Below are positions 1 to 64,000 of a stretch of DNA of 64,000 bases, one piece after another. The DNA is taken from positions 186,001 through 250,000 of the forward strand of contig NZ_JOMG01000004.1 in the NCBI RefSeq assembly GCF_000711225.1, given 5' to 3'. The position numbers and the translations under genes were made by a program. Below the pieces are notes generated by a model. The model had not been told where the DNA came from, did not search any database, and saw only the letters and a program-made list of their open reading frames with translations. Each line of letters opens with the position of its first letter. The first letter of the stretch is position 1. This DNA comes from Pelobacter seleniigenes DSM 18267. Lineage in GTDB: Bacteria; Desulfobacterota; Desulfuromonadia; Desulfuromonadales; Geopsychrobacteraceae.

Positions 1-729
1 GAGGAAGATAAGACTGCCCCCGACCCACATGAGTACGCCCCCCAATTGCTGGTCGGCGAGAGGAGAAAGTCCCCAGCTGTTTCGCAGCAAAGGCAGAATG
101 CCGAGGGTATCATCGGGATGTTGATAGCCGAGGTAGATCAGCTGCGGGGCAAAGGTGAGGATAATGCCCAGCAGGCTGTTTGCCAGTGCGCCGGTAAAAA
201 GATAGACCAGAGCATAAAACGTATTCAGTGCCCGGGACGCCGCCGGTCCGAACACCGGCCACCAGAAGATGGTGCCGGTTACCAAGAAACACAGGTGCTC
301 AAATATATGGACATGCTCGTTGCTCAGGGTCGCGGCATAGAGGATCGGCAGGTGCCAGATCCACAAGGTTGCAATCCCCAGCAGCCAAGCGACCGGCGGT
401 CGGCCGAGAATCCCCTCGATTCGGGCCGGCAAAGCTTTTTGGAGGAAGTGCCGGGTCGGATCCGCAGGAAGGCCGAGCAGCAGCAGCGGCGGAACAATCA
501 GGTCGAGCAGCAGATGCTGGATCATGTGCGCGCTGAACAGATAATCGTCGCTGAGAATGTCCAGTGGCGACATGAGCGCGACCACGGTAGCGAGCGTCCC
601 GAGCAGGAACCAGATGAATCGGCGTGGCGGATGCAGCCTGGTCAGTGCCAGATAGAGGATCCCCAGCCCCAGCGAACCGATCAGAACCGAGGGGTAAAAA
701 GACCAGGCGCTGAGGAGTCGTGCCATCAT
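1..729 (-). CDS. ctaG: Cytochrome c oxidase assembly factor, caa3_CtaG family (3' end outside window)
   Basis: Reading the minus strand from the ATG at 729 gives 243 uninterrupted codons that run off the window edge. The product is strongly hydrophobic with about six membrane segments, and it has conserved His-containing stretches such as SAHMIQHLLLDL and LCFLVTGTIFWWP, typical of the caa3_CtaG family. This inner-membrane family helps mature caa3-type oxidases, probably by assisting copper insertion. The start overlaps the stop of the upstream subunit III gene by four bases (ATGA), as at every other junction in this operon, which supports both the start and translational coupling. The C-terminus cannot be seen. 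The family call is confident; the exact assembly step is inference. Confidence 0.85.
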   Translation of the reverse strand, partial: MMARLLSAWSFYPSVLIGSLGLGILYLALTRLHPPRRFIWFLLGTLATVVALMSPLDILSDDYLFSAHMIQHLLLDLIVPPLLLLGLPADPTRHFLQKALPARIEGILGRPPVAWLLGIATLWIWHLPILYAATLSNEHVHIFEHLCFLVTGTIFWWPVFGPAASRALNTFYALVYLFTGALANSLLGIILTFAPQLIYLGYQHPDDTLGILPLLRNSWGLSPLADQQLGGVLMWVGGSLIFL

Positions 730-1280
730 AAAGCGGCCCAAAGGTAGACCACGGCAAAGATCACCACCCAGACGACATCGACGAAGTGCCAATACAGCGA
801 GATAGACTCCGTGGCGGTTGGCGCTGGTTCCGTCTCCCGGCCAAAAACGGCCAGGCACCAGAGGATGGTCAGTAACAGCAGGCCGATGAAGACATGCAGC
901 CCGTGGAACCCGGTCAGCGTGAAAAAGGTCGTCCCGAACAGGCTCCGCCCGATGGTGATGTGCTGCAGCAGCAGGTCTTTATATTCCAGCCCCTGGCCAA
1001 CCAGGAAGATCGCGCCCAGGACAATCGTGAGCAGTAACCAGAACGCGCCGCGCCGTCGGTTTTGCGGCAGGCTGCGCCCGGCCCGCCAGACACTGAAACT
1101 GCTGGCAAACAGGAAGATCGAGTAGACGGAGGTTTTGCCGATGTGCAGTTGTCCGACACCTGCAGCCCCGCCGGCGGTTCCTTTGCTGTGGAAGAAAGCG
1201 TAGGCAATCACCAGCATCAGGAAGAAAATCACCTCCGAGGCGATGAAGAGCAGCATGGCCATTTTGTTCTTGTCCATCAT
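726..1280 (-). CDS. ctaE: Cytochrome c oxidase subunit III, short form
   Basis: A 184-residue membrane protein with five predicted helices. It has the subunit III signatures SEVIFFLML near the start and TGFHGLHVFIGL in the middle, and ends WHFVDVVWVVIF. Subunit III supports the stability and proton pumping of haem-copper oxidases. The short five-helix form lacks the first two helices of the classical 260-residue protein and is usual in bacterial caa3 and quinol oxidases. The gene overlaps ctaD upstream and ctaG downstream by four bases each, so the proteins are probably made in step. No subunit IV gene is visible between subunit III and ctaG. Confidence 0.93.
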   Translation of the reverse strand: MMDKNKMAMLLFIASEVIFFLMLVIAYAFFHSKGTAGGAAGVGQLHIGKTSVYSIFLFASSFSVWRAGRSLPQNRRRGAFWLLLTIVLGAIFLVGQGLEYKDLLLQHITIGRSLFGTTFFTLTGFHGLHVFIGLLLLTILWCLAVFGRETEPAPTATESISLYWHFVDVVWVVIFAVVYLWAAL

Positions 1281-2965
1281 CGGCTTGCTCCTCCCGCTTC
1301 ATGTTCGGCTTCCAGCCGGGCTTCGGGTAAATCGGGATGCAGCTGATCCCAGAGCGGCCGGCGGTTGCGGATATAGGGAACCTTGTCAAAGTTGTGCGGC
1401 GGCGGGGGAGAGGAGGTTGCCCATTCCAGGGTCCAGCCTTCCCAGGGGTTGTCACTGGCTTGTTCCCCGCGATACAGGCTCACTATGAGGTTGGCAAAGA
1501 AGATCAGCAGGGACAGCATCAGGACTGCCGCCGAGCAGGAGGAGAGCATATTCATCGGGGCCAGGTAAGGGATGTCTGCCGGATAGGTGAAGACCCGGCG
1601 CGGCATGCCGAACAGCCCCATCAGGTGCATGACGAAGAAGGTGCCGTTAAAGCCGATGATCATCAGCCAGAAGTGCGCCCGCCCCAGCTTTTCGGAGAGG
1701 AAATGTCCGGTCATTTTCGGATACCAGTAATAGATGCCGGAAATGATTCCGAACAGCATCCCGCCCAACAGCACATAATGAAAATGGGCGACGACAAAAT
1801 AACTGTCGGTCAGCTGCCAGTCGATGGGGACCGCGGCGAAGGCAACACCGCTTAAGCCGCCGATGGTGAACTGAATCAGGAAGGCGGTCGCGAACAGCAT
1901 CGACGTGGTGAAGCGAATCGAGCCGCCCCACATGGTCGCGATCCAGTTGAAAATTTTGATGCCCGTCGGCACTGCAATCAACATGCTGGCCCCGGCAAAG
2001 ACGTAGTAGACGGGAAATCCCAGCCCGGTTGCAAACATGTGGTGAGCCCAGACAGCAAAGCTGAGAAAAGCAATGGCGACCGTTGAGCCGGCCAGAAATC
2101 CGTAGCCGTAGATCGGTTTGCGGGCAAAGACCGGGATGACTTCGGAAATGATCCCGAAGACCGGCAGGATCAGGATATAGACTTCCGGGTGCCCGAAAAA
2201 CCAGAAGTAGTGCTGCCAGAGCAAGGCTGAGCCCCCCTTGGCGCTCACAAAAAAGAGCGCGTCGAGTTGCCGGTCGGCAAAGAGCATCACCAGCGCAGTG
2301 TTCAACGCGGGCAGGGCGAAGAGGATTAAAAAGGAATTGATCGTGGTCATCCAGACGAAGAGCGGTAACCGGCGAAAATTCATACCCGGTGCCCGCAGGG
2401 TGAAGACCGTCACAATAACGTTGATGGCGGTGGCGATGGAGCCGGCCCCGGTCAGTAGCAGGGCGATGACCCAGTAGTCCTGGCCGCTGTTGAAAAGATA
2501 GGCTTTTTCATTGAGTGGGGCGTAGGCAAACCATCCGGCAAGGGGAGCGCTTCCTGACATGAAGCTGAAATAAAGGAGAAACCCGCCGAACAGAAAAATC
2601 CAGAAGCCGAAAGCGTTGAGGCGGGGGAAGGCCATGTCCCGGGCTCCGATCATCAGGGGCACAAAATAGACGGATAACCCAAGCATCAACGGCATTCCGA
2701 CCAGGAAGATCATGGTTGTGCCGTGCATAGTGAAGATCTGGCTGTAGCTGTCCGGTGACAGAAACGTATTCTCCGGCACCGCCAGCTGAATTCGGATCAG
2801 GGTTGCCTCGACCAGTCCCAGCAGCAAAAAGAGTAAGGCCCCGAGCAGGTACATGATGCCGATCTGTTTGTGGTCCACGGAACTGACCCAGCTGAGCAGC
2901 CCTCGGTATTCCGGGATTGTTCGGATGGAACGCGGGACAGCTTGTGCCTGGCTCATTTGATTCAT
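1277..2965 (-). CDS. ctaD: Cytochrome c oxidase subunit I (aa3/caa3-type)
   Basis: A 562-residue, twelve-helix haem-copper oxidase core that reduces oxygen to water and pumps protons. Visible ligands are H81 (haem a), H259 and Y263 in GHPEVY (CuB and the cross-linked tyrosine), H308-H309 in AHHMFATG (CuB), and H394 with H396 in VAHFHY (haem a3 and haem a). E261 in GHPEV and the D110/N117 region mark an A1-type enzyme with a D-channel; K337 in PTGIKIFNW marks the K-channel. All key residues are present, so the enzyme should be active. It overlaps the subunit II gene by four bases. In an otherwise anaerobe-like gene set it suggests oxygen tolerance or facultative aerobic respiration. Confidence 0.97.
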   Translation of the reverse strand: MNQMSQAQAVPRSIRTIPEYRGLLSWVSSVDHKQIGIMYLLGALLFLLLGLVEATLIRIQLAVPENTFLSPDSYSQIFTMHGTTMIFLVGMPLMLGLSVYFVPLMIGARDMAFPRLNAFGFWIFLFGGFLLYFSFMSGSAPLAGWFAYAPLNEKAYLFNSGQDYWVIALLLTGAGSIATAINVIVTVFTLRAPGMNFRRLPLFVWMTTINSFLILFALPALNTALVMLFADRQLDALFFVSAKGGSALLWQHYFWFFGHPEVYILILPVFGIISEVIPVFARKPIYGYGFLAGSTVAIAFLSFAVWAHHMFATGLGFPVYYVFAGASMLIAVPTGIKIFNWIATMWGGSIRFTTSMLFATAFLIQFTIGGLSGVAFAAVPIDWQLTDSYFVVAHFHYVLLGGMLFGIISGIYYWYPKMTGHFLSEKLGRAHFWLMIIGFNGTFFVMHLMGLFGMPRRVFTYPADIPYLAPMNMLSSCSAAVLMLSLLIFFANLIVSLYRGEQASDNPWEGWTLEWATSSPPPPHNFDKVPYIRNRRPLWDQLHPDLPEARLEAEHEAGGASR

Positions 2966-3894
2966 TGCAACTCCTCGAGATAGGCCGTCAGGGCGGTGAG
3001 TTCCGCCGGTTCAAGTTGAAGATCCGGCATATGGCAGCCGGGTTTGAATTTTTGGGGATCGGCAATCCAGGCTTCAAGATTGCCGGGGGAATTGTCAAAG
3101 ACCCCGGCTGCGAGGGTCTGGCGACTGCCGATATGCGTCAGGTCGGGGCCAATGTCTTTGTCCGCTGGTGTGCCGGCGATCCGATGGCAGCTGCTGCAGG
3201 GACGACTCATGAACACATTGTAGCCTTTGACGGCAAGCGGTTCGGTCGGTTTGGCGGGAATGGCCAGTTGTTTCTTTTGCCATTGACTGAATTCTTCCGG
3301 AGTCTGCGCAACAACCCTGATCCGCATCCAGGCATGCTCCACCCCGCAGTATTCGGCGCAGGTGCCCAGATAAAGCCCCGGTTGGTCTGCCGCGATCCAG
3401 GCAAAGTTTTTCCGGGCGGGGATTGCGTCGATTTTGCGCGCCAGTTGGGGGACCCAGAAGTCGTGAACGACATCCGCAGAGGTGACGCTGAACAGAAGAT
3501 TTTTATCGATTGGGATATGCAACTCATTGGCAGTGATGACCCCGGATTCGGGGTAGCTGAATTCCCACCACCACTGGTGCGCAACCACCTGGATGTCTGG
3601 CGGTCGGTTTAGCGGCGGCGGATCCACAGCGTGCATGGTTCTGACCGAAAGAAAGAACATGACCGTAACGATCAGCAGCGGGATCACCGTCCAGGTGATC
3701 TCAAGCTTGGTATTGCCGAAATCTTGGGTGGGAACCGGGTCGCCGGGTCGCCGCCGGAAGCGCACAGCGCTGTAAAGAACCAGGCCTGCCACAACCAGGA
3801 GGATGATAGCCGATATTATCAAGACGATCTGAAAGAGAAAATTGATATCCCGGGCTTGCAGGGAGGCGGGAATCAAAGGCGAAGGTATGTTCAT
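2962..3894 (-). CDS. ctaC: Cytochrome c oxidase subunit II with fused cytochrome c domain
   Basis: A 310-residue protein with two N-terminal membrane helices (about 20-42 and 66-85), then a periplasmic cupredoxin domain holding the CuA site (H144, C179, E181, C183, H187, M190). A C-terminal cytochrome c domain follows, with CSSCH at 233-237 and a probable axial Met in HMPDL (M289). The fusion defines a caa3-type oxidase that accepts electrons from cytochrome c through its own haem. No lipobox cysteine is seen at the N-terminus. It is the first gene of the operon. The start has an AGGG-containing ribosome site a few bases upstream (GAAAGGAAAAGGGCACAA before ATG). Confidence 0.96.
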   Translation of the reverse strand: MNIPSPLIPASLQARDINFLFQIVLIISAIILLVVAGLVLYSAVRFRRRPGDPVPTQDFGNTKLEITWTVIPLLIVTVMFFLSVRTMHAVDPPPLNRPPDIQVVAHQWWWEFSYPESGVITANELHIPIDKNLLFSVTSADVVHDFWVPQLARKIDAIPARKNFAWIAADQPGLYLGTCAEYCGVEHAWMRIRVVAQTPEEFSQWQKKQLAIPAKPTEPLAVKGYNVFMSRPCSSCHRIAGTPADKDIGPDLTHIGSRQTLAAGVFDNSPGNLEAWIADPQKFKPGCHMPDLQLEPAELTALTAYLEELQ

Positions 3895-5673
<1,779 letters not shown>

Positions 5674-5832
5674 GCCATGATCTGTGCGGAATCCGGGCAA
5701 CCAGCCTGTTGTCTTTTTGATTGAGACATGAAGAAATCCTGCTAACGGGTCGATAAGAGAAACAGGTTCCCCTACCATTGGCTGCGGATGTACCTTAATC
5801 GCAACAGGACGACCTTGAAGATTAGACTTTAA

Positions 5833-5851
5833 CGATCTGTTAATCAGATCG
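5833..5851. promoter_or_regulatory. Inverted repeat upstream of bacteriohemerythrin
   Basis: CGATCTG, five bases (TTAAT), then CAGATCG: a perfect 7-bp dyad 72 bases before the hemerythrin start. It has no T-run, so it is more likely an operator than a terminator. Which regulator would bind is unknown. Confidence 0.35.
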
Positions 5852-5922
5852 AGTTAGCCGCTATTGAAAACCGGGTTTGGGAAATTCAATCTTCTTGCAA
5901 AGGCTGGAATCGGGAGTTTTCT

Positions 5923-6339
5923 ATGACAATTATCGGCTGGAAAGAAGTTTATGAGACGGGGATTTTGGCCCTGGATAACGAGCATCGCGAACTTGTGGCC
6001 GCGGTGAATCAGCTATTTGAAGCAGTTCGGGATAAGCGCGGAGATGAAGTGTTGACTGAAACCCTGGGCAAGCTTGAAGATTACGTGCTCAAGCACTTCA
6101 AGAATGAAGAAAGGTTGTTGGAGCAATATAAATATCCCGATATCGAAAATCATCGGCAGGCTCATGCCGAATTGATGGCAGCGGTTGTGGAAATGAAAGA
6201 GCGATCCTCTGCGGAGAAGGAAACTCTGGCTAAAGATCTTCTTAAACTCCTGAGGATATGGATTTTGGATCACATTGTTGAAGTTGATAAAAAATACGGC
6301 CCCTTTTTGGAGGCCCGTGCCGGTCGGTTCGTAAAATAG
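5923..6339 (+). CDS. Bacteriohemerythrin
   Basis: A 138-residue single-domain hemerythrin that binds O2 reversibly at a non-haem di-iron centre, in the cytoplasm (no signal peptide). All seven expected iron ligands are visible: H21, H57, E61 (HxxxE), H76, H80 (HxxxH), H116 and D121 (HxxxxD). The length is close to the family norm of about 130-140 residues. Proposed roles in the family are oxygen storage, scavenging, or delivery to membrane oxidases. The next gene, 58 bases downstream, fuses the same domain to a diguanylate cyclase, so the pair may sense and buffer oxygen together. A dyad lies upstream at 5833. Confidence 0.95.
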   Translation: MTIIGWKEVYETGILALDNEHRELVAAVNQLFEAVRDKRGDEVLTETLGKLEDYVLKHFKNEERLLEQYKYPDIENHRQAHAELMAAVVEMKERSSAEKETLAKDLLKLLRIWILDHIVEVDKKYGPFLEARAGRFVK

Positions 6340-6397
6340 GAATAACAACAGCTCAGAGCTTGAGCGTCATCCCCGGATTTTCTGGAAGAGGGTTGTT

Positions 6398-7498
6398 ATG
6401 GATCTTTTTCAATGGAACGAAGCGTTCGAAATCGGATTTTCTACCATCGATGAGCAACATCACCACTTATTTGATGTCACGAATCAATTTGGAGTTCTGC
6501 TCGCAAAGGATGGTGTTATCCCTCAAGACACCGATGCTCTTTTGGAAGAGTTGCTTTCCTATACGACGTATCACTTTAGAGAGGAAGAAGAACTCATGCT
6601 GCGAGCCGGTGTTGATAGCAGACACATACAGCGGCATCAACAAAAGCACAAACAGTTCTTCCAGGATGTTTTTCTTCAGCGAAGGCAATGGTCCCCAGGC
6701 ACTCTCCTGATTGAGAAAGGCCTTTTTGAATACCTGATTAATTGGCTTATTTATCATATTCTTGGCTGCGATAGGAACATGGCTCGGCAGATTGGTATGA
6801 TAGAAAAAGGTGCTTCTGCGGCCGACGCTTATCAAGCAGAAGAACAAGGGCTGGATGTTGCGACTCAAACTCTTTTAAAAGCCCTCACTCATCTGTTCAA
6901 TCAGGTTTCGGATCGTAACAGGCAGTTAGGTGAATTTAACCAGACTCTGGAGTTGAAAGTTGAAGAAAGGACAAAAGCTTTATTCGAGGCCAACCAAAGA
7001 CTGGAAAAATTGTCAATTACGGATGCTCTTACCGGTTTAACGAATCGGCGCTTTGCAATGCAGACCTTAACCTCTCTCTGGAAGACCTCCAAGGCCATGG
7101 ATCTTGGTTGCATGCTGGTTGACGCTGATAATTTCAAGGAAATCAACGATACCTACGGGCATGATGCTGGGGATGTTGTTTTGCGGGAACTGGCAAAAAA
7201 ACTGCAGGATGCGATGCGGACTGATGATATCGTCTGCAGGCTGGGCGGTGATGAATTTTTGATCATCTGCCCGAACACGGATGCGAAAGGTTTAATACAT
7301 GTCGCCAATCAGATGCATGCGCAGGTTATCGGTCAGGATATTTCCTTTCAAGGCGGGGTTTGGCAGGGCAGTATCAGTGTTGGTCTTGCATTGAAAACTG
7401 CAGCAATGGAGACACCGGAAGATTTAATCAAAGAGGCGGATAATGGTGTTTATGCCTCTAAGAAATCCGGTAGAAACTGCATCCGTTGGATCCGTTAA
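6398..7498 (+). CDS. Hemerythrin-domain diguanylate cyclase (GGDEF)
   Basis: A 366-residue cytoplasmic protein. Residues 1-130 form a hemerythrin domain with probable iron ligands H21, H59, E63, H80, H84, H120 and D125. A helical linker with coiled-coil character follows (about 150-205), then a GGDEF domain that makes cyclic di-GMP. The active-site motif is intact (GGDEF at 283-287), and the inhibitory RxxD site is present five residues earlier (R274-D277). Oxygen or redox state at the di-iron site is therefore likely to set cyclase activity, as reported for Vibrio Bhr-DGC proteins. No EAL domain is present. The gene follows the stand-alone hemerythrin and may be cotranscribed with it. Confidence 0.94.
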   Translation: MDLFQWNEAFEIGFSTIDEQHHHLFDVTNQFGVLLAKDGVIPQDTDALLEELLSYTTYHFREEEELMLRAGVDSRHIQRHQQKHKQFFQDVFLQRRQWSPGTLLIEKGLFEYLINWLIYHILGCDRNMARQIGMIEKGASAADAYQAEEQGLDVATQTLLKALTHLFNQVSDRNRQLGEFNQTLELKVEERTKALFEANQRLEKLSITDALTGLTNRRFAMQTLTSLWKTSKAMDLGCMLVDADNFKEINDTYGHDAGDVVLRELAKKLQDAMRTDDIVCRLGGDEFLIICPNTDAKGLIHVANQMHAQVIGQDISFQGGVWQGSISVGLALKTAAMETPEDLIKEADNGVYASKKSGRNCIRWIR

Positions 7499-7779
7499 TA
7501 GTTTTCCCTCTCTGAGGGTATTTGATGTCAGGCCTCTTGCCGGGCGAGCTCTTTTTATTATAGATCTGTTCTCCCTCAAATGATTTCTGGTCATTTGTTC
7601 GCTATCAATACTGCGCAAAAATTTCGGGACCGGTTCACCTATGTGACAATATTTTCCGATAGTATCAAGAAAAAAAATTGATTATCTGCTATACGGATAG
7701 TCAGTATCTGTTTTGAACCCTGCCGATCTTTCGCAACTGCGACTGCCGGCTGATCGTAGCAACCCTAAATGAAAAGTGG

Positions 7780-9939
7780 ATGACTGCCATGACTCGACCT
7801 GCCAGAACTCAACTCCGATGGGGCATATTGCCATTTCATAAATTTCCACCCGTGACCCGGCTGCTCGGCTTGGCTTGCGCGCTGTTGCTTTTGCTGACGG
7901 CTTGCAGCGGCGGCGGGTCGGGCAACTCGGATCCGCCCGATGATGCGCCGGTCATCACCCTGCTCGGCAGCAGTGTCGAACGCCTGGCCCTGGGGGATTC
8001 TTATACCGATCCGGGCGCGACCGCCAGCGATGCGGAGGATGGTGACCTGAGCCAATGGATTGTCACCGATTCGACCCTTGATACGGCGGTGGCCGGAAGC
8101 TATCTGGTCCGCTATTCGGTGAGTGATTCGGCAGGGAATACGACCACGGCTGAACGGGTGATTTTCGTCCTTGATCTGTCTGTTGCAAATTTTGAGGTGT
8201 CATGGCTGGACGATTTCAGCCTGCCGCCTCAGGATAGCGACGGCTGGTCGATTCTGACCCCGTCGGCCGATTCGCGGCTGATCTATGTCTCCAGTTCGAG
8301 CGGAGATGACAATACGGCACAGGTCTACCTGCCCGCCGCGACCGAGATCGGCAGCGATCCTTTCAATCCTGCCGGTACGATCATGCCTTTTGCGACCATT
8401 CAGGCGGCCCAGGAACTGCTTCGGGATGGTTATCCCGATTATCTGCTCCTCAAACGAGGGGACAGCTGGACTCCCGGGCAAGGCGTGAGCCTGGGGAAAG
8501 GGCGTTCCGTCACCGAACGGATGGTGGTCGCGGCCTATGGTGACCTGTCCGCAGAGCGTCCGCTGGTGAAAAACAGCGGGGTTTACCTGAACCGAAGCGG
8601 CAATGCAGCGGTGATCGGCGTGCATTTCTACTCCGCCGATCGCAATCCCGCGGAGGCGGAGTTTGTCGGCTTTGACAGTGTTGACGCCGACAGCGGTATC
8701 AGCGCCACCCTGTACAGCAATACTGGCGGCCTGCTCATCGAGGATTGTCGGTTCGAATGGTTCAACAGCAATGTCGTGCAGTCTTATGCCTTCGACGCTG
8801 ACGACAACCTGTTGCCGGTTGCCGACATCATCATCCGCCGCAATATTTTTACCGATAACTATTCGGTGACCTCCCACTCCCAGGGGCTCTATTCCGCCTA
8901 TAGTTCGGTGCTGCTGGAAGAAAATATCTTCGATCATAACGGCTGGTATCAGCAGGGGGACGCCAGTACCAAGACCGCCGGTATGGCGACCATGTTCAAT
9001 CACAATACCTATTTTACCGAGACTCGCAACACGGTGTTTCGGAACAATATTTTCCTGCGTGCCTCGAGTATCGGCACCAAGTTCACCTCCAATACCTCAT
9101 CCGGCACCAATCAGATCAAGGCCTGGAATATCCTGGCCGATAATAATTTCTATGCCGAAGGGGAAATCGGCATCAGCCTGGGCGGCAACAGTGACCAGGA
9201 CAATGGGCCGCGCTGGGAGAATATCCTGGTGACCGATAATGTCATGACCGGGATTGGCCGAACCTTTCCCACCAACCGGACCCTGGGGTGGGGGATTGAA
9301 ATCAGCGACTGGCAGAGCGGCCTGGTGTTCGGGAATCTGCTGACCCATTGGGGGAAGGCGGGTGTCTATACCAATACCTGGGGCATCAAAAGCGGCGGCC
9401 ACACCACGGATACCCTGTTCGATGCCAATATCATCTATGACCTGGTCAGCTCCCTCGGGTTGATGACCTTTACCGATGCGGGCGCGGAACAGACCGTGAG
9501 CGGTGCCCAGGATCGGATTGTGGTGCGCAATAACGAACTCGCTGCCCTGGAAGAAACCACCGGACGGCTGATCGACTATCCGCTGGCTCTGACCGACCAG
9601 GAGTTTGCCGATAACTATTACTCTTTTGCCAAGGACCAGGCGCAATGGTTTGCCGCCGGAGGGAGCAAAGTCAGCCTGAGCGATTTTCTCAGCCTGACCG
9701 CAGATACCACCTCCACCGCCGTGTTACGGGATTATGTCGATCCGGAGCGGAGCATCGGCAGTTATCTGGCGGAGCTCGGTTACGCCAGTGGCCTGAGCGA
9801 GGCCACGGAAGTCGAGGCCCTGGTCGAACGGCTGAACCAGCAACGCAAAGGGAACTGGGACAGTCATTTGAGCGCCACGGCCATTAACGGCTATTTCCGT
9901 AGCGGATTCTGTCTCAATGGGAACAGTTTGTGCCGGTGA
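7780..9939 (+). CDS. Large lipoprotein with Ig-like (DUF5011-type) and right-handed beta-helix regions
   Basis: A 719-residue exported protein. A hydrophobic stretch ends in LLLLLTAC, a lipobox with C42 if translation starts at 7780. Residues about 51-130 look like a DUF5011 Ig-like fold (PVITLLG, YTDPGATASD, GSYLVRYSVSDSAGN). The rest (about 170-560) has repeated NNIF/RNNIF/DNNFY-type turns typical of right-handed parallel beta-helices of the pectate-lyase superfamily. No catalytic residues can be assigned, so it may bind or cleave polysaccharide. The start is uncertain: ATG 7780 gives an unusually long pre-lipobox segment, whereas GTG 7852 would give a standard 18-residue lipoprotein signal but lacks an obvious ribosome site. 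It stands alone. Confidence 0.75.
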   Translation: MTAMTRPARTQLRWGILPFHKFPPVTRLLGLACALLLLLTACSGGGSGNSDPPDDAPVITLLGSSVERLALGDSYTDPGATASDAEDGDLSQWIVTDSTLDTAVAGSYLVRYSVSDSAGNTTTAERVIFVLDLSVANFEVSWLDDFSLPPQDSDGWSILTPSADSRLIYVSSSSGDDNTAQVYLPAATEIGSDPFNPAGTIMPFATIQAAQELLRDGYPDYLLLKRGDSWTPGQGVSLGKGRSVTERMVVAAYGDLSAERPLVKNSGVYLNRSGNAAVIGVHFYSADRNPAEAEFVGFDSVDADSGISATLYSNTGGLLIEDCRFEWFNSNVVQSYAFDADDNLLPVADIIIRRNIFTDNYSVTSHSQGLYSAYSSVLLEENIFDHNGWYQQGDASTKTAGMATMFNHNTYFTETRNTVFRNNIFLRASSIGTKFTSNTSSGTNQIKAWNILADNNFYAEGEIGISLGGNSDQDNGPRWENILVTDNVMTGIGRTFPTNRTLGWGIEISDWQSGLVFGNLLTHWGKAGVYTNTWGIKSGGHTTDTLFDANIIYDLVSSLGLMTFTDAGAEQTVSGAQDRIVVRNNELAALEETTGRLIDYPLALTDQEFADNYYSFAKDQAQWFAAGGSKVSLSDFLSLTADTTSTAVLRDYVDPERSIGSYLAELGYASGLSEATEVEALVERLNQQRKGNWDSHLSATAINGYFRSGFCLNGNSLCR

Positions 9940-9954
9940 TGGTTGCTGTCGGGT

Positions 9955-10548
9955 TCAGCCCTTGGTAAACAGAACCAGCTCTCTGGAGGACAGTTTCGTC
10001 AGGCCGACCTGCTGAAATCCGTATGGTTTGATTTCCGCCGCAATGGTGGTCGGGGTCAGGCGCAAATGCAGGGGTAGGTCGGGGGTGGCCGCAGGTTTGG
10101 GGCTTTCGATGATACCCAGTCGGCCGTTTGGCCGCAGCGCCCGGTAGAGTTCCGGGAACAGCACTCCCCAGTGCTCATCCAGCCCGGGCATGTGCAATAC
10201 GCCGGAAATCAGCACCGCATCGATTGAGCTGGCTGCCAGGGGCAGCGGCGCTCCCAGGTCGGCAATCAGGCTGGCGATGTTCGGACAATCGGCGGCCTGG
10301 CTGGCCTGGCGCAGTTGTTCAATCATCCGGGCGTCATGGTCCAGCCCAATGACCCGGCCGCTGGCACCGACCCATGCGGCCGCGAGCAGGGCATATTCTC
10401 CGGGTCCGCAGCCGGCATCCAGAAAACAATTGCCGGTTTTTAATCCCAACGCGGCGAAGACCAGCTCCGGGCTTTGCACCCCGAAACTGCCGGCGCCATC
10501 TCGCCGATAGCGCGGCGGCTGCAGGTCAAAACATTCTTTCCACTGCAT
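9955..10548 (-). CDS. Class I SAM-dependent methyltransferase
   Basis: A 197-residue protein with the SAM-binding glycine motif FLDAGCGPGEYALL (motif I) and the acidic end of strand 2 in VIGLDHD. It also has a motif-IV-like region ending DAVLISGVLHM and a later stretch GRLGIIESPKP. The start at 10548 was chosen because a GAGGG ribosome site sits eight bases upstream; the longer reading from 10677 or 10596 lacks one. It lies tail-to-tail with the beta-helix lipoprotein, 15 bases apart. The acceptor (small molecule or protein) is not identifiable from the sequence. Confidence 0.85.
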   Translation of the reverse strand: MQWKECFDLQPPRYRRDGAGSFGVQSPELVFAALGLKTGNCFLDAGCGPGEYALLAAAWVGASGRVIGLDHDARMIEQLRQASQAADCPNIASLIADLGAPLPLAASSIDAVLISGVLHMPGLDEHWGVLFPELYRALRPNGRLGIIESPKPAATPDLPLHLRLTPTTIAAEIKPYGFQQVGLTKLSSRELVLFTKG

Positions 10549-10750
10549 TTTTTTAACCCTCAAGATTGGTCGTTGAACGGTCTTGTTTTCAAGCATGGAA
10601 AAGAAGATAAGCTTAATCCCGTTGGATTGCAAAAAAGAAGGATGTTCACCGTCTTTTACCCCTCTTCGGTTGATCATTTGGAGCAGGAAATTTGTCAGCT
10701 CTTTGATTCTGAAAGACCAACACCTGAAAAGGGTTCACCTTTGACCTTTG

Positions 10751-10785
10751 AAAAAAAAACGCTCCGGAAACTCCGGAGCGTTTTT
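10751..10785 (-). terminator. Intrinsic terminator of the chemotaxis receptor gene
   Basis: A perfect 9-bp stem (ACGCTCCGG / CCGGAGCGT, loop of five) is followed on the minus strand by eight T residues. It lies 35 bases past the receptor stop codon. A shorter T-run on the other side makes it possibly bidirectional. Confidence 0.9.
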
Positions 10786-10819
10786 ATGTTCAACTGCAAG
10801 GCCTGCCTGAACTTGCGGG

Positions 10820-13141
10820 TCAGAATTTTCCGAATTCATCATCGTCAAGATTTATTTTAACACGCGAACTCTTTCCGACAGGTTCACCCCAGCCTAGGTT
10901 CATTGTTGGTTTGGGCTGGTTTTTGAGTTGAGGGGGGACCATTGGTGGAGCTTGTTTTTTCCTGCTCTTGGCCTGATCAAGGGTAAAGCGCTGGAGCATC
11001 TGTTGTAATTGGGCGGCCTGACCGGACAGCTCTTCGGCAGCGGCGGCGCTTTCCTCGGCACTGGCCGTATTTTGTTGAGCGACTTGATCGATATTGGTCA
11101 GCCCACTGGTGACTTGACCGATCTCCTGAGCTTGTTCGTTGGAGGCCTTGGCAATCTCCTTCAACAATTCCGCAACTTTGTTGGTGCCGCTCATAATTTC
11201 ATTCAGGGCTGACGCCGTTTGTTCGGCCATTTTAACGCCCTGATCGGTAAGGGAAACGGAGCCTTCAATCAATTCGGAGGTTTCTTCTGCCGCTTTGGCA
11301 CTGCGGGCAGCGAGATTTCTGACTTCCTCGGCCACGACCGCAAAACCTTTCCCATGTTGGCCGGCACGGGCCGCCTCTACCGCCGCATTCAATGCCAAGA
11401 GATTGGTCTGGAAGGCGATCTCATCAATGACCTTGATGATTTTACTAATATTTTGGCTCGCCTGGTTGATTTTATCCATGGCCTTAACCATCTCTGCCAT
11501 ACGGGTATTCCCGTTTTCAGCGGCTTGCTGCGAATCGGTCGATACCTTTGTCGCGGTTGTCGCGTTTTCAGCATTGATGCGGACCTGCGCCGCCATCTGA
11601 TTCATTGATGCGGTGACTTCCTCAAGGGAACTGGCTGATTCAGTAGCGCCCTGAGAAAGAGCCTGGCTGGCATCGGCTATCTCCCCAGCTCCTGAAGCAA
11701 TTTGCTCACCGGCAACCTGAATACTGCCGACCATTTCCTGAAGATTGGTCAGCATGGTTTGCAGAGCGTGACCGAGTTGATCACGCTCGGATGCAACTTT
11801 GACTGTTCTGGAAAGATCTCCTTGGGCAATGGCATCGGCGACCTCGGCTGTTGCTTGCAGCCCGTCAGCCATTTCATCAAGGGCTTGGGATAGCCGACCT
11901 ACCTCGTCGGCAGATTTGAGATTGAGCCGTTTGCTGAAGTCTCCAAGTTTGATGGTATCGGCTAATTCTGCGGCGGCTCTGACCGGTCTGGCAATATTGC
12001 GGGCGGCCCACCAGAGAATCGCTAAGGCAACCAGAATGATAGTCAGGCCGACTCCGATTTGCCACATCGTATTGGTGTGCCCCCGTTGTTCCAGAGCTGT
12101 ATTAAGGGCTTGAGCTTCCGCGAGAATGACATCCTTCTTGACTTTGACCAGAACCGACCAAGGCTTGCCCGTGGAACCAAGCTTGATAGGATAAAAAACA
12201 TTAACATTGCCGGTTTGATCGTTAATGATGGTGTGTGCTTTGCCGTCACGAATGGTCGCAAGCGCCTCCTGTTTCCCCTCTTTTAAGACATTGTCAATAC
12301 TTTTCCCTATCAGGTCAGGTGCTTCGCTGTCGGCGACGACCAACCCCATATCGCTCAGAATAATAATAGTGGCCTGGCCATTAAGAAGATCTTTGTCGAC
12401 GTTTTCGCTGAGCTGCTGAACAAAGGACAGGTTATAATCGGCGCCAGCGACCCCATAGAACGTATCATTGACAATAATTGGAACCGACATGGTCGCGAGC
12501 CAGACCTGTTTTCCCTGGACGATGTAAGGGAGAGGTCCCAGGACGCTTTCTACTTTGTTGTCACGCGGGCCGATATACCAGCCCCCCTTGAGAACCCCGT
12601 TGGGATGCTTGTCCATGGTGTCATATTCGACGAGGGGTTGAACCGCAATTTTGCCACTGGCATCACGGGTCCAGTAGGGAGTGAACCGACCTGTCTCTTG
12701 GTTGTTCCCGTCAAGGCCATTTTTGTAATTATCATCGAGATCGTCGAGAGCATTAGGCTCCCAGCAGGAATAGGTTCCGTTGAACTTGGGATTCCCTTTC
12801 AAGACACTGAGTAATATCGCATTAAGTCCTGTTCGACTGAGCTGCAGGGTGGTCATGTCGTATTGATCTTTCGTTTTGGCAACTTCAAAAACATGGGCCA
12901 TGGTCCTGGCAGCATCAAGGGCGAGCTCAAAATCAGATTGAATTTTTCCGGCTTGTTCCCCGGCAAGGGTCATCAGCCCCTCAAGGGCCATTTTTTTCTG
13001 TTGGCTTGAAACATTGTTGATCGTGAATTTTTGGGTGCGTTCTGAAGAGATCAGACTGTAGGTGACCAATGATCCGGCCGTTAGCAGGAGGCACGCTCCT
13101 GCCAATAGCGCGATTTTCATTTGAATGGACTTCAGTCTCAT
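10820..13141 (-). CDS. Methyl-accepting chemotaxis protein with periplasmic Cache domain
   Basis: A 773-residue transmembrane chemoreceptor. TM1 is near residues 8-30. A large periplasmic dCache-type ligand domain follows (about 35-350, with the Cache-like string [20 protein letters not shown]). TM2 is near 358-377, then a HAMP domain (about 378-430) and a second HAMP-like segment. The long cytoplasmic signalling coiled coil has the invariant hairpin tip ([21 protein letters not shown]). The tail ends [13 protein letters not shown] and shows no CheR-tethering pentapeptide. It should relay a small-molecule signal to CheA/CheW; no che genes are in the window. It has its own promoter (13208-13236), an AAAGGA ribosome site and a terminator. 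Confidence 0.96.
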
Positions 13142-13207
13142 AAGAATCCTTTCTTTTGATATTTAAAACGTTGATGCGAACACAGTTTTATAAATTCATA
13201 ATCATGA

Positions 13208-13236
13208 AAGATAGTTAATCCTTGGGTTTTTGTCAA
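13208..13236 (-). promoter_or_regulatory. Sigma-70 promoter of the chemotaxis receptor gene
   Basis: On the minus strand: TTGACA (13236-13231), a 17-base spacer, then TATCTT (13213-13208). The -35 box matches 6/6 and the -10 box 4/6. It lies about 70 bases ahead of the start codon. Confidence 0.7.
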
Positions 13237-13683
13237 TGCTTTTTAATAGTTTCACATTAACTAAAACTATCTTTAAATATATTAAAGAGTTTCATTTTTA
13301 ATCTCATCGGGTTGAAAACCAACTTGGAACCGGCGGAGTTAATACCCCGCTTTTGATACGGGATGATTTGTTGATATGAATGATGCAAATGACAAATAAT
13401 CAGGTCCGTTGGCGACTTCAAATCGTGCTTGAGTTGTTCCGGATATTCAGGCTGGTTGCATCTGGAAACTCTGAATAACATAAGTTCAGTTTTCAGGTTG
13501 GAAGCGAGCAGTTTCCGAATATAACCAGGTGAGCTTCTTTTAGGGCCCTGGCTGTTCGGATATAACCTGCGGCGTTCTGGTAGTGTTTTTTTAAGCTAAA
13601 GCCGCCCGATTGATAAAAACAAAACGCTGTTAGTCAATTGTTTTATTCTGGAATGACGGTATGTTATAAGGGTGGAAAATAAA
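13237..13683. other. Intergenic region between receptor promoter and ilv leader
   Basis: About 450 AT-rich bases. A 74-codon minus-strand ORF (13257-13481) has no ribosome site and no recognisable domain. A short near-repeat of the type CGRATATAACC occurs near 13517 and 13558. The ilv promoter must lie in or near this stretch but could not be placed with confidence. Confidence 0.4.
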
Positions 13684-13722
13684 GGAGACAAAATATAACC
13701 AAATTTGTTATGATTTGTCTCC
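13684..13722 (+). promoter_or_regulatory. Leader hairpin upstream of ilvB
   Basis: GGAGACAAAATATAAC (13684-13699) pairs with GTTATGATTTGTCTCC (13707-13722) at 14 of 16 positions around a seven-base loop. It is followed by CTTTT and ends 77 bases before the ilvB start. It could be an attenuator or an operator. No leader peptide rich in Leu, Ile or Val codons was found ahead of it. Confidence 0.5.
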
Positions 13723-13799
13723 CTTTTCATATGCTGATTCGGAGCGGTTCGGCTTCGCGTTGCTCCACAGCCCTTTTTCAATTTGATGCAGAGGATGTT

Positions 13800-15572
13800 A
13801 TGACCGGTAAACAATTGTTGCTGAAGGCACTCAAGGACAAGGGCGTCAAGTATATCTTCGGCTATATCGGCGGCGCGATCATGCCGTTTTTTGACGAGAT
13901 GGAAAGACTTGGCCAATTCAAATTTATCATGGGACGGCATGAACAGGGCTCGGCGTTCATGGCCCAGGGGTTGACCCGGGCGTCCCTGTCGACGCCCGAT
14001 CCGCAGGTCGGGGTCTGTGTCTCGACGTCGGGGCCGGGGGCGATGAATCTGGTCACCGGGATCGCCGATGCGCAGATGGATTCCGTAGCCATGGTCGCCA
14101 TCACCGGCCAGGTGGCCACCGGGGTCATCGCCACCGATGCTTTCCAGGAGAGTGATGTGGTCGGCGTGATGATGCCGATCTGCAAGCAAACCTATATGCC
14201 CCTGACTGCCGAGGAGATCGAAAAGACGGTTCATGAAGGGTTCTACGTGGCCACGACCGGCCGTGGCGGGCCGGTGGTCATTGATGTGCCCAAGGATGTT
14301 CAGAATGAAGCGGTGGAGGATTCTTACAGCTTTGATCCGGCCAGTTTCAGGCCCGATCTGCCCGGTTACTTCTATACTCCGACCCCGGAACGGGAACCGG
14401 TCAAACGGGCTATCGAGCTGATCAACAAGAGCGAGCGGCCGGTCATGTTCTGCGGCCACGGGGTGATCAACAGCAATGCCGGGGAACTGCTTCAAAAGGT
14501 GGCTGAAAAGGTCAATATCCCGGTCGCTTTTACCCTGCACGGTCTTTCGGCCATGGCTGCAGACCATCCGTTGAGTCTTGGAATGATGGGCATGCATGGC
14601 ACCGTGGAAGCCAACCGGGCGATCATGGAAGCCGATCTGCTGATTTCCTTCGGGATGCGTTTTGACGACCGGGTCACGGGCAAGCTCAATGAATATGCCC
14701 AGAACGCGGATGTCATCCATGTCGAGATCGATCCTTCGGAAATCGATAAAAACGTGCGCACCTCCATTGCGATCAATGCCGATGTCTATCGCACCCTCCA
14801 TGTCATGCTCGGCGATCCGATGCTGACGTACAAACCGCGCCGTCGCTGGCTGGAGAAAATCGCCTCTTTCCGTTCGGTCATGGCTGAGGATACCCGGCGG
14901 GAGCTTGAGTACGGTCTTGGCGACGACGGCAAACTGCTGATGAAGACCGTGGTTCACCGGCTCTCCGAAATCACGGCCGGCAAAGACCTGGTGATCGCCG
15001 ATGTCGGCCAGCACCAGATGATTTCGGCGCGCTATTACAACTTTCAGACCCGCAACAGCTGGTTCGCTTCGGGCGGTGCCGGGACCATGGGCTGTTCGCT
15101 GCCCATGGCTATTGGGGTTAAACTGGCCCGGCCGCTGGAACGGGTCTGGTCGATCAGCGGGGACGGCGGCTTCCAGATGAATCTCCAGGAACTCGGCACC
15201 ATCATGGAGCAGCAGCTGGACGTCAAGATCATCATCCTCAACAACGGTTATCTGGGCATGGTTCGCCAGTGGCAGACTTTCTTTTTTGACGGCTGCTATG
15301 CGGGCACACCGATGCAAAGCCCGGATTTCGGGTATCTGGCCAAGGCTTACGGGATTCCCTATCGGAAAATCGAAAAACTGGCGGATGTTGTGCCGGCCCT
15401 TGAAGAGGCTGCTCACCATCAAGGCGCCATCATTCTGGAATTTGTCTGCGACCCGAGCGAGGTCGTATTGCCGATGATTCCCTCCGGCGGGGGATTCGAG
15501 GATATGATCGTTGAGCATCCGAGTAAGGCTGCTGCCGGTCAAGCTGCTGATAAGCAAGGGGAGGTGGCATGA
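13800..15572 (+). CDS. ilvB: Acetolactate synthase, large (catalytic) subunit
   Basis: A 590-residue ThDP enzyme that condenses two pyruvates, or pyruvate and 2-oxobutyrate, in the first common step of valine, leucine and isoleucine synthesis. The catalytic Glu is E48 in GRHEQG. The ThDP/Mg site is SGDGGFQMN with downstream NNGYLGMVRQWQ, a signature of true biosynthetic acetohydroxyacid synthase. FAD-region motifs (GITGQ-like VAITGQVATG, DDRVTGKL) are present. ATG 13800 was chosen because GAGGATGTT precedes it; the upstream in-frame extension from 13710 crosses the leader hairpin. The stop overlaps the start of ilvN by four bases. Confidence 0.95.
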   Translation: MTGKQLLLKALKDKGVKYIFGYIGGAIMPFFDEMERLGQFKFIMGRHEQGSAFMAQGLTRASLSTPDPQVGVCVSTSGPGAMNLVTGIADAQMDSVAMVAITGQVATGVIATDAFQESDVVGVMMPICKQTYMPLTAEEIEKTVHEGFYVATTGRGGPVVIDVPKDVQNEAVEDSYSFDPASFRPDLPGYFYTPTPEREPVKRAIELINKSERPVMFCGHGVINSNAGELLQKVAEKVNIPVAFTLHGLSAMAADHPLSLGMMGMHGTVEANRAIMEADLLISFGMRFDDRVTGKLNEYAQNADVIHVEIDPSEIDKNVRTSIAINADVYRTLHVMLGDPMLTYKPRRRWLEKIASFRSVMAEDTRRELEYGLGDDGKLLMKTVVHRLSEITAGKDLVIADVGQHQMISARYYNFQTRNSWFASGGAGTMGCSLPMAIGVKLARPLERVWSISGDGGFQMNLQELGTIMEQQLDVKIIILNNGYLGMVRQWQTFFFDGCYAGTPMQSPDFGYLAKAYGIPYRKIEKLADVVPALEEAAHHQGAIILEFVCDPSEVVLPMIPSGGGFEDMIVEHPSKAAAGQAADKQGEVA

Positions 15573-16039
15573 AAAGGCGTACCATTCTGGCTTTTACTCT
15601 GGATCATCCCGGCGTTCTGAACAAGATTTCCATGCTGATCCGCAAGAAGATGTACAACGTGGACACCCTGACCGTCTGCCGCTCGAGGATTCCCGGCGTC
15701 AGCCGCATGACCATCACGCTGGAAGAGAATGACGAAGCCAAGGTCATCCAGGTCATCAAACAGCTGGAAAAATTCACCGAGGTTATCTCGGCCCGAGAGC
15801 TTGATACCGATCACAGCTACTGGCGGGAGGTCGCCATTGTCAAACTTGAAATCGAAGCGTCCCACCTGGAATCCTTTCACGGTCGCTATAATTTCGAGGT
15901 CCTGGAACAGAAAAGCGAAGATATCCATATCCTCCAGGTGGCCGGCTCGACCCGGCGGATCGATGCCTTCCTGGAGGAAGTCGGTCAGGAGCATGTGGTC
16001 GAAATCGCCCGCACCGGGGTGACCGCCATGGAGAAATAG
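15569..16039 (+). CDS. ilvN: Acetolactate synthase, small (regulatory) subunit
   Basis: A 156-residue regulatory subunit with an N-terminal ACT domain (TLDHPGVLNKISMLIRKK, then a conserved region containing SRMTITL) and the C-terminal ALS_ss_C-type domain. It activates the catalytic subunit and usually confers feedback inhibition by valine. The length matches the 150-170-residue ilvN/ilvH family. It overlaps ilvB by ATGA, with GGGGAGG serving as ribosome site inside the ilvB end, so the two subunits are coupled. Confidence 0.95.
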   Translation: MKRRTILAFTLDHPGVLNKISMLIRKKMYNVDTLTVCRSRIPGVSRMTITLEENDEAKVIQVIKQLEKFTEVISARELDTDHSYWREVAIVKLEIEASHLESFHGRYNFEVLEQKSEDIHILQVAGSTRRIDAFLEEVGQEHVVEIARTGVTAMEK

Positions 16040-16064
16040 CCGACAGGGGCAAACCTGCCGGCGG

Positions 16065-16084
16065 CGCCCACGGATGGGCGTTTT
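16065..16084 (+). other. Short hairpin with T-tract between ilvN and ilvD
   Basis: CGCCCA-CGGA-TGGGCG followed by TTTT, 22 bases before the ilvD start. It is a weak candidate for partial termination or mRNA processing between the subunit genes and ilvD. Confidence 0.35.
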
Positions 16085-16106
16085 GACAACCTGCAGGGGG
16101 CAGTGT

Positions 16107-17810
16107 ATGAAGAGACGCAGTCAACAGATCACCGGGCGGCCGGGTCAGGCTGACTGGTATGAACGGACCGCGGCCCGGACCATGTTACGGGCCGTCGGTT
16201 TCCGGGATGAGGATTTTTCCAAGCCTCTGGTGGCGGTGGCCGTACCCCACACCAACGGCACGCCCTGCAATGACCATATCCGCGAACTGGGCGATCTGGT
16301 GCAGCAGGAGATCGAAGCGGCCGGCGGTAAAGCCATCATTTTCGGCACCCCGGTGGTGTCCGACGGGATCTCCATGGGCACGGAAGCGATGAAATATTCG
16401 CTGGTCAGCCGCGAGGTGATTGCCGATTCCATTGAGCTGATGACCGAAGGTTACCAGGTGGACGCGGTGGTCACCCTGTCCGGCTGCGACAAGACCATTC
16501 CGGCTGCGTTGATGCCCATCGCCCGCAACGATCTGATCGGTCTGACTCTGTACGGCGGGAGCATTCTGCCCGGCCGCCACGCCGGCAAGGAGCTCAATAT
16601 CGTCAGCTCCTTTGAGGGGATCGGCGCCCATGCCGCCGGCAAGATCGACGCCGAGGAACTCCGCCAGATCGAATGCCACGCCTGTCCGGGACCGGGCTCC
16701 TGCGGCGGGATGTACACCGCCAATACCATGGCCGCGGCCATTGAGGCCATGGGGATGAGCGTCCCCGGTTCGGCGGCCAACATGGCGGTGGATCGCGCTA
16801 ATCGCCTCTCTGCTGACAAACGGGGGGATGTCAGGCGCAGCGTTCGGGCCCTGTTCGGTTTGCTCGAAAGGGGAGTGAGTGCCCGTCAGATCATGACCCG
16901 CCAGGCCTTCGAAAACGCCCTGACCCTGGTCTGGGCGCTGGGCGGTTCGACCAACGCCGTACTCCATCTGCTCGCCCTGGCCCGCGAAGCCGGTATCGAA
17001 CTGACCCTCCGTGATATCAAAAGCCTCACCGCCGCCGTCCCTTTGCTGGGAAATTTCAAACCCTTCGGGCGCTACCTGATGAACGATCTGCATGCTCTGG
17101 GCGGCGTCCAGCCGGTACTGAAAATGCTCCTGGAGGCCGGTCTGCTGCATGCTGATTGCCTGACCGTGACCGGCCGGACCTTAGGTGAAAACTTGCAGGA
17201 TGTTGCGCCGCTGCCCGGCGGGCAGGATGTGGTTTATCCCATGTCCAGCCCCTATGCCGGAGTCGGCCGGCACATCCGCATTCTCTATGGCAATCTGGCT
17301 GCTGACGGCTGTGTCCTCAAGCAGAGCGGCAAAGACCTGACCACTATGCGCGGCCCGGCTCGGGTCTTTGAACGTGAAGAAGAGGCCCTGCAGGCGATTT
17401 TGCAAGGGCGAATCAAACCGGGCGATATCATTGTCATTCGTTATGAAGGCCCTCAGGGCGGTCCGGGGATGCGGGAAATGCTGTCGCCTTCAGCGGCCCT
17501 GATGGGTGCCGGCCTTGGCGACAGCGTTGCTCTGCTTACCGACGGCCGGTTTTCCGGCGGCACTCATGGCATCATGATCGGTCATATGGCCCCGGAAGCC
17601 CAGATTGGCGGGACCCTGGCCCTGGTCCGAGAGGACGATCCCATCGAGATCAATCTGGAACATGACGAAGTCAATCTGCTGGTCGACGACCCAGACCTGG
17701 CTGCCCGGCGCGCCGCCTGGCAAGCACCCGCCCCACGCTACAGGCGTGGCGTGCTGGCCAAATATGCCCGTCTGGTTTCCTCGGCAGCGACTGGAGCTGT
17801 GACCAGCTGA
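16107..17810 (+). CDS. ilvD: Dihydroxy-acid dehydratase
   Basis: A 567-residue Fe-S enzyme converting 2,3-dihydroxy-isovalerate (or methylvalerate) to the 2-oxo acid, the third step of the branched-chain pathway. Cluster cysteines are C127 in SGCDKT and C199 in GPGSCGGMYTANTM, with C190 and C193 nearby in CHACPGPG. The C-terminal TDGRFSGGTHG motif is intact. The start at 16107 follows CAGGGGGCAGTGT, a good ribosome site; the longer reading from 16074 would begin inside the upstream hairpin. It is the last gene of ilvBND. ilvC, the intervening reductoisomerase, is not in this window. Confidence 0.96.
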   Translation: MKRRSQQITGRPGQADWYERTAARTMLRAVGFRDEDFSKPLVAVAVPHTNGTPCNDHIRELGDLVQQEIEAAGGKAIIFGTPVVSDGISMGTEAMKYSLVSREVIADSIELMTEGYQVDAVVTLSGCDKTIPAALMPIARNDLIGLTLYGGSILPGRHAGKELNIVSSFEGIGAHAAGKIDAEELRQIECHACPGPGSCGGMYTANTMAAAIEAMGMSVPGSAANMAVDRANRLSADKRGDVRRSVRALFGLLERGVSARQIMTRQAFENALTLVWALGGSTNAVLHLLALAREAGIELTLRDIKSLTAAVPLLGNFKPFGRYLMNDLHALGGVQPVLKMLLEAGLLHADCLTVTGRTLGENLQDVAPLPGGQDVVYPMSSPYAGVGRHIRILYGNLAADGCVLKQSGKDLTTMRGPARVFEREEEALQAILQGRIKPGDIIVIRYEGPQGGPGMREMLSPSAALMGAGLGDSVALLTDGRFSGGTHGIMIGHMAPEAQIGGTLALVREDDPIEINLEHDEVNLLVDDPDLAARRAAWQAPAPRYRRGVLAKYARLVSSAATGAVTS

Positions 17811-17872
17811 ATTCTTTTTTTTATTCCGATTTTCCCGCTCCTTCCTGTTTTTTAAATAACAGGTTTTTAGTA

Positions 17873-17915
17873 GTGGTTTCCCCTCTGCAGCAAGAGAGGG
17901 AAATCCACCTTTTTT
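17873..17915 (+). terminator. Rho-independent terminator of the ilvBND operon
   Basis: Fourteen-base arms (17873-17886 and 17895-17908, 12 of 14 paired, loop of eight) are followed by CTTTTTT. A smaller hairpin, CCTGTT-N8-AACAGG with TTTTT, precedes it at 17844-17868, so termination is probably two-stage. Confidence 0.8.
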
Positions 17916-18082
17916 ATGGATTTTTCTTGAGGATATTCTTGGAATGATATAATCTTAAAAAATATTAAGAACTCTTCCCAGTTTCGGTTAGCCTAGCTGA
18001 GTGTTATTCCTGGTTTCAGGCGGCGGTGATGAGTGGACATGCACTATGGATTTTTCGATAGAGTGACTTCAGGGGGCAGGAA

Positions 18083-20380
18083 ATGATGGTCGATAAGCCT
18101 TATCGACTCAGGTTCTGGGTGACGTTGGCACTTTTTGTGGTCGCCTTTATGGCCATTTCCGCGAGTATTTTTTACTCTTGCCGGAGGATGGCTATCGGTG
18201 AAGCGGAAAAAAACCTGTCCGGATTTCTGCTCAATTACAGTGCGACGCGCAACTTTGTTGAAGATGTCCAGAAGCAGGAAATTTACCGGCTGAAAAACGA
18301 ACAACGGCTGTATCGGGAATATTTCTCGCCCAAGTTGCTTTCTGCAACCTATATCACTCGCCATATCAACAACCTGCAGAATCAGAATCGTCATAAGGCC
18401 GGTCTGGGTCAGGTCTATTTCAAGTTTGCCTCCCGTAACCCGCGTAACCCGCTGAATCTTGCCAGCGCTTTTGAATTAAAGTTGCTGGATGAATTCAATC
18501 AGGGTTTACGGAGTGAATATAAAGCTATTGTTGATCGTGGGCCGGAGAAGACTCTCTATTACGCCGTCCCCATCGACCGCAATCGGGAATCCTGCCTGCG
18601 CTGTCATGGCGACCCTGCTGACGCGCCCCTGGAACTGGTTGTTGCCTACGGCAGTACTGCCGGGTTCAATGAACAACTGGGCGAGATCCGGGCCCTGATG
18701 TCGGTTCATGTGCCCGTCGATCGGCTGCTGGTGGAAGCGAACCGGACGGCTGTCGTGCTGTCGGCCGTGGTGCTGCTGTTACTGACCGGGGCTTTCTGGG
18801 GAGTGCAACTGTTGTTCGGAAAAGCAGAGGCCCAGCAGGCGATCGCCGAAGAAAAATCCTCTTATCTGAATTCCGTCCTGCAATCGACCACGGATACGGC
18901 GATCATTGCCCTGGACAAGGACTGTAGTATCAAATATTTCAATCGGGCTGCAGAGCAGCTATGTGCCATTTCGGGTGCCGAAGCCCTCCATCGACAGCTT
19001 CCAGAACTGCCGGCCCTGGCTAACGAAAAAGCCGGCGAGCTGTTGCGTAATGCCCTTGAGATTGCCAATGAACGTGGCGTCTACCGGTTCCGGTTTACCC
19101 TGGAGGAGCACATTCTTGAAGCCCAGCTCTCGCAAATTCGGAGCTCGAAGGGGAATGGGGCCGGATTCCTTTTCCTGGGGCAGGACATCACCAACCGCAT
19201 CATGGAGCAGCGCGAGCGGGAGGCGATTAAGGCCCGCCTGCAAAAGGCTGAGAAAACGGAATCAATCGGACTGTTGGCCGGCGGAGTTGCCCACGACCTG
19301 AACAACATTCTGTCCGGCATCATCAGTTACCCCGAACTGCTGCTGCTGCGGCTGCCCGAGGACAGCGAGCTGCGCGCCCCGATTACCGCCATCCAGCAGT
19401 CCGGACAGCGTGCCGCAGCAGTGGTTGCCGACCTGCTGACCGTGGCTCGCGGCGTGGCCTGTCAGAAAGAAACCGCAGAACTCAACGCCCTGGCCCGTGA
19501 TTATCTGGATTCGCCGGAGTTCGGCAAACTGCAAACTTATCATCCGACGGTTCAGGCCGTGGTCGAATTGGCGGACCAGCCGTTGCATATTGTCTGTTCA
19601 CCGATTCATATCCGCAAATGTCTGATGAACCTGATCAATAACGCTTTTGAGGCCAGCCCGGCGGAAGGAATCTGTCGCATTGTCAGCGGTTGGCGGCGCT
19701 TTGACCTTGCCGCCGCCCGGAAGAATTATCTGAGCGCCGGGGAGTATGCCTTTGTCTGTATCAGTAACAACGGCGAACCGATCCGCGAAAAAGACCTCAA
19801 ACACATCTTCGAGCCGTTCTATTCGACCAAAAAACTGGGCCGCAGCGGCACCGGCCTCGGCCTGTCCGTGGTCTATAACACGGTCAAGGACCATCAAGGC
19901 TCGGTCATTGTCGACAGTCGCCCGGAAGAAACCTCTTTTACCATTTATTTTCCATTGACTTCGGCCAACCTGAAGACCACGGCAAGGGATATTTCCATGA
20001 CGAGCCTGGACGGCAACCAGGAGGTTGTCCTGATTGTCGATGACGAGCCGCAGATCCGCGATATCGCCGAAAGAATGCTTCTGGAACTGAACTACGGCGT
20101 GGTCACTGCGGCTTCCGGTGAGGAGGCTCTGCAGTACCTGCAACGCAACAGCGTCGACCTGGTGCTGCTGGACATGCTCATGGCGCCGGGGATCAGCGGG
20201 CTGGCCACCTACCAGGCGCTGCTGAAAATCCATCCGGCACAAAAGACGATCATTGTCAGCGGTTTTTCCGACAATGAGGAGATCAATCAGGCTCTCAGCC
20301 TGGGGGCCAACGGCTTTTTAAGCAAACCCTACTCTCTGGAACAGCTGGGACAGGCTCTTGTGCAGGTGCTGCGAGCCTGA
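18083..20380 (+). CDS. Hybrid sensor histidine kinase with periplasmic haem-binding (DUF3365/Tll0287-like) domain
   Basis: A 765-residue membrane kinase. TM1 lies near residues 10-30. A periplasmic DUF3365/Tll0287-like domain follows, with one c-type haem motif (CLRCH, 171-175), then TM2 near 222-243, a PAS-like region (about 255-370), and a HisKA domain with the phosphorylated H404 in GGVAHDLNNILSG. Next come an HATPase domain (NNAFEA, GTGLGLSVVYN) and a C-terminal receiver domain with D697 in LVLLDMLMAPG. The single haem suggests sensing of redox state, NO, CO or oxygen outside the membrane. The attached receiver, with no response regulator nearby, implies a phosphorelay or self-regulation. 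It appears monocistronic. ATG 18083 or 18086 could be the start. Confidence 0.93.
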   Translation: MMVDKPYRLRFWVTLALFVVAFMAISASIFYSCRRMAIGEAEKNLSGFLLNYSATRNFVEDVQKQEIYRLKNEQRLYREYFSPKLLSATYITRHINNLQNQNRHKAGLGQVYFKFASRNPRNPLNLASAFELKLLDEFNQGLRSEYKAIVDRGPEKTLYYAVPIDRNRESCLRCHGDPADAPLELVVAYGSTAGFNEQLGEIRALMSVHVPVDRLLVEANRTAVVLSAVVLLLLTGAFWGVQLLFGKAEAQQAIAEEKSSYLNSVLQSTTDTAIIALDKDCSIKYFNRAAEQLCAISGAEALHRQLPELPALANEKAGELLRNALEIANERGVYRFRFTLEEHILEAQLSQIRSSKGNGAGFLFLGQDITNRIMEQREREAIKARLQKAEKTESIGLLAGGVAHDLNNILSGIISYPELLLLRLPEDSELRAPITAIQQSGQRAAAVVADLLTVARGVACQKETAELNALARDYLDSPEFGKLQTYHPTVQAVVELADQPLHIVCSPIHIRKCLMNLINNAFEASPAEGICRIVSGWRRFDLAAARKNYLSAGEYAFVCISNNGEPIREKDLKHIFEPFYSTKKLGRSGTGLGLSVVYNTVKDHQGSVIVDSRPEETSFTIYFPLTSANLKTTARDISMTSLDGNQEVVLIVDDEPQIRDIAERMLLELNYGVVTAASGEEALQYLQRNSVDLVLLDMLMAPGISGLATYQALLKIHPAQKTIIVSGFSDNEEINQALSLGANGFLSKPYSLEQLGQALVQVLRA

Positions 20381-20431
20381 TTTTTCTCTTGGTTGTTCGC
20401 CTGTCAGCGTGGCGTTGCCGTTCTCCGCTTG

Positions 20432-21598
20432 TTACAGCGCGGCCAACGCCTGGGTGATATCTTCTTTCAGGTCAGCAATTTCCTCCAGGCCGATATTGAG
20501 GCGGATCATCCAGCGGCCGTGATAGCGGGACAGCTCCGATTGGCCGAACCGACCGGCGGTCACCAGGCTTTTGAACCCGCCCCAGCTGTAGCCGATGCCG
20601 AACAACTGCAGCCTGTCAACAAAGCGGGCAACTGCCTGCTCGTCGTATCCCGCTTCCAAAACAAAAGAGAATATTCCCGATGAGCCGGTAAAGTCACGCT
20701 GCCAGAGCGCATGCTCGGGATGGTCGGGCAGGGCGGGGTGGAGCACCGTTTCGACTCCGCGTTGCCCCTGCAGCCAACTGGCGATGTCGCGGGCGGCCCT
20801 TTCGTGCTGCTGCAGTCTGACCGGCAGGGTTTTCAGCCCGCGCAGGGCCAGGTAACAGGCGTCCTGGGGGGCGACGATTTCCAGGGCACGGCACAGTTTC
20901 CGGAATTGTCCGGCGCACGGTTCCGTGACCGTGGCGGTGCCGAGCAGGACATCGCTGTGCCCGGAGATGTATTTGGTGACCGAGTGAATGGAGATATCGA
21001 CCCCGTGCTGAAAGGGCTGGAAAAACAGCGGGGTCGCCCAGGTATTGTCGATGGCGGTGATAATCCCCCGGCGGCGGGCCACCGCGGTGATGGCCGGGAC
21101 ATCCTGAATTTCAAAGGTGTTTGAGCCGGGCGATTCCAACAGGATCAGCCGGGTTTGCGGGGTGATGTAGGCTTCGATGTCCGCTCCGGCATTGGCTGGA
21201 AAATAACTGGTGGTGACTCCGAACCGGTGCAGCAGGGTGGCCGCAAAACGGCGCACCGGGCCGTACACGCTGTTGCAGACCAGCAGATGATCGCCGCTGT
21301 TCAGGAAGGCCTGCAGGACGCTGGTGATGGCGAGCAGTCCGGAGGGAAAGGCTTTGGTGAGAAAGCCGCCTTCGAGCTCGGTCATGGCCTGCTCAAAGGC
21401 CTGTGAGGTCGGACTGCCGTCGGTGCCGTAAGTGAACCCCTCATACTGACCCTGTCCGGCGGCACGCAATTCGGCGTAGTTTTCGAACAATACCGTGGAG
21501 GCCTGGTAGAGCGGCGGATTGATGGAATGATAGCGGGCCAGGGAGTGACTGTCGCCGTTGTAGCCGCTGTTGATGATTTCCGTTGCTGTTTTTTTCAT
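20432..21598 (-). CDS. metC: Cystathionine beta-lyase
   Basis: A 388-residue PLP enzyme of the Cys/Met metabolism family. It cleaves cystathionine to homocysteine, pyruvate and ammonia in methionine synthesis. K209 in HSVTKYISGHSD holds PLP, and D184 in IDNTWATP contacts the cofactor ring. MetC-type strings (LESPGS, RDFTGSSGIFSFVL, YSWGGFKSL) resemble E. coli MetC more than gamma-synthases or gamma-lyases. ATG 21598 (MKKTATE) follows AAAAGG; the two-codon-longer TTG reading is less likely. It converges with the sensor kinase gene. The intergenic region upstream holds two repeat elements. Confidence 0.9.
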   Translation of the reverse strand: MKKTATEIINSGYNGDSHSLARYHSINPPLYQASTVLFENYAELRAAGQGQYEGFTYGTDGSPTSQAFEQAMTELEGGFLTKAFPSGLLAITSVLQAFLNSGDHLLVCNSVYGPVRRFAATLLHRFGVTTSYFPANAGADIEAYITPQTRLILLESPGSNTFEIQDVPAITAVARRRGIITAIDNTWATPLFFQPFQHGVDISIHSVTKYISGHSDVLLGTATVTEPCAGQFRKLCRALEIVAPQDACYLALRGLKTLPVRLQQHERAARDIASWLQGQRGVETVLHPALPDHPEHALWQRDFTGSSGIFSFVLEAGYDEQAVARFVDRLQLFGIGYSWGGFKSLVTAGRFGQSELSRYHGRWMIRLNIGLEEIADLKEDITQALAAL

Positions 21599-21742
21599 CT
21601 GCAAAACCTTTTAGCATCGAGCCGATTGCGGGAAAATATTGAAGCAAGGCTAAACCTTACTAAACCACTGAAAAATATTCAAGAGGTTTGTTCTTTTCTC
21701 TGCTGTGGTTTTGCCGTGGGGATTCTTTTCGCCTGCTGTTCC

Positions 21743-21925
21743 GAATGGCGCTCGTTTAAGCAACTTTGCAGTAAACTCGGGACTGTCCCCAGGGTCATCG
21801 GGGGCTGTCCCAAGAGTTTGCGAGCCATGAAACTGTCGCGGTTAGCACCGCAAAGACCTGGGGCAGCCCCCCGGGCGGGGACCGTCCCGGTTTTGCTGCC
21901 AGCGACTCTTAAACGAGCGTCATTC
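21743..21925. repeat. Nested inverted-repeat element, REP/BIME-like
   Basis: The outer arms are GAATGGCGCTCGTTTAAG (21743-21760) and CTTAAACGAGCGTCATTC (21908-21925), 17 of 18 paired. Inside them GGGACTGTCCCC (21779-21790) faces GGGGACCGTCCC (21877-21888). An inner pair, GGGGGCTGTCCC (21800) and GGGGCAGCCCCC (21860), is spaced by about 48 bases. Such GGGAC/GTCCC-rich nested dyads resemble REP/BIME units mobilised by TnpA-REP (Y1) transposases. No transposase gene is nearby. Confidence 0.75.
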
Positions 21926-21945
21926 CCTGATGTCCCGATATTCTC

Positions 21946-22079
21946 CTAGTGCCCTGAGCGGTTAGTTCTATAGTCTAATTCTGGCCCTTTTTACTGCTGT
22001 CTACGTTCTGCCTTCTCGGCTTGGCAGCAGTAAAAATGACTCAGAATTTATACAAATAACTAACCGCACAGGACACTAG
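21946..22079. repeat. 134-bp MITE-like palindrome with CTAG ends
   Basis: Arms of about 54 bases start CTAGTGCCCTGAGCGGTTAG and end with the near-perfect inverse CTAACCGCACAGGACACTAG. Inner arm ends ACTGCTG / CAGCAGT flank a 25-base centre. The CTAG boundary contains a TA, as expected for insertion by IS630/Tc1-mariner transposases. No coding capacity. It is most likely a miniature transposable element or a remnant of one. Confidence 0.75.
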
Positions 22080-22171
22080 TAAAATCCAGCTTGACCTTTA
22101 CTGCTAATTATAATATCTGCATGAATGAACTGCAGCCAGCGGGACAGGACCGTTGGCTGAGGTTCGTCAGT

Positions 22172-22194
22172 GCGGCGTGCAACGCCGCTGGAGG
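22172..22194 (+). promoter_or_regulatory. Hairpin abutting the peptidase ribosome-binding site
   Basis: GCGGCG-TGCAA-CGCCGC (22172-22188) is separated by one base from the GGAGG Shine-Dalgarno string at 22190-22194. It may modulate translation or stabilise the 5' end; this is speculative. Confidence 0.35.
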
Positions 22195-22203
22195 CAAGGC
22201 TGC

Positions 22204-23277
22204 ATGGCTTTGGGTGAACAATTTGTTGATCTGTTGAAAGCATTGATTCGCCAGCCGAGCGTGGTCGGTGCCGAGCACTCTTTTTTTCGGGTCCTGCAGC
22301 GCGAACTGGAGGAACGGGGCGCCCGGGTATCCTGGTATGAAGGGGTGCTGGTGGCTCAGGGGAGCGAGCCCGATTCGGCCATGTTCTCAGCGCATATCGA
22401 TCGCCACGGCTTGATCTGCACCGGGCCGAATGAGTTTCAGTATGCAGCCTTTGTCGCCGGCCGCCGCTCTGATCTGCTTGGTAACTCCGTCTCTGAAAAA
22501 CTGATGCTGAAAATCGTGGATCGCTTTCAAGGTGTTCCGGTGGTGGCCTACGAACCCTGGTCCGGGGCCTACCGTGGCGCTGGGACCATCACCAATGCCC
22601 ATATCTGTGAATATCGGAACAACCTGATTTTTGAAGTGGCCGGGCTGGAGCATCTGGTGGCCGGGACCCCGGTCGCGTTCAGCGATCGCCTGACCCTGCA
22701 GCAGGATATCCTCTCCGCCCAGCTCGATAACGTGCTGACCGCCGCGCACCTGGTGCATCTGTACAGTCTTGGTTTTAACGGCACGACGTTTTTCACCGCC
22801 CAGGAAGAATCGGGGAGCAGCTGGCGTTTTCTGCTGGAATGGTTCCGGCGCTTCAACGGTGCCACCAACCGCTTGATCGTGGTTGACACCAGCCCTTACC
22901 CGGATCGCTACAGCGCCGATCAGCAGCAGGTGGTGCTGCGCAAAAAAGACGCCAACGCCCAGTTCGATCCGGATACGACAGAACAGCTGGCCCAGTATTG
23001 CCGCAGCCTGGGGATTACTTATTCCTACAAGGATGCCTATATCGAGGCGCAGAACCTCCAGGCCGCAGCCAGCGGTCAGCAGGTCATGTCCCTTGGCAGC
23101 ACCGAACTGGGCCGGATCATCGCGGCCTCCCACGGTTTTGTCCAGGGCACCACTTTACAGATTCCGACCTCGGCTTACCACACCATGCGCGAGTCTTCCG
23201 CCATGTCCGCCAACCATGCCTTCAGCCAGCTGTTGTTGCATGCTGCCAAAAATAAGCCAGCACTCGCCAGCTCCTGA
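22204..23277 (+). CDS. M42/M20-like metallopeptidase family protein
   Basis: A 357-residue cytoplasmic protein with the di-zinc peptidase layout: H and D in SAHIDRHG, the bridging Asp in AQLDNVL, the Glu pair in TAQEESG, Asp in IVVDTSPYPD and the last His in TSAYHTMRESS. All expected metal-ligand positions have a suitable residue. The stretch around LDN deviates from the usual FDDR of M42 aminopeptidases, so it may be a divergent subfamily. ATG 22204 has GGAGG nine bases upstream; the longer ORF from 22153 crosses the hairpin at 22172. The substrate is unknown. It is followed by a DUF486 gene after 37 bases. Confidence 0.8.
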   Translation: MALGEQFVDLLKALIRQPSVVGAEHSFFRVLQRELEERGARVSWYEGVLVAQGSEPDSAMFSAHIDRHGLICTGPNEFQYAAFVAGRRSDLLGNSVSEKLMLKIVDRFQGVPVVAYEPWSGAYRGAGTITNAHICEYRNNLIFEVAGLEHLVAGTPVAFSDRLTLQQDILSAQLDNVLTAAHLVHLYSLGFNGTTFFTAQEESGSSWRFLLEWFRRFNGATNRLIVVDTSPYPDRYSADQQQVVLRKKDANAQFDPDTTEQLAQYCRSLGITYSYKDAYIEAQNLQAAASGQQVMSLGSTELGRIIAASHGFVQGTTLQIPTSAYHTMRESSAMSANHAFSQLLLHAAKNKPALASS

Positions 23278-23314
23278 TTTTTCCTGACCCCTTGGGTTGA
23301 AAGTCCGTTACTCT

Positions 23315-23665
23315 ATGCGCACCGTTTTGACCTCTGTCATGCTGCTGATGTGCAGCAATCTGTTCATGACCTTTGCCTGGTATGCCCACCTCAAGGAACT
23401 GAACAACAAGCCCTGGCTGTTGGCCGCCCTGGCCAGCTGGGGGATTGCCCTGCTGGAATACCTGCTGCAGGTTCCGGCCAACCGGATCGGCTACACGGTC
23501 CTGAATGTCGGCCAGCTGAAGATTCTCCAGGAGGTGATCACCCTGGCCGTGTTCGTGCCGTTTTCGGTGGTGTACCTGAAAGAACCGATCAAACTCGATT
23601 ACCTGTGGGCCGGGTTGTGCATGCTCGGAGCGGTCTTCTTTATGTTCCGCAGCCGGTTTTTTTAA
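23315..23665 (+). CDS. DMT-superfamily small membrane protein (DUF486)
   Basis: A 116-residue protein with four predicted helices. It has the DUF486 hallmarks FMTFAWYAHLK, ALLEYLLQVPANRIGY and LKEPIKLDYLWAG. DUF486 proteins are related to EmrE-like small drug/metabolite transporters, and their substrates are unknown. ATG 23315 is preferred over the TTG at 23297 on family length (about 115). It lies just downstream of the peptidase on the same strand and is probably cotranscribed. Confidence 0.9.
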   Translation: MRTVLTSVMLLMCSNLFMTFAWYAHLKELNNKPWLLAALASWGIALLEYLLQVPANRIGYTVLNVGQLKILQEVITLAVFVPFSVVYLKEPIKLDYLWAGLCMLGAVFFMFRSRFF

Positions 23666-23696
23666 AGACCCGGAAAAAGGTTTGTCGTCATCCTGA

Positions 23697-23915
23697 TCAG
23701 CTGCGGTGTTTTTCTTCCAGCAGGGGAAGGATGAATTTTTCGAAGGTCACCGTCTGCTTTGCGGTAAGCAGGCTGACGTCACCTTCGTTGTCGAGCAGGA
23801 AAGTGCCGACGCCGAGCACGGTTTTGGCCAGATAGCCGGTTCCTTCCACGGCTTTTTTGATCCGGTCCGGGCGATGGGTGATAAGCCAGTAGAGCCGGTT
23901 GAGGTCGATGTCCAT
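23697..23915 (-). CDS. Small conserved-looking protein, function unknown
   Basis: A 72-residue acidic/basic mixed protein (MDIDLNRLYWLITHRPDRIK at the start). It is predicted mostly helical, with no signal peptide or membrane helix. GGAGA eight bases ahead of ATG 23915 decides this start; the ORF extends further upstream to 23999 without a ribosome site. I do not recognise a named domain. It is convergent with the DUF486 gene. Confidence 0.6.
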   Translation of the reverse strand: MDIDLNRLYWLITHRPDRIKKAVEGTGYLAKTVLGVGTFLLDNEGDVSLLTAKQTVTFEKFILPLLEEKHRS

Positions 23916-24091
23916 ATCATGTTCTCCACAATTGATGGTGGCTGTGCAGCGTTTCAAAAAGAGCTGTCGCAAAGCCTCATAGGGGTGTCGGCGGGACAAA
24001 GAGCAAAGCCTTGTTCCCCTGTGCGGGCGTTGCAGGCGGGAGTGTAGCCGGGAGCGCTGCTTACGGCAAGCAACATTTGCCAGGCGGCCGA

Positions 24092-25003
24092 TCAGGATCT
24101 TCGCCAGGGGAACAGCCGTTTTTTCCAGCGAGCCCTACGCAGCATCTTCTGCAAGGGGTCGATCTCAGCGTTGACCTCATCCTCACCGCAGGCGATGGCC
24201 TGTTTCCAGGTGGTGAAATCCGCCCAGTGCTTGATGCCGTTTTTCGGGGAGAGCAGAAAATCGGCTGTTTTGATCTGTTCGTGATTGAGCACGGTTCGGG
24301 CCAGGTAATCGGCTCGGGCGATGACATCGATGGCGTTGCGGGGTGGGTCGAAGTTGCGCAGGTTGTCGCCGACATCCACGGCAATGACGAAGTCCGCCCC
24401 GAGCTCGCGGGCGGCCCGGATCGGCACGGTTTCGGCCCAGCCGCCGTCGATGAGCAGCTTGCCGTCGTGCTCAACCGGGTTGAGGACTCCGGGCATGGCG
24501 CAAGACGCGGCAATCGCCGGACGCAACGGACCCCGGTCAAGAATCACCGTTTGCCCCTGGATCAGATCGAGGGCAACGGCGGCGAAGGGGAGCCGGGTCT
24601 GTTCGATGTTTATATCCTCGACCAGAAATGAGTAGCTTCTGGCGGCCGTTTTGTCGCTGACCAGGGCGGTTTTGGTGATGGACAGGGCGTTGAAGACCCC
24701 GCGCCGGGCCAGCCGCCCGATTTCAGCCAGAATCCCCTGGTTATGGGCGTCGAGTTCTTTGAAAAACCTAAACCCCGATTCGGCGAACTCGGCACTGTTC
24801 ACGTACGCTTCGAAACGGGCTTTGATGGTCTCCACGTCGGGCTGATAGGCGTACATGGCGCCGATAATGGCCCCCATGCTGGTGCCGGTGACAATATCGA
24901 TGGGGATGCCGTGCCTGTTGAGTCCTTCGAGAACCCCGATGTGCGAAAAGGCTCTTGCCGCGCCCCCTCCGAGGGCCACGCCGACCCGAAACCTTTTGAA
25001 CAT
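24092..25003 (-). CDS. Patatin-like phospholipase (RssA/NTE family)
   Basis: A 303-residue cytoplasmic or peripheral hydrolase. The oxyanion-hole glycine motif ALGGGAARAFSHIGVL, the nucleophile S42 in GTSMGA and the catalytic Asp in LLIDGGWAETVP are all present, so it should be an active Ser-Asp dyad lipase. The bacterial RssA-type proteins are about 300 residues, matching this length. It probably acts on lysophospholipids or acyl esters. Start 25003 has AGGAGGGTACT directly ahead. It is followed on the same strand, further upstream, by terC. Confidence 0.93.
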   Translation of the reverse strand: MFKRFRVGVALGGGAARAFSHIGVLEGLNRHGIPIDIVTGTSMGAIIGAMYAYQPDVETIKARFEAYVNSAEFAESGFRFFKELDAHNQGILAEIGRLARRGVFNALSITKTALVSDKTAARSYSFLVEDINIEQTRLPFAAVALDLIQGQTVILDRGPLRPAIAASCAMPGVLNPVEHDGKLLIDGGWAETVPIRAARELGADFVIAVDVGDNLRNFDPPRNAIDVIARADYLARTVLNHEQIKTADFLLSPKNGIKHWADFTTWKQAIACGEDEVNAEIDPLQKMLRRARWKKRLFPWRRS

Positions 25004-25097
25004 AGTACCCTCCTGTTAAACAGATGATGACTCTATTCTGCCCCCAAACAAACCTTCAGGCAAGCACAGTCCGCAACCGGATCTGTGTCAGCCTTGT

Positions 25098-25826
25098 TTA
25101 ACCCGTGCGTTTTTGGTCCAACTTGCGGCGGATGCGGATATTGAGCATTTCCACGCCGACGGAGAAGGCCATGGCAAAATAGATGTAGCCTTTGGGGACA
25201 TGAACATCGAAACCTTCCACGAACAGCGTGACCCCGACCATAATCAGGAAAGACAAGGCCAGGATCTTGATGGTCGGGTGACTGTCGACAAATTCACCGA
25301 TGGCAGCGGCGGCAAACAGCATCACGCCCACCGCGATCACGATGGCGATGGCCATCAGCGAGATGTGGTCGGCCAGGCCGATGGCCGTAATCACCGAGTC
25401 GAGGGAAAAAACGATATCGAGCAGGGCGATCTGGATCAGGGTGCGTACCACCGTGGCCTTGAAGTTCGGGGCGGCATCATTCTGCCCGGCCCCTTCCATG
25501 GTCGCGTGAATTTCGTGGGTTGCTTTGGCAAGCAGAAACAGCCCGCCGCAGATCAGAATCAGGTCGCGGCCGGAGATGGTAAAATGGAACAGGCTGAACC
25601 ATGGCTCGGTCAGGCGCATGACCAGGGAGATGGAAAACAGCAAGGCCAGCCGGGTCAACATTGCCAGGCCCAGGCCGGCACGACGGGCAAAAGCGCGCTC
25701 AGCAGCCGGTAGCCGGCCGACCAGGATCGAGATGAAGATGATATTGTCGATGCCCAGGACAATCTCCAGCGCGGTCAGGGTGGCCAGCGCTATCCAGGCG
25801 GTAGGGGACAGTAACCATTCGAACAT
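25098..25826 (-). CDS. TerC-family integral membrane protein
   Basis: A 242-residue protein with about seven helices. Hallmarks are EIVLGIDNIIFISIL near the N-terminus and IALLDIVFSLDSVITAIG in the middle, whose conserved Asp residues lie inside the membrane and probably bind a metal cation. The family includes manganese exporters (Alx, MntX-like, YceF) and the tellurite-resistance protein TerC; no other ter genes are present, so metal homeostasis is likelier. GGAG nine bases upstream supports the start. No yybP-ykoY riboswitch was recognised ahead of it. Confidence 0.92.
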   Translation of the reverse strand: MFEWLLSPTAWIALATLTALEIVLGIDNIIFISILVGRLPAAERAFARRAGLGLAMLTRLALLFSISLVMRLTEPWFSLFHFTISGRDLILICGGLFLLAKATHEIHATMEGAGQNDAAPNFKATVVRTLIQIALLDIVFSLDSVITAIGLADHISLMAIAIVIAVGVMLFAAAAIGEFVDSHPTIKILALSFLIMVGVTLFVEGFDVHVPKGYIYFAMAFSVGVEMLNIRIRRKLDQKRTG

Positions 25827-26141
25827 GGCGGCGACTCCGGTCGAAACGGGCTGAGAGGAAACTCCAACTAAAATATTCTAGTTTTCATCCGGAAACGGCC
25901 CTTTTCCGCTGTAGTGGTGTCAATCTGCGGGTTTTCTTGTGCGGCGTAAAGGACTACGCCTCCGCACAACCCCTTGATTTCCTTGGTATAACGAAAAATT
26001 GCTCGTTTCCAATCTGAAAACTTAGCCGTTGCCCTGCGGAGTTTCCGGATGGCAACTATTCTAGCATTTCGGCAGGCAGGCCGCAGGGGGGAGGAGGCAG
26101 TCGCCACTGAGCATGGGCGACTGCCGGTCGGACACGAATAA
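25827..26141. other. Intergenic region with two hairpins between terC and ppiC
   Basis: About 315 bases. A strong hairpin lies at 25937-25969 (TTGTGCGG outer arm with an inner GGCGTA/TACGCC arm, one-sided bulge). A 10-bp perfect stem, GGCAGTCGCC / GGCGACTGCC, lies at 26096-26125 just past the ppiC stop without a T-run. The first could be in the terC 5' leader. A 79-codon ORF here has no supporting features. Confidence 0.5.
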
Positions 26142-26423
26142 TCAGTCGGTGCGGCTGGTGATTTCGATCAGATGATAGCCGAACTGGGTTTTGACCGGGC
26201 CGAGCACTTTGCCGACTTCACCGGAAAAAACCACTTCGTCGAATTCCCTGACCATCTGGCCGGGGCCGAATTCGCCCAGGGCGCCGCCCTGTTTTCCGGA
26301 CGGGCACTTGGAATGAACCTTGGCCACTTCGGCGAAATCCTCGCCACCTTCGATCATTTTTTTGAGCGTGTTGCAATCTGCTTCGCTGGGCACCAGAATG
26401 TGCCGGGCGCTTGCTTTTGCCAT
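26142..26423 (-). CDS. ppiC: Parvulin-type peptidyl-prolyl cis-trans isomerase
   Basis: A 93-residue stand-alone parvulin domain like E. coli PpiC. Motifs are SARHILVPSEADC at the start, DFAEVAKVHSKCPSGKQGG, LGEFGPGQMVREFDEVVF and FGYHLIEI at the end. It catalyses proline isomerisation during folding; with no signal sequence it is cytoplasmic. A well-placed AAGGAGATTCATC site precedes the start. The length matches the family (92-93 residues). Confidence 0.95.
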   Translation of the reverse strand: MAKASARHILVPSEADCNTLKKMIEGGEDFAEVAKVHSKCPSGKQGGALGEFGPGQMVREFDEVVFSGEVGKVLGPVKTQFGYHLIEITSRTD

Positions 26424-26521
26424 GATGAATCTCCTTGTTGGTGAAAATTATAAAAAACCTAGTATGGGGTGATCGGCCATGATTTGTCCATGGTGAAGGA
26501 CTAAAAATAGTCAATAACCGA

Positions 26522-27736
26522 TCAGCGCAGCCTGGCCGCAATAAAGGCCGTGGTCCAGGCGGCCTGGAAGTTGAAACCGCCGGTGATGCCGTCGATATCG
26601 AGGACTTCGCCGGCAAAGTAGAGGTTTTTGCAGACCTTGCTCTGCATGCTGGCAATATCGATATCGTTCAGGCTAACCCCGCCGCAGGTGACGAACTCCT
26701 CCTTGAAGGAGGTTCGACCGGCGATCTCATAGCAGTCGTTGGTGAGCAGATTGAGCAGCCGATTTTGATCTGTCTTGCCCAGCTCGGCACATTTTTTGGA
26801 GCTGCTGATCGCCGCTTTGTCCAGTAGATAGCGCCAGAGCCGATCCGGCAGGGAGCAGGGATTGACATTGCTCAGCAGCTTTTTCGGCTGTTCGGCAAGC
26901 CCGGCGCTGAGCTGTTCCGCAACCCGCTCCTGATTGCGCTGCGCGGCCCAGTTGACCTGTAGGCGGCCATGATAGTTCTGTTCGCTCAGCCAGCGGGCGC
27001 CAAAAGCGGAAAGTTTGAGGATGGCGGGGCCGCTCATTCCCCAGTGGGTGATCAGCAACGGGCCGGCCGCTTTGAATCCGGTTCCCTGCAAAGCGACCTG
27101 GACCGGGTCAACTACCACGCCCATCAGCGTGGTAATCTTTTCCCGGGGCATGCTGAAAGAGAACAGCGACGGAACCGGCGGGATAATCCTGTGCCCGACC
27201 TGCTCCAACCAAGCCAGGTCGTTACGGCGTGGTGCGCCGCCGGTAGCGACAATCACTTTGGCAAAGGTGGCGGGTTTTCTCCTGGCGTCGCTGAAGCTCA
27301 GCTGCAGTTCATCCCCCAGTGGTCTGATCCCTGTGACGGGACATGCCGTTTCGATCCGGATCTGCAGGCGGGCTGCCTCTTCCAGAAAGCAGTCGATGAT
27401 GGTCTGTGAGTTTTGCGAGCGGGGAAAGACGCAGTTGTCCTCCTGGGTGACCAGGGCCAGGTTGCGGGCTTCGAACCAGCGCATCAAGGCATGGTTGTCG
27501 AATTCCCGAAAGGCTTTTTTCAAGCTGTTCGCGCCACGGGGGTAGGCGGCACAAAGTTCTTTGAGGGTCCGGCAGGCATTGGTGACATTGCAGCGTCCAC
27601 CGCCGGAAACCTTGACTTTGGCTAACGGATGGGACGATTTCTCAAAGATGACGACCTGGGCGGCCGGGTGATTTTCTTTGACGTTGAGTGCGGCGAAAAA
27701 GCCCGCCGCGCCACCGCCGATGATGGCAACCTTCAC
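26522..27736 (-). CDS. HI0933/YhiN-family flavoprotein oxidoreductase
   Basis: A 404-residue FAD protein. It has an N-terminal dinucleotide-binding fold (VAIIGGGAAGFFAALN), the family motif VKVSGGGRCNVTN, a second GG-type motif KVIVATGGAPRR, and the C-terminal FAD stretch GEVLDIDGITGGFNFQAAW. The family (HI0933, E. coli YhiN, BaiN) has no settled general function; some members have been linked to bile-acid or tRNA-related reductions, which I cannot test here. Translation starts at GTG 27736 with AAAGGA five bases upstream. It diverges from ychJ. Confidence 0.92.
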   Translation of the reverse strand: MKVAIIGGGAAGFFAALNVKENHPAAQVVIFEKSSHPLAKVKVSGGGRCNVTNACRTLKELCAAYPRGANSLKKAFREFDNHALMRWFEARNLALVTQEDNCVFPRSQNSQTIIDCFLEEAARLQIRIETACPVTGIRPLGDELQLSFSDARRKPATFAKVIVATGGAPRRNDLAWLEQVGHRIIPPVPSLFSFSMPREKITTLMGVVVDPVQVALQGTGFKAAGPLLITHWGMSGPAILKLSAFGARWLSEQNYHGRLQVNWAAQRNQERVAEQLSAGLAEQPKKLLSNVNPCSLPDRLWRYLLDKAAISSSKKCAELGKTDQNRLLNLLTNDCYEIAGRTSFKEEFVTCGGVSLNDIDIASMQSKVCKNLYFAGEVLDIDGITGGFNFQAAWTTAFIAARLR

Positions 27737-27913
27737 GGCAATCCTTTATCGATAAACTGAAGAATATTGACAAAATTTTAACGACTCGACACTATACCAT
27801 TCTTTTGGGGCCGGACCGATGAAATCATCTGCCGGCCGATGACACCAGGATAAAATGTTCCGACCCGATCATGCTCGGGGCCGGCCAGATCAATTAGATG
27901 AAGGAGAACAACG

Positions 27914-28393
27914 ATGAGTCATTGCCCCTGCGGAAGTGGTCAGGAATTCGCGGATTGCTGTGAACCGATAATCAGTGGAGCAAAAGCGGCGGAGACCGCT
28001 GAACAGTTGATGCGGGCCCGCTATACGGCCCATGACCAGGTTGCCGTGGATTTCCTGTACAGCAGCATCCACCCCGATCATCGCCAGGGATTCAATCATA
28101 ACGGCACCAGGGACTGGGCGGAAAAATCCGACTGGCTGGGCCTGGAGGTCGTTGCCACCGAGGCCGGCGGGGCGGACGATGAGGAAGGGGAGGTCGAGTT
28201 CATCGCCCGCTATCGCCTCAACGACAGCACCCGCAACTATCATGAGCGCGGTCACTTCAAGCGCCAGGACGGGCAGTGGTTTTTTACCGACGGGGAGTTG
28301 GTCAAAGGGCAGCCCATCAAAGTGACCAAGATTGGCCGCAATGATCCCTGCCCCTGCGGCAGCGGCAAAAAATACAAGAAATGCTGCGGTTAG
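27914..28393 (+). CDS. ychJ: YchJ-family protein with N- and C-terminal SEC-C motifs
   Basis: A 159-residue cytoplasmic protein. Zinc-binding SEC-C motifs sit at both ends ([13 protein letters not shown] at 4-16 and [13 protein letters not shown] at the C-terminus) and flank an NTF2-like central domain ([14 protein letters not shown] onwards). This is the standard UPF0225/YchJ layout and length (about 150-160). The function is unsettled in the family; the SEC-C motif often mediates protein interaction. GAAGGAGAACAACG precedes the start. A hairpin at 28434-28461 follows the gene. Confidence 0.95.
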
Positions 28394-28433
28394 CAGCCGG
28401 TTGAAAAGTCCGTTTCGGGACATTCTCAGGCAT

Positions 28434-28461
28434 GGTCGGGGAAAAGATATTTTTCCCGGCC
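28434..28461. other. Inverted repeat downstream of ychJ
   Basis: Twelve-base arms (28434-28445 and 28450-28461, 10 of 12 identical as complements) around GATA. No terminal T-run follows on the plus strand, so termination is uncertain. Confidence 0.45.
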
Positions 28462-28626
28462 TTGCCACCCTGTGTAAACCCCCGGCTTGCCTCTCCTTTC
28501 ATCACCCTTCCGGAAAAATTCCCACCACCTCCCAAGTGCAGCAAAAGGTTTTATACTTAGGGAAAACCTTCCGGCCAACTTTCGCAATCTGCCTAAATGG
28601 CCGCTTATCCGCTGCAGGAGCAAACG

Positions 28627-28821
28627 ATGATTAAAGTCAAAACCTTTGGAGAGCCGCTGGAGCCGTTTCATGTGCGCAAGGAACTGGATGATCTCGATCA
28701 GCGGGTCAATGAATTTATCGTCGAAAACGGGGTGAAAAAGGTTCTCTCCGTCAGCGACAGCGCCACCCATGAAAATGGCTCGACCATCGGCCTGATCAGG
28801 GTTCTGGTGTATGAAGTCTGA
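28627..28821 (+). CDS. Small acidic protein, function unknown
   Basis: A 64-residue soluble protein beginning MIKVKTFGEPLEPFHVRKEL. It is predicted as an alpha/beta mini-fold (helix around LDDLDQRVNEFI, strands around KKVLSVSDS and TIGLIRVLVYEV). GCAGGAGCAAACG provides the ribosome site for ATG 28627; the in-frame ATG at 28597 has none. I recall similar short proteins in Geobacter-like genomes but cannot name a family. Confidence 0.65.
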   Translation: MIKVKTFGEPLEPFHVRKELDDLDQRVNEFIVENGVKKVLSVSDSATHENGSTIGLIRVLVYEV

Positions 28822-28886
28822 GCCCTGATCCCGGGGCCGCACAAACAGCGATCAAGCTCTGACCGGCGGCGGGAAAAGGTCGCCGG

Positions 28887-30371
28887 TCAGTGTCTTGCCA
28901 GGTTGCGCAGTTCCTGCAGGACTCTGACCATGGTCAGGCCGTTCTGTTCAGCATAGCTTAGCAATTCCCGCTGCAGCTGCTCTTGCTGAGCGGGATCGGT
29001 GCTTGCCTGGCAGGCCAGATAGGCGCGTTGCGCCGCCCCTTCATCGGTTAAGGCCGTGACCGGAGCGGGCAGGTCTATCCCCAGCGCCGGGAGCACATCG
29101 CTGAGGGTTTCGACGCTGTTCATGCGCCAGTCGTCAATCCAGCGGTTGCGAAACGGGGTCAGCAGGTCCTGCAGGTTGGCCAGACGTTGCTCAATGGCTG
29201 GGGCCAGCTCGGGATACCGGGTTGCCAGGTCGCTCAACAGGTTGCGGTCTACCGTCGGGTTGCAAGTTAAAACGCAGGCGCTGGCGGGAATAGCGGCCAA
29301 CAGTTCCCTGGCGAGCTGAGAACGGGGATCGCGGCCGGGTTCGGCAAGGAAGCTGACCTGTTCCGGCGGGTCGTCCGGGGAGGATTGCCGGTGAACGGCG
29401 AACAGGAACGGCAGCGGCTGATAAGGGCGGGTGCCGGCAAATAACGGCAGCGCCGTGCTGACCCCGGTCAGATCGAGGCAACAGAGTGGATAGCGAATCC
29501 TGGCCAGAAACTCTTTTAGCCGCTGTTGATCGATGTTCCGGGTGCGGTTGAGAAATGCTTCCACCTGCTGGCGTTGGCGGGGTTCGAGCTCCGCCAGGGG
29601 CAGCTCTGCAAAGCTGCTCAGGCCGCGTCGGTAAAAAGCGAATTTGTCCGCTGCGTCGCCGGGCAGATCAAAGACTGACGGGGTTGGGACCTGCCGCCAA
29701 CAGTAGGGGATGAACTCGCATTGATAAGGATCGGTGCAGTGCGGCCCGATGGGAATGGCCGGCTCCCGATATTCGCCCAGGGTCTGCCGGCATTCGATCA
29801 CGATTTCGGGCAGGCTCTGCTGCCGGGCCTTGACCTTGGTCGTGATCTCTTCACTGTGAAAAAGCCGTTGAATCTCCAGCTCTTCGCCGCGGCAGTAGGA
29901 CCTGTCGAGATGAATCAGAACCGCTTTAGAGACCTTGATCCCGCAACCGTTCAGGACGTAATGCTGAACCGCGACATCGTCAAGATGAACGGATTTGACG
30001 GCACTGCTCATTTTGACTTCGTGAAGCTGCCAGGAGTCGCCGTCACGGACCAGGATGTCGACCTTGATAAAGATGGCTGAAAAGGAGAAGGCCGCTTCAT
30101 AAATGACCTCGACATCGCTGGCCAGCAGCTCTTTGGTTCGGGCCAGCTGGGCCGGGATGGAGAGCCCTTCGAAGGGCACTTCGCGCCCGCCCGGGTAGAG
30201 CTGGCGGGCAAGGATGCCGACCTCGGTGCCGGCGCTGAACAAAGCGTCCCGGGCTGGCTGTGGCGGCAGCTCGAAGGCGGGCGGATTCCTGGTCAGCCAG
30301 AGGGCCTTGCGGCATTGCAGGCCTTTGAGGATCAATGATTTACTCAGGCCGCTGGTATGGGAACGCGCCAT
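28887..30371 (-). CDS. DUF2779-type protein: Cas4-like Fe-S nuclease domain plus degenerate exonuclease-like domain
   Basis: A 494-residue protein in two halves. The first half looks like a PD-(D/E)XK nuclease of the Cas4/AddB Fe-S group: D105 in IKVDILV, E118-x-K120 in LHEVKMSS, and four cysteines (C20 near the N-terminus, C212, C218, C224) placed as in such clusters. The second half (about 290-494) matches DUF2779, recognisable by GTRPYQPLPFLFAVH. As I recall the family, its DFE motif is here DLT (300-302), the YCxxDTxAM motif is YAEQNGLTM (473-481), and the mid-domain E is D375. Those changes would remove most RNase H-like catalytic acids. A DNA processing or repair role is inferred. No cas genes are nearby. 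Confidence 0.8.
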   Translation of the reverse strand: MARSHTSGLSKSLILKGLQCRKALWLTRNPPAFELPPQPARDALFSAGTEVGILARQLYPGGREVPFEGLSIPAQLARTKELLASDVEVIYEAAFSFSAIFIKVDILVRDGDSWQLHEVKMSSAVKSVHLDDVAVQHYVLNGCGIKVSKAVLIHLDRSYCRGEELEIQRLFHSEEITTKVKARQQSLPEIVIECRQTLGEYREPAIPIGPHCTDPYQCEFIPYCWRQVPTPSVFDLPGDAADKFAFYRRGLSSFAELPLAELEPRQRQQVEAFLNRTRNIDQQRLKEFLARIRYPLCCLDLTGVSTALPLFAGTRPYQPLPFLFAVHRQSSPDDPPEQVSFLAEPGRDPRSQLARELLAAIPASACVLTCNPTVDRNLLSDLATRYPELAPAIEQRLANLQDLLTPFRNRWIDDWRMNSVETLSDVLPALGIDLPAPVTALTDEGAAQRAYLACQASTDPAQQEQLQRELLSYAEQNGLTMVRVLQELRNLARH

Positions 30372-30491
30372 CTGTACTCCCTCTATCGGGCTGTTGAAAA
30401 AGTCATGCCTTGGCCGATTTCAAGCTCGCCCATCCATGGCTTTGGAATGCTGTTGTTTTCAACCCCTTGCTGATTGCCAAATCGGGAAAAA

Positions 30492-31415
30492 TTAACTGCC
30501 GGTTTCCTGCTCGTTGCCCCTCGACCCTTCCCAGGGGGGCCCGCCTCTGAATTCGTCGAGGAGAAAATTGATCGCCGCGGTCACGCGCCGGGGCTGGTTG
30601 CGGCCGCTCGGGTAAACGATCCAGACCGGGGTCAGAGCCTGACTCCAGTCCGGCAGTATTTCAATGATCCGTCCCTTTACCAAAGCCCGTTCGGCATAAA
30701 AACTGGCGGTGCGGACAATCCCGAGGCCGACTTCAGCGGCATAAATCAGGGCCTGCCCGCTTTTGCTGTGCCAACTGCCCTGAGGTTTGCAGGTAAACGT
30801 TTCCGCCCCCCGGCTCAATTGCCAGCGTTGGGCGGCTCCGCTCAGGCAATTGTGCCCGGCCAGCTGTTCCGGCCGGGTGATGATGCCATGTTGCTTGAGG
30901 TAGTACGGGCTGGCATAAAGCCCGTAGCGAAAGGTCGTCAGTTTACGGGCCAGCAGACTGGAATCGGGGAGCGGCCCCACCCGGATGGCAAAATCGAACC
31001 CTTCTGCAACGATATCAACCAATCGACTGGACATGTCAAGTTCGAGGCTGACCTCCTGATTCTGGGCGGCAAAGCGCGCCAGCGCCGGGGCTAGATACCA
31101 TTCCCCGAGGCCGCCATCCACCAGCGTCACCCGAAGGTGCCCTTTGGGTGTTTCGCGAAAGTCGCGGACCCGGTCTTCGGCTTCCTGCAGCTGCGCGGCC
31201 ACTTCGCGGGCGTAGCGGTAATAGATCTGCCCGGCTTCGGTCAGGGAGAGTTTGCGAGTCGTGCGCTGCAGCAGTCGTACACCGAGCCGGTCTTCGAGCT
31301 GGCTGACCCGTTGGCTGACATAGGCCTTGGACATTTCCAGGGCGTGCGCCGCAGCCGAGAAGCTGCCCGTTTCAATGACACGAACGAACTCCAACACCCC
31401 TTGCGTTTCTTTCAT
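30492..31415 (-). CDS. LysR-family transcriptional regulator
   Basis: A 307-residue regulator. The N-terminal winged helix-turn-helix reads FVRVIETGSFSAAAHALEMS, then VSQRVSQLEDRLGVRLLQRT. The substrate-binding domain begins near residue 90 and is closest in feel to the CrgA/AaeR-like subgroup. It is transcribed away from the DapB-like gene; the 107-base gap between the two starts is the likely shared control region, so that gene is the probable target. The effector is unknown. The minus-strand start has CAGGAAT upstream. Confidence 0.93.
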   Translation of the reverse strand: MKETQGVLEFVRVIETGSFSAAAHALEMSKAYVSQRVSQLEDRLGVRLLQRTTRKLSLTEAGQIYYRYAREVAAQLQEAEDRVRDFRETPKGHLRVTLVDGGLGEWYLAPALARFAAQNQEVSLELDMSSRLVDIVAEGFDFAIRVGPLPDSSLLARKLTTFRYGLYASPYYLKQHGIITRPEQLAGHNCLSGAAQRWQLSRGAETFTCKPQGSWHSKSGQALIYAAEVGLGIVRTASFYAERALVKGRIIEILPDWSQALTPVWIVYPSGRNQPRRVTAAINFLLDEFRGGPPWEGSRGNEQETGS

Positions 31416-31522
31416 TGTTCATTCCTGTGAACAGTTCGTCTGCAAAACAGCCTCTAATACTCCTGTCTGATTGGTATTATCATGCATCGAATCGCTAATT
31501 CCAGAAAAAAGAGGAGTGAAAA

Positions 31523-32536
31523 ATGGCAGAAACACTGCAATTTATCCAATTCGGATTAGGGCCCATCGGCCTGCAAACCGTCGGCTATCTGCTCGAACGC
31601 AGCAACGTTGAACTGGAAGCGGCCATCGATATCGATGCGGTCAAGGTCGGCCAGGATGTCGGGGTCCTGCTCGGATGCTCTGATCCCCTGGGGGTGAAGG
31701 TGTCGGACCGGGCCGAAGAGGTGCTCGCCTCGACCGCGGCCGACGTGGTGGTGCTGGCCACCCTGTCCTCCTTCGCCGCCCTGGAAGAACAGATCATGCT
31801 TTGCCTGCAATATGGCAAAAATGTCATTTCCTCCTGTGAAGAGCTCTCTTTCCCCTGGGCCGCTGATCCGCAGCGGGCCGCCCGCATCGATGCCGCGGCC
31901 AGGGCGGCCGGGGTGACCGTGCTCGGCAGCGGGGTCAATCCCGGCTTTGCCATGGATGCGCTGCCGCTGTTGCTAAGCAGCGCCTGCCGGCGGGTCGACG
32001 CCATCCATATCGGTCGACATCAGGATGCGGCCTTGCGCAGGTTGCCGTTTCAGCAGAAGATCGGGGCCGGGCTGAGCCTGGACACCTTTGCCCAACAGGT
32101 TGAGAACAAACGAATCCGTCATGTGGGTTTCCGGGAGTCGGTGGGGATGATCGCCCATGCATTAGGTTGGCAACTGGAGCGGGTGACCGAAGAGGTCAAA
32201 CCGGCAGTGGCAGAGACCGATCTGGCCAGCCCGTTTCTGCAGGTCAAGAAAGGGGCTGCGGCCGGAGTGCTGCAGACGGCCACCGGCTATCTGGGGGATC
32301 AGCCAGTGATCACCCTGGAACTACAGGCTTACCTGGGTCATCCGCGACCGCGGGATTTTGTCTCCATCAGCGGTGAGCCGCCCCTCTATTCCGAGGTGGT
32401 CGGCGGTTTTCATGGTGATATCGCGACCTGCGCCATGATCGCCAACACGGTGCCCTTGGTCCGACGGGCCCCGGCGGGGCTGAAAACCATGCTCGATGTC
32501 GGTCTGCCATCTTGGTTTCAGGGCTGGCGGGGGTGA
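31523..32536 (+). CDS. DapB-like NAD(P)-dependent dehydrogenase (2,4-diaminopentanoate dehydrogenase-like)
   Basis: A 337-residue Rossmann-fold protein. The N-terminal nucleotide motif is FGLGPIGLQTVGYLLE, and ISSCEELSFPW and GSGVNPGFAMDALP are typical of the dihydrodipicolinate reductase-like group. That group includes 2,4-diaminopentanoate dehydrogenase of the ornithine fermentation pathway. It is longer than true DapB (about 270) and lacks its usual HHxxKxDAPSGT active-site string, so lysine biosynthesis is unlikely. The substrate remains unknown; an amino or hydroxy acid is plausible. The ribosome site AGAGGAGTG precedes ATG. A strong terminator follows. Confidence 0.8.
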   Translation: MAETLQFIQFGLGPIGLQTVGYLLERSNVELEAAIDIDAVKVGQDVGVLLGCSDPLGVKVSDRAEEVLASTAADVVVLATLSSFAALEEQIMLCLQYGKNVISSCEELSFPWAADPQRAARIDAAARAAGVTVLGSGVNPGFAMDALPLLLSSACRRVDAIHIGRHQDAALRRLPFQQKIGAGLSLDTFAQQVENKRIRHVGFRESVGMIAHALGWQLERVTEEVKPAVAETDLASPFLQVKKGAAAGVLQTATGYLGDQPVITLELQAYLGHPRPRDFVSISGEPPLYSEVVGGFHGDIATCAMIANTVPLVRRAPAGLKTMLDVGLPSWFQGWRG

Positions 32537-32579
32537 ACTGTTCTACCGGCAGGAGTTGTCAATCCGGGGCCGTAACCGG

Positions 32580-32622
32580 CCAAAGCCCCTGCTGTGCTTG
32601 CAGCAGGGGCTTTGGCTTTTTT
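32580..32622 (+). terminator. Rho-independent terminator after the DapB-like gene
   Basis: A perfect 15-bp stem (CCAAAGCCCCTGCTG / CAGCAGGGGCTTTGG, loop TGCTTG) is followed by CTTTTTT. The T-run touches the stop codon of the convergent dehydrogenase gene. Confidence 0.92.
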
Positions 32623-35470
32623 ACTCGTCTGCCGGGGCTGTCGGTTTGGGCCGGCTGGCGGCGTCGACCAGATAGAGGATCGAGCGGTAGGGAATCTCGC
32701 TGTGCAAGGAGAGGCCGATTTCGCAGGTTTTACTGGTGGAGTACCCGGCTTCGCAGTCGCAGACGTGATCTCGCAACCCCTCCAGGGCCGATTCGTTCAG
32801 CTCCGGGTAATTAAAACCGCGATCGCCGGCAAAGCCGCAGCAGTAGATGTCGTCTGGAACGACCACTTCCTCGGCACAGGCCTTGGCGAGTTCGACCAGC
32901 TGCTTGTCCAGTCCCATTTTGCGGGCGCTGCAGGTGATATGCAGGGCGACCTTTTCCGGCTGCGGGGTGAACTCGAGTTTATCCATGAGGAACTGCAGGA
33001 CGAATTCGATGGGTTCGTAAAGTTTGAGTTCCTTGGCCAGGGTGTCGCGCATGCGGATTAAGCAGGGGCTGGTGTCGCAGAGCACCGGGAGTTCACCGTT
33101 ACGGGTCGCGGCCAGCAGAGCCCGGTTGAGTTCTGCGCTTTTTTGATCGGCCTGGCGGTGGAAGCCTTTGCTTTCAAAAGCCTGGCCGCAGCAGAGGTTG
33201 TCAAGGTTGGCGGGGTAGATGATCTGATAGCCGGCCTTTTTGAGCAGGGAGGCGGTTTTCTGCGGCAGCGCCATGCGCTCCGGTTCCTCCCGGGCGGGGC
33301 CGCCCATGCTCCGGCTCGGACAGGCCGGGAAGTACACGACCTGCAGGGGATGGTCGGCTTTGACCACTTCGCGCCTGATCCGGGGAGCCCCTTTCGGCAT
33401 CTCCCGGTTCCACAGTGGCAGTTTGTTGAAGGTCAGGGTGCGCGCGTTCTGGGCGGCTTTCTCCATGAACTCCGTGCCGACCAGCTGGTGGATTTTGTCG
33501 ACCCCGGTCAGGGTTTTGTTGATGGCTGCGGCCGTGGTTTTGAAGTGGTCGCCGACCCAGTCGGCCACGCGGTTGGCAAGATCGCCGTGGGCCTCTTCGC
33601 GCAGGGCTTTGATCATTTTGCCCGTATCGATGCCGACCGGGCAGCGGGTACTGCACATGCCGTCGGCGGCGCAGGTGTCCTGCCCCGGGTACTGATAAGC
33701 CTTGGTGAGTTTGTTCAGTTGGCTTTGCGGCACCGGTTTGAGGGCCTGGCGGGTCAGCTCGCGGCGGGCGACGATACGCTGGCGCGGGGTGAAGGTCAGA
33801 TTCTTCGACGGGCAGACCGGTTCACAGAAACCGCATTCGATACATTTGTCGACCAGTTCGTGAGTGGCCGGCAAAGGTTTGAGGTTTTTCAGATGGGCTT
33901 CGGCATCCGCATTGAGGATGACGCCTGGATTGAGCAGCCCGGCCGGGTCGAGCAGGTTCTTGATCTCCTTCATCAACCCATAGGCGGCGGTGCCCCATTC
34001 CTTTTCCACAAAGGGGGCCATGTTGCGGCCGGTGCCGTGTTCCGCCTTGAGGGAACCGTCGTATTTATCGACCACCAGGGCGACCACATCGGTCATGAAA
34101 TCGCGGTAGCGGATCACTTCGGCCTGGATGGAAAAGTCCTGGGTGAAGACGAAATGCAGGTTCCCTTCCAGGGCGTGACCGAAAATGATCGCCTCATTGT
34201 AGTGGTATTTCTGGAACAACTGCTGCAGATCGAGGGCGGCGGCAGCCAGGTGCTCATGAGGAAAGGCGACGTCTTCGATAATCACGGTGGTGCCGGTTTC
34301 CCGCACCGCTCCGACCGCCGGGAACAGCCCCTTGCGGATCTTCCAGTAGGTTTCGAATTCGGCCGGAATGTCGGTGAAGGCGATGGGCCTGACCGTGGGG
34401 ATAGCGCGCAGGGCGGTGGTGATCTCCTTGATCTGGGTCTTGAGTTTGGCCGCCGAGGTGGCCCGGGTTTCGACCAGCAGGGCGGTGGTGCCCGGGGGGA
34501 GTTCGGCCAGGTAGGTGGGCATGCCCGGTTCCTGTTCCACCGAGGCCAGCGCGGCGCGGTCCATCAGCTCGGCGGCCGCAACCGGCAACCCTGAACGCAG
34601 GATCGGGATGGCGCTGCAGGCGGTGGCGACATCGGCAAACAGCATCAGCGCACTGGCTTTGTGGGCATGTTCGACCACGGTTTGGTAGATCACTTCGGAG
34701 ATGAAGGCGAGGGTGCCTTCCGAGCCCACGATCAGATGCTGGAGGATCTCGAAGGGGTCTTTGAAATCGACCAGGGCGTTGAGGCTGTAGCCGGTGGTGT
34801 TTTTGATCTTGAACTTGTAGCGAATCCGCTCGGCGAGCTGTTCGTCGGCCATGACCCGTTCGCGCAGGTCGAGCAGTCCCTGCAGAACCTCCGGGTGGCT
34901 GCGCTGGAAGGCGGCTTTACTCTTGTCGTCGGCGGTATCGAGAATGGTGCCGTCGGCCAGCAGCAGGCGCAGGCTGGCCAGGGTCTGATAACTGTTCTGG
35001 GCCACCCCGCAGCACATGCCACTGGCGTTATTGGCCAGAATGCCGCCGATTTTGGCGGTGTCGATGGAGGCCGGGTCCGGGCCGATTTTTTTACCGAACT
35101 CAGCCAGGTAACGATTGGCATGGGTGCCGATGATACCGGGTTGCAGCTGGATCTTACGGGCTTTGTCGAAGATGCGATAGCGCTGCCAGTTCTTGCCCAG
35201 GCAGACCAGGATGCTGTCGGTAATCGCCTGGCCGGACAGGCTGGTTCCGGCGGCCCGGAAGGTGACCGGCAGGTTCCGCCTGGAGGCTTCCTGCAGGACC
35301 AGCCTGACCTCGCTCTCGTCGGCGACGGTGACGACGATTTTCGGGGTCAGCTGATAAAAGCTGGCATCGGTTCCGTAGGCGACCGTCAAAAGCGGGTCGG
35401 TGGTCAGGTTCTTGGCCGGTATCGTCTTCTTTATGGCATTGTAAAAATCCTGGTATTCGGCTGGCAGCAC
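32621..35470 (-). CDS. FAD/Fe-S D-lactate dehydrogenase (Dld-II-like)
   Basis: A 949-residue flavin and iron-sulfur oxidoreductase. The N-terminal PCMH-type FAD domain has FRAAGTSLSGQAITD and GGILANNASGM. It is followed by an FAD-oxidase C-terminal domain, two 4Fe-4S motifs (CIECGFCEPVCPS and CAADGMCSTRCPVG) and two CCG domains (NLCCGQAFESKGF and IYCCGFAGDRGFN), as in glycolate/lactate oxidase complexes fused into one chain. The length and order match Shewanella Dld-II (SO_1521 type), which oxidises D-lactate to pyruvate and passes electrons to the quinone pool. The hydrophilic sequence suggests peripheral membrane association. No lactate permease is adjacent. Glycolate or another 2-hydroxy acid is an alternative substrate. 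Confidence 0.85.
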   Translation of the reverse strand: MLPAEYQDFYNAIKKTIPAKNLTTDPLLTVAYGTDASFYQLTPKIVVTVADESEVRLVLQEASRRNLPVTFRAAGTSLSGQAITDSILVCLGKNWQRYRIFDKARKIQLQPGIIGTHANRYLAEFGKKIGPDPASIDTAKIGGILANNASGMCCGVAQNSYQTLASLRLLLADGTILDTADDKSKAAFQRSHPEVLQGLLDLRERVMADEQLAERIRYKFKIKNTTGYSLNALVDFKDPFEILQHLIVGSEGTLAFISEVIYQTVVEHAHKASALMLFADVATACSAIPILRSGLPVAAAELMDRAALASVEQEPGMPTYLAELPPGTTALLVETRATSAAKLKTQIKEITTALRAIPTVRPIAFTDIPAEFETYWKIRKGLFPAVGAVRETGTTVIIEDVAFPHEHLAAAALDLQQLFQKYHYNEAIIFGHALEGNLHFVFTQDFSIQAEVIRYRDFMTDVVALVVDKYDGSLKAEHGTGRNMAPFVEKEWGTAAYGLMKEIKNLLDPAGLLNPGVILNADAEAHLKNLKPLPATHELVDKCIECGFCEPVCPSKNLTFTPRQRIVARRELTRQALKPVPQSQLNKLTKAYQYPGQDTCAADGMCSTRCPVGIDTGKMIKALREEAHGDLANRVADWVGDHFKTTAAAINKTLTGVDKIHQLVGTEFMEKAAQNARTLTFNKLPLWNREMPKGAPRIRREVVKADHPLQVVYFPACPSRSMGGPAREEPERMALPQKTASLLKKAGYQIIYPANLDNLCCGQAFESKGFHRQADQKSAELNRALLAATRNGELPVLCDTSPCLIRMRDTLAKELKLYEPIEFVLQFLMDKLEFTPQPEKVALHITCSARKMGLDKQLVELAKACAEEVVVPDDIYCCGFAGDRGFNYPELNESALEGLRDHVCDCEAGYSTSKTCEIGLSLHSEIPYRSILYLVDAASRPKPTAPADE

Positions 35471-35500
35471 GACCTCCTCCTTTGCATAGTGAATGAAATG

Positions 35501-36142
35501 TCAGTCCCTGAACAGCCAGGGTGCTTCCTGGCGGTGGCGGGTTTCATAAGACCTGATCCGGTCAACGTTGGCCAGGGTCAGGGCGATATCGTCAAGGCCG
35601 TTTTGCAGGCAATGTTTGCGGAACGGGTCAAGCTCAAAGTTGAAAACCGTCCCGTCCGGGGTGGCCACTTCCTGCCGGTCCAGGTTGACGGTCAGCTGAT
35701 AACCGCTGGTGGCTTTGACCGCGCTGAACAGTTGGGCGACCTGAGCAGAGGTCAGGACCACGGGCAGGATACCGTTTTTGAAACAGTTGTTGTAGAAAAT
35801 ATCGGCAAAACTGGGGGCAATAATGGCTTTGAAACCGAAATCAAGAAGGGCCCAGGGGGCATGCTCACGTGAGGAGCCGCAGCCGAAGTTGTCTTGGGCG
35901 AGCAGGATCCGCGCTCCCTGGTAGCGCGGCTGGTTGAGGACGAAATCCGGGTTGCGCGGCCGATCGCTGCAATCCATGCCCGGCTCGCCGTGATCCAGGT
36001 AGCGCCATTCATCGAACAGGTAGGGGCCAAACCCGGTCCGTTTGATCGATTTGAGGAACTGCTTGGGAATAATTGCATCGGTATCGACATTGGCGCGCTC
36101 AAGGGGCGCAACCAAGGCGGTTAAGGTGGTGAATTTTTCCAT
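35501..36142 (-). CDS. leuD: 3-isopropylmalate dehydratase, small subunit
   Basis: A 213-residue swivel domain of isopropylmalate isomerase. It has the family start [19 protein letters not shown] and the substrate-loop motif [16 protein letters not shown]. With LeuC it converts 2-isopropylmalate to 3-isopropylmalate in leucine synthesis. The length and sequence follow the E. coli type (about 200) rather than the archaeal-type small subunits (about 165). The start shares one base with the leuC stop (TAATG), with GGAGG in the end of leuC as ribosome site. Confidence 0.96.
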
Positions 36143-37551
36143 TATCTGACCTCCAGTTGACGGACATCGATGAAGTGGCCGACCACGGCCGCGGCCGCTG
36201 CCATGGCCGGGCTGACCAGATGGGTCCGGCCGCCCTGACCCTGCCGCCCTTCAAAGTTGCGGTTGGATGTCGAGGCGCAACGTTCGCCCGGGGCGAGGCG
36301 GTCGTTGTTCATGGCCAGGCACATGGAGCAGCCAGGTTCACGCCATTCAAAGCCGGCCTCGATGAAGATTTTATCCAGCCCTTCCTGTTCCGCCTGCTGA
36401 CGGACCAGACCTGAGCCGGGGACGATCAGGGCCTGTTTGATATTGGCTGCAACCTTGCGTCCTTTGACGACGCTGGCGACGGCCCGCAGGTCTTCGATGC
36501 GGCCGTTGGTACAGGAGCCGATAAACACCTTGTCGGGCTGGATCTCGGTCATCGGTGTGCCGGGAGCCAGCCCCATGTAACGGAGCGCATTCTCGATGGC
36601 GCCGCGTTTGGTGGGGTCGGTTTCCGCGGCCGGGTCCGGGACTTTGCCGTCGATGGTGACCACCATCTCGGGCGAGGTTCCCCAGGTCACCTGGGGGAGC
36701 AGGTCGCGGGCGTCGATGCGGACGGTTTTGTCGAACTGCGCACCGGGGTCGCTGCGCAGCAGCTTCCAGGCGGCGACCGCCTGGTCCCAGAGTTCTCCGC
36801 TTGGGGCGAAGGGGCGCCCTTTGATATAGTCGATGGTGGTCTGGTCGACACCGATGATCCCGGCCCTGGCGCCGGCTTCGATGGCCATGTTGCAGACCGT
36901 CATGCGGCCTTCCATAGACAGCTTGCGGATGGCGCTGCCGCCGAACTCGATGGTGTAGCCGGTGCCGCCGGCGGTGCCGATGCGGCCGATGATGGCCAGG
37001 ACGATGTCCTTGGCAGTCAGGCCCGGCGGCAGTTCGCCATCGACCTCGATGAGCATGCTTTTGGATTTTTTCTGAATCAGGCACTGAGTGGCGAGTACAT
37101 GCTCCACCTCGGAGGTGCCGATACCGAAGGCCAGGGCGCCAAACGCGCCATGGGTGGCGGTGTGGGAGTCGCCGCAGACAATGGTCATGCCCGGCAGGGT
37201 GGCGCCCTGCTCGGGACCGATGACATGGACAATCCCCTGCCGCGGATCATCCATTTTGAACAGGGTGATGCCGAACTCGGCGCAGTTGCTCTCCAGGGTT
37301 TCCACCTGCAGGCGGGACACCGGGTCGCTGATGCCGGCGGCGCGGTTGTCGGTTGGCACATTGTGATCCGGGACTGCCAGGTTGGCGTCGATCCGCCAGG
37401 GCTTGCGGCTGGCCAAACGCAGCCCCTCAAAGGCCTGCGGGGAAGTGACTTCATGGAGCAGCTGCCGATCGATATAGAGCAGGCAGGTGCCGTTATCATC
37501 TTCATTCACGACATGGCTGCTCCAGAGTTTGTCATAAAGCGTCTGTTTCAT
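36142..37551 (-). CDS. leuC: 3-isopropylmalate dehydratase, large subunit
   Basis: A 469-residue aconitase-fold 4Fe-4S protein. The cluster cysteines are in IGSCTNGR and [11 protein letters not shown] (three Cys in all), and the substrate-recognition regions [15 protein letters not shown] and [17 protein letters not shown] are intact. It is the E. coli-type LeuC. It is the first gene of leuCD, with an AGGAGTGTTCA ribosome site. leuA and leuB are not in the window. It diverges from fabI. Confidence 0.96.
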
Positions 37552-37743
37552 TGAACACTCCTAAAATGCGGTTTTTATATCCTTTCCAGTCTAAATGATC
37601 TGCCTGTTTCTGGGTAGCCATGAAGCAAAAATACTTGTCGCCGGGCAGTAAAAAATGATGATAGCTTGCCTTTGTGAGGCTCTTTTGCTAAAAGGAAACG
37701 TTCAACTCAAATAGATTGTAAATGATCAAGGAGATAATTGCAT

Positions 37744-38511
37744 ATGGGACTTATGACAGGGAAGAAAGGCATTATTTTCGGAGTGGCCAACGATAAGAGC
37801 ATCGCCTGGGGCATTGCTCAGCAACTCCGTGAAGCCGGGGCGGAACTCGCTTTTACTTATCTGAACGAAGCGTTGGAAAAAAGAGTTCGACCTTTGGCTG
37901 AAAGTCTGGATGCCAAGATTATCCTGCCGTGCGATGTGCAGAACGAAGAGGAAATGGTCGCAGTTTTCTCCGAGTTGGAAAAACAGTGGGGAAAAATCGA
38001 TTTTGTCGTTCATGCTATTGCGTTTGCCAACCGTGAGGACCTGAAGCATCCCTTCAGTCAGACCAGCCGCGAAGGGTTCCGCATTGCCCTCGATATCAGT
38101 GCTTATTCCCTCGTCTCCATGACCCGCTGCGCGTTGCCGGTGCTGAAGCCGGGCGGCAGCATCGTCACCCTGACCTACCTTGGTTCGGTACGGGCCGTTC
38201 CCCAGTATAATGTCATGGGGGTTGCCAAGGCCGCCCTGGAGTCTTCGGTCCGTTACCTGGCCGCGGAGCTGGGCGAAAGTGGGATCCGCGTCAATGCCGT
38301 TTCGGCCGGTCCGATCAAGACCCTGGCCGCTTCCGGGATTGCCAGCTTCAAAGAAAAATTGCGAGTCGCTGAAGAACGCGCGCCGCTGAAACGTCTGGTG
38401 ACCCAGGATGATGTCGGCAAGGCGACCCTTTACCTGCTCTCCGACCTGGCCACCGGGGTCACCGGGGAAATTCATTATGTGGACGGGGGCTTCAACTTTG
38501 CTGCCGGTTAA
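37744..38511 (+). CDS. fabI: Enoyl-ACP reductase (NADH), FabI type
   Basis: A 255-residue short-chain dehydrogenase-type enzyme that performs the last reduction in each fatty-acid elongation cycle. The active-site pair is Y155 and K162 in YNVMGVAKAALE (Y-x6-K, the FabI spacing). NADH binding is by IIFGVANDKSIAWG, and the family string SAGPIKTLAASGI lies near the substrate loop. ATG 37744 is ten bases after AAGGAG; the TTG six bases earlier (37738) is too close. A possible promoter (TTGCCT, 17 bases, TAAAAG at 37666-37694) lies upstream. Confidence 0.95.
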   Translation: MGLMTGKKGIIFGVANDKSIAWGIAQQLREAGAELAFTYLNEALEKRVRPLAESLDAKIILPCDVQNEEEMVAVFSELEKQWGKIDFVVHAIAFANREDLKHPFSQTSREGFRIALDISAYSLVSMTRCALPVLKPGGSIVTLTYLGSVRAVPQYNVMGVAKAALESSVRYLAAELGESGIRVNAVSAGPIKTLAASGIASFKEKLRVAEERAPLKRLVTQDDVGKATLYLLSDLATGVTGEIHYVDGGFNFAAG

Positions 38512-38593
38512 CCTCCAGCCGCTGGGTTACGAATTGCGGGTCGGTCCGTCCGTCCGCGTCCTCTGGCGGGAATACATGACTCTGCTCAATCAT

Positions 38594-38617
38594 GAAAGGC
38601 CCCGTACGGGGCCTTTC
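38594..38617. terminator. Palindromic hairpin between fabI and hflX
   Basis: A perfect 24-bp palindrome with halves GAAAGGCCCCGT and ACGGGGCCTTTC. Only a short T-tract follows (TTTCCT), so as a terminator it is plausible but weak. It ends 20 bases ahead of the hflX start. Confidence 0.55.
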
Positions 38618-38637
38618 CTATTGCATGGATCGGCACG

Positions 38638-40299
38638 ATGATCGAAGGCAAAACAACCGGGCTGAAAGCCAGCCAGATTCAGGCTCTGGAGCGGATCTAC
38701 CGGCGCAAGATTTCCGCCGACGAGCTGATTACCAGCGAACTCGCCCGCTATCTCTGCGAGCTTTCTTTTGAGATTCAACGCCAGGTCGGGGTAGTCATCG
38801 ACCGCTCCGGCACTATTCAGTATGTCATTGTCGGCGATGATCGGGAGATCGTCATTCCGGATCTCTCCCGTTTCAGTCTCGGCCGTAGCGGCCTGCGCGG
38901 TCTACGCTGCGTACATACCCACCTGAAGCAGGAACCCTTAAGCCGCGACGACTTAACCGACCTTGAGCTGCTGCGGCTGGATAGTATGGCCGCCATCGGG
39001 GTGCGTGATGATGGTCTGCCCGGCAATTTTGAATACGCTCACCTGCTGCCGACCAAGAAAAAAGCTCAGCTTGAAACCGTCACCCTGCGCGATTTTTATC
39101 GTCTCGATCTTGATTTCGGTGCATTTATTCAGGCCCTCGATCAGGAGATGGAGCGCCTTGCCGACGAGACCGTGGTCCTCGATGACGGGCGCGAACGGGC
39201 GCTGCTGATTTCGGTCGGGCAGGGTTCCCGGCGCCAGGTCGAAGATTCCCTCGACGAGCTGGAGGAACTGGCGCGCACCGCCGATCTGGCGGTCATCGAC
39301 CGGATGATTCAACGGCCGCGGCAGATCAACCCGCGCTTCCTGGTCGGCGAAGGGAAATTGCGCGAGATCGTCATCAGCGCCCTGCAGCAGCGGGCCACCC
39401 TGCTGGTCTTTGATCAGGAGCTGACCCCGACCCAGATCCGTTCCATCTCGACCATCACCGAAATGAAGGTTATCGACCGCAGCCAGCTGATCCTCGATAT
39501 CTTTGCCCGCAGAGCCCAGTCACGGGACGGCAAGGTCCAAGTGGAACTGGCCCAGCTCAAATATATTCTGCCCCGGTTGCGCGGCAAAGGGACGGCCATG
39601 TCCCGGTTGATGGGCGGCATCGGCGGTCGCGGACCCGGGGAAACCAAGCTGGAAATCGATCAGCGGCGCACCCGGGACAAGATCCGTCGGCTGGAAAAAC
39701 AGCTCGATTCCCTCGGGCGGGGGCGGATGCAGCGGCGCCAGAAACGGATTCGCGCCGGGGTTCCCATTGTCTCCATCGTCGGCTATACCAATGCCGGCAA
39801 GTCGACCCTGCTCAACGCCCTGACCCAGAGTGAGGTGCTGACTGAAGACCTGCTTTTTGCGACTCTGGATACGGCCACGCGGCGGCTCCGTTTTCCCATG
39901 GATCGGGAGGTGATCATCACCGACACGGTCGGTTTTATTCGCGATCTGCCACCGAGTCTGCTCGGGGCCTTCAAGGCGACCCTGGAAGAACTGGAGGATG
40001 CCGATCTGCTGCTGCATCTGGTCGACCTGTCCAACCCGCGCTTCGATGAACAAATCACCGCAGTCGACAAAATCCTTGATGAACTGGAACTGGGGCGCCG
40101 GCAGCGCCTGCTGGTCTTTAATAAAATTGACAAGGTGCCGCCGGAGGATTTGCCACATCTCTGCCGACGTTATCAGGCGGTTGCTGTCTCAGCCTATGAC
40201 CGCAAGACTTTTTCCGCTCTGCTGGAAGAGATGCAGCGCCGCTTCTGGCCGGAAGAGGACCTTCTGACCGGTGCCAGCTGCAAACTTGACATAAATTGA
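38638..40299 (+). CDS. hflX: GTPase HflX, long form with extra N-terminal domain
   Basis: A 553-residue ribosome-associated GTPase, against about 426 in E. coli. The C-terminal G domain is complete: G1 GYTNAGKST (382-390), G3 DTVGF (from D429), G4 NKID (495-498). The HflX-specific domain before it has the glycine-rich GGIGGRGPGETKLE loop. HflX splits or rescues stalled 70S ribosomes under stress. The extra residues 1-170 carry HTH at 93-95, S102 and D105, the spacing of a JAMM/RadC-type metal site (HxH, six residues, SxxD), after conserved E41/E45. Function of that domain is unknown. No clear Shine-Dalgarno site precedes ATG 38638. Confidence 0.93.
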   Translation: MIEGKTTGLKASQIQALERIYRRKISADELITSELARYLCELSFEIQRQVGVVIDRSGTIQYVIVGDDREIVIPDLSRFSLGRSGLRGLRCVHTHLKQEPLSRDDLTDLELLRLDSMAAIGVRDDGLPGNFEYAHLLPTKKKAQLETVTLRDFYRLDLDFGAFIQALDQEMERLADETVVLDDGRERALLISVGQGSRRQVEDSLDELEELARTADLAVIDRMIQRPRQINPRFLVGEGKLREIVISALQQRATLLVFDQELTPTQIRSISTITEMKVIDRSQLILDIFARRAQSRDGKVQVELAQLKYILPRLRGKGTAMSRLMGGIGGRGPGETKLEIDQRRTRDKIRRLEKQLDSLGRGRMQRRQKRIRAGVPIVSIVGYTNAGKSTLLNALTQSEVLTEDLLFATLDTATRRLRFPMDREVIITDTVGFIRDLPPSLLGAFKATLEELEDADLLLHLVDLSNPRFDEQITAVDKILDELELGRRQRLLVFNKIDKVPPEDLPHLCRRYQAVAVSAYDRKTFSALLEEMQRRFWPEEDLLTGASCKLDIN

Positions 40300-40314
40300 A
40301 CTTTTCGCTAGTCT
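40286..40314 (+). promoter_or_regulatory. Candidate sigma-70 promoter for the lytic transglycosylase gene
   Basis: TTGACA (40286-40291), a 17-base spacer, then TAGTCT (40309-40314). The -35 box is perfect and the -10 box weak (3/6). It overlaps the hflX stop codon and lies 54 bases before the next start. Confidence 0.5.
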
Positions 40315-40367
40315 GCGAACACTTGCAATTTTAAATTTTATTAATAATGACGACCCGGAGGTCGTGA

Positions 40368-42005
40368 ATGCTCAAGTTTTCTGCTGCTATTTCGGTGCTG
40401 ATGCTCTTTCTGTTTGGTTGCCAACCGATGGTTCATCAGTCACCCCTCTCTTCAGAGAGCCCGATTGCCCGGTCCGCTACGCCACTGCAGGGCCCGACCG
40501 AAGGGTCCTCCCCGGAGTCCGCAACAGATCCCGTAGCGGTTTCCGCGTCCGTTATCCCTGACTTTGTGCTCCCTTCCGTGCCAAGCCTGCCGGAGGCGGT
40601 TGACGACTATCTGAGTGAAGAAGCGCCACTGCCGTACAACGGTGATTTTCCGCTCAGTCATCATGAGCGGGTCGATAACCTGATCGCCCGTTATACCGGG
40701 CCGCAGAAGAAGACCTTCAGTCGCTGGCTTGAGCGGGCCGGACGCTACATCCCCAAAATACAGATGGTTTTTGCCAGCGAAGGGATCCCTCTGGATCTCT
40801 CTTATCTGGCCATGATCGAATCGGGCTTCAATGTCCGGGCTTACAGCTGGGCCAATGCCGCAGGACCCTGGCAGTTTATCGAAAGCACCGGACGGCTGTA
40901 CGGATTGCAGAACGACTGGTGGCAGGACGGCCGCCTTGATCTGGAAAAGTCGACCCGCGCCGCCGCCCAGCATCTCAAATATCTGCATGACCGGTTTGAC
41001 GGCAACTGGTATCTGGCGGTCGCCGCCTACAATGCCGGCGGCGGCAAGGTCCGCCAGGCGATCAAGGCCAGTCAGAGCACGGATTTCTGGACCCTGGTGG
41101 ATGGCAATGTCCTGCGCGAGGAGACCAAAAACTATCTGCCCAAGCTGCTCGCCACCCTGGAGATTGTCAAAGATCTTGATGAGTACGGCTTCAGCGATCT
41201 CGATTTCGATGAGCCCCTCGCCTATGAAACCATCACCCTGGCGTCGAGCACCGACCTGGAAATCATTGCCGGTTTCGCCGGGGTCAGCTACGAGGAACTC
41301 AAGGAGCTGAACCCGGAACTCAAGCGCTGGTGTACTCCGCCGGGCGTCAAGAACTACCCGCTGCATGTTCCTTTTGGCAGCGCGCGACAGATCAGCGCCC
41401 TGTATGCCGAGCTGCCAACCGATCAGCGTGCCCGCTATCATCGTCATCAGATCAAGGCCGGCGATACCCTGCGGGCCCTGGCCCGGGAATACCATATCCA
41501 GGTCGACGATATCATCGCGCTGAACAATATCAAAAATCCCCGCGCGATTCAGATCGGCACCAACCTGATTCTGCCCCTTAAGGAAGGTTATACCAGGCTG
41601 CCCGTCAATGAGTTGGCCGACTCCTATGTTCGCAGCCGCAGGAAAACCTACCAGGTGCGCTCCGGGGACAGCCTCTGGTCCATTGCCCGGCGCTTCTCCG
41701 TGACCGAAAAAGAACTGCGGGTCTGGAATAAGCTCGGCTGGAGCAATATGCTCAAGCCCGGCCAGCTTCTGGCCGTTTCCAAACCGGGCGCGGTCCGCAT
41801 CGCCCAGCAGTCCCGCACCACCAGCAAAGGGCCAATCCGTAAACTGGTCTATAAAGTCATGCCCGGCGACACCCTGTGGGGCATCAGCCGTCAGTTTGAT
41901 GTCGATACCGAACAGATCATGCGCTGGAATGAGCTGTCCAAAGAGCATGTGCTGCAGCCCGGGCAGAAGTTGACACTGATGGTTGCTTCCAGCCGTCAGG
42001 GGTAA
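40368..42005 (+). CDS. mltD: Lipoprotein lytic transglycosylase with three LysM domains (MltD-like)
   Basis: A 545-residue cell-wall enzyme. The lipobox LFGC places the lipidated cysteine at C18, anchoring it in an outer membrane. The SLT domain (about 105-240) has the catalytic Glu in LSYLAMIESGFN, with AAGPWQFIESTGRLYG and VAAYNAGGGKVRQAI. Three C-terminal LysM repeats (HQIKAGDTLRALARE, YQVRSGDSLWSIARRF, YKVMPGDTLWGISRQF) bind peptidoglycan. It cleaves glycan strands to 1,6-anhydro-muropeptides during wall turnover. A promoter candidate lies inside the end of hflX. Ribosome site CCCGGAGG precedes the start. Confidence 0.95.
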   Translation: MLKFSAAISVLMLFLFGCQPMVHQSPLSSESPIARSATPLQGPTEGSSPESATDPVAVSASVIPDFVLPSVPSLPEAVDDYLSEEAPLPYNGDFPLSHHERVDNLIARYTGPQKKTFSRWLERAGRYIPKIQMVFASEGIPLDLSYLAMIESGFNVRAYSWANAAGPWQFIESTGRLYGLQNDWWQDGRLDLEKSTRAAAQHLKYLHDRFDGNWYLAVAAYNAGGGKVRQAIKASQSTDFWTLVDGNVLREETKNYLPKLLATLEIVKDLDEYGFSDLDFDEPLAYETITLASSTDLEIIAGFAGVSYEELKELNPELKRWCTPPGVKNYPLHVPFGSARQISALYAELPTDQRARYHRHQIKAGDTLRALAREYHIQVDDIIALNNIKNPRAIQIGTNLILPLKEGYTRLPVNELADSYVRSRRKTYQVRSGDSLWSIARRFSVTEKELRVWNKLGWSNMLKPGQLLAVSKPGAVRIAQQSRTTSKGPIRKLVYKVMPGDTLWGISRQFDVDTEQIMRWNELSKEHVLQPGQKLTLMVASSRQG

Positions 42006-42040
42006 GATCGACTTTCGGCGTTCTTTGCCTTTCGATTGTT

Positions 42041-42069
42041 TTGACATTTTGAGCACAGATTGTTAAAGT
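42041..42069 (+). promoter_or_regulatory. Sigma-70 promoter ahead of the TPR-like/Smr gene pair
   Basis: TTGACA (42041-42046), 17-base spacer, TAAAGT (42064-42069). The -35 box is perfect and the -10 box matches 4/6. Transcription would start just at the hairpin at 42073. Confidence 0.6.
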
Positions 42070-42072
42070 TCA

Positions 42073-42099
42073 GCGCCGTCCGCGTCTTCGGGACGGCGC
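42073..42099 (+). other. 5'-terminal leader hairpin
   Basis: A perfect 9-bp GC-rich stem (GCGCCGTCC / GGACGGCGC) with a nine-base loop. It sits at the expected 5' end of the transcript from the promoter at 42041, so it may stabilise the mRNA, or alternatively end transcripts from mltD. Confidence 0.5.
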
Positions 42100-42133
42100 G
42101 TCTGTTGACACTCTGTTAAAAAGGATCGGTGCC

Positions 42134-42859
42134 ATGCTCAATATAATCATTTCGTTTGCCTGCGCAGTGTTGACCTCGGCTCTTATGCTGAGATTCGTCA
42201 CCCAGAATACCTGGCTTGCGGCAGGAGCTTCCCTGCTGGTGTTTCTTGGCGTATTTTTGCTCATCGCCAGGACCGTGATGAAAAAAGTCGGTGCCGTGAT
42301 GCAGGTTGCCCAGCGCGATGTCATGGCCAACCGCAGCGATAAGGCGATCAGGGAATTGAACGCGGCCATGAAATACGGCCCCTGGCAGTTCTATGTGAAA
42401 CAGCAGGTTTATTCCCAGATCGGCAGCATTCACTATATCAAGCGCGAGTTCAATGAAGCGATCCCCTTCCTGCAGAAGGGTTTTGTCCGTAACTGGATGA
42501 GCATGTCGATGTTGGCGATTAGCTATATGAAAAAAAACAAGCCGGCGAAGATGAAGGACACCTTTGACCAGGCCATAACCGGCAGTCGGAAGGAGCCGAT
42601 GGTCTATGCTCTCTATGCGTTTTGCCTGGAGCGAATCGGCGAACACTCGAAAGCCATGGACATTCTCAATAAAGGGATTTCCAAAACCGGTGGTGATGAG
42701 CGCCTTAAGGAAAATTTGGCGCTGCTCGAAGCCGGCAAGCGGATGAAGATGAAAGGCTTTGGCGATATGTGGTACCAGTTCCATCTGGAAAAGCAGGGCG
42801 CCATCATCAAGAAACAGACCAAAGCCCTGACCGGTCGCCGCAAGCAGATGATTCGGTAA
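42134..42859 (+). CDS. Membrane-anchored TPR-like protein, function unknown
   Basis: A 241-residue protein. Two predicted membrane helices (about 3-20 and 27-46) are followed by a cytoplasmic helical region with TPR-like periodicity (NRSDKAIRELNAAMKYGPW, FNEAIPFLQKGF, HSKAMDILNKGI). The tail is strongly basic (KKQTKALTGRRKQMIR). TPR repeats usually mediate protein binding; the partner is unknown. AAAAAGGATCGGTGCC supplies the ribosome site. The Smr gene starts five bases after its stop, so the two are cotranscribed. Confidence 0.75.
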   Translation: MLNIIISFACAVLTSALMLRFVTQNTWLAAGASLLVFLGVFLLIARTVMKKVGAVMQVAQRDVMANRSDKAIRELNAAMKYGPWQFYVKQQVYSQIGSIHYIKREFNEAIPFLQKGFVRNWMSMSMLAISYMKKNKPAKMKDTFDQAITGSRKEPMVYALYAFCLERIGEHSKAMDILNKGISKTGGDERLKENLALLEAGKRMKMKGFGDMWYQFHLEKQGAIIKKQTKALTGRRKQMIR

Positions 42860-42864
42860 AGGGC

Positions 42865-43554
42865 ATGGCACGGAAAAAGAGTCAAAAGAATGTCCGTAAG
42901 AAAGACTTTGTCAGCAACCCCTTCAGCCATCTGAAGGGGTTTTCTGTTCCTGAGAGCGAGGCTTCGAAACAGCTGGAAACGCCAGCCCCGGATCTGCCGG
43001 TAGCGGAAGACGGGTTGTCTTTTCAGCAGGAAATGGCCCAGCTCGGGGTGAAACCGCTGGATCCCGAGGCCGCCTCTGCCCATGGTGCAGACCCTTCCGA
43101 AGAGGGTGAAGGAGCTGGCGGCGAACCCGCAGAACTCACCGAAGAGGAGCTTTTTCTGGCCGAAATGAGCCAGCTGCAGGTTCGCTTTGAAGACAGCTTC
43201 GTCGATGCAGAGGATGAACCGGCAGTGGCTTCTTCCCGTCGGCTCAAGCAGCTGAAACAGGGCAAAATAGTGCCGGACGCCACCCTTGATCTGCATGGGC
43301 TGACCCGTCCTGAGGTTGCTCCCAAATTTGACCGCTTTCTGCACAATGCTCGTCACCATCATTGGCAGACCCTGTTGGTGATTACCGGTAAAGGGCTGCA
43401 CTCCGAGAGCGGGGAGGCCGTGCTGCGCCAGGAAGCGGAGCGTTACCTGGCCGGACCGGGCCGGGCCGAGGTTGCCGAATGGCATCAATCTCCCGCCCGC
43501 TACGGCGGGGCAGGGGCGCTGGTTCTGTTTCTGAAAAAGCAGATCATTACCTGA
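42865..43554 (+). CDS. Smr-domain protein (MutS2-like nuclease domain)
   Basis: A 229-residue protein. The basic N-terminus (MARKKSQKNVRKK) and an acidic linker lead into a C-terminal Smr domain (about 135-229). The Smr hallmarks LDLHGLTRPEV and ITGKGLHSESGEAVLR, and a final GGAGALVLFLKK, are present. Stand-alone Smr proteins include nucleases acting on RNA at collided ribosomes (SmrB-type) or on DNA. The catalytic-type DLH motif is intact. ATG 42865 lies five bases after the upstream stop; the longer ORF from 42769 is out of frame inside that gene. Confidence 0.9.
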   Translation: MARKKSQKNVRKKDFVSNPFSHLKGFSVPESEASKQLETPAPDLPVAEDGLSFQQEMAQLGVKPLDPEAASAHGADPSEEGEGAGGEPAELTEEELFLAEMSQLQVRFEDSFVDAEDEPAVASSRRLKQLKQGKIVPDATLDLHGLTRPEVAPKFDRFLHNARHHHWQTLLVITGKGLHSESGEAVLRQEAERYLAGPGRAEVAEWHQSPARYGGAGALVLFLKKQIIT

Positions 43555-43687
43555 CGCTGCCGAACAAACTCCTGTCTCAGCGGCCTTGGCCGATATTTTT
43601 TCATCTCCTTGTCAACCGATCCCGAGCTGCTGCGTTGAATGAGCTAAAGAAGGCAACATTCATTCAACAGACCGAAAGGAGAGGAAG

Positions 43688-44179
43688 ATGAAAAGTGTTC
43701 TGAAGATGACCCCGCTGATCTGGATGGTGGCCCTGCTGTTTGTGCTGAGTCCGTTTACCCTGGACCTGTCGACCGGTACGCTGGCGGTCAAAGCGGCCTT
43801 TGCCAAAGGCGGTAACGGCGGCGGTGGAAATGGTGGTGGCGGTGACGGTGGCGGCAGTGGCGGTGGAAACGGCGGCGGCTCCGGCGACGGCGAGTGTGAC
43901 GGTTCCGGTTCCGGGTCCGCAGGGTCCGCAGGTCAGGCCGGGTCCGCAGGTCAGGCCGGGTCCATGGAACAGGCCGGGAGCATGGGCCATATGGGACAAA
44001 ACGCCAGCCAAGTGCAAAGCAAGCAGCAAACCCAACAGCAAAATACCTTTCAGCACAGCTATCGCCATCAAAATCGGGTCGATCAGCAGAACAATCAGGA
44101 CTCGGTTGTTGATGAACCGACGACCACCGAGACTGGTGCTGAGGAGACAGGGACGGACTCGACCGTTAGTGCCTTATGA
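43688..44179 (+). CDS. Secreted glycine-rich repeat protein
   Basis: A 163-residue exported protein of unknown function. A signal peptide (about 1-39, ending KAAFA) is followed by a glycine tract with spaced Asn/Asp/Ser (GGNGGGGNGGGGDGGGSGG). A six-residue tandem repeat then occurs (GSAGQA, GSAGQA, GSMEQA, GSMGHM), encoded by an 18-base DNA repeat at 43922-43993. The tail is Gln/His/Thr-rich. A single Cys lies in GDGECDGSG. Low-complexity Gly-rich chains of this sort occur in surface-layer, matrix or adhesive proteins. Ribosome site AAGGAGAGGAAG. A strong terminator follows, so it is probably monocistronic. Confidence 0.8.
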   Translation: MKSVLKMTPLIWMVALLFVLSPFTLDLSTGTLAVKAAFAKGGNGGGGNGGGGDGGGSGGGNGGGSGDGECDGSGSGSAGSAGQAGSAGQAGSMEQAGSMGHMGQNASQVQSKQQTQQQNTFQHSYRHQNRVDQQNNQDSVVDEPTTTETGAEETGTDSTVSAL

Positions 44180-44229
44180 GGTTCTCCGCTTGACGGCTTT
44201 GCCGGATAGCTGATCAGTTCACAAGTTCA

Positions 44230-44262
44230 AGCCGCAGGAAGTTTTCATCCTGCGGCTTTTTT
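44230..44262 (+). terminator. Rho-independent terminator of the glycine-rich protein gene
   Basis: A perfect 10-bp stem (AGCCGCAGGA / TCCTGCGGCT) with an eight-base loop, followed by six T residues. Confidence 0.93.
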
Positions 44263-44606
44263 GTTTGTGTACCCGGCAGGCACGAGGGACGCAAGCGCAG
44301 TGCTTTTGTACAGCGGCTCAGCAGTCATCCCTGGCGCAGAGGAGTTTCCTGTCCTGGCTTGGAGGTGGGCTGCAAACCTCCAGCTGTCGTTCCGAGCGTT
44401 GTTCCCGTAAAGTGTCATTCCCCTCTCGGGTTGACTGCTCGGGCGCGTTTGACGAGCTTGCTTGTCTGGCCCACCTTGACGGCCGGACTGTCTCCACTCA
44501 GGCTTTGGCAAAGGCTGACCAGCGCTTAAGTTTCCCCTGGGCGGGCAACATGGGTTCAGCAGGGACAGATTTGGGTAAATTTATCGAGATTTAAAGACCG
44601 TGTTTG
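44263..44606. other. Intergenic region upstream of the cysK promoter
   Basis: About 340 bases with no convincing gene. A 109-codon plus-strand ORF (44265-44594) has no ribosome site, unusual Cys/Ser-rich composition and no domain; it is rejected. No strong dyads were seen. Confidence 0.45.
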
Positions 44607-44635
44607 TTGACTGTTGTGCTGTATTAAATTATATT
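44607..44635 (+). promoter_or_regulatory. Sigma-70 promoter of cysK
   Basis: TTGACT (44607-44612), exactly 17 bases, then TATATT (44630-44635), each 5/6 to consensus. The 5' leader would be about 70 bases. Confidence 0.75.
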
Positions 44636-44713
44636 CCAAAGGCATGTTTATTGTGAGATTGGTGATTCAGCATAATTTAGCGTAAAAAGCCAAAACCAAC
44701 AGGAGATACCGCT

Positions 44714-45673
44714 ATGGCTCAGATTTTTGCAGATAACTCACTGTCGATTGGGAGGACCCCTTTGGTTCGTTTGAACCGGGTGATTGCTCCTGGGGGAGCC
44801 GAAGTTTTTGGCAAGATCGAAGGTCGCAATCCAGCCTATTCCGTGAAGTGTCGGATCGGCGCTGCGATGATCTGGGATGCTCTGGAAAAAGGGACTTTGA
44901 AGCCGGGGATGGAGATTATCGAACCGACCAGCGGGAACACCGGTATTGCGCTGGCTTTTGTGGCTGCGGCCAAGGGAATTCCCATCACCCTGACCATGCC
45001 CGAGACGATGAGTCTCGAACGCCGGAAAGTCCTCAAGGCGCTCGGTGCAAATCTGCTCCTGACTCCCAGCAGCAAAGGAATGTCAGGAGCGGTTAACGAA
45101 GCCGAAAGGCTTGCTGAAGAAGAGCCTGATCGCTATATCCTGTTGCATCAGTTCAAAAATCCGGCCAATCCGGCGATCCATGAAAAGACCACCGGCCCGG
45201 AAATCTGGCAGGATACGGATGGCCAGGTCGATGTTGTCATTGCCGGAGTCGGGACCGGCGGGACCATCAGCGGTATTACCCGCTACCTCAAAAAGACCTG
45301 TGGCAGGAATATCATCTCCGTTGCCGTCGAACCTGCGGACAGCCCAGTGATCAGCCAGCACCTGGCCGGGGAGATGCTGCAGCCCGGGCCGCACAAAATC
45401 CAAGGGATCGGTGCCGGCTTCATTCCCGACACCCTGGCCCTTGACCTGCTCGACCGGATTGAGACCGTCAGCAATGAAGAAGCGTATGAATATGCCCGGC
45501 GCCTGGCCAAGGAGGAGGGGATGCTCTCCGGCATTTCCTGTGGTGCGGCGACCGCGGTTGCGGCGCGGCTCTCCGCGCTGCCGGAATTTGTCGGCAAGAA
45601 AATTGTGGTCATCCTCCCGGATTCCGGTGAACGCTATTTAAGTAGCGATCTTTTCACCGACTCAGCGTCATAA
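44714..45673 (+). CDS. cysK: Cysteine synthase (O-acetylserine sulfhydrylase)
   Basis: A 319-residue fold-type II PLP enzyme making cysteine from O-acetylserine and sulfide. K45 in [12 protein letters not shown] carries PLP. The substrate loop [11 protein letters not shown], the phosphate-binding [10 protein letters not shown] and the C-terminal [14 protein letters not shown] are all standard CysK. The length is between CysK (about 323) and CysM (about 300), but the motifs favour CysK. CAGGAGATACCGCT precedes the start. Its own promoter lies 79 bases upstream. cysE is not in the window. Confidence 0.95.
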
Positions 45674-45800
45674 AAAAGTCCTTCTACCCGCAGTCGGGCG
45701 GTTGAAAATATTCAGCTGCCCGACTGATCTATGCTAAGCTTTCAGTCTGTCTGCTTAAGCCCTGAACAATCTCAACCGTAGCAGTGAATGGAACAGGTGT

Positions 45801-47603
45801 ATGCTGGAATCTTTACCGGAAAATCGAACCGGCGCGGATGGACCTGACGCCGGTCTGGCCGATTTGCTGAACCGTGCCCTGACCTGTCTGGACAGTCTCG
45901 GCGATGACTATACGGATTATCGTGCCGGCCTTGAAGAACTGCAGCAGCGGTTGTCTTCGGGGCGGTTTCGACTCGCGGTGCTGGGCCAATTCAAGCGGGG
46001 TAAGAGCACTCTGCTCAATGCTTTGCTCGGCGAGAACCTGTTGCCGACGGATATCCTGCCGGTGACGGCCATTCCGACCTATATCCTGCCGGGGGAGCGT
46101 CTGGAAGCCGAGGTTTTTTTCGAAGCGGAAGAGCGTTCCCCGATCCGCTTTGTTCCGTCTGCAGAACGATCGTTGGCCGATTTTTTAGGCGAATATGTCA
46201 CCGAGGCCGGGAATCCGAACAACCGGCTGCAGGTCGATCGGGTCGAAATCAACCATCCAGCGCCGCTATTGCAGCAAGGGGTCGTGCTCATCGATACCCC
46301 CGGCATCGGTTCGACGCATCGGCATAATACCGAAGTGGCTTATCGGATTCTGCCGCAATGTGACGCGGCCCTGTTTCTGGTCTCCCCCGATCCTCCCATT
46401 ACCGAAGCTGAACTTGAATATCTCATGGACATTCATCAAAGCCTGCCGCGGACCTTTTTTCTCCTCAACAAGGTCGATTTTCTGGATGAGCAGGAACGGC
46501 TGGCCTCGTTGCAGTTTCTGTCCGAACAATTGTGTCCCATCTGCCAGGGAGTGCCGCAGATCCTCGATATCTCGGCCCGGAAAGGGCTGAAAGCACGCCT
46601 TGACGAAGACCCCGAGGGGTGGAAGAAAAGCGGGATGCGGCGGGTGGAAAAGAGCCTGGTCGAATTCTTCGCCCATGAGAAAAAACAGGTTTTTTGCGAG
46701 TCTCTGCAGCGCCGGGTGCATGATCAATTGAATAACCTGCATCTGCAACTGCAGCTTTCCCTCAGCGCCCTGCTGCTGCCGGAAACGGAGCTGAAGGAAA
46801 AAATAGCGCAATTTCGACAATCGCTGCCGGCCATTGAGCGGGAAAAGCAGGCTGCCGAAGATATCCTCTCCGGGGATCATGACCGCATCGTGACTCGCCT
46901 GAATGAGGAGGTTGCGCAGATCCGGGCGCGTGCACGGGAGGCGATTCTCGCGCGGTTGGAGAGCCAGTTCCTGACCCTGGCGGACACCGAAGAACTGGAG
47001 CGGGTTTGCAGGGATATCTTAAAGGACGAAATCCCGGTTTTTTTTGCGCCGGAAATGCGCAAGGTGGGGCAAATCATTCAGCAGGAGGCTATCCAGCTAT
47101 TGACCCTCCATCAGCGGCGTTGCGACGAGCTGATCGAAAAAGTGCGCCAGCTTGCCGCCGAGTTATTTGCCATCCCCTACCAGGCCCCTGCGGCCCGGCA
47201 GTCCTATCTTTCCTATGAGACGCCAAGCTGGAGCAGTCAGCTGTTTATTTCGGATATGGACCCGCTCGGGCAGAAGCTTTCCCGTAAATTTCTCACTCGC
47301 AAGTACCGGCATCGTAAAACCGTCAAGCGCTTGCGCGAGGAGGGAACCAGGCTGCTCGGCCTCAATGTCGAGCAGATCAGCTGGACCTTGCGGCGCGGCA
47401 TTGATGAGAGCTTTCGCAAATATCAGGCCCAATTAGGGGAGCAGCTCGACAAGACGATCCGCGCTACCCGCGAGGCCATGGAGATCGCTCTGAATAAGAA
47501 TGAATCTTTGGCATCCATTAATGCTGCCCGGGAGATCCGTTTGGGCAAAGCCATAAAAACCCTGGGTGAGTTGTTGCTTGCCGTCAGGAAGGAGTCCTGC
47601 TGA
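45801..47603 (+). CDS. Bacterial dynamin-like GTPase
   Basis: A 600-residue large GTPase. The G domain contains G1 GQFKRGKST (62-70), a G2 Thr in PVTAIPTYI, G3 DTPGIGS (from D165) and G4 NKVD (223-226), all intact. The rest is long helical coiled coil with amphipathic stretches (for example around 320-420 and 470-600), as in bacterial dynamins that bind and reshape membranes. No transmembrane helix is seen. Bacterial dynamins often occur in pairs; only one is present here. It lies 127 bases after cysK on the same strand, without obvious functional linkage. Confidence 0.88.
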   Translation: MLESLPENRTGADGPDAGLADLLNRALTCLDSLGDDYTDYRAGLEELQQRLSSGRFRLAVLGQFKRGKSTLLNALLGENLLPTDILPVTAIPTYILPGERLEAEVFFEAEERSPIRFVPSAERSLADFLGEYVTEAGNPNNRLQVDRVEINHPAPLLQQGVVLIDTPGIGSTHRHNTEVAYRILPQCDAALFLVSPDPPITEAELEYLMDIHQSLPRTFFLLNKVDFLDEQERLASLQFLSEQLCPICQGVPQILDISARKGLKARLDEDPEGWKKSGMRRVEKSLVEFFAHEKKQVFCESLQRRVHDQLNNLHLQLQLSLSALLLPETELKEKIAQFRQSLPAIEREKQAAEDILSGDHDRIVTRLNEEVAQIRARAREAILARLESQFLTLADTEELERVCRDILKDEIPVFFAPEMRKVGQIIQQEAIQLLTLHQRRCDELIEKVRQLAAELFAIPYQAPAARQSYLSYETPSWSSQLFISDMDPLGQKLSRKFLTRKYRHRKTVKRLREEGTRLLGLNVEQISWTLRRGIDESFRKYQAQLGEQLDKTIRATREAMEIALNKNESLASINAAREIRLGKAIKTLGELLLAVRKESC

Positions 47604-47784
47604 TTGTTCAGATTTCTGGCCAGAAAATTCAGGCATTTTTCTGGGCTGGGTGAGGGCGAAGCCGTGCTGTTTGGATTAGTCTGGCAAGCGGTCGTTGGCT
47701 ACCATGACCACTCGGCCGGACGCGTTGGTTGGTGCCGTCAGTTGGTCCTGCAAGAGTGTTCCGGAATTGCTGCAGGCGGTCGGT

Positions 47785-47955
47785 TTACAGGTCTGACATG
47801 GATTCACGGTCCTTCAATAGTTCCATCTCCCGATAAATGACCGCCTCCAGTTCCTTAATCAGTTTTTTGATCTCCTTTTCATTGACTGATTCCGTAAACC
47901 CCATGCCGATCAGCATGTCACAAAGATTTCTCAGCCGTACAATACTGTCTTTCAT
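47785..47955 (-). CDS. Small protein of 56 residues, function unknown
   Basis: On the minus strand, an ATG at 47955 opens a 56-codon frame ending TAA at 47785. AGGATGAT is directly ahead as ribosome site. The product begins MKDSIVRLRNLCDMLIGMGF and continues with a charged helix (KEIKKLIKELEAVIYREMEL). It is predicted to be a helix-turn-helix hairpin similar in size to Spo0E-like proteins, but without their SQELD motif. Codon use looks protein-coding. It lies antiparallel between the dynamin gene and rne. Confidence 0.65.
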   Translation of the reverse strand: MKDSIVRLRNLCDMLIGMGFTESVNEKEIKKLIKELEAVIYREMELLKDRESMSDL

Positions 47956-48137
47956 ATCATCCTCGCGTTTTCAAGGTGTTTGCTGCAAGCTTGGTCCTTT
48001 TGAAAAGACTATCATATTTCCGGATGGTTGGCTGTTGATGGGGCGGTCGGACAGTTGCGGTCTGCCCGGAAGGAGATCGACAGCTCAACTTTTTTGCGGG
48101 GGACTGGGAAACAGCGGAGGATGGATCCTCGGTTACC

Positions 48138-48167
48138 AAAAAAGCCGGATCATATTGATCCGGCTTT
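48138..48167 (-). terminator. Rho-independent terminator of the RNase E/G gene
   Basis: A 12-bp stem (AAAGCCGGATCA / TGATCCGGCTTT, loop TAT), with six T residues on the minus-strand side, 11 bases past the stop codon. Confidence 0.9.
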
Positions 48168-48177
48168 GGTTTGCTGG

Positions 48178-50901
48178 TTATTCGGTGACGGGTTTGACGT
48201 CCGTGTCGCTAGACACTTTTTTGCGGGGAGCCCGTCGCGGTGCGCGTTTGGGTTTGCTTTCCTCCCCTGACGCAGCTTCGCCGGAGGCTGAGCTGCCCGC
48301 CTCTTGATCAGTTGCGGGCGTGGCTTTTTTCCTGGTTCTCCGCGGCGTTTTTTTCTCTGCGTCCGCAGCTGCGGCAGCTGGTTCGGAGTCCGACTTGGCC
48401 TTGGGCGCCGCTCGCCGAGTCCGCCGCGGCGGTTTTTCCGCCTCTGCCTGAGGGCTCTGTTCGACCACGCTTGAGGCTGGTGCCGGGTCCGCTTTGGCGG
48501 GAGCAGGCTGAGTGGCTTGCTGCGCTTCGCCGGAAGTTTTCTGCGCGGCCGGTTTGGCTGTGCTGCGCTGAGTTCGCCGTTGCGGTTTTTCGCTGACCGG
48601 CGGTTCCGTTTGCGGAGACTCCACCGGTTTTGTCGGGTTCTCGGCCGGCTCTGCTGTTTTCTGTTGCTGGGCAGTTTCTCCGGTCGCCTGCTCAACGGGT
48701 TTCTTGGCCCGTGGTTTCCGGGGCCGCCGTTTCGGTTTCGCAGTGGCAGGCGTTTCAGCCGGCTCCGCTGGCGTTACGGGGGCGGTTTCAGTATTGGTCG
48801 GGACCGGCTCTGGCTGCTGCGCAACGACCGGTGCCGAAGCGACGGGCTGAGACTCTACCGCTGGGGCCGGCTTTTCGGCCACGGCAGCGCTGGCCACCGG
48901 CTCCACTGGCCCGACCGGGGTCGATTGAGCTCCGGTCGTTTTTTTTGTCGGCCGACGCGTCCGGCGCCGGGGTTTCTTTTCGGCGGCGGCGGGTTCGGTG
49001 GTTGGCTTGCTCTCCCCAGCCGCAGGGGCTGGCGAGGTGGCTTCCCGGGTCGGGCTGCTTTGCTCCGGCTGAGGCTGGCTGTCGGCCTGCGCAGCAACCG
49101 GCAACTCTGTCGCTTGGGGCTGAGCGGTCTCCGCCTCTGCGGGGGTAGCCGAGTCGGTCGCAGTTTCCTGTGCAGCGGGCGGCTGACTGGTCTGCTGTTC
49201 CTGATTTGTTTTGGCGGCGGAAGATTTCCTCCGGCGTCTGCGCCGTTTCTTTTTGGGCGCTTCGCTGTTCACCGATTCTTCCGCGGACTCTTGGGGAGCG
49301 GGACTGTCCTCCTCCAACTCCTCCTCTTGCGCCTGGTTGCGCATTTCATCCTGTTGGGCGGCCAGGGCGACCTCGATCTGGTTGGCATGGGAAATGGGCG
49401 CGATATCTTTACTATCGTCCGGTTCTTTATCTTTTTTCCGCAGCTCAATTTCGATTTCGCCGGGCAGCAGAGTGCTTGATCCGAGGATCGCGATGCGCAT
49501 ACCGAGCTGCTGTTCCAGTTCGTTGATGGTTGCGCGTTTGCGGTTGAGCAGATAGTTGGCGACATCCATGGGGACCTCGGCTTCGATCAGAGCGATCTGG
49601 CCTTTGGATGCTGCCGTGTGAATCTGCCGCAGCAGGGCAACCGACTGGGCTTCGACACTTTTGACCTTGCCGATCCCTTTGCAATGGGGGCACTCGATAA
49701 AGGAACCGACACTCAATACCGGTTTGAGTCGCTGCCGACTCATTTCGAGCAGGCCAAACTGGCTGATCCGGCCGACCGAGACCTTGGCTTTGTCGTCCTT
49801 GAGGGCTTTGCGCAGTTCCTGCTCGACTTCGCGGATATTTTTGCGGTCGCGCATGTCGATGAAATCGATGACGATCAGCCCGCCCAGGTCACGCAACCGC
49901 AGTTGCCGACCGACTTCGGCGGCAGCTTCCAGGTTGGTTTTCAGCGCCGTGGCTTCAATTCCGCTTTCACTGGCCATTTTGCCGGAGTTGACATCAATGG
50001 CCACCAGCGCTTCGGTCTGGTCAATGACGATGGAACCGCCGGAAGGCAGGGGGATCTGGTTTTTTGCCAGGCCATCGATCTGCTCTTCGATCTGGTAGCG
50101 GGAAAAGATCGGTCGTCTTTCCCGGTGCTGTTTGACCAGGTTGCCGAGTTCCGGCATGACCAGGGCGAAAAAATCCCTGGCATCGCGGAAAACCGTCTGA
50201 TCGTCGATGAGAACTTCATCCATGTCGGTGCTGAAATAATCACGGATGGAACGGATGGCGAGGTTGGATTCCTGATAGAGCTGGGCTGGCGCCTTGATCT
50301 GGTCCTTACGCGCGGTGATTCCTTCAAACAGGCGCACCAGGTAATCGAAATCACGCTTGAGTTCTTCTTTATCCTTGCCGATGCCGGCGGTGCGGACGAT
50401 GTAACCCATCCGTTCGGGAAGATCCAGTTCCGCCATGGTTTTTTTGAGTTTTTTACGTTCACTGTCTTCGGCGATTTTACGCGAGACACCCTTGGTCGTA
50501 CTGTCCGGCATCAGGACCATGTAACGGCCCGGAATCGACAGAAAGGTGGTCAGTGCCGCACCTTTACTGCCGCGTTCCTCTTTGACGATCTGCACCAGGA
50601 TTTCCTGGCCGCGTTTGAGAATGTCGGCGATTCTGGGGCGGTGTTTGGAATCCTCCCGCGTCGGGTAGAGGTTGGGGTGAATCTCCCCAATCTGCAGGAA
50701 CCCGAGCTTTTCGGCGCCATAATCAACAAAAGCGGCCTGTAATCCGGTTTCGACCCGAACCACGACCGCTTTATAAATGTTACCTTTGCTTTGTTCCTGA
50801 CCGGCGAGCTCAATATCGAGATCGCTGAGAATCCCGTCAACAACGATCGCCACCCGATTTTCCTCCGGGTGGGAGGCGTTGATCAGCATCTTTTTACTCA
50901 T
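48178..50901 (-). CDS. rne: Ribonuclease E/G with long disordered arginine-island tail
   Basis: A 907-residue endoribonuclease. Residues 1-510 hold the catalytic core: S1-type RNA-binding region (KAVVVRVETGLQAAFVDYG), RNase H-like and DNase-I-like parts with the metal-binding Asp residues in ALVAIDVNSGK and LIVIDFIDMRD, and the zinc-link CPHCKG. The last 390 residues are Ala/Pro/Glu-rich and disordered, with about seven arginine-rich islands (for example KKKRRRRRRKSS, RRRTRRPTKK, PPRRTRRAAPK). This resembles the RNA-binding scaffold of E. coli RNase E. ATG 50901 follows AAAGG; the 28-codon extension is not supported. It initiates mRNA decay and rRNA/tRNA processing. Confidence 0.93.
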   Translation of the reverse strand: MSKKMLINASHPEENRVAIVVDGILSDLDIELAGQEQSKGNIYKAVVVRVETGLQAAFVDYGAEKLGFLQIGEIHPNLYPTREDSKHRPRIADILKRGQEILVQIVKEERGSKGAALTTFLSIPGRYMVLMPDSTTKGVSRKIAEDSERKKLKKTMAELDLPERMGYIVRTAGIGKDKEELKRDFDYLVRLFEGITARKDQIKAPAQLYQESNLAIRSIRDYFSTDMDEVLIDDQTVFRDARDFFALVMPELGNLVKQHRERRPIFSRYQIEEQIDGLAKNQIPLPSGGSIVIDQTEALVAIDVNSGKMASESGIEATALKTNLEAAAEVGRQLRLRDLGGLIVIDFIDMRDRKNIREVEQELRKALKDDKAKVSVGRISQFGLLEMSRQRLKPVLSVGSFIECPHCKGIGKVKSVEAQSVALLRQIHTAASKGQIALIEAEVPMDVANYLLNRKRATINELEQQLGMRIAILGSSTLLPGEIEIELRKKDKEPDDSKDIAPISHANQIEVALAAQQDEMRNQAQEEELEEDSPAPQESAEESVNSEAPKKKRRRRRRKSSAAKTNQEQQTSQPPAAQETATDSATPAEAETAQPQATELPVAAQADSQPQPEQSSPTREATSPAPAAGESKPTTEPAAAEKKPRRRTRRPTKKTTGAQSTPVGPVEPVASAAVAEKPAPAVESQPVASAPVVAQQPEPVPTNTETAPVTPAEPAETPATAKPKRRPRKPRAKKPVEQATGETAQQQKTAEPAENPTKPVESPQTEPPVSEKPQRRTQRSTAKPAAQKTSGEAQQATQPAPAKADPAPASSVVEQSPQAEAEKPPRRTRRAAPKAKSDSEPAAAAADAEKKTPRRTRKKATPATDQEAGSSASGEAASGEESKPKRAPRRAPRKKVSSDTDVKPVTE

Positions 50902-51417
50902 TAATATTAAACCTTTCCGTCCGCATTTTCGCGGCACTTTCCGGAGCCCTGCCGGTGCAGACCTCACCGCTTGCGCGGGGTCCACATCCTGCGGGCCTTC
51001 CGGTTAAATTGATTGTGGACGACAGCCCGGCAGAGAACCGGGAGCGTCAAAACTTGTTCTGCTTATATTTATCCGGCCTCAACGCTGTAATTGCGGTGGC
51101 TCGGCTAAATCCTTATTTACGGGCAAACTATAACAGAGAAACGGTTTTAGTGATATTTCAAATTCACATTAAATTCACTTTTCCTGTCTTTTTCATCTGC
51201 CATACCCGCAAGTTCCCATAAAAAAAGCAGGAACTTTGCTATAGAGGCTGAAGAATATTCTACACCAGAGGGAGAATATTATCCATTTTGCCCCCTGGCC
51301 GGGCTGGCACGGGCGATGAATCGGCCGGTTTTTCGCGTTGAGCGCGTTTGGCATGAATGCTGCTGAACTACGCTTCGATTGACCGCAAACCCTCTTTCAG
51401 GAGCCTTCGTTGAGCCG
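50902..51417. other. Intergenic region between rne and the copper efflux operon
   Basis: About 515 bases between divergent genes; it must contain both promoters and the rne leader. The middle (51040-51250) is AT-rich. An inverted repeat, AATATTCT-N11-AGAATATT, lies at 51254-51280 on the efflux side. No gene is supported. Confidence 0.5.
51254..51280 (+). promoter_or_regulatory. Candidate operator of the efflux operon
   Basis: AATATTCT, 11 bases, AGAATATT: perfect 8-bp half-sites 19 bases apart centre to centre, 138 bases ahead of the TolC-like start. The spacing suits a dimeric regulator. It does not match the CueR or CusR boxes I know. Confidence 0.4.
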
Positions 51418-52701
51418 ATGACCGATACCGCCAGAACCCTTCCTTTGTTGATCCTGATCAGCCTGCTGTTTATTTCGCCTGCTTTTGCTGCCAGTTCCCA
51501 GTTGGAACAACTGTTGCGTGAGGCTGACGCCAATAATCCTTCGCTGCAGGTGGCCAAAGAACAGATTCAGGTCGCAGACAGTAAGATCGATCAGGCGACC
51601 GCCCTGGCTGACCCGCAGCTGGGGGTGTCTTTCTCCAGTTATCCCATCAACCAGCTGCGTAGCGACGTGACGCCGATGACCGGAAACGAAATCCGCCTCT
51701 CCCAGATGTTGCCGTTCCCCGGCAAACTGGACGCCAAAGGGCGGATTGCCGCTGAAAAGAGCCACTGGTTTGAACACGCCTATCAGGACGCCCGGTTGCA
51801 ACTGCGGCGTCAGGTCAAGGATGCCTGGTACCGGTTTTTGTTCCAGCGACAAGCCATTGATCTGACCGAGCATAACCTGCAGTTGCTGGATGATTTCATC
51901 AAACTGACTGAAACCCGTTACGAGGTCGGTAAAGGGTTACAGCAGAATGTTCTCAAGGCGCAGCTGCAGCGTTCGAAACAGATGGATATCCTGTTCAATC
52001 TACAGCAGCAGCAAACCGCGACCCTGGCCGAACTGAACAGCCTGGCCGGGCGGGCCACGGACCAACCGCTTGAGGTCGATTCCGACCTGAGCCCTTCGAC
52101 AGTGTCTTTCGATCTGACTGCATTGCAACAAGCCGCAGAGGGGAACCGGCCGCTGTTCGCTTCCTACCGCGCGTTGATTGAACAGTACAAGGCGAGCCGG
52201 GAACTGGCCAAGCTTGATTACAAGCCTGATTTTACCCCCTGGGTCAGTTATCGCTGGCGGGATAACGGCCTGGCTGACGGCGGCACCGATTTTATCAGCG
52301 CCGGCATCAGCTTCAATCTGCCGGTGCCGAACAAAAGGCGCCAGGCGGCCGTTGCCGAGGCGGATTCTTCCCTGCGTATGGCCTATCAGCAGCGCAATCA
52401 ATTTAAAAACAAGGTCGATCTGACCATTCACCGGGCCCTGAGTCAATTTGAGCAGGACAGCCGACTGGCGGAGCTTTACCAGGGCGGGATCATCCCGCAG
52501 GCCAAACAGACTTTTCAAGCGACGTTGAGTGCTTATCAGGTCGACAAGGTCGATTTTCTTGACCTGCTTGATTCAGTGATGAGTCTCTATCGCTACCAGA
52601 TCGATTATGCCCGTACCCTCAGCGACCAGCAGCGCAGTCAGGCCGAAATCGAGGCGGCTGCCGGTCTTGAGGCTGCCCAGCTCATTCCAGGCAAAGGATA
52701 G
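51418..52701 (+). CDS. TolC-family outer membrane efflux protein (CusC/CzcC-like)
   Basis: A 427-residue protein. A signal peptide (about 1-28, ending SPAFAA) is followed by two OEP repeats of long coiled-coil helices, typical of the outer-membrane channel of tripartite efflux pumps. It has no lipobox Cys, unlike E. coli CusC. The gene sits six bases before the adaptor gene, so it is the first gene of the copper/silver efflux operon. AGGAG lies 14 bases before ATG 51418, which is rather far; an in-frame TTG at 51379 is an alternative start. Confidence 0.9.
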   Translation: MTDTARTLPLLILISLLFISPAFAASSQLEQLLREADANNPSLQVAKEQIQVADSKIDQATALADPQLGVSFSSYPINQLRSDVTPMTGNEIRLSQMLPFPGKLDAKGRIAAEKSHWFEHAYQDARLQLRRQVKDAWYRFLFQRQAIDLTEHNLQLLDDFIKLTETRYEVGKGLQQNVLKAQLQRSKQMDILFNLQQQQTATLAELNSLAGRATDQPLEVDSDLSPSTVSFDLTALQQAAEGNRPLFASYRALIEQYKASRELAKLDYKPDFTPWVSYRWRDNGLADGGTDFISAGISFNLPVPNKRRQAAVAEADSSLRMAYQQRNQFKNKVDLTIHRALSQFEQDSRLAELYQGGIIPQAKQTFQATLSAYQVDKVDFLDLLDSVMSLYRYQIDYARTLSDQQRSQAEIEAAAGLEAAQLIPGKG

Positions 52702-52707
52702 AATTCA

Positions 52708-54216
52708 ATGAAGACAGCCACCAAACCACCCCTGCTTCTGCTGTTGACCGCTGTGCTTACCGGAGCGCTCTGGTTGGGAGCCGATTTAAGTTTGCGGAGT
52801 TTCCCCTGGTCCGGGCCGGAACACGTCCATGCCGCCGACCAGAAGTATACCTGCGGGATGCATCCGATGATTATCGTCGATGAACCGGGCAACTGCCCCA
52901 TCTGCGGCATGGCCCTGGTTCCGCTGAAAGTAGATACCGCCGGCGGAAGCGGCGCCAAACCGAGCGCGGAACGGAAAATCAAATACTGGCAGGCGCCGAT
53001 GGATCCGACTTATATCCGCAATGAACCGGGCAAATCCCCCATGGGGATGGATCTGGTGCCGGTCTATGAAGATGAAGCAACCGGCGGGGCCATGATCACC
53101 ATCGACCCGACCACCATCCAGAACATGGGCGTCAGAACCGCGCCGGTGACCCGGGGGGATCTGTCGCGCACCATCCGGACTGTCGGGGTGATCAGTTCCG
53201 AAGAGCCAAAACAGTATGTGATCAATGCCAAAATAGCCGGCTGGGTGGAAAAGCTGTACGTGGCAGAGACCGGACAGCAGGTTAAAAAAGGGCAGAAACT
53301 GCTGGAAATCTACAGCCCTGAACTGGTCACCGCGCAGCAGGAGCTGCTGCTGGCGCTGGAAAATTACCGGTCACTGAAAGACAGCAGTTTTCCACAGATA
53401 TCGACCAGCGCCAAGAGCCTGCTGGAGGCCTCGCGGAAACGGCTGCAACTCTGGGATGTCAGTCGCAGGCAGATCGAGCGGCTGGAACAGAGCGGCACGG
53501 TCAGCAAAACCCTCACCCTCTATGCGCCCTATGACGGAATCGTGACGACCAAGATGGTCACTGAAGGGATGTATGTCAAGCCGGGCATGGTCCTGCTCAA
53601 TATGGCCGATCTGTCCAAGGTCTGGGTGTTGGCCGACCTCTATGAATATCAGCTGCCCTGGGTCAAGGAAGGGCAGCGGGCCAAAGTGGTTCTGCCCTAT
53701 GTTGAAGGGCGCAGTTTTGAGGCCCATGTCAGTTACCTCTATCCCTATGTCGAGGGCAAAACCCGGACCGTCAAGGCGCGCCTGGAACTGGATAATGCCG
53801 ATCTGGAGCTGCGCCCCGAGATGTACGTGACCGTCTACCTGACCGGGGAAAAAGTGAAAAATGCGCTGCTGGTGCCCCAGGAAGCCGTGCTGTATTCCGG
53901 TGAAAAAGAGACGGTTTTCGTGGCGCTGAAAGGGGGACGTTTTGAACCACGGCGGGTGAAAACCGGGTTGCAGGGCGAAGACGGCCACGTGGAAGTGACC
54001 CAGGGACTGTTCGCCGGCGAGCAGGTGGTGACCAGCGCCCAGTTTATGCTCGATTCGGAAAGCAAGCTGCGGGAAGCGATCCAGAAAATGATGCAGCCGA
54101 CCCGGGCTGAGTCGCCGGATGATAAAGCCGCTGCCGATCCTGAGAGCCTGTTTGATGATGCCGCCGGCGGAGAGGCTGGCAAAACGACCGGAAAAGCGTT
54201 GGACGATCTGTTTTGA
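52708..54216 (+). CDS. cusB: RND efflux periplasmic adaptor, CusB-like with heavy-metal-binding modules
   Basis: A 502-residue membrane-fusion protein. An N-terminal anchor (about 9-30) is followed by a heavy-metal-binding module (YTCGMHPMI, then GNCPICGMALVPL) and a second related module in which Cys is replaced (YWQAPMDPTYIRNEPGKSP, then MGMDLVPVYE). The adaptor body then has barrel-sandwich and alpha-hairpin regions (VEKLYVAETGQQVKKGQKLL) and a C-terminal MP domain. It hands Cu(I)/Ag(I) to the RND pump and bridges it to the TolC-like channel. The Met-rich second module suits monovalent copper or silver. Confidence 0.92.
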   Translation: MKTATKPPLLLLLTAVLTGALWLGADLSLRSFPWSGPEHVHAADQKYTCGMHPMIIVDEPGNCPICGMALVPLKVDTAGGSGAKPSAERKIKYWQAPMDPTYIRNEPGKSPMGMDLVPVYEDEATGGAMITIDPTTIQNMGVRTAPVTRGDLSRTIRTVGVISSEEPKQYVINAKIAGWVEKLYVAETGQQVKKGQKLLEIYSPELVTAQQELLLALENYRSLKDSSFPQISTSAKSLLEASRKRLQLWDVSRRQIERLEQSGTVSKTLTLYAPYDGIVTTKMVTEGMYVKPGMVLLNMADLSKVWVLADLYEYQLPWVKEGQRAKVVLPYVEGRSFEAHVSYLYPYVEGKTRTVKARLELDNADLELRPEMYVTVYLTGEKVKNALLVPQEAVLYSGEKETVFVALKGGRFEPRRVKTGLQGEDGHVEVTQGLFAGEQVVTSAQFMLDSESKLREAIQKMMQPTRAESPDDKAAADPESLFDDAAGGEAGKTTGKALDDLF

Positions 54217-54298
54217 GCATCTTCTTCCCAGAGTGCGCAAGTGAAAAGTTTCTTTGCCATGACGTTACTGTGCCATCAATTTTATAGAGGATAGGACC

Positions 54299-57200
54299 AT
54301 GCTGGAAAAAATCATCGAATGGTCGATTAAAAATAAATTCATCGTTCTGCTGTTGACCTTCTTTGCCATTGTCGGTGGTCTCTATGCCCTCAAGAATACG
54401 CCGCTGGATGCGATTCCGGATCTGTCCGATGTCCAGGTGATCGTATTTACCGAATATCCGGGGCAGGCCCCGCAGGTGGTGGAGGACCAGGTCACCTACC
54501 CGCTGACCACTCAGATGCTGGCGGTGCCGCAGGCCAAGACCGTGCGCGGTTATTCCTTTTTCGGGTTGTCCTTTGTCTACATCATCTTTGAGGACGGGAC
54601 CGATCTGTACTGGGCACGCTCGCGGGTGCTCGAATATCTGAACTATGCGGCCGGCAAGCTGCCCAAAGGGGTGACGCCGAGCCTGGGGCCGGATGCCACC
54701 GGGGTCGGCTGGATTTATGAATATGCCCTGGAGAGTGACAACCACGATCTGCAGCAGCTGCGTTCGATTCAAGACTGGTATCTGCGCTATGAACTGACTT
54801 CCGTGGACGGGGTGTCCGAGGTCGCCTCCCTGGGTGGCTACGTCAAGCAGTATCAGGTCGAAGTCGATCCGGATCGGCTGCTCGCCTATCATGTCGGGAT
54901 ACCGCAGATCCGCCGGGCGATTCAAAAGAGCAATAACGATGTCGGCGGCCGCCTGGTCGAGATGGCCGAGACCGAATTCATGGTCAGAGGTCTCGGCTAT
55001 ATCAAATCGGTCAAGGACCTGGAGTCGGTGGTGGTCGGCACGGACGGGAAGGGGACGCCGATCCTCCTGCGCGATGTCGGCCGGGTCAGCATCGGCCCGG
55101 AACTGCGCCGTGGGGTGGCCGAACTGGACGGACAAGGGGAGACGGTCGGCGGTGTCATTGTCATGCGCTACGGTGAAAACGCGCTGAAGACCATCGAAAA
55201 CGTCAAGCGCAAGCTGGAACAGCTCAAGGCCGGTTTACCCAAAGGGGTCAGAATCAAAACGGTCTATGACCGCAGCGGCCTGATCGAGCACTCCGTCGAT
55301 ACGCTGAAGGAGAAGCTGATCGAGGAAAGCATTGTGGTGGCCGTGGTCACCGCGCTGTTCCTGTTTCACCTGCCCAGTTCCCTGGTCGCCATCTTTACCC
55401 TGCCGGTGGCGATCCTGATCTCTTTTATCATCATGGGCTGGCAGGGGATCAATGCCAATATCATGAGTCTGGGCGGGATCGCCATTGCCATCGGCGCGAT
55501 GATCGACGCAGCCATCATCATGATCGAGAATGCCCACAAGCACCTGGAGCATGATCGCGGCCGGTTACCGCACTGGGAGATCATCACCAATGCCTCGAAG
55601 GAGGTCGGACCGGCCCTGTTCTATTCCCTGCTGGTGATCACGGTCTCCTTTTTCCCGGTCTTTTCCCTGGGCGAACAGTCGGGGCGGATGTTCAAACCCC
55701 TCGCCTATACCAAAACCTATGCGATGGGCGCTGCTGCGCTCCTGTCCATCACCATTGTCCCGGTGCTGATGGGCTGGTTTATTCGCGGCAAGATTCCCGA
55801 TGAAGAGAAAAACCCCATCAACCGGGTGCTGATCAGGTTTTACCATCCGGTGGTCGATTTTGTGCTGCGCTGGCGCAAGTTTGTGCTGCTGGCGGCGATT
55901 CTGGTCACTGCTTCGATCTTTGTGCCGCTCAAGCAGATGGGCTCCGAGTTTATGCCACCTTTGTATGAAGGGGATCTGCTCTACATGCCGACTACGCTGC
56001 CGGGAATTTCCATTTCCAAAGCGCGTGAGCTGCTGCAACAGACCGACCGCATTATCCGCCAGTTCCCTGAAGTGGAAACGGTCTTCGGCAAGGTCGGGCG
56101 GGCGGAAAGTGCCACTGACCCGGCGCCGCTGTCCATGCTGGAAACCACGATCACCCTCAAGCCGGAAGAACAGTGGCGAACGGTGCCGAAAAAGCGCTTT
56201 TATTCCGACTGGCCGGATGCGTTCGACTGGGCCAAGTCTGCCCTGCGCAAGGTCTGGCCCGAACAAGGGCCGATCAGCGTCGATGAGTTGATTACCGAAC
56301 TCAACAATGCCATCCAGTTTCCCGGTTTGACCAATGCCTGGACCATGCCGATTAAAACCCGTATCGACATGCTGTCGACGGGCATCAAGACCCCGGTCGG
56401 GATCAAGGTCATGGGGGACGATCTGGAAACCCTCTCCCACATCGGTGAGCAGATCGAGGCTGTGCTCCGTGATGTCCCGGGCACCTTGAGTGCCTTTTCC
56501 GAACGGGTGGTCGGCGGGAACTATTTTGATTTCGATATCGACCGGGATGCTGTTGCCCGCTACGGCCTGACCGTCGGCGATGTGCAGGATACCATCCAGT
56601 CGGCCATCGGTGGGATGAATGTATCGCAGACCGTGGAAGGGCTGGAACGTTACCCCATCAACATTCGTTATGCGCGGGATTACCGCAACGACCTGCAGTC
56701 CCTGCGGCGGGTGCTGATTCCGACCCCGACCGGCCAGCAGATTCCCATCGCGCAGGTTGCCAACATCAAAATCCGTAAGGGACCGCCCGGCATCAAGAGT
56801 GAAAACGCCCGGCGGACCGCCTGGGTCTTTGTCGACCTGAAGGGAATCGATGTCGGCACCTATGTCCGCCAGGCCCAGCAGGTGGTGGAGGAGAAAGTCA
56901 AGCTGCCGCCGGGGTATAACCTGATCTGGAGCGGGCAGTACGAATATATGCAGGCGGCGGCAGCCAAGTTGAAGGTGGTTATTCCCCTGACCCTGTTGAT
57001 CATCTTCGTGATCATCTACATGAACACCAAATCGATGATCAAAACCCTGATTATCTTTGTCGCGCTGCCGTTATCCCTGGTGGGCTGCTTTTGGTATCTT
57101 TACCTGCTGGGTTATAATATGTCCGTGGCGGTTTGGGTCGGGATTATCGCTCTGGCCGGGATTTCCGCGGAGACCGGCGTGGTCATGCTGCTCTATCTGG

Positions 57201-57577
57201 ACCTGGCCTTCGAACTTTGGAAAGAACAGGGGCGGATGAACACCCGTGGTGACCTGGTGCAGGCCATTCATCATGGCGCCGTGAAACGGATTCGACCGAA
57301 GATCATGACCATCTGCGTCATTATTGCCGGACTGGTGCCGATTATGTGGAGCCATGGGGCCGGTGCCGACGTGATGAAACGGATTGCCGCGCCCATGGTC
57401 GGTGGGGTGATTACCTCAGGTGTTATGGAACTGCTGGTCTTCCCGGTCATTTATTTCATGTGGCGCAGCATGAAGCTGAACAAGGATATGCAGCCGAGTG
57501 CGGTGGGTGAACCGGTGGAAGGTGGCACTTATATCAGCCGGCCAAGCCGGGAAGAGGTTGATACCAATTATGAATGA
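54299..57577 (+). CDS. cusA: Heavy-metal RND efflux pump, CusA type
   Basis: A 1092-residue inner-membrane proton-driven pump of the HME-RND family. The Cu/Ag subgroup is shown by GAMIDAAIIMIENAHKH in TM4 (proton-relay Asp) and by Met-containing periplasmic stretches FMPPLYEGDLLYMPTTLPG and AWTMPIKTRIDMLSTG, which correspond to the CusA methionine binding sites. The length is slightly above E. coli CusA (1047). It works with the adaptor and channel encoded directly upstream. An AGAGGATAGGACC ribosome site precedes the start. No cusRS-like two-component system is in the window. Confidence 0.95.
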   Translation: MLEKIIEWSIKNKFIVLLLTFFAIVGGLYALKNTPLDAIPDLSDVQVIVFTEYPGQAPQVVEDQVTYPLTTQMLAVPQAKTVRGYSFFGLSFVYIIFEDGTDLYWARSRVLEYLNYAAGKLPKGVTPSLGPDATGVGWIYEYALESDNHDLQQLRSIQDWYLRYELTSVDGVSEVASLGGYVKQYQVEVDPDRLLAYHVGIPQIRRAIQKSNNDVGGRLVEMAETEFMVRGLGYIKSVKDLESVVVGTDGKGTPILLRDVGRVSIGPELRRGVAELDGQGETVGGVIVMRYGENALKTIENVKRKLEQLKAGLPKGVRIKTVYDRSGLIEHSVDTLKEKLIEESIVVAVVTALFLFHLPSSLVAIFTLPVAILISFIIMGWQGINANIMSLGGIAIAIGAMIDAAIIMIENAHKHLEHDRGRLPHWEIITNASKEVGPALFYSLLVITVSFFPVFSLGEQSGRMFKPLAYTKTYAMGAAALLSITIVPVLMGWFIRGKIPDEEKNPINRVLIRFYHPVVDFVLRWRKFVLLAAILVTASIFVPLKQMGSEFMPPLYEGDLLYMPTTLPGISISKARELLQQTDRIIRQFPEVETVFGKVGRAESATDPAPLSMLETTITLKPEEQWRTVPKKRFYSDWPDAFDWAKSALRKVWPEQGPISVDELITELNNAIQFPGLTNAWTMPIKTRIDMLSTGIKTPVGIKVMGDDLETLSHIGEQIEAVLRDVPGTLSAFSERVVGGNYFDFDIDRDAVARYGLTVGDVQDTIQSAIGGMNVSQTVEGLERYPINIRYARDYRNDLQSLRRVLIPTPTGQQIPIAQVANIKIRKGPPGIKSENARRTAWVFVDLKGIDVGTYVRQAQQVVEEKVKLPPGYNLIWSGQYEYMQAAAAKLKVVIPLTLLIIFVIIYMNTKSMIKTLIIFVALPLSLVGCFWYLYLLGYNMSVAVWVGIIALAGISAETGVVMLLYLDLAFELWKEQGRMNTRGDLVQAIHHGAVKRIRPKIMTICVIIAGLVPIMWSHGAGADVMKRIAAPMVGGVITSGVMELLVFPVIYFMWRSMKLNKDMQPSAVGEPVEGGTYISRPSREEVDTNYE

Positions 57578-57716
57578 TGCAGGGCGGGCAGTTGGGAGAA
57601 CCGCCTGCTGAGCCCAGGGCGGGTGAGCAGGACCGATGACTTTTGCAAGGACCGGTTAACGGGATATTTTCAATGCGTACTGAAAACGCAAACCAACCAC
57701 AAACAGGAGAAAAATT

Positions 57717-58193
57717 ATGAACAAACGAATGCTGACCATGGTGACTGTGTTGATTTTTTCTGTTGTTGCGCTGCCTCTGAGTGCTTTGGCCATGAAGGAT
57801 ATGAACCATGGCAGTGATATGAAAATGACCGGCGGCATGGCCATGAGCGACGATATGATCATGCTCCATGGCGATGAAGTCGATGGGGTTACGGTCACCG
57901 CCCACCTGATGGATGTCAAAAAAGCGATGGCTGAACACGGTATTGCCATGACCCACCATCTGATGGCCGGGTTCAAGGATGCCAGCGGCAATCCGGTGAC
58001 CGGCGGGCAAGCAGCCGTGAAGATCGAAAAGCCGGACGGCAGCATCAGCGGTCCGTTTTCAATGATGGCCATGGATGGAGAGTTCGGTGCCGATGTTAAC
58101 CTCGATCAGCCGGGAATGTATCGCTTTATTGTCGGCACCAAGCTGGCTGACGGCCAGAAACGGACCTTTCATCTTCAGCATGAGCTGAAATAA
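57717..58193 (+). CDS. Met/His-rich periplasmic protein, last gene of the efflux cluster
   Basis: A 158-residue exported protein. The signal peptide (1-25, ending PLSALA) is followed by a very Met/His/Asp-rich segment (MKDMNHGSDMKMTGGMAMSD) and then a YtkA-like or FixH-like beta domain (GKDASGNPVTGGQAAVKIEK-like region, ending LADGQKRTFHLQHELK). The Met and His clusters are typical ligands for Cu(I)/Ag(I). Its position downstream of cusCBA suggests a metal-carrying role like CusF, though the fold is different. A strong terminator follows. The gap of 139 bases after cusA may hold an internal promoter or processing site. Confidence 0.75.
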   Translation: MNKRMLTMVTVLIFSVVALPLSALAMKDMNHGSDMKMTGGMAMSDDMIMLHGDEVDGVTVTAHLMDVKKAMAEHGIAMTHHLMAGFKDASGNPVTGGQAAVKIEKPDGSISGPFSMMAMDGEFGADVNLDQPGMYRFIVGTKLADGQKRTFHLQHELK

Positions 58194-58235
58194 GCCGCAC
58201 GCTCTTTTCCGCACCATCTATCAGCTGTTTTTGTC

Positions 58236-58266
58236 AAAGCCCCTGCGTTTACGCGGGGGCTTTTTT
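58236..58266 (+). terminator. Rho-independent terminator of the efflux cluster
   Basis: GCCCCTGCGTTTACGCGGGGGC, with the stem flanked by AAA and a run of six T residues. It lies about 45 bases past the stop codon. Confidence 0.9.
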
Positions 58267-58405
58267 GCACAGGCATGCCCAAAGTCCAGTTATCCGCTAT
58301 ACTTTAATCAATGCTTGGAAAAGCGCTTGCAGAGCCCGTGGATGGGCGATCAGAGGTCATGATCGGTCCATACCTGGAGACCCCACAGCCATAAAGGAGA
58401 CAGCG

Positions 58406-59101
58406 ATGGTACTCAAAAACTTCTGGACTCCGCAAATCGAAGCAAAATTACACGCCTGGCACCAGATGCAACAGGTTGCCAATATTGAAAAACCAGCGCC
58501 CTGTTTCACCATTGCCCGGGAGTTCGGTTGCCAGGCCTATCCGTTGGCGGAGGAATTAACCCGCCGCCTGAATGCGCGGGTGGCCGGAGACCCTTGGGTC
58601 ATTATCGGCCGGCAGATTCTTGACGAAGTTGCCCGTCTGACCGGCTATACGGTTGAACAGATAGAAAAATCCCAGGATACGCCGTCGGCCCTCAAAGCGA
58701 TTTTCGCCATGTTTCTCGATCCGTCCACGGCTGAAGAGACCGAAGTTTTTACCCATATGCGCACCGTGATCCGGGGGTTTGCCCGGCGTGGCAATTGCGT
58801 CCTGGTTGGCCGCGGCGCAACCTGTGTCACCCAGGATCTGCCCAATTGTATCCATCTACGCCTGGTTGCCCCCTATCAGTTCCGGCTGGAAAAGATCATG
58901 CGGACGCACAGCCTCAACGAAACGGAGGCCAGGCGCTTCATCGATCTGCATCAGCAGCAGCGGGATGATTTCGTGCGCCGGTTCGCCTGCGACAATATCG
59001 ACGATGCCATGCTCTATCATCTGGTGATCAACAACAGCCGCATCAGTATCGAAGATATGGCCGCCCTTGCCGAGTTCTGGATGATTCGCCACACCACCTG
59101 A
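58406..59101 (+). CDS. Cytidylate kinase-like family protein
   Basis: A 231-residue protein of the cytidylate-kinase-like family (FTIAREFGCQAYPLAEEL at the start, VLVGRGATCVTQDLPNCIHLRLVAP in the middle). The usual P-loop of the family, rich in glycine (GSGGR-type), is here GCQAYPLA (residues 41-48), so nucleotide binding may be altered. A helical C-terminus resembles the lid. The substrate is unknown; true CMP kinase activity is doubtful. ATG 58406 has AAAGGAGACAGCG upstream; the longer ORF from 58265 overlaps the terminator. Confidence 0.8.
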   Translation: MVLKNFWTPQIEAKLHAWHQMQQVANIEKPAPCFTIAREFGCQAYPLAEELTRRLNARVAGDPWVIIGRQILDEVARLTGYTVEQIEKSQDTPSALKAIFAMFLDPSTAEETEVFTHMRTVIRGFARRGNCVLVGRGATCVTQDLPNCIHLRLVAPYQFRLEKIMRTHSLNETEARRFIDLHQQQRDDFVRRFACDNIDDAMLYHLVINNSRISIEDMAALAEFWMIRHTT

Positions 59102-59497
59102 GTGCCGTTGGCGAAAGGAAAGGCTTTCCTGCCACCAACAACAGGCGGCGCTGGTGGGCAAGAGTCCGACCGGGAACTGTTGCGAGTCGGGTGATTGCCC
59201 CGCGCTTGGAACCTCGCCGGGTGGCCGCCTGCCATTGCCTTTGCTCGCTTTTCCATGGGCTCGAGAAATCGTTGCAACCGTCTGTTGCTCCCGACCCATA
59301 ACCGGGTGGGGCGTTTTTTTGTCCGCTCTGCTTTTGCCGGGACCGCTGTTGTGCTATAAGTAGTCCCGTTTGCAAAAGTTCCGGATTTTTATCCCTTTGG
59401 ACAACACCACTCGCCCACCGATTTTCAGTTGACAGCCGAAGTCATGCCCGACTGGAAGAGGATCGTCAGGGTGCTGAATTAACAGGTTTAAGCTCAG
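59102..59497. other. Intergenic region before the ABC-F gene
   Basis: About 395 bases. It has a terminator near 59287, and a TATAAG -10-like box at 59355-59360 with a poor -35, possibly the ABC-F promoter. A 69-codon ORF (59154-59363) is not supported. Confidence 0.45.
59287..59320 (+). terminator. Probable terminator of the cytidylate-kinase-like gene
   Basis: GCTCCCGACCC and GGGTGGGGC form an imperfect stem around ATAACC, followed by seven T residues. It lies about 185 bases past the stop. Confidence 0.65.
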
Positions 59498-61420
59498 ATG
59501 CTGCAGTTAAAGAATATCGACAAGTTTTTTGCCGATCGACAGATTTTTAAAAATATCGACTGGCATATTCATGCCACGGACCGAATCGGGCTGTGTGGTG
59601 AAAACGGGGCCGGGAAATCGACTCTGCTCAAGCTGCTGGCCGGAATGGTCGACTGCGACGGTGGCACACTGCAGATGGCGAAGGGGACCACCTTCGGCTA
59701 TCTGCCCCAGGACGGCCTGGTCCACCGTGGCCGGCTGCTGTTTGAAGAAGCGCAGAGCGCCCTGGCCGATCTGCAGCAGATCGAACTGGAGTTGCGGCGC
59801 CTGGAGCACCAGATTGCCGCCAGCGCCGATCCTGTGGAACTGGAACGCTATGCCGAGTTGCAAAACCAGTTCGAGCAACGGGGCGGTTACCGGATGGAGG
59901 CCGAGGTTGGCCGGGTGCTACACGGGCTAGGCTTCAGCGAAGAGGATTTTTCCAAGCCCTGCGAGACCTTTTCCGGCGGCTGGCAAATGCGTATAGCCCT
60001 GGCCAAGTTGCTGCTCCAGCAGCCCAACCTGTTGCTGCTGGACGAACCGACCAACCATTTGGATCTGCCCGCCCGGGACTGGCTGGAAGATTACCTGCTG
60101 AACTATCCCCATGGTGTGGTGCTGGTTTCCCATGACCGTTTTTTCCTGGATACGGTGGTCAACCGGATTGTCGAAATCTGGAACGGTGAATTGACCGAAT
60201 ACCCCGGCAATTACAGCCGTTATGTTCAGGCCAGGGACGAGCGGGTGGCTGCTCTGAAAGCGGCCAAGCAGCAGCAGGACGAAGAAATCGCCCGGGTCGA
60301 GGCGTTCATCAACCGGTTTCGTTACCAGGCCAACAAAGCCTCCCAGGTGCAGAGCCGGATCAAACAGCTGGAAAAAATCGACCGGATTTCCCTGCCGCCG
60401 GAGCGCAAAAAAATCGGCTTCAGTTTCCCGCCGCCGCCCAAGGGCGGGCGCACGGCAATGAACCTGGAAAAAGCCAGTCAACGTTACGGCGACAAACAGG
60501 TTCTCAATCAGGTCGATGTGCTGATCGAGCAGGGTGAACGGGTTGCCCTGGTGGGCCCGAACGGGGCCGGTAAATCGACCCTGATGAGATTGCTGGCCGG
60601 CGTTGAAGCCCCTTCCGCAGGGCGCCGGACGGAAGGGCATAATCTGGCGCTGGCCTATTTTGCCCAGGACCAGGCTGCCGAGTTGAACCCGCAGCGGACC
60701 GTTTACAGTGAACTGTCAGCCGATTCACCGGTGCCCATGGTGCCGAAACTCAGGAATATCCTGGGAGCGTTTCTGTTCTCGGGAGACGATATCGAAAAGC
60801 CGGTCAGAGTCCTCTCCGGGGGGGAACGGAACCGCCTGGCCCTGGCCAAGTTGTTGTTGCGGCCCGCCAATCTGCTGCTCCTGGATGAGCCGACCAACCA
60901 TCTCGATTTGCAGTCCAAGGAAGTGCTCCTTGAATCCCTGAAAAAATATTCCGGGACGATCGTATTTGTTTCCCACGACCGCTATTTTGTCGATCAGCTT
61001 GCCAGCCGGGTGCTGGAAGTTGGCGGTGGCAAGGTCGAGTCTTATTTCGGTAACTATGAAGATTTTCTGCGCGCCAAGCAGAATCTTGGCGACAGCAGTC
61101 ATAGCGATAAGCGGGTCGAGCAGCAACTTGAGCGGGGGGCGGACCCGGTGTCCGCGGATAAAGAAGCCCGAATCCAGGAGCATCAGGCCCGTAAGGAAAA
61201 GCAGCGCCGTGAACAGAAACGGCAGCGCGACCTGGCAGAGGTCGAAGCGGTGATCGAACAGCTGGAAGATTCCCTGGGCCGGCTGGAAAAGGTGATGGCT
61301 GACCCGGAGCTGTATCAGGATCAGGAGCGCTGGCGCACGGTCAGCGCCGAGCACCGCGCTTTGCAAGAGCAACAGGAAACGGCCTACCTGAAGTGGGAAG
61401 AGCTGCAGGATCCGCAGTGA
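59498..61420 (+). CDS. ABC-F family ATPase (YheS/Uup-like)
   Basis: A 640-residue soluble protein with two ABC ATPase cassettes and no membrane helices. Cassette 1: Walker A GENGAGKST, signature FSGGWQMRIALAKLL, Walker B LLLLDEPTNHLDLP. Cassette 2: GPNGAGKST, LSGGERNRLALAKLL, LLLLDEPTNHLDLQ. An inter-cassette linker (about 245-320) forms the PtIM helical arm that reaches into the ribosomal E or P site. A C-terminal coiled coil (about 555-640) is Uup/YheS-like. It probably adjusts ribosome function in translation stalling. Antibiotic resistance is less likely. The start lacks a strong ribosome site. Confidence 0.93.
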   Translation: MLQLKNIDKFFADRQIFKNIDWHIHATDRIGLCGENGAGKSTLLKLLAGMVDCDGGTLQMAKGTTFGYLPQDGLVHRGRLLFEEAQSALADLQQIELELRRLEHQIAASADPVELERYAELQNQFEQRGGYRMEAEVGRVLHGLGFSEEDFSKPCETFSGGWQMRIALAKLLLQQPNLLLLDEPTNHLDLPARDWLEDYLLNYPHGVVLVSHDRFFLDTVVNRIVEIWNGELTEYPGNYSRYVQARDERVAALKAAKQQQDEEIARVEAFINRFRYQANKASQVQSRIKQLEKIDRISLPPERKKIGFSFPPPPKGGRTAMNLEKASQRYGDKQVLNQVDVLIEQGERVALVGPNGAGKSTLMRLLAGVEAPSAGRRTEGHNLALAYFAQDQAAELNPQRTVYSELSADSPVPMVPKLRNILGAFLFSGDDIEKPVRVLSGGERNRLALAKLLLRPANLLLLDEPTNHLDLQSKEVLLESLKKYSGTIVFVSHDRYFVDQLASRVLEVGGGKVESYFGNYEDFLRAKQNLGDSSHSDKRVEQQLERGADPVSADKEARIQEHQARKEKQRREQKRQRDLAEVEAVIEQLEDSLGRLEKVMADPELYQDQERWRTVSAEHRALQEQQETAYLKWEELQDPQ

Positions 61421-61485
61421 ACTCGGAAGATGTGGTGGTCTGGCTGCTTCAATAGCACTAAAAAGACCACGAAGAATCTGTTTGG

Positions 61486-61515
61486 TTGACAGTTTTCGTC
61501 GTTATTTACTAAATT
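61486..61515 (+). promoter_or_regulatory. Sigma-70 promoter of the DUF4388-like gene
   Basis: TTGACA (61486-61491), 18-base spacer, TAAATT (61510-61515). The -35 box is perfect and the -10 box matches 4/6; the leader is about 120 bases. Confidence 0.6.
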
Positions 61516-61644
61516 ATGATGGTTTTACACCAGCTGAGCTGAATGTCCTGGCGCTTTCAGGAATTCTGTTGATCTGATCATGGGGGGACAGGGGAGCTGC
61601 GTTGCGGTTTTCCTGCCGGTTTTTTGTCTTTGGAGTATACGTCA

Positions 61645-62610
61645 ATGATTCATCTGCCGCGCGGTGTGCCGGTTCGTCAGAACGTCAATCCGGCCAGAAT
61701 CAATCTGCCGGAAGCGATGGGGAAATTGCGTGGTGGCAGTTTTTCGGGGTATCTGTCTTTTCAGTCCCAACTCGGGTCCGGGGTCATTCTGTTCCAATCC
61801 GGGAGGCTGATCAGCGCTTTTTTCATTGATCGGGAAGAAAATCGGCGACTGATCGCTTACGATGCCATTGCCCGGATTTTCCATATTTCCATTCTCGGCC
61901 ATGCCACCCTCAATATCTATCGCATGTCTGACGACCTGGTGCTTTATCTCCATGCCTTGCTCCACGGGCGCTATTTGCATAAGCAAAAGCCTCTTCAGGA
62001 GATCGATGTGCGGGCCCTGCTGGATGATATTCGGCAGAATGAACTGAGCGTCTGTATTCGGGTCTTCAGTCAGGATAAGACAGCTCTGGTGTTTTATGAA
62101 GAGGGTTTTGCGCTGGGGTTTTTTCATGAGGGTGGACAGGACCTGCAGGCGACGGCTGATCTTTCCGCCTCGGTCGCTGCATTGCCCGGGGCCATCCTCG
62201 ATGTTCTGGAAATCCAGAGTACCGACCAACTCGTTCTGGCCGACCTGATGGGGTCTGCCGACCTGCATCCGATTTGGCAGCGCACCCGGAAAAACCTTCT
62301 TGAGGAACAGAATAAACGTGAGCAGAGCGCCATGCGTTCTTCCCAGGAAGCGCAGCAGCGACAGCGCCAACAGGTTCAAAACCTGATGAAAACCGTTGCC
62401 GGGACCTACCTTGGCAAGTTCGGGGTGACCCAGGTTGAAAAAGCTTTTGCCGTGGTCGGACCAACGGTCCAAGAAACTGAAATTGAACAGTTCTATCTTG
62501 AGCTGCAACGTTTGGCCCGGTTGGTGGCCAGTCAGGCAAAAATCAACGAGATGGTTCTGGAAATGCGCGCTCGGATGAAGGCAAACGAAGTTTCCGAAGC
62601 CCGTTCATAA
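61645..62610 (+). CDS. Unrecognised cytoplasmic protein with DUF4388/PATAN-like N-terminal region
   Basis: A 321-residue soluble protein. Residues 25-75 (MGKLRGGSFSGYLSF, then SGVILFQSGRLISAFF) look like the DUF4388/PATAN ligand-effector fold found in signalling proteins. The middle (about 105-200) repeats a similar alpha/beta pattern. The C-terminus (about 210-321) is helical, with a coiled coil around 225-250 (KREQSAMRSSQEAQQRQRQQ). No catalytic motif was found. GGAG nine bases before ATG 61645 decides the start. It has its own promoter. A role as signalling or polarity adaptor is possible but unproven. Confidence 0.6.
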   Translation: MIHLPRGVPVRQNVNPARINLPEAMGKLRGGSFSGYLSFQSQLGSGVILFQSGRLISAFFIDREENRRLIAYDAIARIFHISILGHATLNIYRMSDDLVLYLHALLHGRYLHKQKPLQEIDVRALLDDIRQNELSVCIRVFSQDKTALVFYEEGFALGFFHEGGQDLQATADLSASVAALPGAILDVLEIQSTDQLVLADLMGSADLHPIWQRTRKNLLEEQNKREQSAMRSSQEAQQRQRQQVQNLMKTVAGTYLGKFGVTQVEKAFAVVGPTVQETEIEQFYLELQRLARLVASQAKINEMVLEMRARMKANEVSEARS

Positions 62611-62708
62611 GCCCTGACCCCGGGATTGGCGCTGACCGATTTCGTCTTGCGGCGGCAATGGTTTTTTAAGGCAGAGCCTGCACTGGCCAGCGCTTCCGCC
62701 TTTTAGCT

Positions 62709-62755
62709 AGAATAAAGCTTTATTCTTGACCGCTGTCCGGTGTTTAGATTATACC
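62709..62755 (+). promoter_or_regulatory. Palindromic operator overlapping the promoter of the LivK-like gene
   Basis: A perfect 18-bp palindrome, AGAATAAAGCTTTATTCT (62709-62726), ends on the first base of the -35 box TTGACC (62726-62731). An 18-base spacer leads to TATACC (62750-62755). The layout suits repression of this gene by a dimeric regulator bound over the -35 box. Confidence 0.65.
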
Positions 62756-62817
62756 TAAAAAATTCTGTACATTAATTTAGCTATTCTCCTTCAACCAAAC
62801 TTTCAGGAGGCACACTC

Positions 62818-63933
62818 ATGAAGAAAATGACTGTCTTGCTTTCAACTCTTGCTCTGCTGCTGAGCATGACTGCAACAGGCTTTGCTGCCGACACCATCAA
62901 ACTGGGTGTAGCAGGGCCTCATAGTGGTGACCTGGCTCCTTATGGCATTCCGGCTATGCGCGCGGCTCAACTGGTGGTCAAGCAGGTCAATGCCAATGGC
63001 GGTATTCTCGGTAAGCAGGTTGAACTGCTGATTCAGGATGATCAATGTAAACCGGAGATTGCTACCAATACCGCAACCAAACTGGTCACCGACGGTGCCA
63101 ATGTTGTGCTTGGCCACATCTGTTCCGGCGCAACCAAGGCTGCCCTGGGCATTTACAAAGACGCCAAAATTCCGGTCATGTCTCCTTCCGCAACCAACCC
63201 GCCGCTGACCCAGAGTGGTGACTATCCGAACTTTTTCCGGACCATCGCTTCCGACGACATGCAGGCTAAAATGGCCGTCGATTTTGCGCTGAACAAGCTC
63301 GGTGTCAAGAAAATCGCCATCCTGCATGACAAAGGTGACTACGGTAAAGGTTTTGCCGAGTTCGCCAAAAAATTTGTGGAAGAATCAGGCAAGGCTGAAA
63401 TTGTCCTGTTCGAAGGAATTACTCCCGGCGCCATGGATTACAGCTCAATTATTCAGAAAGTTCGCCGCAACGATGCCGAGGCCCTGATTTTCGGTGGTTA
63501 TCATCCGGAAGCCTCCAAACTGGTTTCCCAGTTGGCCCGCAAGCGCGTCAAAGCGGCTTTTATCTCCGATGACGGCGTCAAAGACGACAGTTTCCTGAAA
63601 GTTGCCGGTAGCGCTGCAGAAGGCGCTTACATGACCGGTCCGCGCGACCTTTCCAAGATTCCGCTGAACGCTGAAGCCGTTGCCCAGTTCAAAGCTGAAT
63701 ACGGTTCCGAGCCGGGTGCATTCTTCCAGGAAGGCTATGCTGCCGCCCTGGCGTTGCTGAATGCCATCCAGAAAGCCGGTAGCACCGACTATGATGCCGT
63801 CACCAATGCGCTGCGTACCCAATATGTCGAAACTCCGGTCGGCAAGATCAAATTCGACGCCAAAGGTGATGCCGAAGGCGTTGGCTTCTCTGTTTACACT
63901 GTGAAAAACGGTAAATTCGTTGAGCTGCAATAG
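62818..63933 (+). CDS. Branched-chain amino acid ABC transporter substrate-binding protein (LivK-like)
   Basis: A 371-residue periplasmic binding protein. The signal peptide (1-23, ending ATGFA) precedes a mature type I periplasmic fold starting DTIKLGVAGPHSGDLAPYG. Family strings QVNANGGILGKQVELLIQDD, VLGHICSGATKAALGIYKDA and PVMSPSATNPPLTQSG are typical of Leu/Ile/Val-binding proteins. It would deliver branched-chain amino acids (or related ligands) to an ABC importer; livHMGF are probably just beyond the window. A strong AGGAGG ribosome site lies ahead. Its promoter carries a palindromic operator. Confidence 0.95.
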   Translation: MKKMTVLLSTLALLLSMTATGFAADTIKLGVAGPHSGDLAPYGIPAMRAAQLVVKQVNANGGILGKQVELLIQDDQCKPEIATNTATKLVTDGANVVLGHICSGATKAALGIYKDAKIPVMSPSATNPPLTQSGDYPNFFRTIASDDMQAKMAVDFALNKLGVKKIAILHDKGDYGKGFAEFAKKFVEESGKAEIVLFEGITPGAMDYSSIIQKVRRNDAEALIFGGYHPEASKLVSQLARKRVKAAFISDDGVKDDSFLKVAGSAAEGAYMTGPRDLSKIPLNAEAVAQFKAEYGSEPGAFFQEGYAAALALLNAIQKAGSTDYDAVTNALRTQYVETPVGKIKFDAKGDAEGVGFSVYTVKNGKFVELQ

Positions 63934-63968
63934 AGGCCGCGCGCTGTTACTGCGGTCTGTCGAGTAAA

Positions 63969-64000
63969 CCCCTTCAGGGGGCTGGTCCGTAACCAGCCCC
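63969..64000 (+). terminator. Hairpins after the LivK-like gene (cut by window end)
   Basis: CCCC-TTCA-GGGG (63969-63980) overlaps a larger perfect 9-bp hairpin, GGGGCTGGT-CCGTA-ACCAGCCCC (63978-64000), ending exactly at the window edge. The T-run, if any, is outside. The two stems share the GGGG and cannot both form. Confidence 0.55.

Follow-up and report, generated by a model that had tools for sequence, protein, structure and literature searches.

A nested inverted-repeat element between divergent genes

The window analysed here is a stretch of 64,000 nucleotides, and the element of interest occupies positions 21743-21925 of it, between two divergent genes. A sequence-only reading had described three levels of inverted repeats sharing one axis, and the layout itself was confirmed: the outer arms (21743-21760 and 21908-21925) pair at 17 of 18 positions and enclose a middle pair of dyads, GGGACTGTCCC/GGGACCGTCCC, and an inner pair, GGGGCTGTCCC/GGGGCAGCCCC. 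The features are listed below; none is assigned to a strand.

21732-21742, no strand: left copy of the target-site duplication, 11 bp, CCTGCTGTTCC, 9/11 identical to the right copy CCTGATGTCCC
21743-21760, no strand: left terminal inverted repeat, 18 bp, of IS4-subgroup type (from its genomic count and the same 18 bp on a 1555-bp insertion sequence in a relative, G091)
21761-21769, no strand: left arm, end to core, poorly conserved (mean pairwise identity 0.48, 14 elements)
21770-21821, no strand: core hairpin A, a REP-like unit with sharp boundaries and a foot that covaries locally
21779-21789, no strand: dyad 1, GGGACTGTCCC (middle pair), identical to the target consensus
21801-21811, no strand: dyad 2, GGGGCTGTCCC (inner pair); the equivalent dyad at locus L123 holds a nested insertion
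21822-21848, no strand: spacer between hairpins A and B
21849-21897, no strand: core hairpin B, a REP-like unit inverted relative to A
21860-21870, no strand: dyad 3, GGGGCAGCCCC (inner pair)
21878-21888, no strand: dyad 4, GGGACCGTCCC (middle pair); most copies have GGGACAGTCCC
21898-21907, no strand: right arm, core to end, poorly conserved (mean pairwise identity 0.53, 14 elements)
21908-21925, no strand: right terminal inverted repeat, 18 bp
21926-21936, no strand: right copy of the target-site duplication, CCTGATGTCCC, 9/11 identical to the left copy

Within the window, the element is the sole 183-base stretch whose ends match at 16 or more of 18 positions. The arm pattern occurs twice at up to three mismatches (shuffle mean 0.22; one of 100 shuffles reached two), and the dyad motif alone is unremarkable, with four matches at up to one mismatch against a shuffle mean of 1.33 (6 of 100 shuffles reached four). 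Folding of the element surpassed all 200 shuffles as RNA of the plus strand (z -8.84), RNA of the minus strand (z -7.85) and single-stranded DNA (z -6.76). The element region contains four short terminator-like matches (for example plus strand, 21873-21887) as compared to 1.0 +/- 1.2 in shuffles; as previously noted, no long T-run is present in the sequence 3' of the element.

A second MITE-like repeat lies at 21946-22079, separated from the element by the 20 bases that had been reported, and has ends of the form CTAGTG...CACTAG (CTAGTGYCCTG...CAGGACACTAG). We found about 27 loci of this neighbour in the host genome, with split pieces of single copies merged by eye, and five of these have an element of the type studied here within 100 bp; in 2000 random placements the number averaged 0.19 and reached 3 at most. 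The suggestion that the gap marks a preferred insertion site therefore holds genome-wide.

Copy number, IS4-type ends and a candidate transposase

Searches of the host genome (5,088,373 bases, or 5.09 Mb, in 6 contigs) revealed 124 sites for the 18-bp end at up to two mismatches, as compared to one for the reversed control pattern, and 127 occurrences of the dyad GGGACWGTCCC as compared to three for its control. Forty of 83 candidates were scored and nearly all proved full length; apart from the window copy itself, the 39 scored copies share 91-96% identity with it. From 67 fetched loci we recovered 51 elements with both ends, most of them 182-183 bp long, so that the genome holds at least 51 complete copies; counting truncated copies gives 69 clusters. 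A few copies carry internal deletions (lengths 134-166) or are chained. The family looks old in this genome, judging from the 91-96% identity, duplications that often differ by one or two bases and the lack of a transposase in the same genome.

Conservation in relatives was likewise evident, with element-like DNA in 37 of 147 genomes searched (the host genome included), representing 16 of 61 genera. For the 18-bp end itself, 29 genomes were picked from the 147 (25 of the 37 matching genomes and four non-matching ones). A scan of named records returned the end in at least 119 stretches, which among the matches listed belong mostly to Desulfuromonadales and Desulfobulbales, together with some Nitrospirae, PVC and Chloroflexi bins (record titles as given, MAG binning as deposited).

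Element and duplication counts were restricted to copies with both ends at up to four mismatches and enough flank, truncated copies being left out. Across the 51 elements of the window type, the identity between left and right flanks is 0.78 at a length of 11, as compared to 0.23-0.34 at lengths of 6-10 and 12-14. The 11-bp duplication is shared by three further sets of elements with the same ends: a second MITE type (13 elements, identity 0.86), insertion sequences (19, identity 0.72) and other elements (19, identity 0.84). None of these length-11 identities involves a favourable choice of length or partner. Random pairing of left and right flanks lowered the match from 8.6 to 4.5 of 11 in the window type. 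The target consensus is GGGACWGTCCC (68 pairs, each at least 9/11 identical), and the targets show more palindromic symmetry than shuffled letters do (2.16 versus 1.29 of 5). Duplications at least 9/11 identical, as in the window copy, flank 32 of the 51 complete copies in the host genome; for this figure, and for the counts over 81 elements given below, whichever of 11 and 12 bp matched better was used, together with the partner end giving the best match, a choice that flatters the duplication figures. The second MITE type, seen at loci L116-L120 and L122-L124 in two relatives (G091 and G109), is 171-173 bp long and has the same IS4-type ends around a different interior.

An autonomous element with these ends is present in G091, where seven exact end pairs lie exactly 1555 bp apart and every such unit carries a 490-codon open frame. 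The frame at L112 yields a 489-aa protein that matches NF033592 (IS4 family, E 7.9e-64) and PF01609 (E 6.8e-26), with Y(2)R(3)E(6)K spacing as read off the translation. The IS4 subgroup is characterised by ends of the form -AATR--------WTW, duplications of 10-13 bp, lengths of 1400-1650 bp and a YREK motif (PMC2266710); going by the part of that source at hand, the G091 element (1555 bp, 11 bp, GAATGGCGCTAGTTTAAG, YYKRWDVELFFRDIK) fits all four features, whereas the window element is geneless and has an interior unlike that of the insertion sequence. The ends alone are common to the G091 insertion sequence and the window MITE, their interiors being unrelated.

The window element is short and non-coding, bears terminal inverted repeats, exists in many copies and is flanked by an 11-bp target-site duplication. 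As judged by sequence, it is a MITE of the IS4 subgroup rather than a RAYT element, since the G091 insertion sequence combines identical 18-bp ends and the same kind of 11-bp duplication with an IS4-family transposase. An autonomous partner in the same genome is usual for a MITE, though not essential. At E 1e-30 the 489-aa transposase has matches in 24 of 391 genomes searched and none in the host genome, where none of the six PF01609 hits is bracketed by the 18-bp ends; the probable mobiliser is absent from this genome. The 389-aa transposases of the host genome were considered as partners and rejected, as their ends do not match. These DDE transposases are encoded by three near-identical insertion sequence copies (L046, L047 and L048), of which the one at L047 is cut short at the start of a RAYT unit.

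A REP-like core that is dispersed on its own

The whole core (21770-21897) sits between the divergent arms. Over 14 full elements, identity is 0.89-0.90 in the ends and 0.84 in the core, as compared to the values of 0.48 and 0.53 in the intervening arms. Of 37 loci listed for the core set, four lacked a core and the remaining 33 were used for folding and foot pairing; core orientation was picked by score or by hand, and one core alignment (A1), which contains L084 in the opposite orientation, was used descriptively. Nearly all of the 33 cores run from AGYAAA to TTTRCT. Local pairing of their six-base feet is seen in 0.987 of cells and crosswise pairing in 0.770, and shuffling partners among cores lowered local pairing in 1000 of 1000 trials, although kinship of the sequences inflates such counts. 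Double changes are seen in the feet, from AAAC/GTTT to AAAG/CTTT and AAAT/ATTT. This local rather than crosswise pairing indicates that the evolving units are two separate hairpins, 21770-21821 and 21849-21897. What stands of the single axis originally proposed is the nested fold, which has the lowest energy in most whole cores; the feet, however, follow the two-hairpin arrangement. With whole-core minima mostly nested despite local foot pairing, either fold may form.

The core is an inverted dimer of short palindromic units, as in REPs and BIMEs, and also occurs without IS4-type ends. In one relative (G098) we found no ends at up to one mismatch and 21 matches to the unit, for which 19 chosen genomes were searched; eight complete cores of 141-145 bp lie there in mostly unrelated flanks. 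Four or five of them have a short flank sequence in common, and some may therefore sit within another element. The core search took in thirteen genomes, and in a second relative (G003) 20 core loci were fetched out of many listed: the left end was found in five and the right end in two at up to six mismatches, with both at one locus. Taking G003, G098 and three other loci together, 25 of 31 cores are naked, i.e. lack IS4-type ends. In the flanks of these 25, no duplication of length 4-14 stands out, and lengths 2 and 3 are slightly above shuffles (reached by 30 and 25 of 500); like REPs, the naked core lacks a target duplication. An empty site could be aligned for one core (L070) in G029, G026 and G019 out of seven candidates. 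As compared to the empty site of G029, the filled site is longer by about 29 bases, and the start of the insert is not clean at the unit, the empty site already having AGCAAAAC.

Given naked copies with sharp unit boundaries and no end remnant, we infer that the core was captured by the ends, rather than the ends being lost from naked copies; some naked copies could nonetheless be truncated MITEs.

Half units are also present (L079 and L080). At L079, in a region that appears prophage-like by eye, half-core hairpins lie inside reading frames at 398-450 and 1506-1555, matching places of two similar genes. We considered these half units as ends of an autonomous element and rejected this, the ORFs between them bearing no sign of a transposase by eye. 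At L310, L313 and L392 (G098 and G003), some cores lie between flanks ending in AACTATTCA / TGAATAGTT or similar, possibly another type of transposon carrying the same core.

Within the core, the dyads take the form GGG-N5-CCC, two per hairpin. Dyads 1, 2 and 4 are at most one base from the target consensus, and dyad 3 is two bases off. Among 22 MITE sequences with these ends, 13 belong to other types and contain no dyads, so the dyads are specific to the window type. In G109, an other-type MITE was found inside a dyad of a window-type element in three cases (L121, L122 and L123), each with an 11-bp duplication. Of the 81 elements whose duplication is clean, three are nested in this way, and so small a number lends weak support to the notion that the carried dyads act as landing pads. 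Chained copies also exist in the host genome (for example C2:2001919-2002357); the one examined, L017, has no clean duplication. Five of the 81 IS4-type targets are GGGACACTCCC, within a REP-like repeat at L033-type RAYT ends.

A probable composite MITE and its alternatives

We consider it quite probable that the element is a composite MITE, consisting of IS4-subgroup ends moved in trans by a DDE transposase and a captured REP-like dimer whose dyads may reseed targets. A DDE transposase of the G091 kind, supplied in trans, would have excised the element by its ends and inserted it at 11-bp sites similar to GGGACWGTCCC, with duplication of those sites. The interior would be a captured, independently dispersed dimer of two inverted hairpins with two GGG-N5-CCC dyads each. 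Since the carried dyads resemble the preferred target of the transposase, each insertion would lay fresh target sites, which same-end elements would occasionally enter.

A more tentative proposal, which we think somewhat doubtful, is that MITE and core form a self-seeding pair: the MITE would carry four near-copies of the ideal target of its mobilising transposase, and the REP-like module would hitchhike on a DDE transposon in addition to its own spread. If so, each insertion would create further sites where elements of its kind could land harmlessly, and the strong conservation of the core would reflect selection as a target, as a hairpin substrate or as both. In MITEs, conservation is expected for the ends alone. 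Here the interior, a separate and mobile-looking repeat that resembles the target favoured by the transposase, is conserved almost as strongly as the ends. Two questions become testable in this way: by what means REP-like repeats lacking an evident transposase of their own are spread, and whether a transposon family benefits from bearing the target that it uses. For experimental work in Desulfuromonadales and their neighbours, the system further offers a candidate partner transposase along with a defined target. Multicopy intergenic repeats of these groups have been catalogued in genome papers, as the available parts of two of them describe (PMC2996986, PMC3543383).

We did not meet the element in the open-access literature, searched by dyad and end sequences and by topic. 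The closest precedents, by analogy and from the portions of the sources at hand, are QMITE2 of Coxiella burnetii and ISRm22, with QMITE2 the nearest description. QMITE2 is a MITE of 150-190 bp with terminal inverted repeats, duplications of 7-11 nt and a REP inside; its small copies without terminal repeats or duplications resemble REPs, and the REP is an insertion target of IS1111 (PMC5896051). It thus shares with our element a MITE enclosing a REP, REP-like small copies without terminal repeats and the REP as a target, whereas the inserter there, IS1111, does not share the ends of the MITE; this comparison is by description. ISRm22 of Sinorhizobium is an IS4-family element that inserts at the axis of a palindromic REP (PMC1525189). 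Like other REP-targeting insertion sequences, it parallels our case in IS4-family ends entering a palindromic REP, and differs in its 6-bp duplication; no target-carrying MITE is described in the available part of that report. GTAG REPs, BIMEs and REPINs are tagged palindromic units, often in inverted dimers, and hybrid dimers are described (PMC3733652, PMC8266576, PMC3116915). The core shares the inverted dimer of palindromic units; as far as the excerpts of those sources go, it differs in that its unit is about 50 nt long with two dyads, exact GTAG is rare and a RAYT partner was not found. The Chunjie MITE of Geobacter uraniireducens (178-235 bp, with 38 copies having conserved TIRs and DRs and 57 partial ones) is of similar size and from a related group, and was compared by description rather than sequence from part of its source (PMC10969869). 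The kind of ends is known; the variant here is a MITE with a REP-like passenger and target-like sites inside.

The sequence-only reading had leaned towards REP/BIME units, and its stronger form, in which the whole element is a REP/BIME (REPIN) moved as single-stranded DNA by a Y1 (RAYT) transposase, seems to us improbable. What survives of it is the core, which resembles a REP-type hairpin dimer, with two inverted hairpins dispersed alone and without target duplication, and whose outer ends are biased towards (G/T)(C/T)AG (GCAG in 63 of 74 host-genome ends; GTAG in 9 and TCAG in 19 of 60 naked ends). Furthermore, a single unit in G115 and G098 is found about 75 bases away from GGGACACTCCCC, which is also the repeat at L033-type RAYT ends, and an indirect RAYT link is possible. 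The outer arms, however, are IS4-subgroup transposon ends, and their exact 11-bp target duplication contradicts Y1 activity for the complete element. A target duplication is not expected from a Y1 transposase. Exact GTAG is rare at core ends (8/74, 14/62 and 9/60 in three sets), and G041 (78% complete) has unit matches without a Y1 match. The Y1 gene flanked by the same dyads that had been anticipated did not materialise: two of seven Y1 loci in the host genome have dyads near, each solely as a complete IS4-type MITE with its own duplication (11/11 at L035; 10/11 at L021, the same copy as in L036), and the hairpin unit occurs in the fetched flanks of 0 of 28 Y1 loci in six relatives, seven chosen genomes having been searched for Y1. 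Neither in the host genome nor in these six relatives was a RAYT gene flanked by the core repeat. RAYT mobilisation of the whole element was rejected on its IS4-type ends, its 11-bp duplication and the absence of a bracketed Y1 gene.

Even less likely, in our estimation, is that the core represents fossil target duplications, in which IS4-type elements inserted within one another and were lost time after time, leaving behind four GGG-N5-CCC copies whose pairing is fortuitous. Such an origin would suit the resemblance of the dyads to the target consensus and the existence of nested insertions in them, but the dyads lie 11 and 7 bases apart in their respective hairpins with no end remnants, and the feet, which do not belong to the target sequence, are conserved and covary locally. 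Dispersal of the module without ends, as in G098, also points against it. We find it very hard to credit that the element serves the flanking genes as a transcription terminator or a regulatory RNA element. Its RNA fold is very stable and short terminator-like matches lie inside, yet copies bearing target duplications are scattered by the dozen, a search of Rfam at E up to 1 gave no match, and the element is placed between divergent genes, where a terminator for either is unexpected. In placing the element with mobile, multicopy repeats rather than terminators, the initial reading was correct. A secondary effect of the element on expression is possible.

Three RAYT-like genes of the host genome (L033, L034 and L035; G000 C1:363753-377363) are about 95% identical and each follow AACTAGGGACACTGCCCC. 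At L035, the RAYT-like gene takes its stop codon from the end of a MITE that has inserted there (GAATGGCGCTAG = E-W-R-stop).

Follow-up and report, generated by a model that had tools for sequence, protein, structure and literature searches.

A predicted MPN/JAMM-fold domain fused ahead of the ribosome-splitting GTPase HflX, probably without catalytic function in Desulfobacterota

Why would a GTPase that splits ribosomes carry an additional domain with the signature of a metalloprotease? Stalled ribosomes are rescued by HflX, which also has a part in antibiotic tolerance; proteins of the JAMM family take off ubiquitin-like tags. An earlier note on a 64,000-nucleotide stretch of Pelobacter seleniigenes DSM 18267 (hereafter, the window) proposed that the two are joined in one protein, with a deubiquitinase-like metal domain at the N-terminus of HflX. 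The reading frame and its coordinates, the identity of residues 91-105 (CVHTHLKQEPLSRDD) and the assignment of His93, His95, Ser102 and Asp105 with a gap of six residues (HxH-x6-SxxD) were all confirmed on the sequence (Table 1). The protein possesses the N, M and G domains of an HflX GTPase: TIGR03156 (GTP_HflX) matches residues 187-535 with an E-value of 9.7e-134 and a score of 445.7 bits (cut-off, 216.75), and PF13167, PF16360 and PF01926 score above cut-off, the first Pfam domain starting at residue 202. With the core beginning at residue 187 and residues 1-171 returning no match in Pfam (E up to 10) or NCBIfam (E up to 1), the existence of an extra N-terminal domain is borne out.

Table 1. 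Features of the hflX locus, in positions of the window
Feature	Position	Strand	Basis
hflX (553 aa), encoding the ribosome-splitting GTPase and its additional N-terminal domain	38638..40299	+	ORF; TIGR03156
Extra N-terminal domain, residues 1-171	38638..39150	+	outside Pfam and NCBIfam; conserved across the phylum
Predicted MPN/JAB-fold core, residues 28-159	38719..39114	+	AlphaFold model, match to PfJAMM1 (5ld9)
Gln49, position of the JAMM catalytic Glu	38782..38784	+	pairwise alignment to Fusobacterium HflX (Glu there)
His93-Thr94-His95, JAMM HxH zinc-ligand pair	38914..38922	+	alignment of 153 relatives
Ser102, JAMM Ser position (relatives S/T/N/D/A)	38941..38943	+	alignment of 153 relatives
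Asp105, JAMM Asp zinc-ligand position	38950..38952	+	alignment; helix 103-111 in model
HflX core: GTP-bdg_N, GTP-bdg_M, G domain	39196..40242	+	Pfam, NCBIfam
LysM/SLT lytic transglycosylase, TPR protein and Smr-domain protein, 3' of hflX	40368-43554	same as hflX	

The fold of the domain was modeled twice. An AlphaFold2 model of the window domain with 23 relatives (model 1) reached a mean pLDDT of 90.7 and a pTM of 0.88, and an AlphaFold model of a 49% identical homologue, L022 (model 2), reached a pLDDT of 79.9. Searched against the PDB with Foldseek, model 1 retrieved CSN6 first (4qft, E 3e-3), with further signalosome MPN chains and AF2198 close to it. With VIA-align 2, PfJAMM1 (5ld9) led the list for this model (Z 7.5, rmsd 3.4 over 111 residues), followed by an archaeal Rpn11 homologue, Rpn11, AMSH, Sst2, BRCC36 and Cap3. 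A bacterial Ubl-deubiquitinase complex and RadC also appeared, and nearly all of the 31 top entries belong to the JAMM/MPN/RadC superfamily. The two best Foldseek matches of model 2 were PfJAMM1 (5ld9, E 2.7e-2) and AF2198 (1oi0, E 3e-2); upon re-alignment, JAMM proteins were mixed with cytidine deaminases, one of which was the top chain (Z 6.5). For both models, every re-aligned Z lies below 8 and every Foldseek E-value against the PDB is at or above 1e-3. Because the single scores are moderate, the assignment is carried by the agreement between the match lists, which predicts an MPN fold for the HflX N-terminal domain and, with it, membership in the JAMM/MPN/JAB group. The comparison of residues 1-170 with RadC and JAMM folds that the earlier note had called for thus came out in its favor, at moderate scores. 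Model 1 comprises a helix (33-46), strands at 50-55, 60-65 and 89-95, and a further helix (103-111). Residue 49 falls directly ahead of the first core strand, the HxH pair closes strand 89-95, and Asp105 lies near the start of the last helix; we take these to be the secondary-structure positions demanded by the JAMM motif.

In the published motif, EXnHS/THX7SXXD, zinc is bound by His and Asp, and Glu is predicted to act as the acid-base catalyst (PMC300881). A homologous HflX domain from Fusobacterium fits this motif in full (PMC300881), reading REINIAIDRNG...HTHPGGNPHLSSVD and thereby carrying the entire E49...HTH-x7-SxxD signature. It is part of a long HflX, of approximately 600 residues, in two Fusobacterium records deposited as plasmids, the only records with the domain in a search of the plasmid collection. 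The window and Fusobacterium domains are 34% identical over 135 residues (E 4e-26). Their alignment is gap-free to residue 77 and sets Gln49 opposite Glu49; farther along, HTHLKQEP-LSRDD of the window protein pairs with HTHPGGNPHLSSVD, the window loop being one residue shorter. The complete motif in so clear a homologue argues for homology of the family to JAMM proteins. The earlier note placed long HflX proteins with HTHPxG and the full spacing in clostridia; such proteins do exist, and were found here in Fusobacterium. The single clostridial HflX sampled, from Acetoanaerobium, is a 450-aa frame without the domain. The plasmid-borne HflX of Ilyobacter polytropus (Fusobacteriota) is also short. 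As for the records themselves, the 2.1 Mb "plasmid" of Fusobacterium vincentii that bears hflX (L055, NZ_CP084075.1) is apparently a mislabelled chromosome, as is NZ_CP154629.1 (Acetoanaerobium, 2.6 Mb).

The Fusobacterium domain shares E, HxHPxG and SxxD with RadC and Prok-JAB and produced three weak Pfam matches, including RadC (PF04002; E 0.038, 14.4 bits, below the gathering score of 22.1) and Prok-JAB (PF14464; E 0.095). Aligned by hhalign with RadC from the window's phylum, it gave 82.5% and a score of 37.4, compared with a maximum of 23.5 among 300 column shuffles; the signal disappeared when the sequence was reversed or the 14-residue motif was masked (masked score 12.3). The sequence link to RadC is made by way of the two sequences from Fusobacterium and hangs on the stretch that contains the motif. 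Profiles of the Desulfobacterota and Acidobacteriota domains did not match RadC by hhalign (probability approximately 1%), JAB families were absent from a Pfam scan of 37 domain members, and RadC PF04002 did not match the window domain in the Pfam scan. When PDB sequences were searched with the profile of the domain, a homeobox match alone was returned, which was not significant, and viral contigs scanned by protein and DNA pattern for complete-motif homologues yielded at most two unrelated short frames. The window lineage shares a predicted fold with RadC and Prok-JAB but no significant sequence match; it differs from them by Gln in place of Glu, Leu in place of the Pro after HxH, a loop one residue short, and fusion to a GTPase. 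Since RadC/JAMM proteins and Fusobacterium HflX have the complete signature in common, the complete JAMM site is, read most simply, ancestral, with Gln49 and the x6 loop derived, a polarity that one Fusobacterium genus supports.

The derived form is widespread. At least 111 of the 148 genomes sampled from the window's phylum, and 29 of 99 from the phylum of a MAG titled Acidobacteria (G148), encode a long HflX with the extra domain. An alignment of 153 domains (Fusobacterium left out, one genome counted twice) retains His93 and Asp105 in 152 rows each and His95 in 140, and residue 48 is Arg in 149. Residue 49 is Gln in 148 and Glu in three. Position 102 holds Ser or Thr in 126 domains and otherwise Asn, Asp or Ala, and about seven relatives depart from the x6 spacing between HxH and Ser. 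The second His is replaced by Ser, Gln, Arg, Val, Thr or Ala in 13 rows, at approximately five separate places in a tree of 139 domains, and so is dispensable. Arg90 and Asp115 are also strongly retained; together with the conservation of His93, Asp105 and Gln49, this indicates that the pocket region still matters, and some chemistry may remain given how His93, Asp105, Gln49 and Arg90 are kept. Glu41 and Glu45, previously described as conserved-looking and candidates for the catalytic Glu, both vary among the 153 relatives; neither aligns with Glu49 of Fusobacterium, which marks residue 49 as the true position.

Several members of the family merit separate mention. The Glu49 rows within Desulfobacterota (L202 from G024, L188 from G029 and L203 from G035) are scattered; one of them, L202, combines all five residues (E, H, H, S and D), but on the short x6 loop. 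In these three, Glu is as likely to have re-evolved from Gln as to have been retained. Domains L014 and L022, from MAGs titled Chloroflexi and Acidobacteria, respectively, both group with Desulfobacterota. The genome of L014 belongs to the window's own phylum, and G149, a genome labelled Chloroflexi, turned out to lie in that phylum; L022 adjoins family f16 in the tree, a placement whose support is modest.

The domain is thus a conserved part of HflX with an altered motif. A catalytic JAMM (MPN+) protein has Glu before the first strand and HS/TH-x7-SxxD, and the window protein has Gln49 and HTH-x6-SxxD, the residues of the latter being present. Co-conservation of E, H, H, S and D, which would have been expected of the proposed site, failed in the face of Gln49, the short loop and repeated loss of His95. 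Given these same three features, a working deubiquitinase-like site in the window protein is unlikely, and we infer that catalysis was lost in its lineage. Of the fusion first proposed, the predicted fold survives and the working site in this protein probably does not. We favor, with reasonable though far from full confidence, a reading in which an MPN/JAMM-fold domain fused ahead of HflX serves as a non-catalytic docking pseudo-JAMM in Desulfobacterota and Acidobacteriota and is perhaps active in Fusobacterium.

Three other readings were weighed against this one. His93, His95 and Asp105 could form a structural or sensing site that binds zinc or iron and couples metal status to HflX without catalysis. 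All three published zinc-ligand positions (PMC300881) are kept in the window protein and most relatives, yet the domain persists in several clades where His95 has been replaced (13 of 153 rows), and we regard this reading as unlikely. Quite improbable is the reading of the earlier note, in which the window protein would be an active metalloprotease of the JAMM type, Gln49 or some other residue standing in for Glu: although His93, His95, Ser102 and Asp105 are all there, and Glu49 occurs in three relatives from the phylum, one of them (L202) with the five residues at x6 spacing, the predicted acid-base Glu (PMC300881) is Gln in 148 of 153 domains, nearly every loop lacks one residue, and loss of the second His has recurred. 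When the domain was shuffled 20,000 times, a relaxed motif, HxH-x5..8-[ST]xxD, arose in 37 of the shuffles, and this rarity, combined with retention among relatives, argues strongly against a chance origin. The last reading, a coincidental motif in an unrelated alpha/beta domain with convergent HTHPxG in Fusobacterium, could appeal to moderate structure matches (Z <8) and nearly equal deaminase-like folds, but it is very improbable when one superfamily dominates the match lists of both models, the motif residues fall where they would be expected in the secondary structure, and all five JAMM residues occur in a clear homologue.

What a docking pseudo-JAMM would do on HflX is suggested by analogy. 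MPN-minus subunits such as CSN6, eIF3f/h and the Jab1 domain of Prp8 are JAMM folds whose metal site has decayed. CSN6 is the best Foldseek PDB match of the window model, and Prp8 and one eIF3 MPN chain are among the structural matches; these subunits are eukaryotic, whereas the window domain is bacterial and joined to a ribosome-splitting GTPase. Keeping one near-invariant His and the Asp, and usually both His, the pseudo-JAMM may still bind metal. Placed immediately before HflX domain ND1, it would dock on the 50S intersubunit face or onto a partner protein and so help HflX bind or split ribosomes, much as CSN6 and eIF3f/h act in their complexes. The passages of a review that treat N-terminal extensions describe a short one, in a mycobacterial HflX, that touches uL16, H38 and H69-71 and on which the disordering of rRNA during splitting depends; they note HflX extensions in Clostridium and Paenibacillus as well, and no domain of the present kind figures in them (PMC12493154). 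N-terminal additions can therefore act on the ribosome. Those passages give lengths of 39-58 residues for mycobacterial extensions, compared with approximately 170 here (PMC12493154). The E. coli, Listeria and mycobacterial proteins have the complete GTP-bdg_N, GTP-bdg_M and G-domain core in common with the window protein, and E. coli HflX is without its folded N-terminal domain of some 170 residues.

Among open-licence papers, none was found that describes this domain of HflX in connection with JAMM, RadC, MPN, JAB or deubiquitination, and a widespread part of HflX that lies outside Pfam and NCBIfam now gets a name. In Fusobacterium, and possibly in further lineages that have the complete E...HTHP-x7-SxxD signature, HflX might combine a ribosome-splitting GTPase with an active JAMM metalloprotease, the Desulfobacterota form being its pseudoenzyme descendant; we hold this only tentatively. 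The Fusobacterium domain may still work as a zinc isopeptidase or protease, and, if so, would cut some ribosome-associated or conjugated protein. With the site intact in one phylum and decayed in others, the fusion offers a direct way of asking whether ribosome splitting in bacteria is linked to proteolysis or de-conjugation.

The surroundings of hflX, with an enoyl-ACP reductase gene upstream and the genes of Table 1 downstream, do not point toward a ubiquitin-like pathway. The Smr-domain gene close to hflX may be worth attention, as Smr domains are found in ribosome-collision nucleases of other organisms. A RadC-like JAB motif, HNHPSG...SxxD, also occurs within open frames 917 and 846 codons long (L105 and L106; C2:945076-945297 in the window's genome), which makes another type of JAB fusion in this genome and its phylum.
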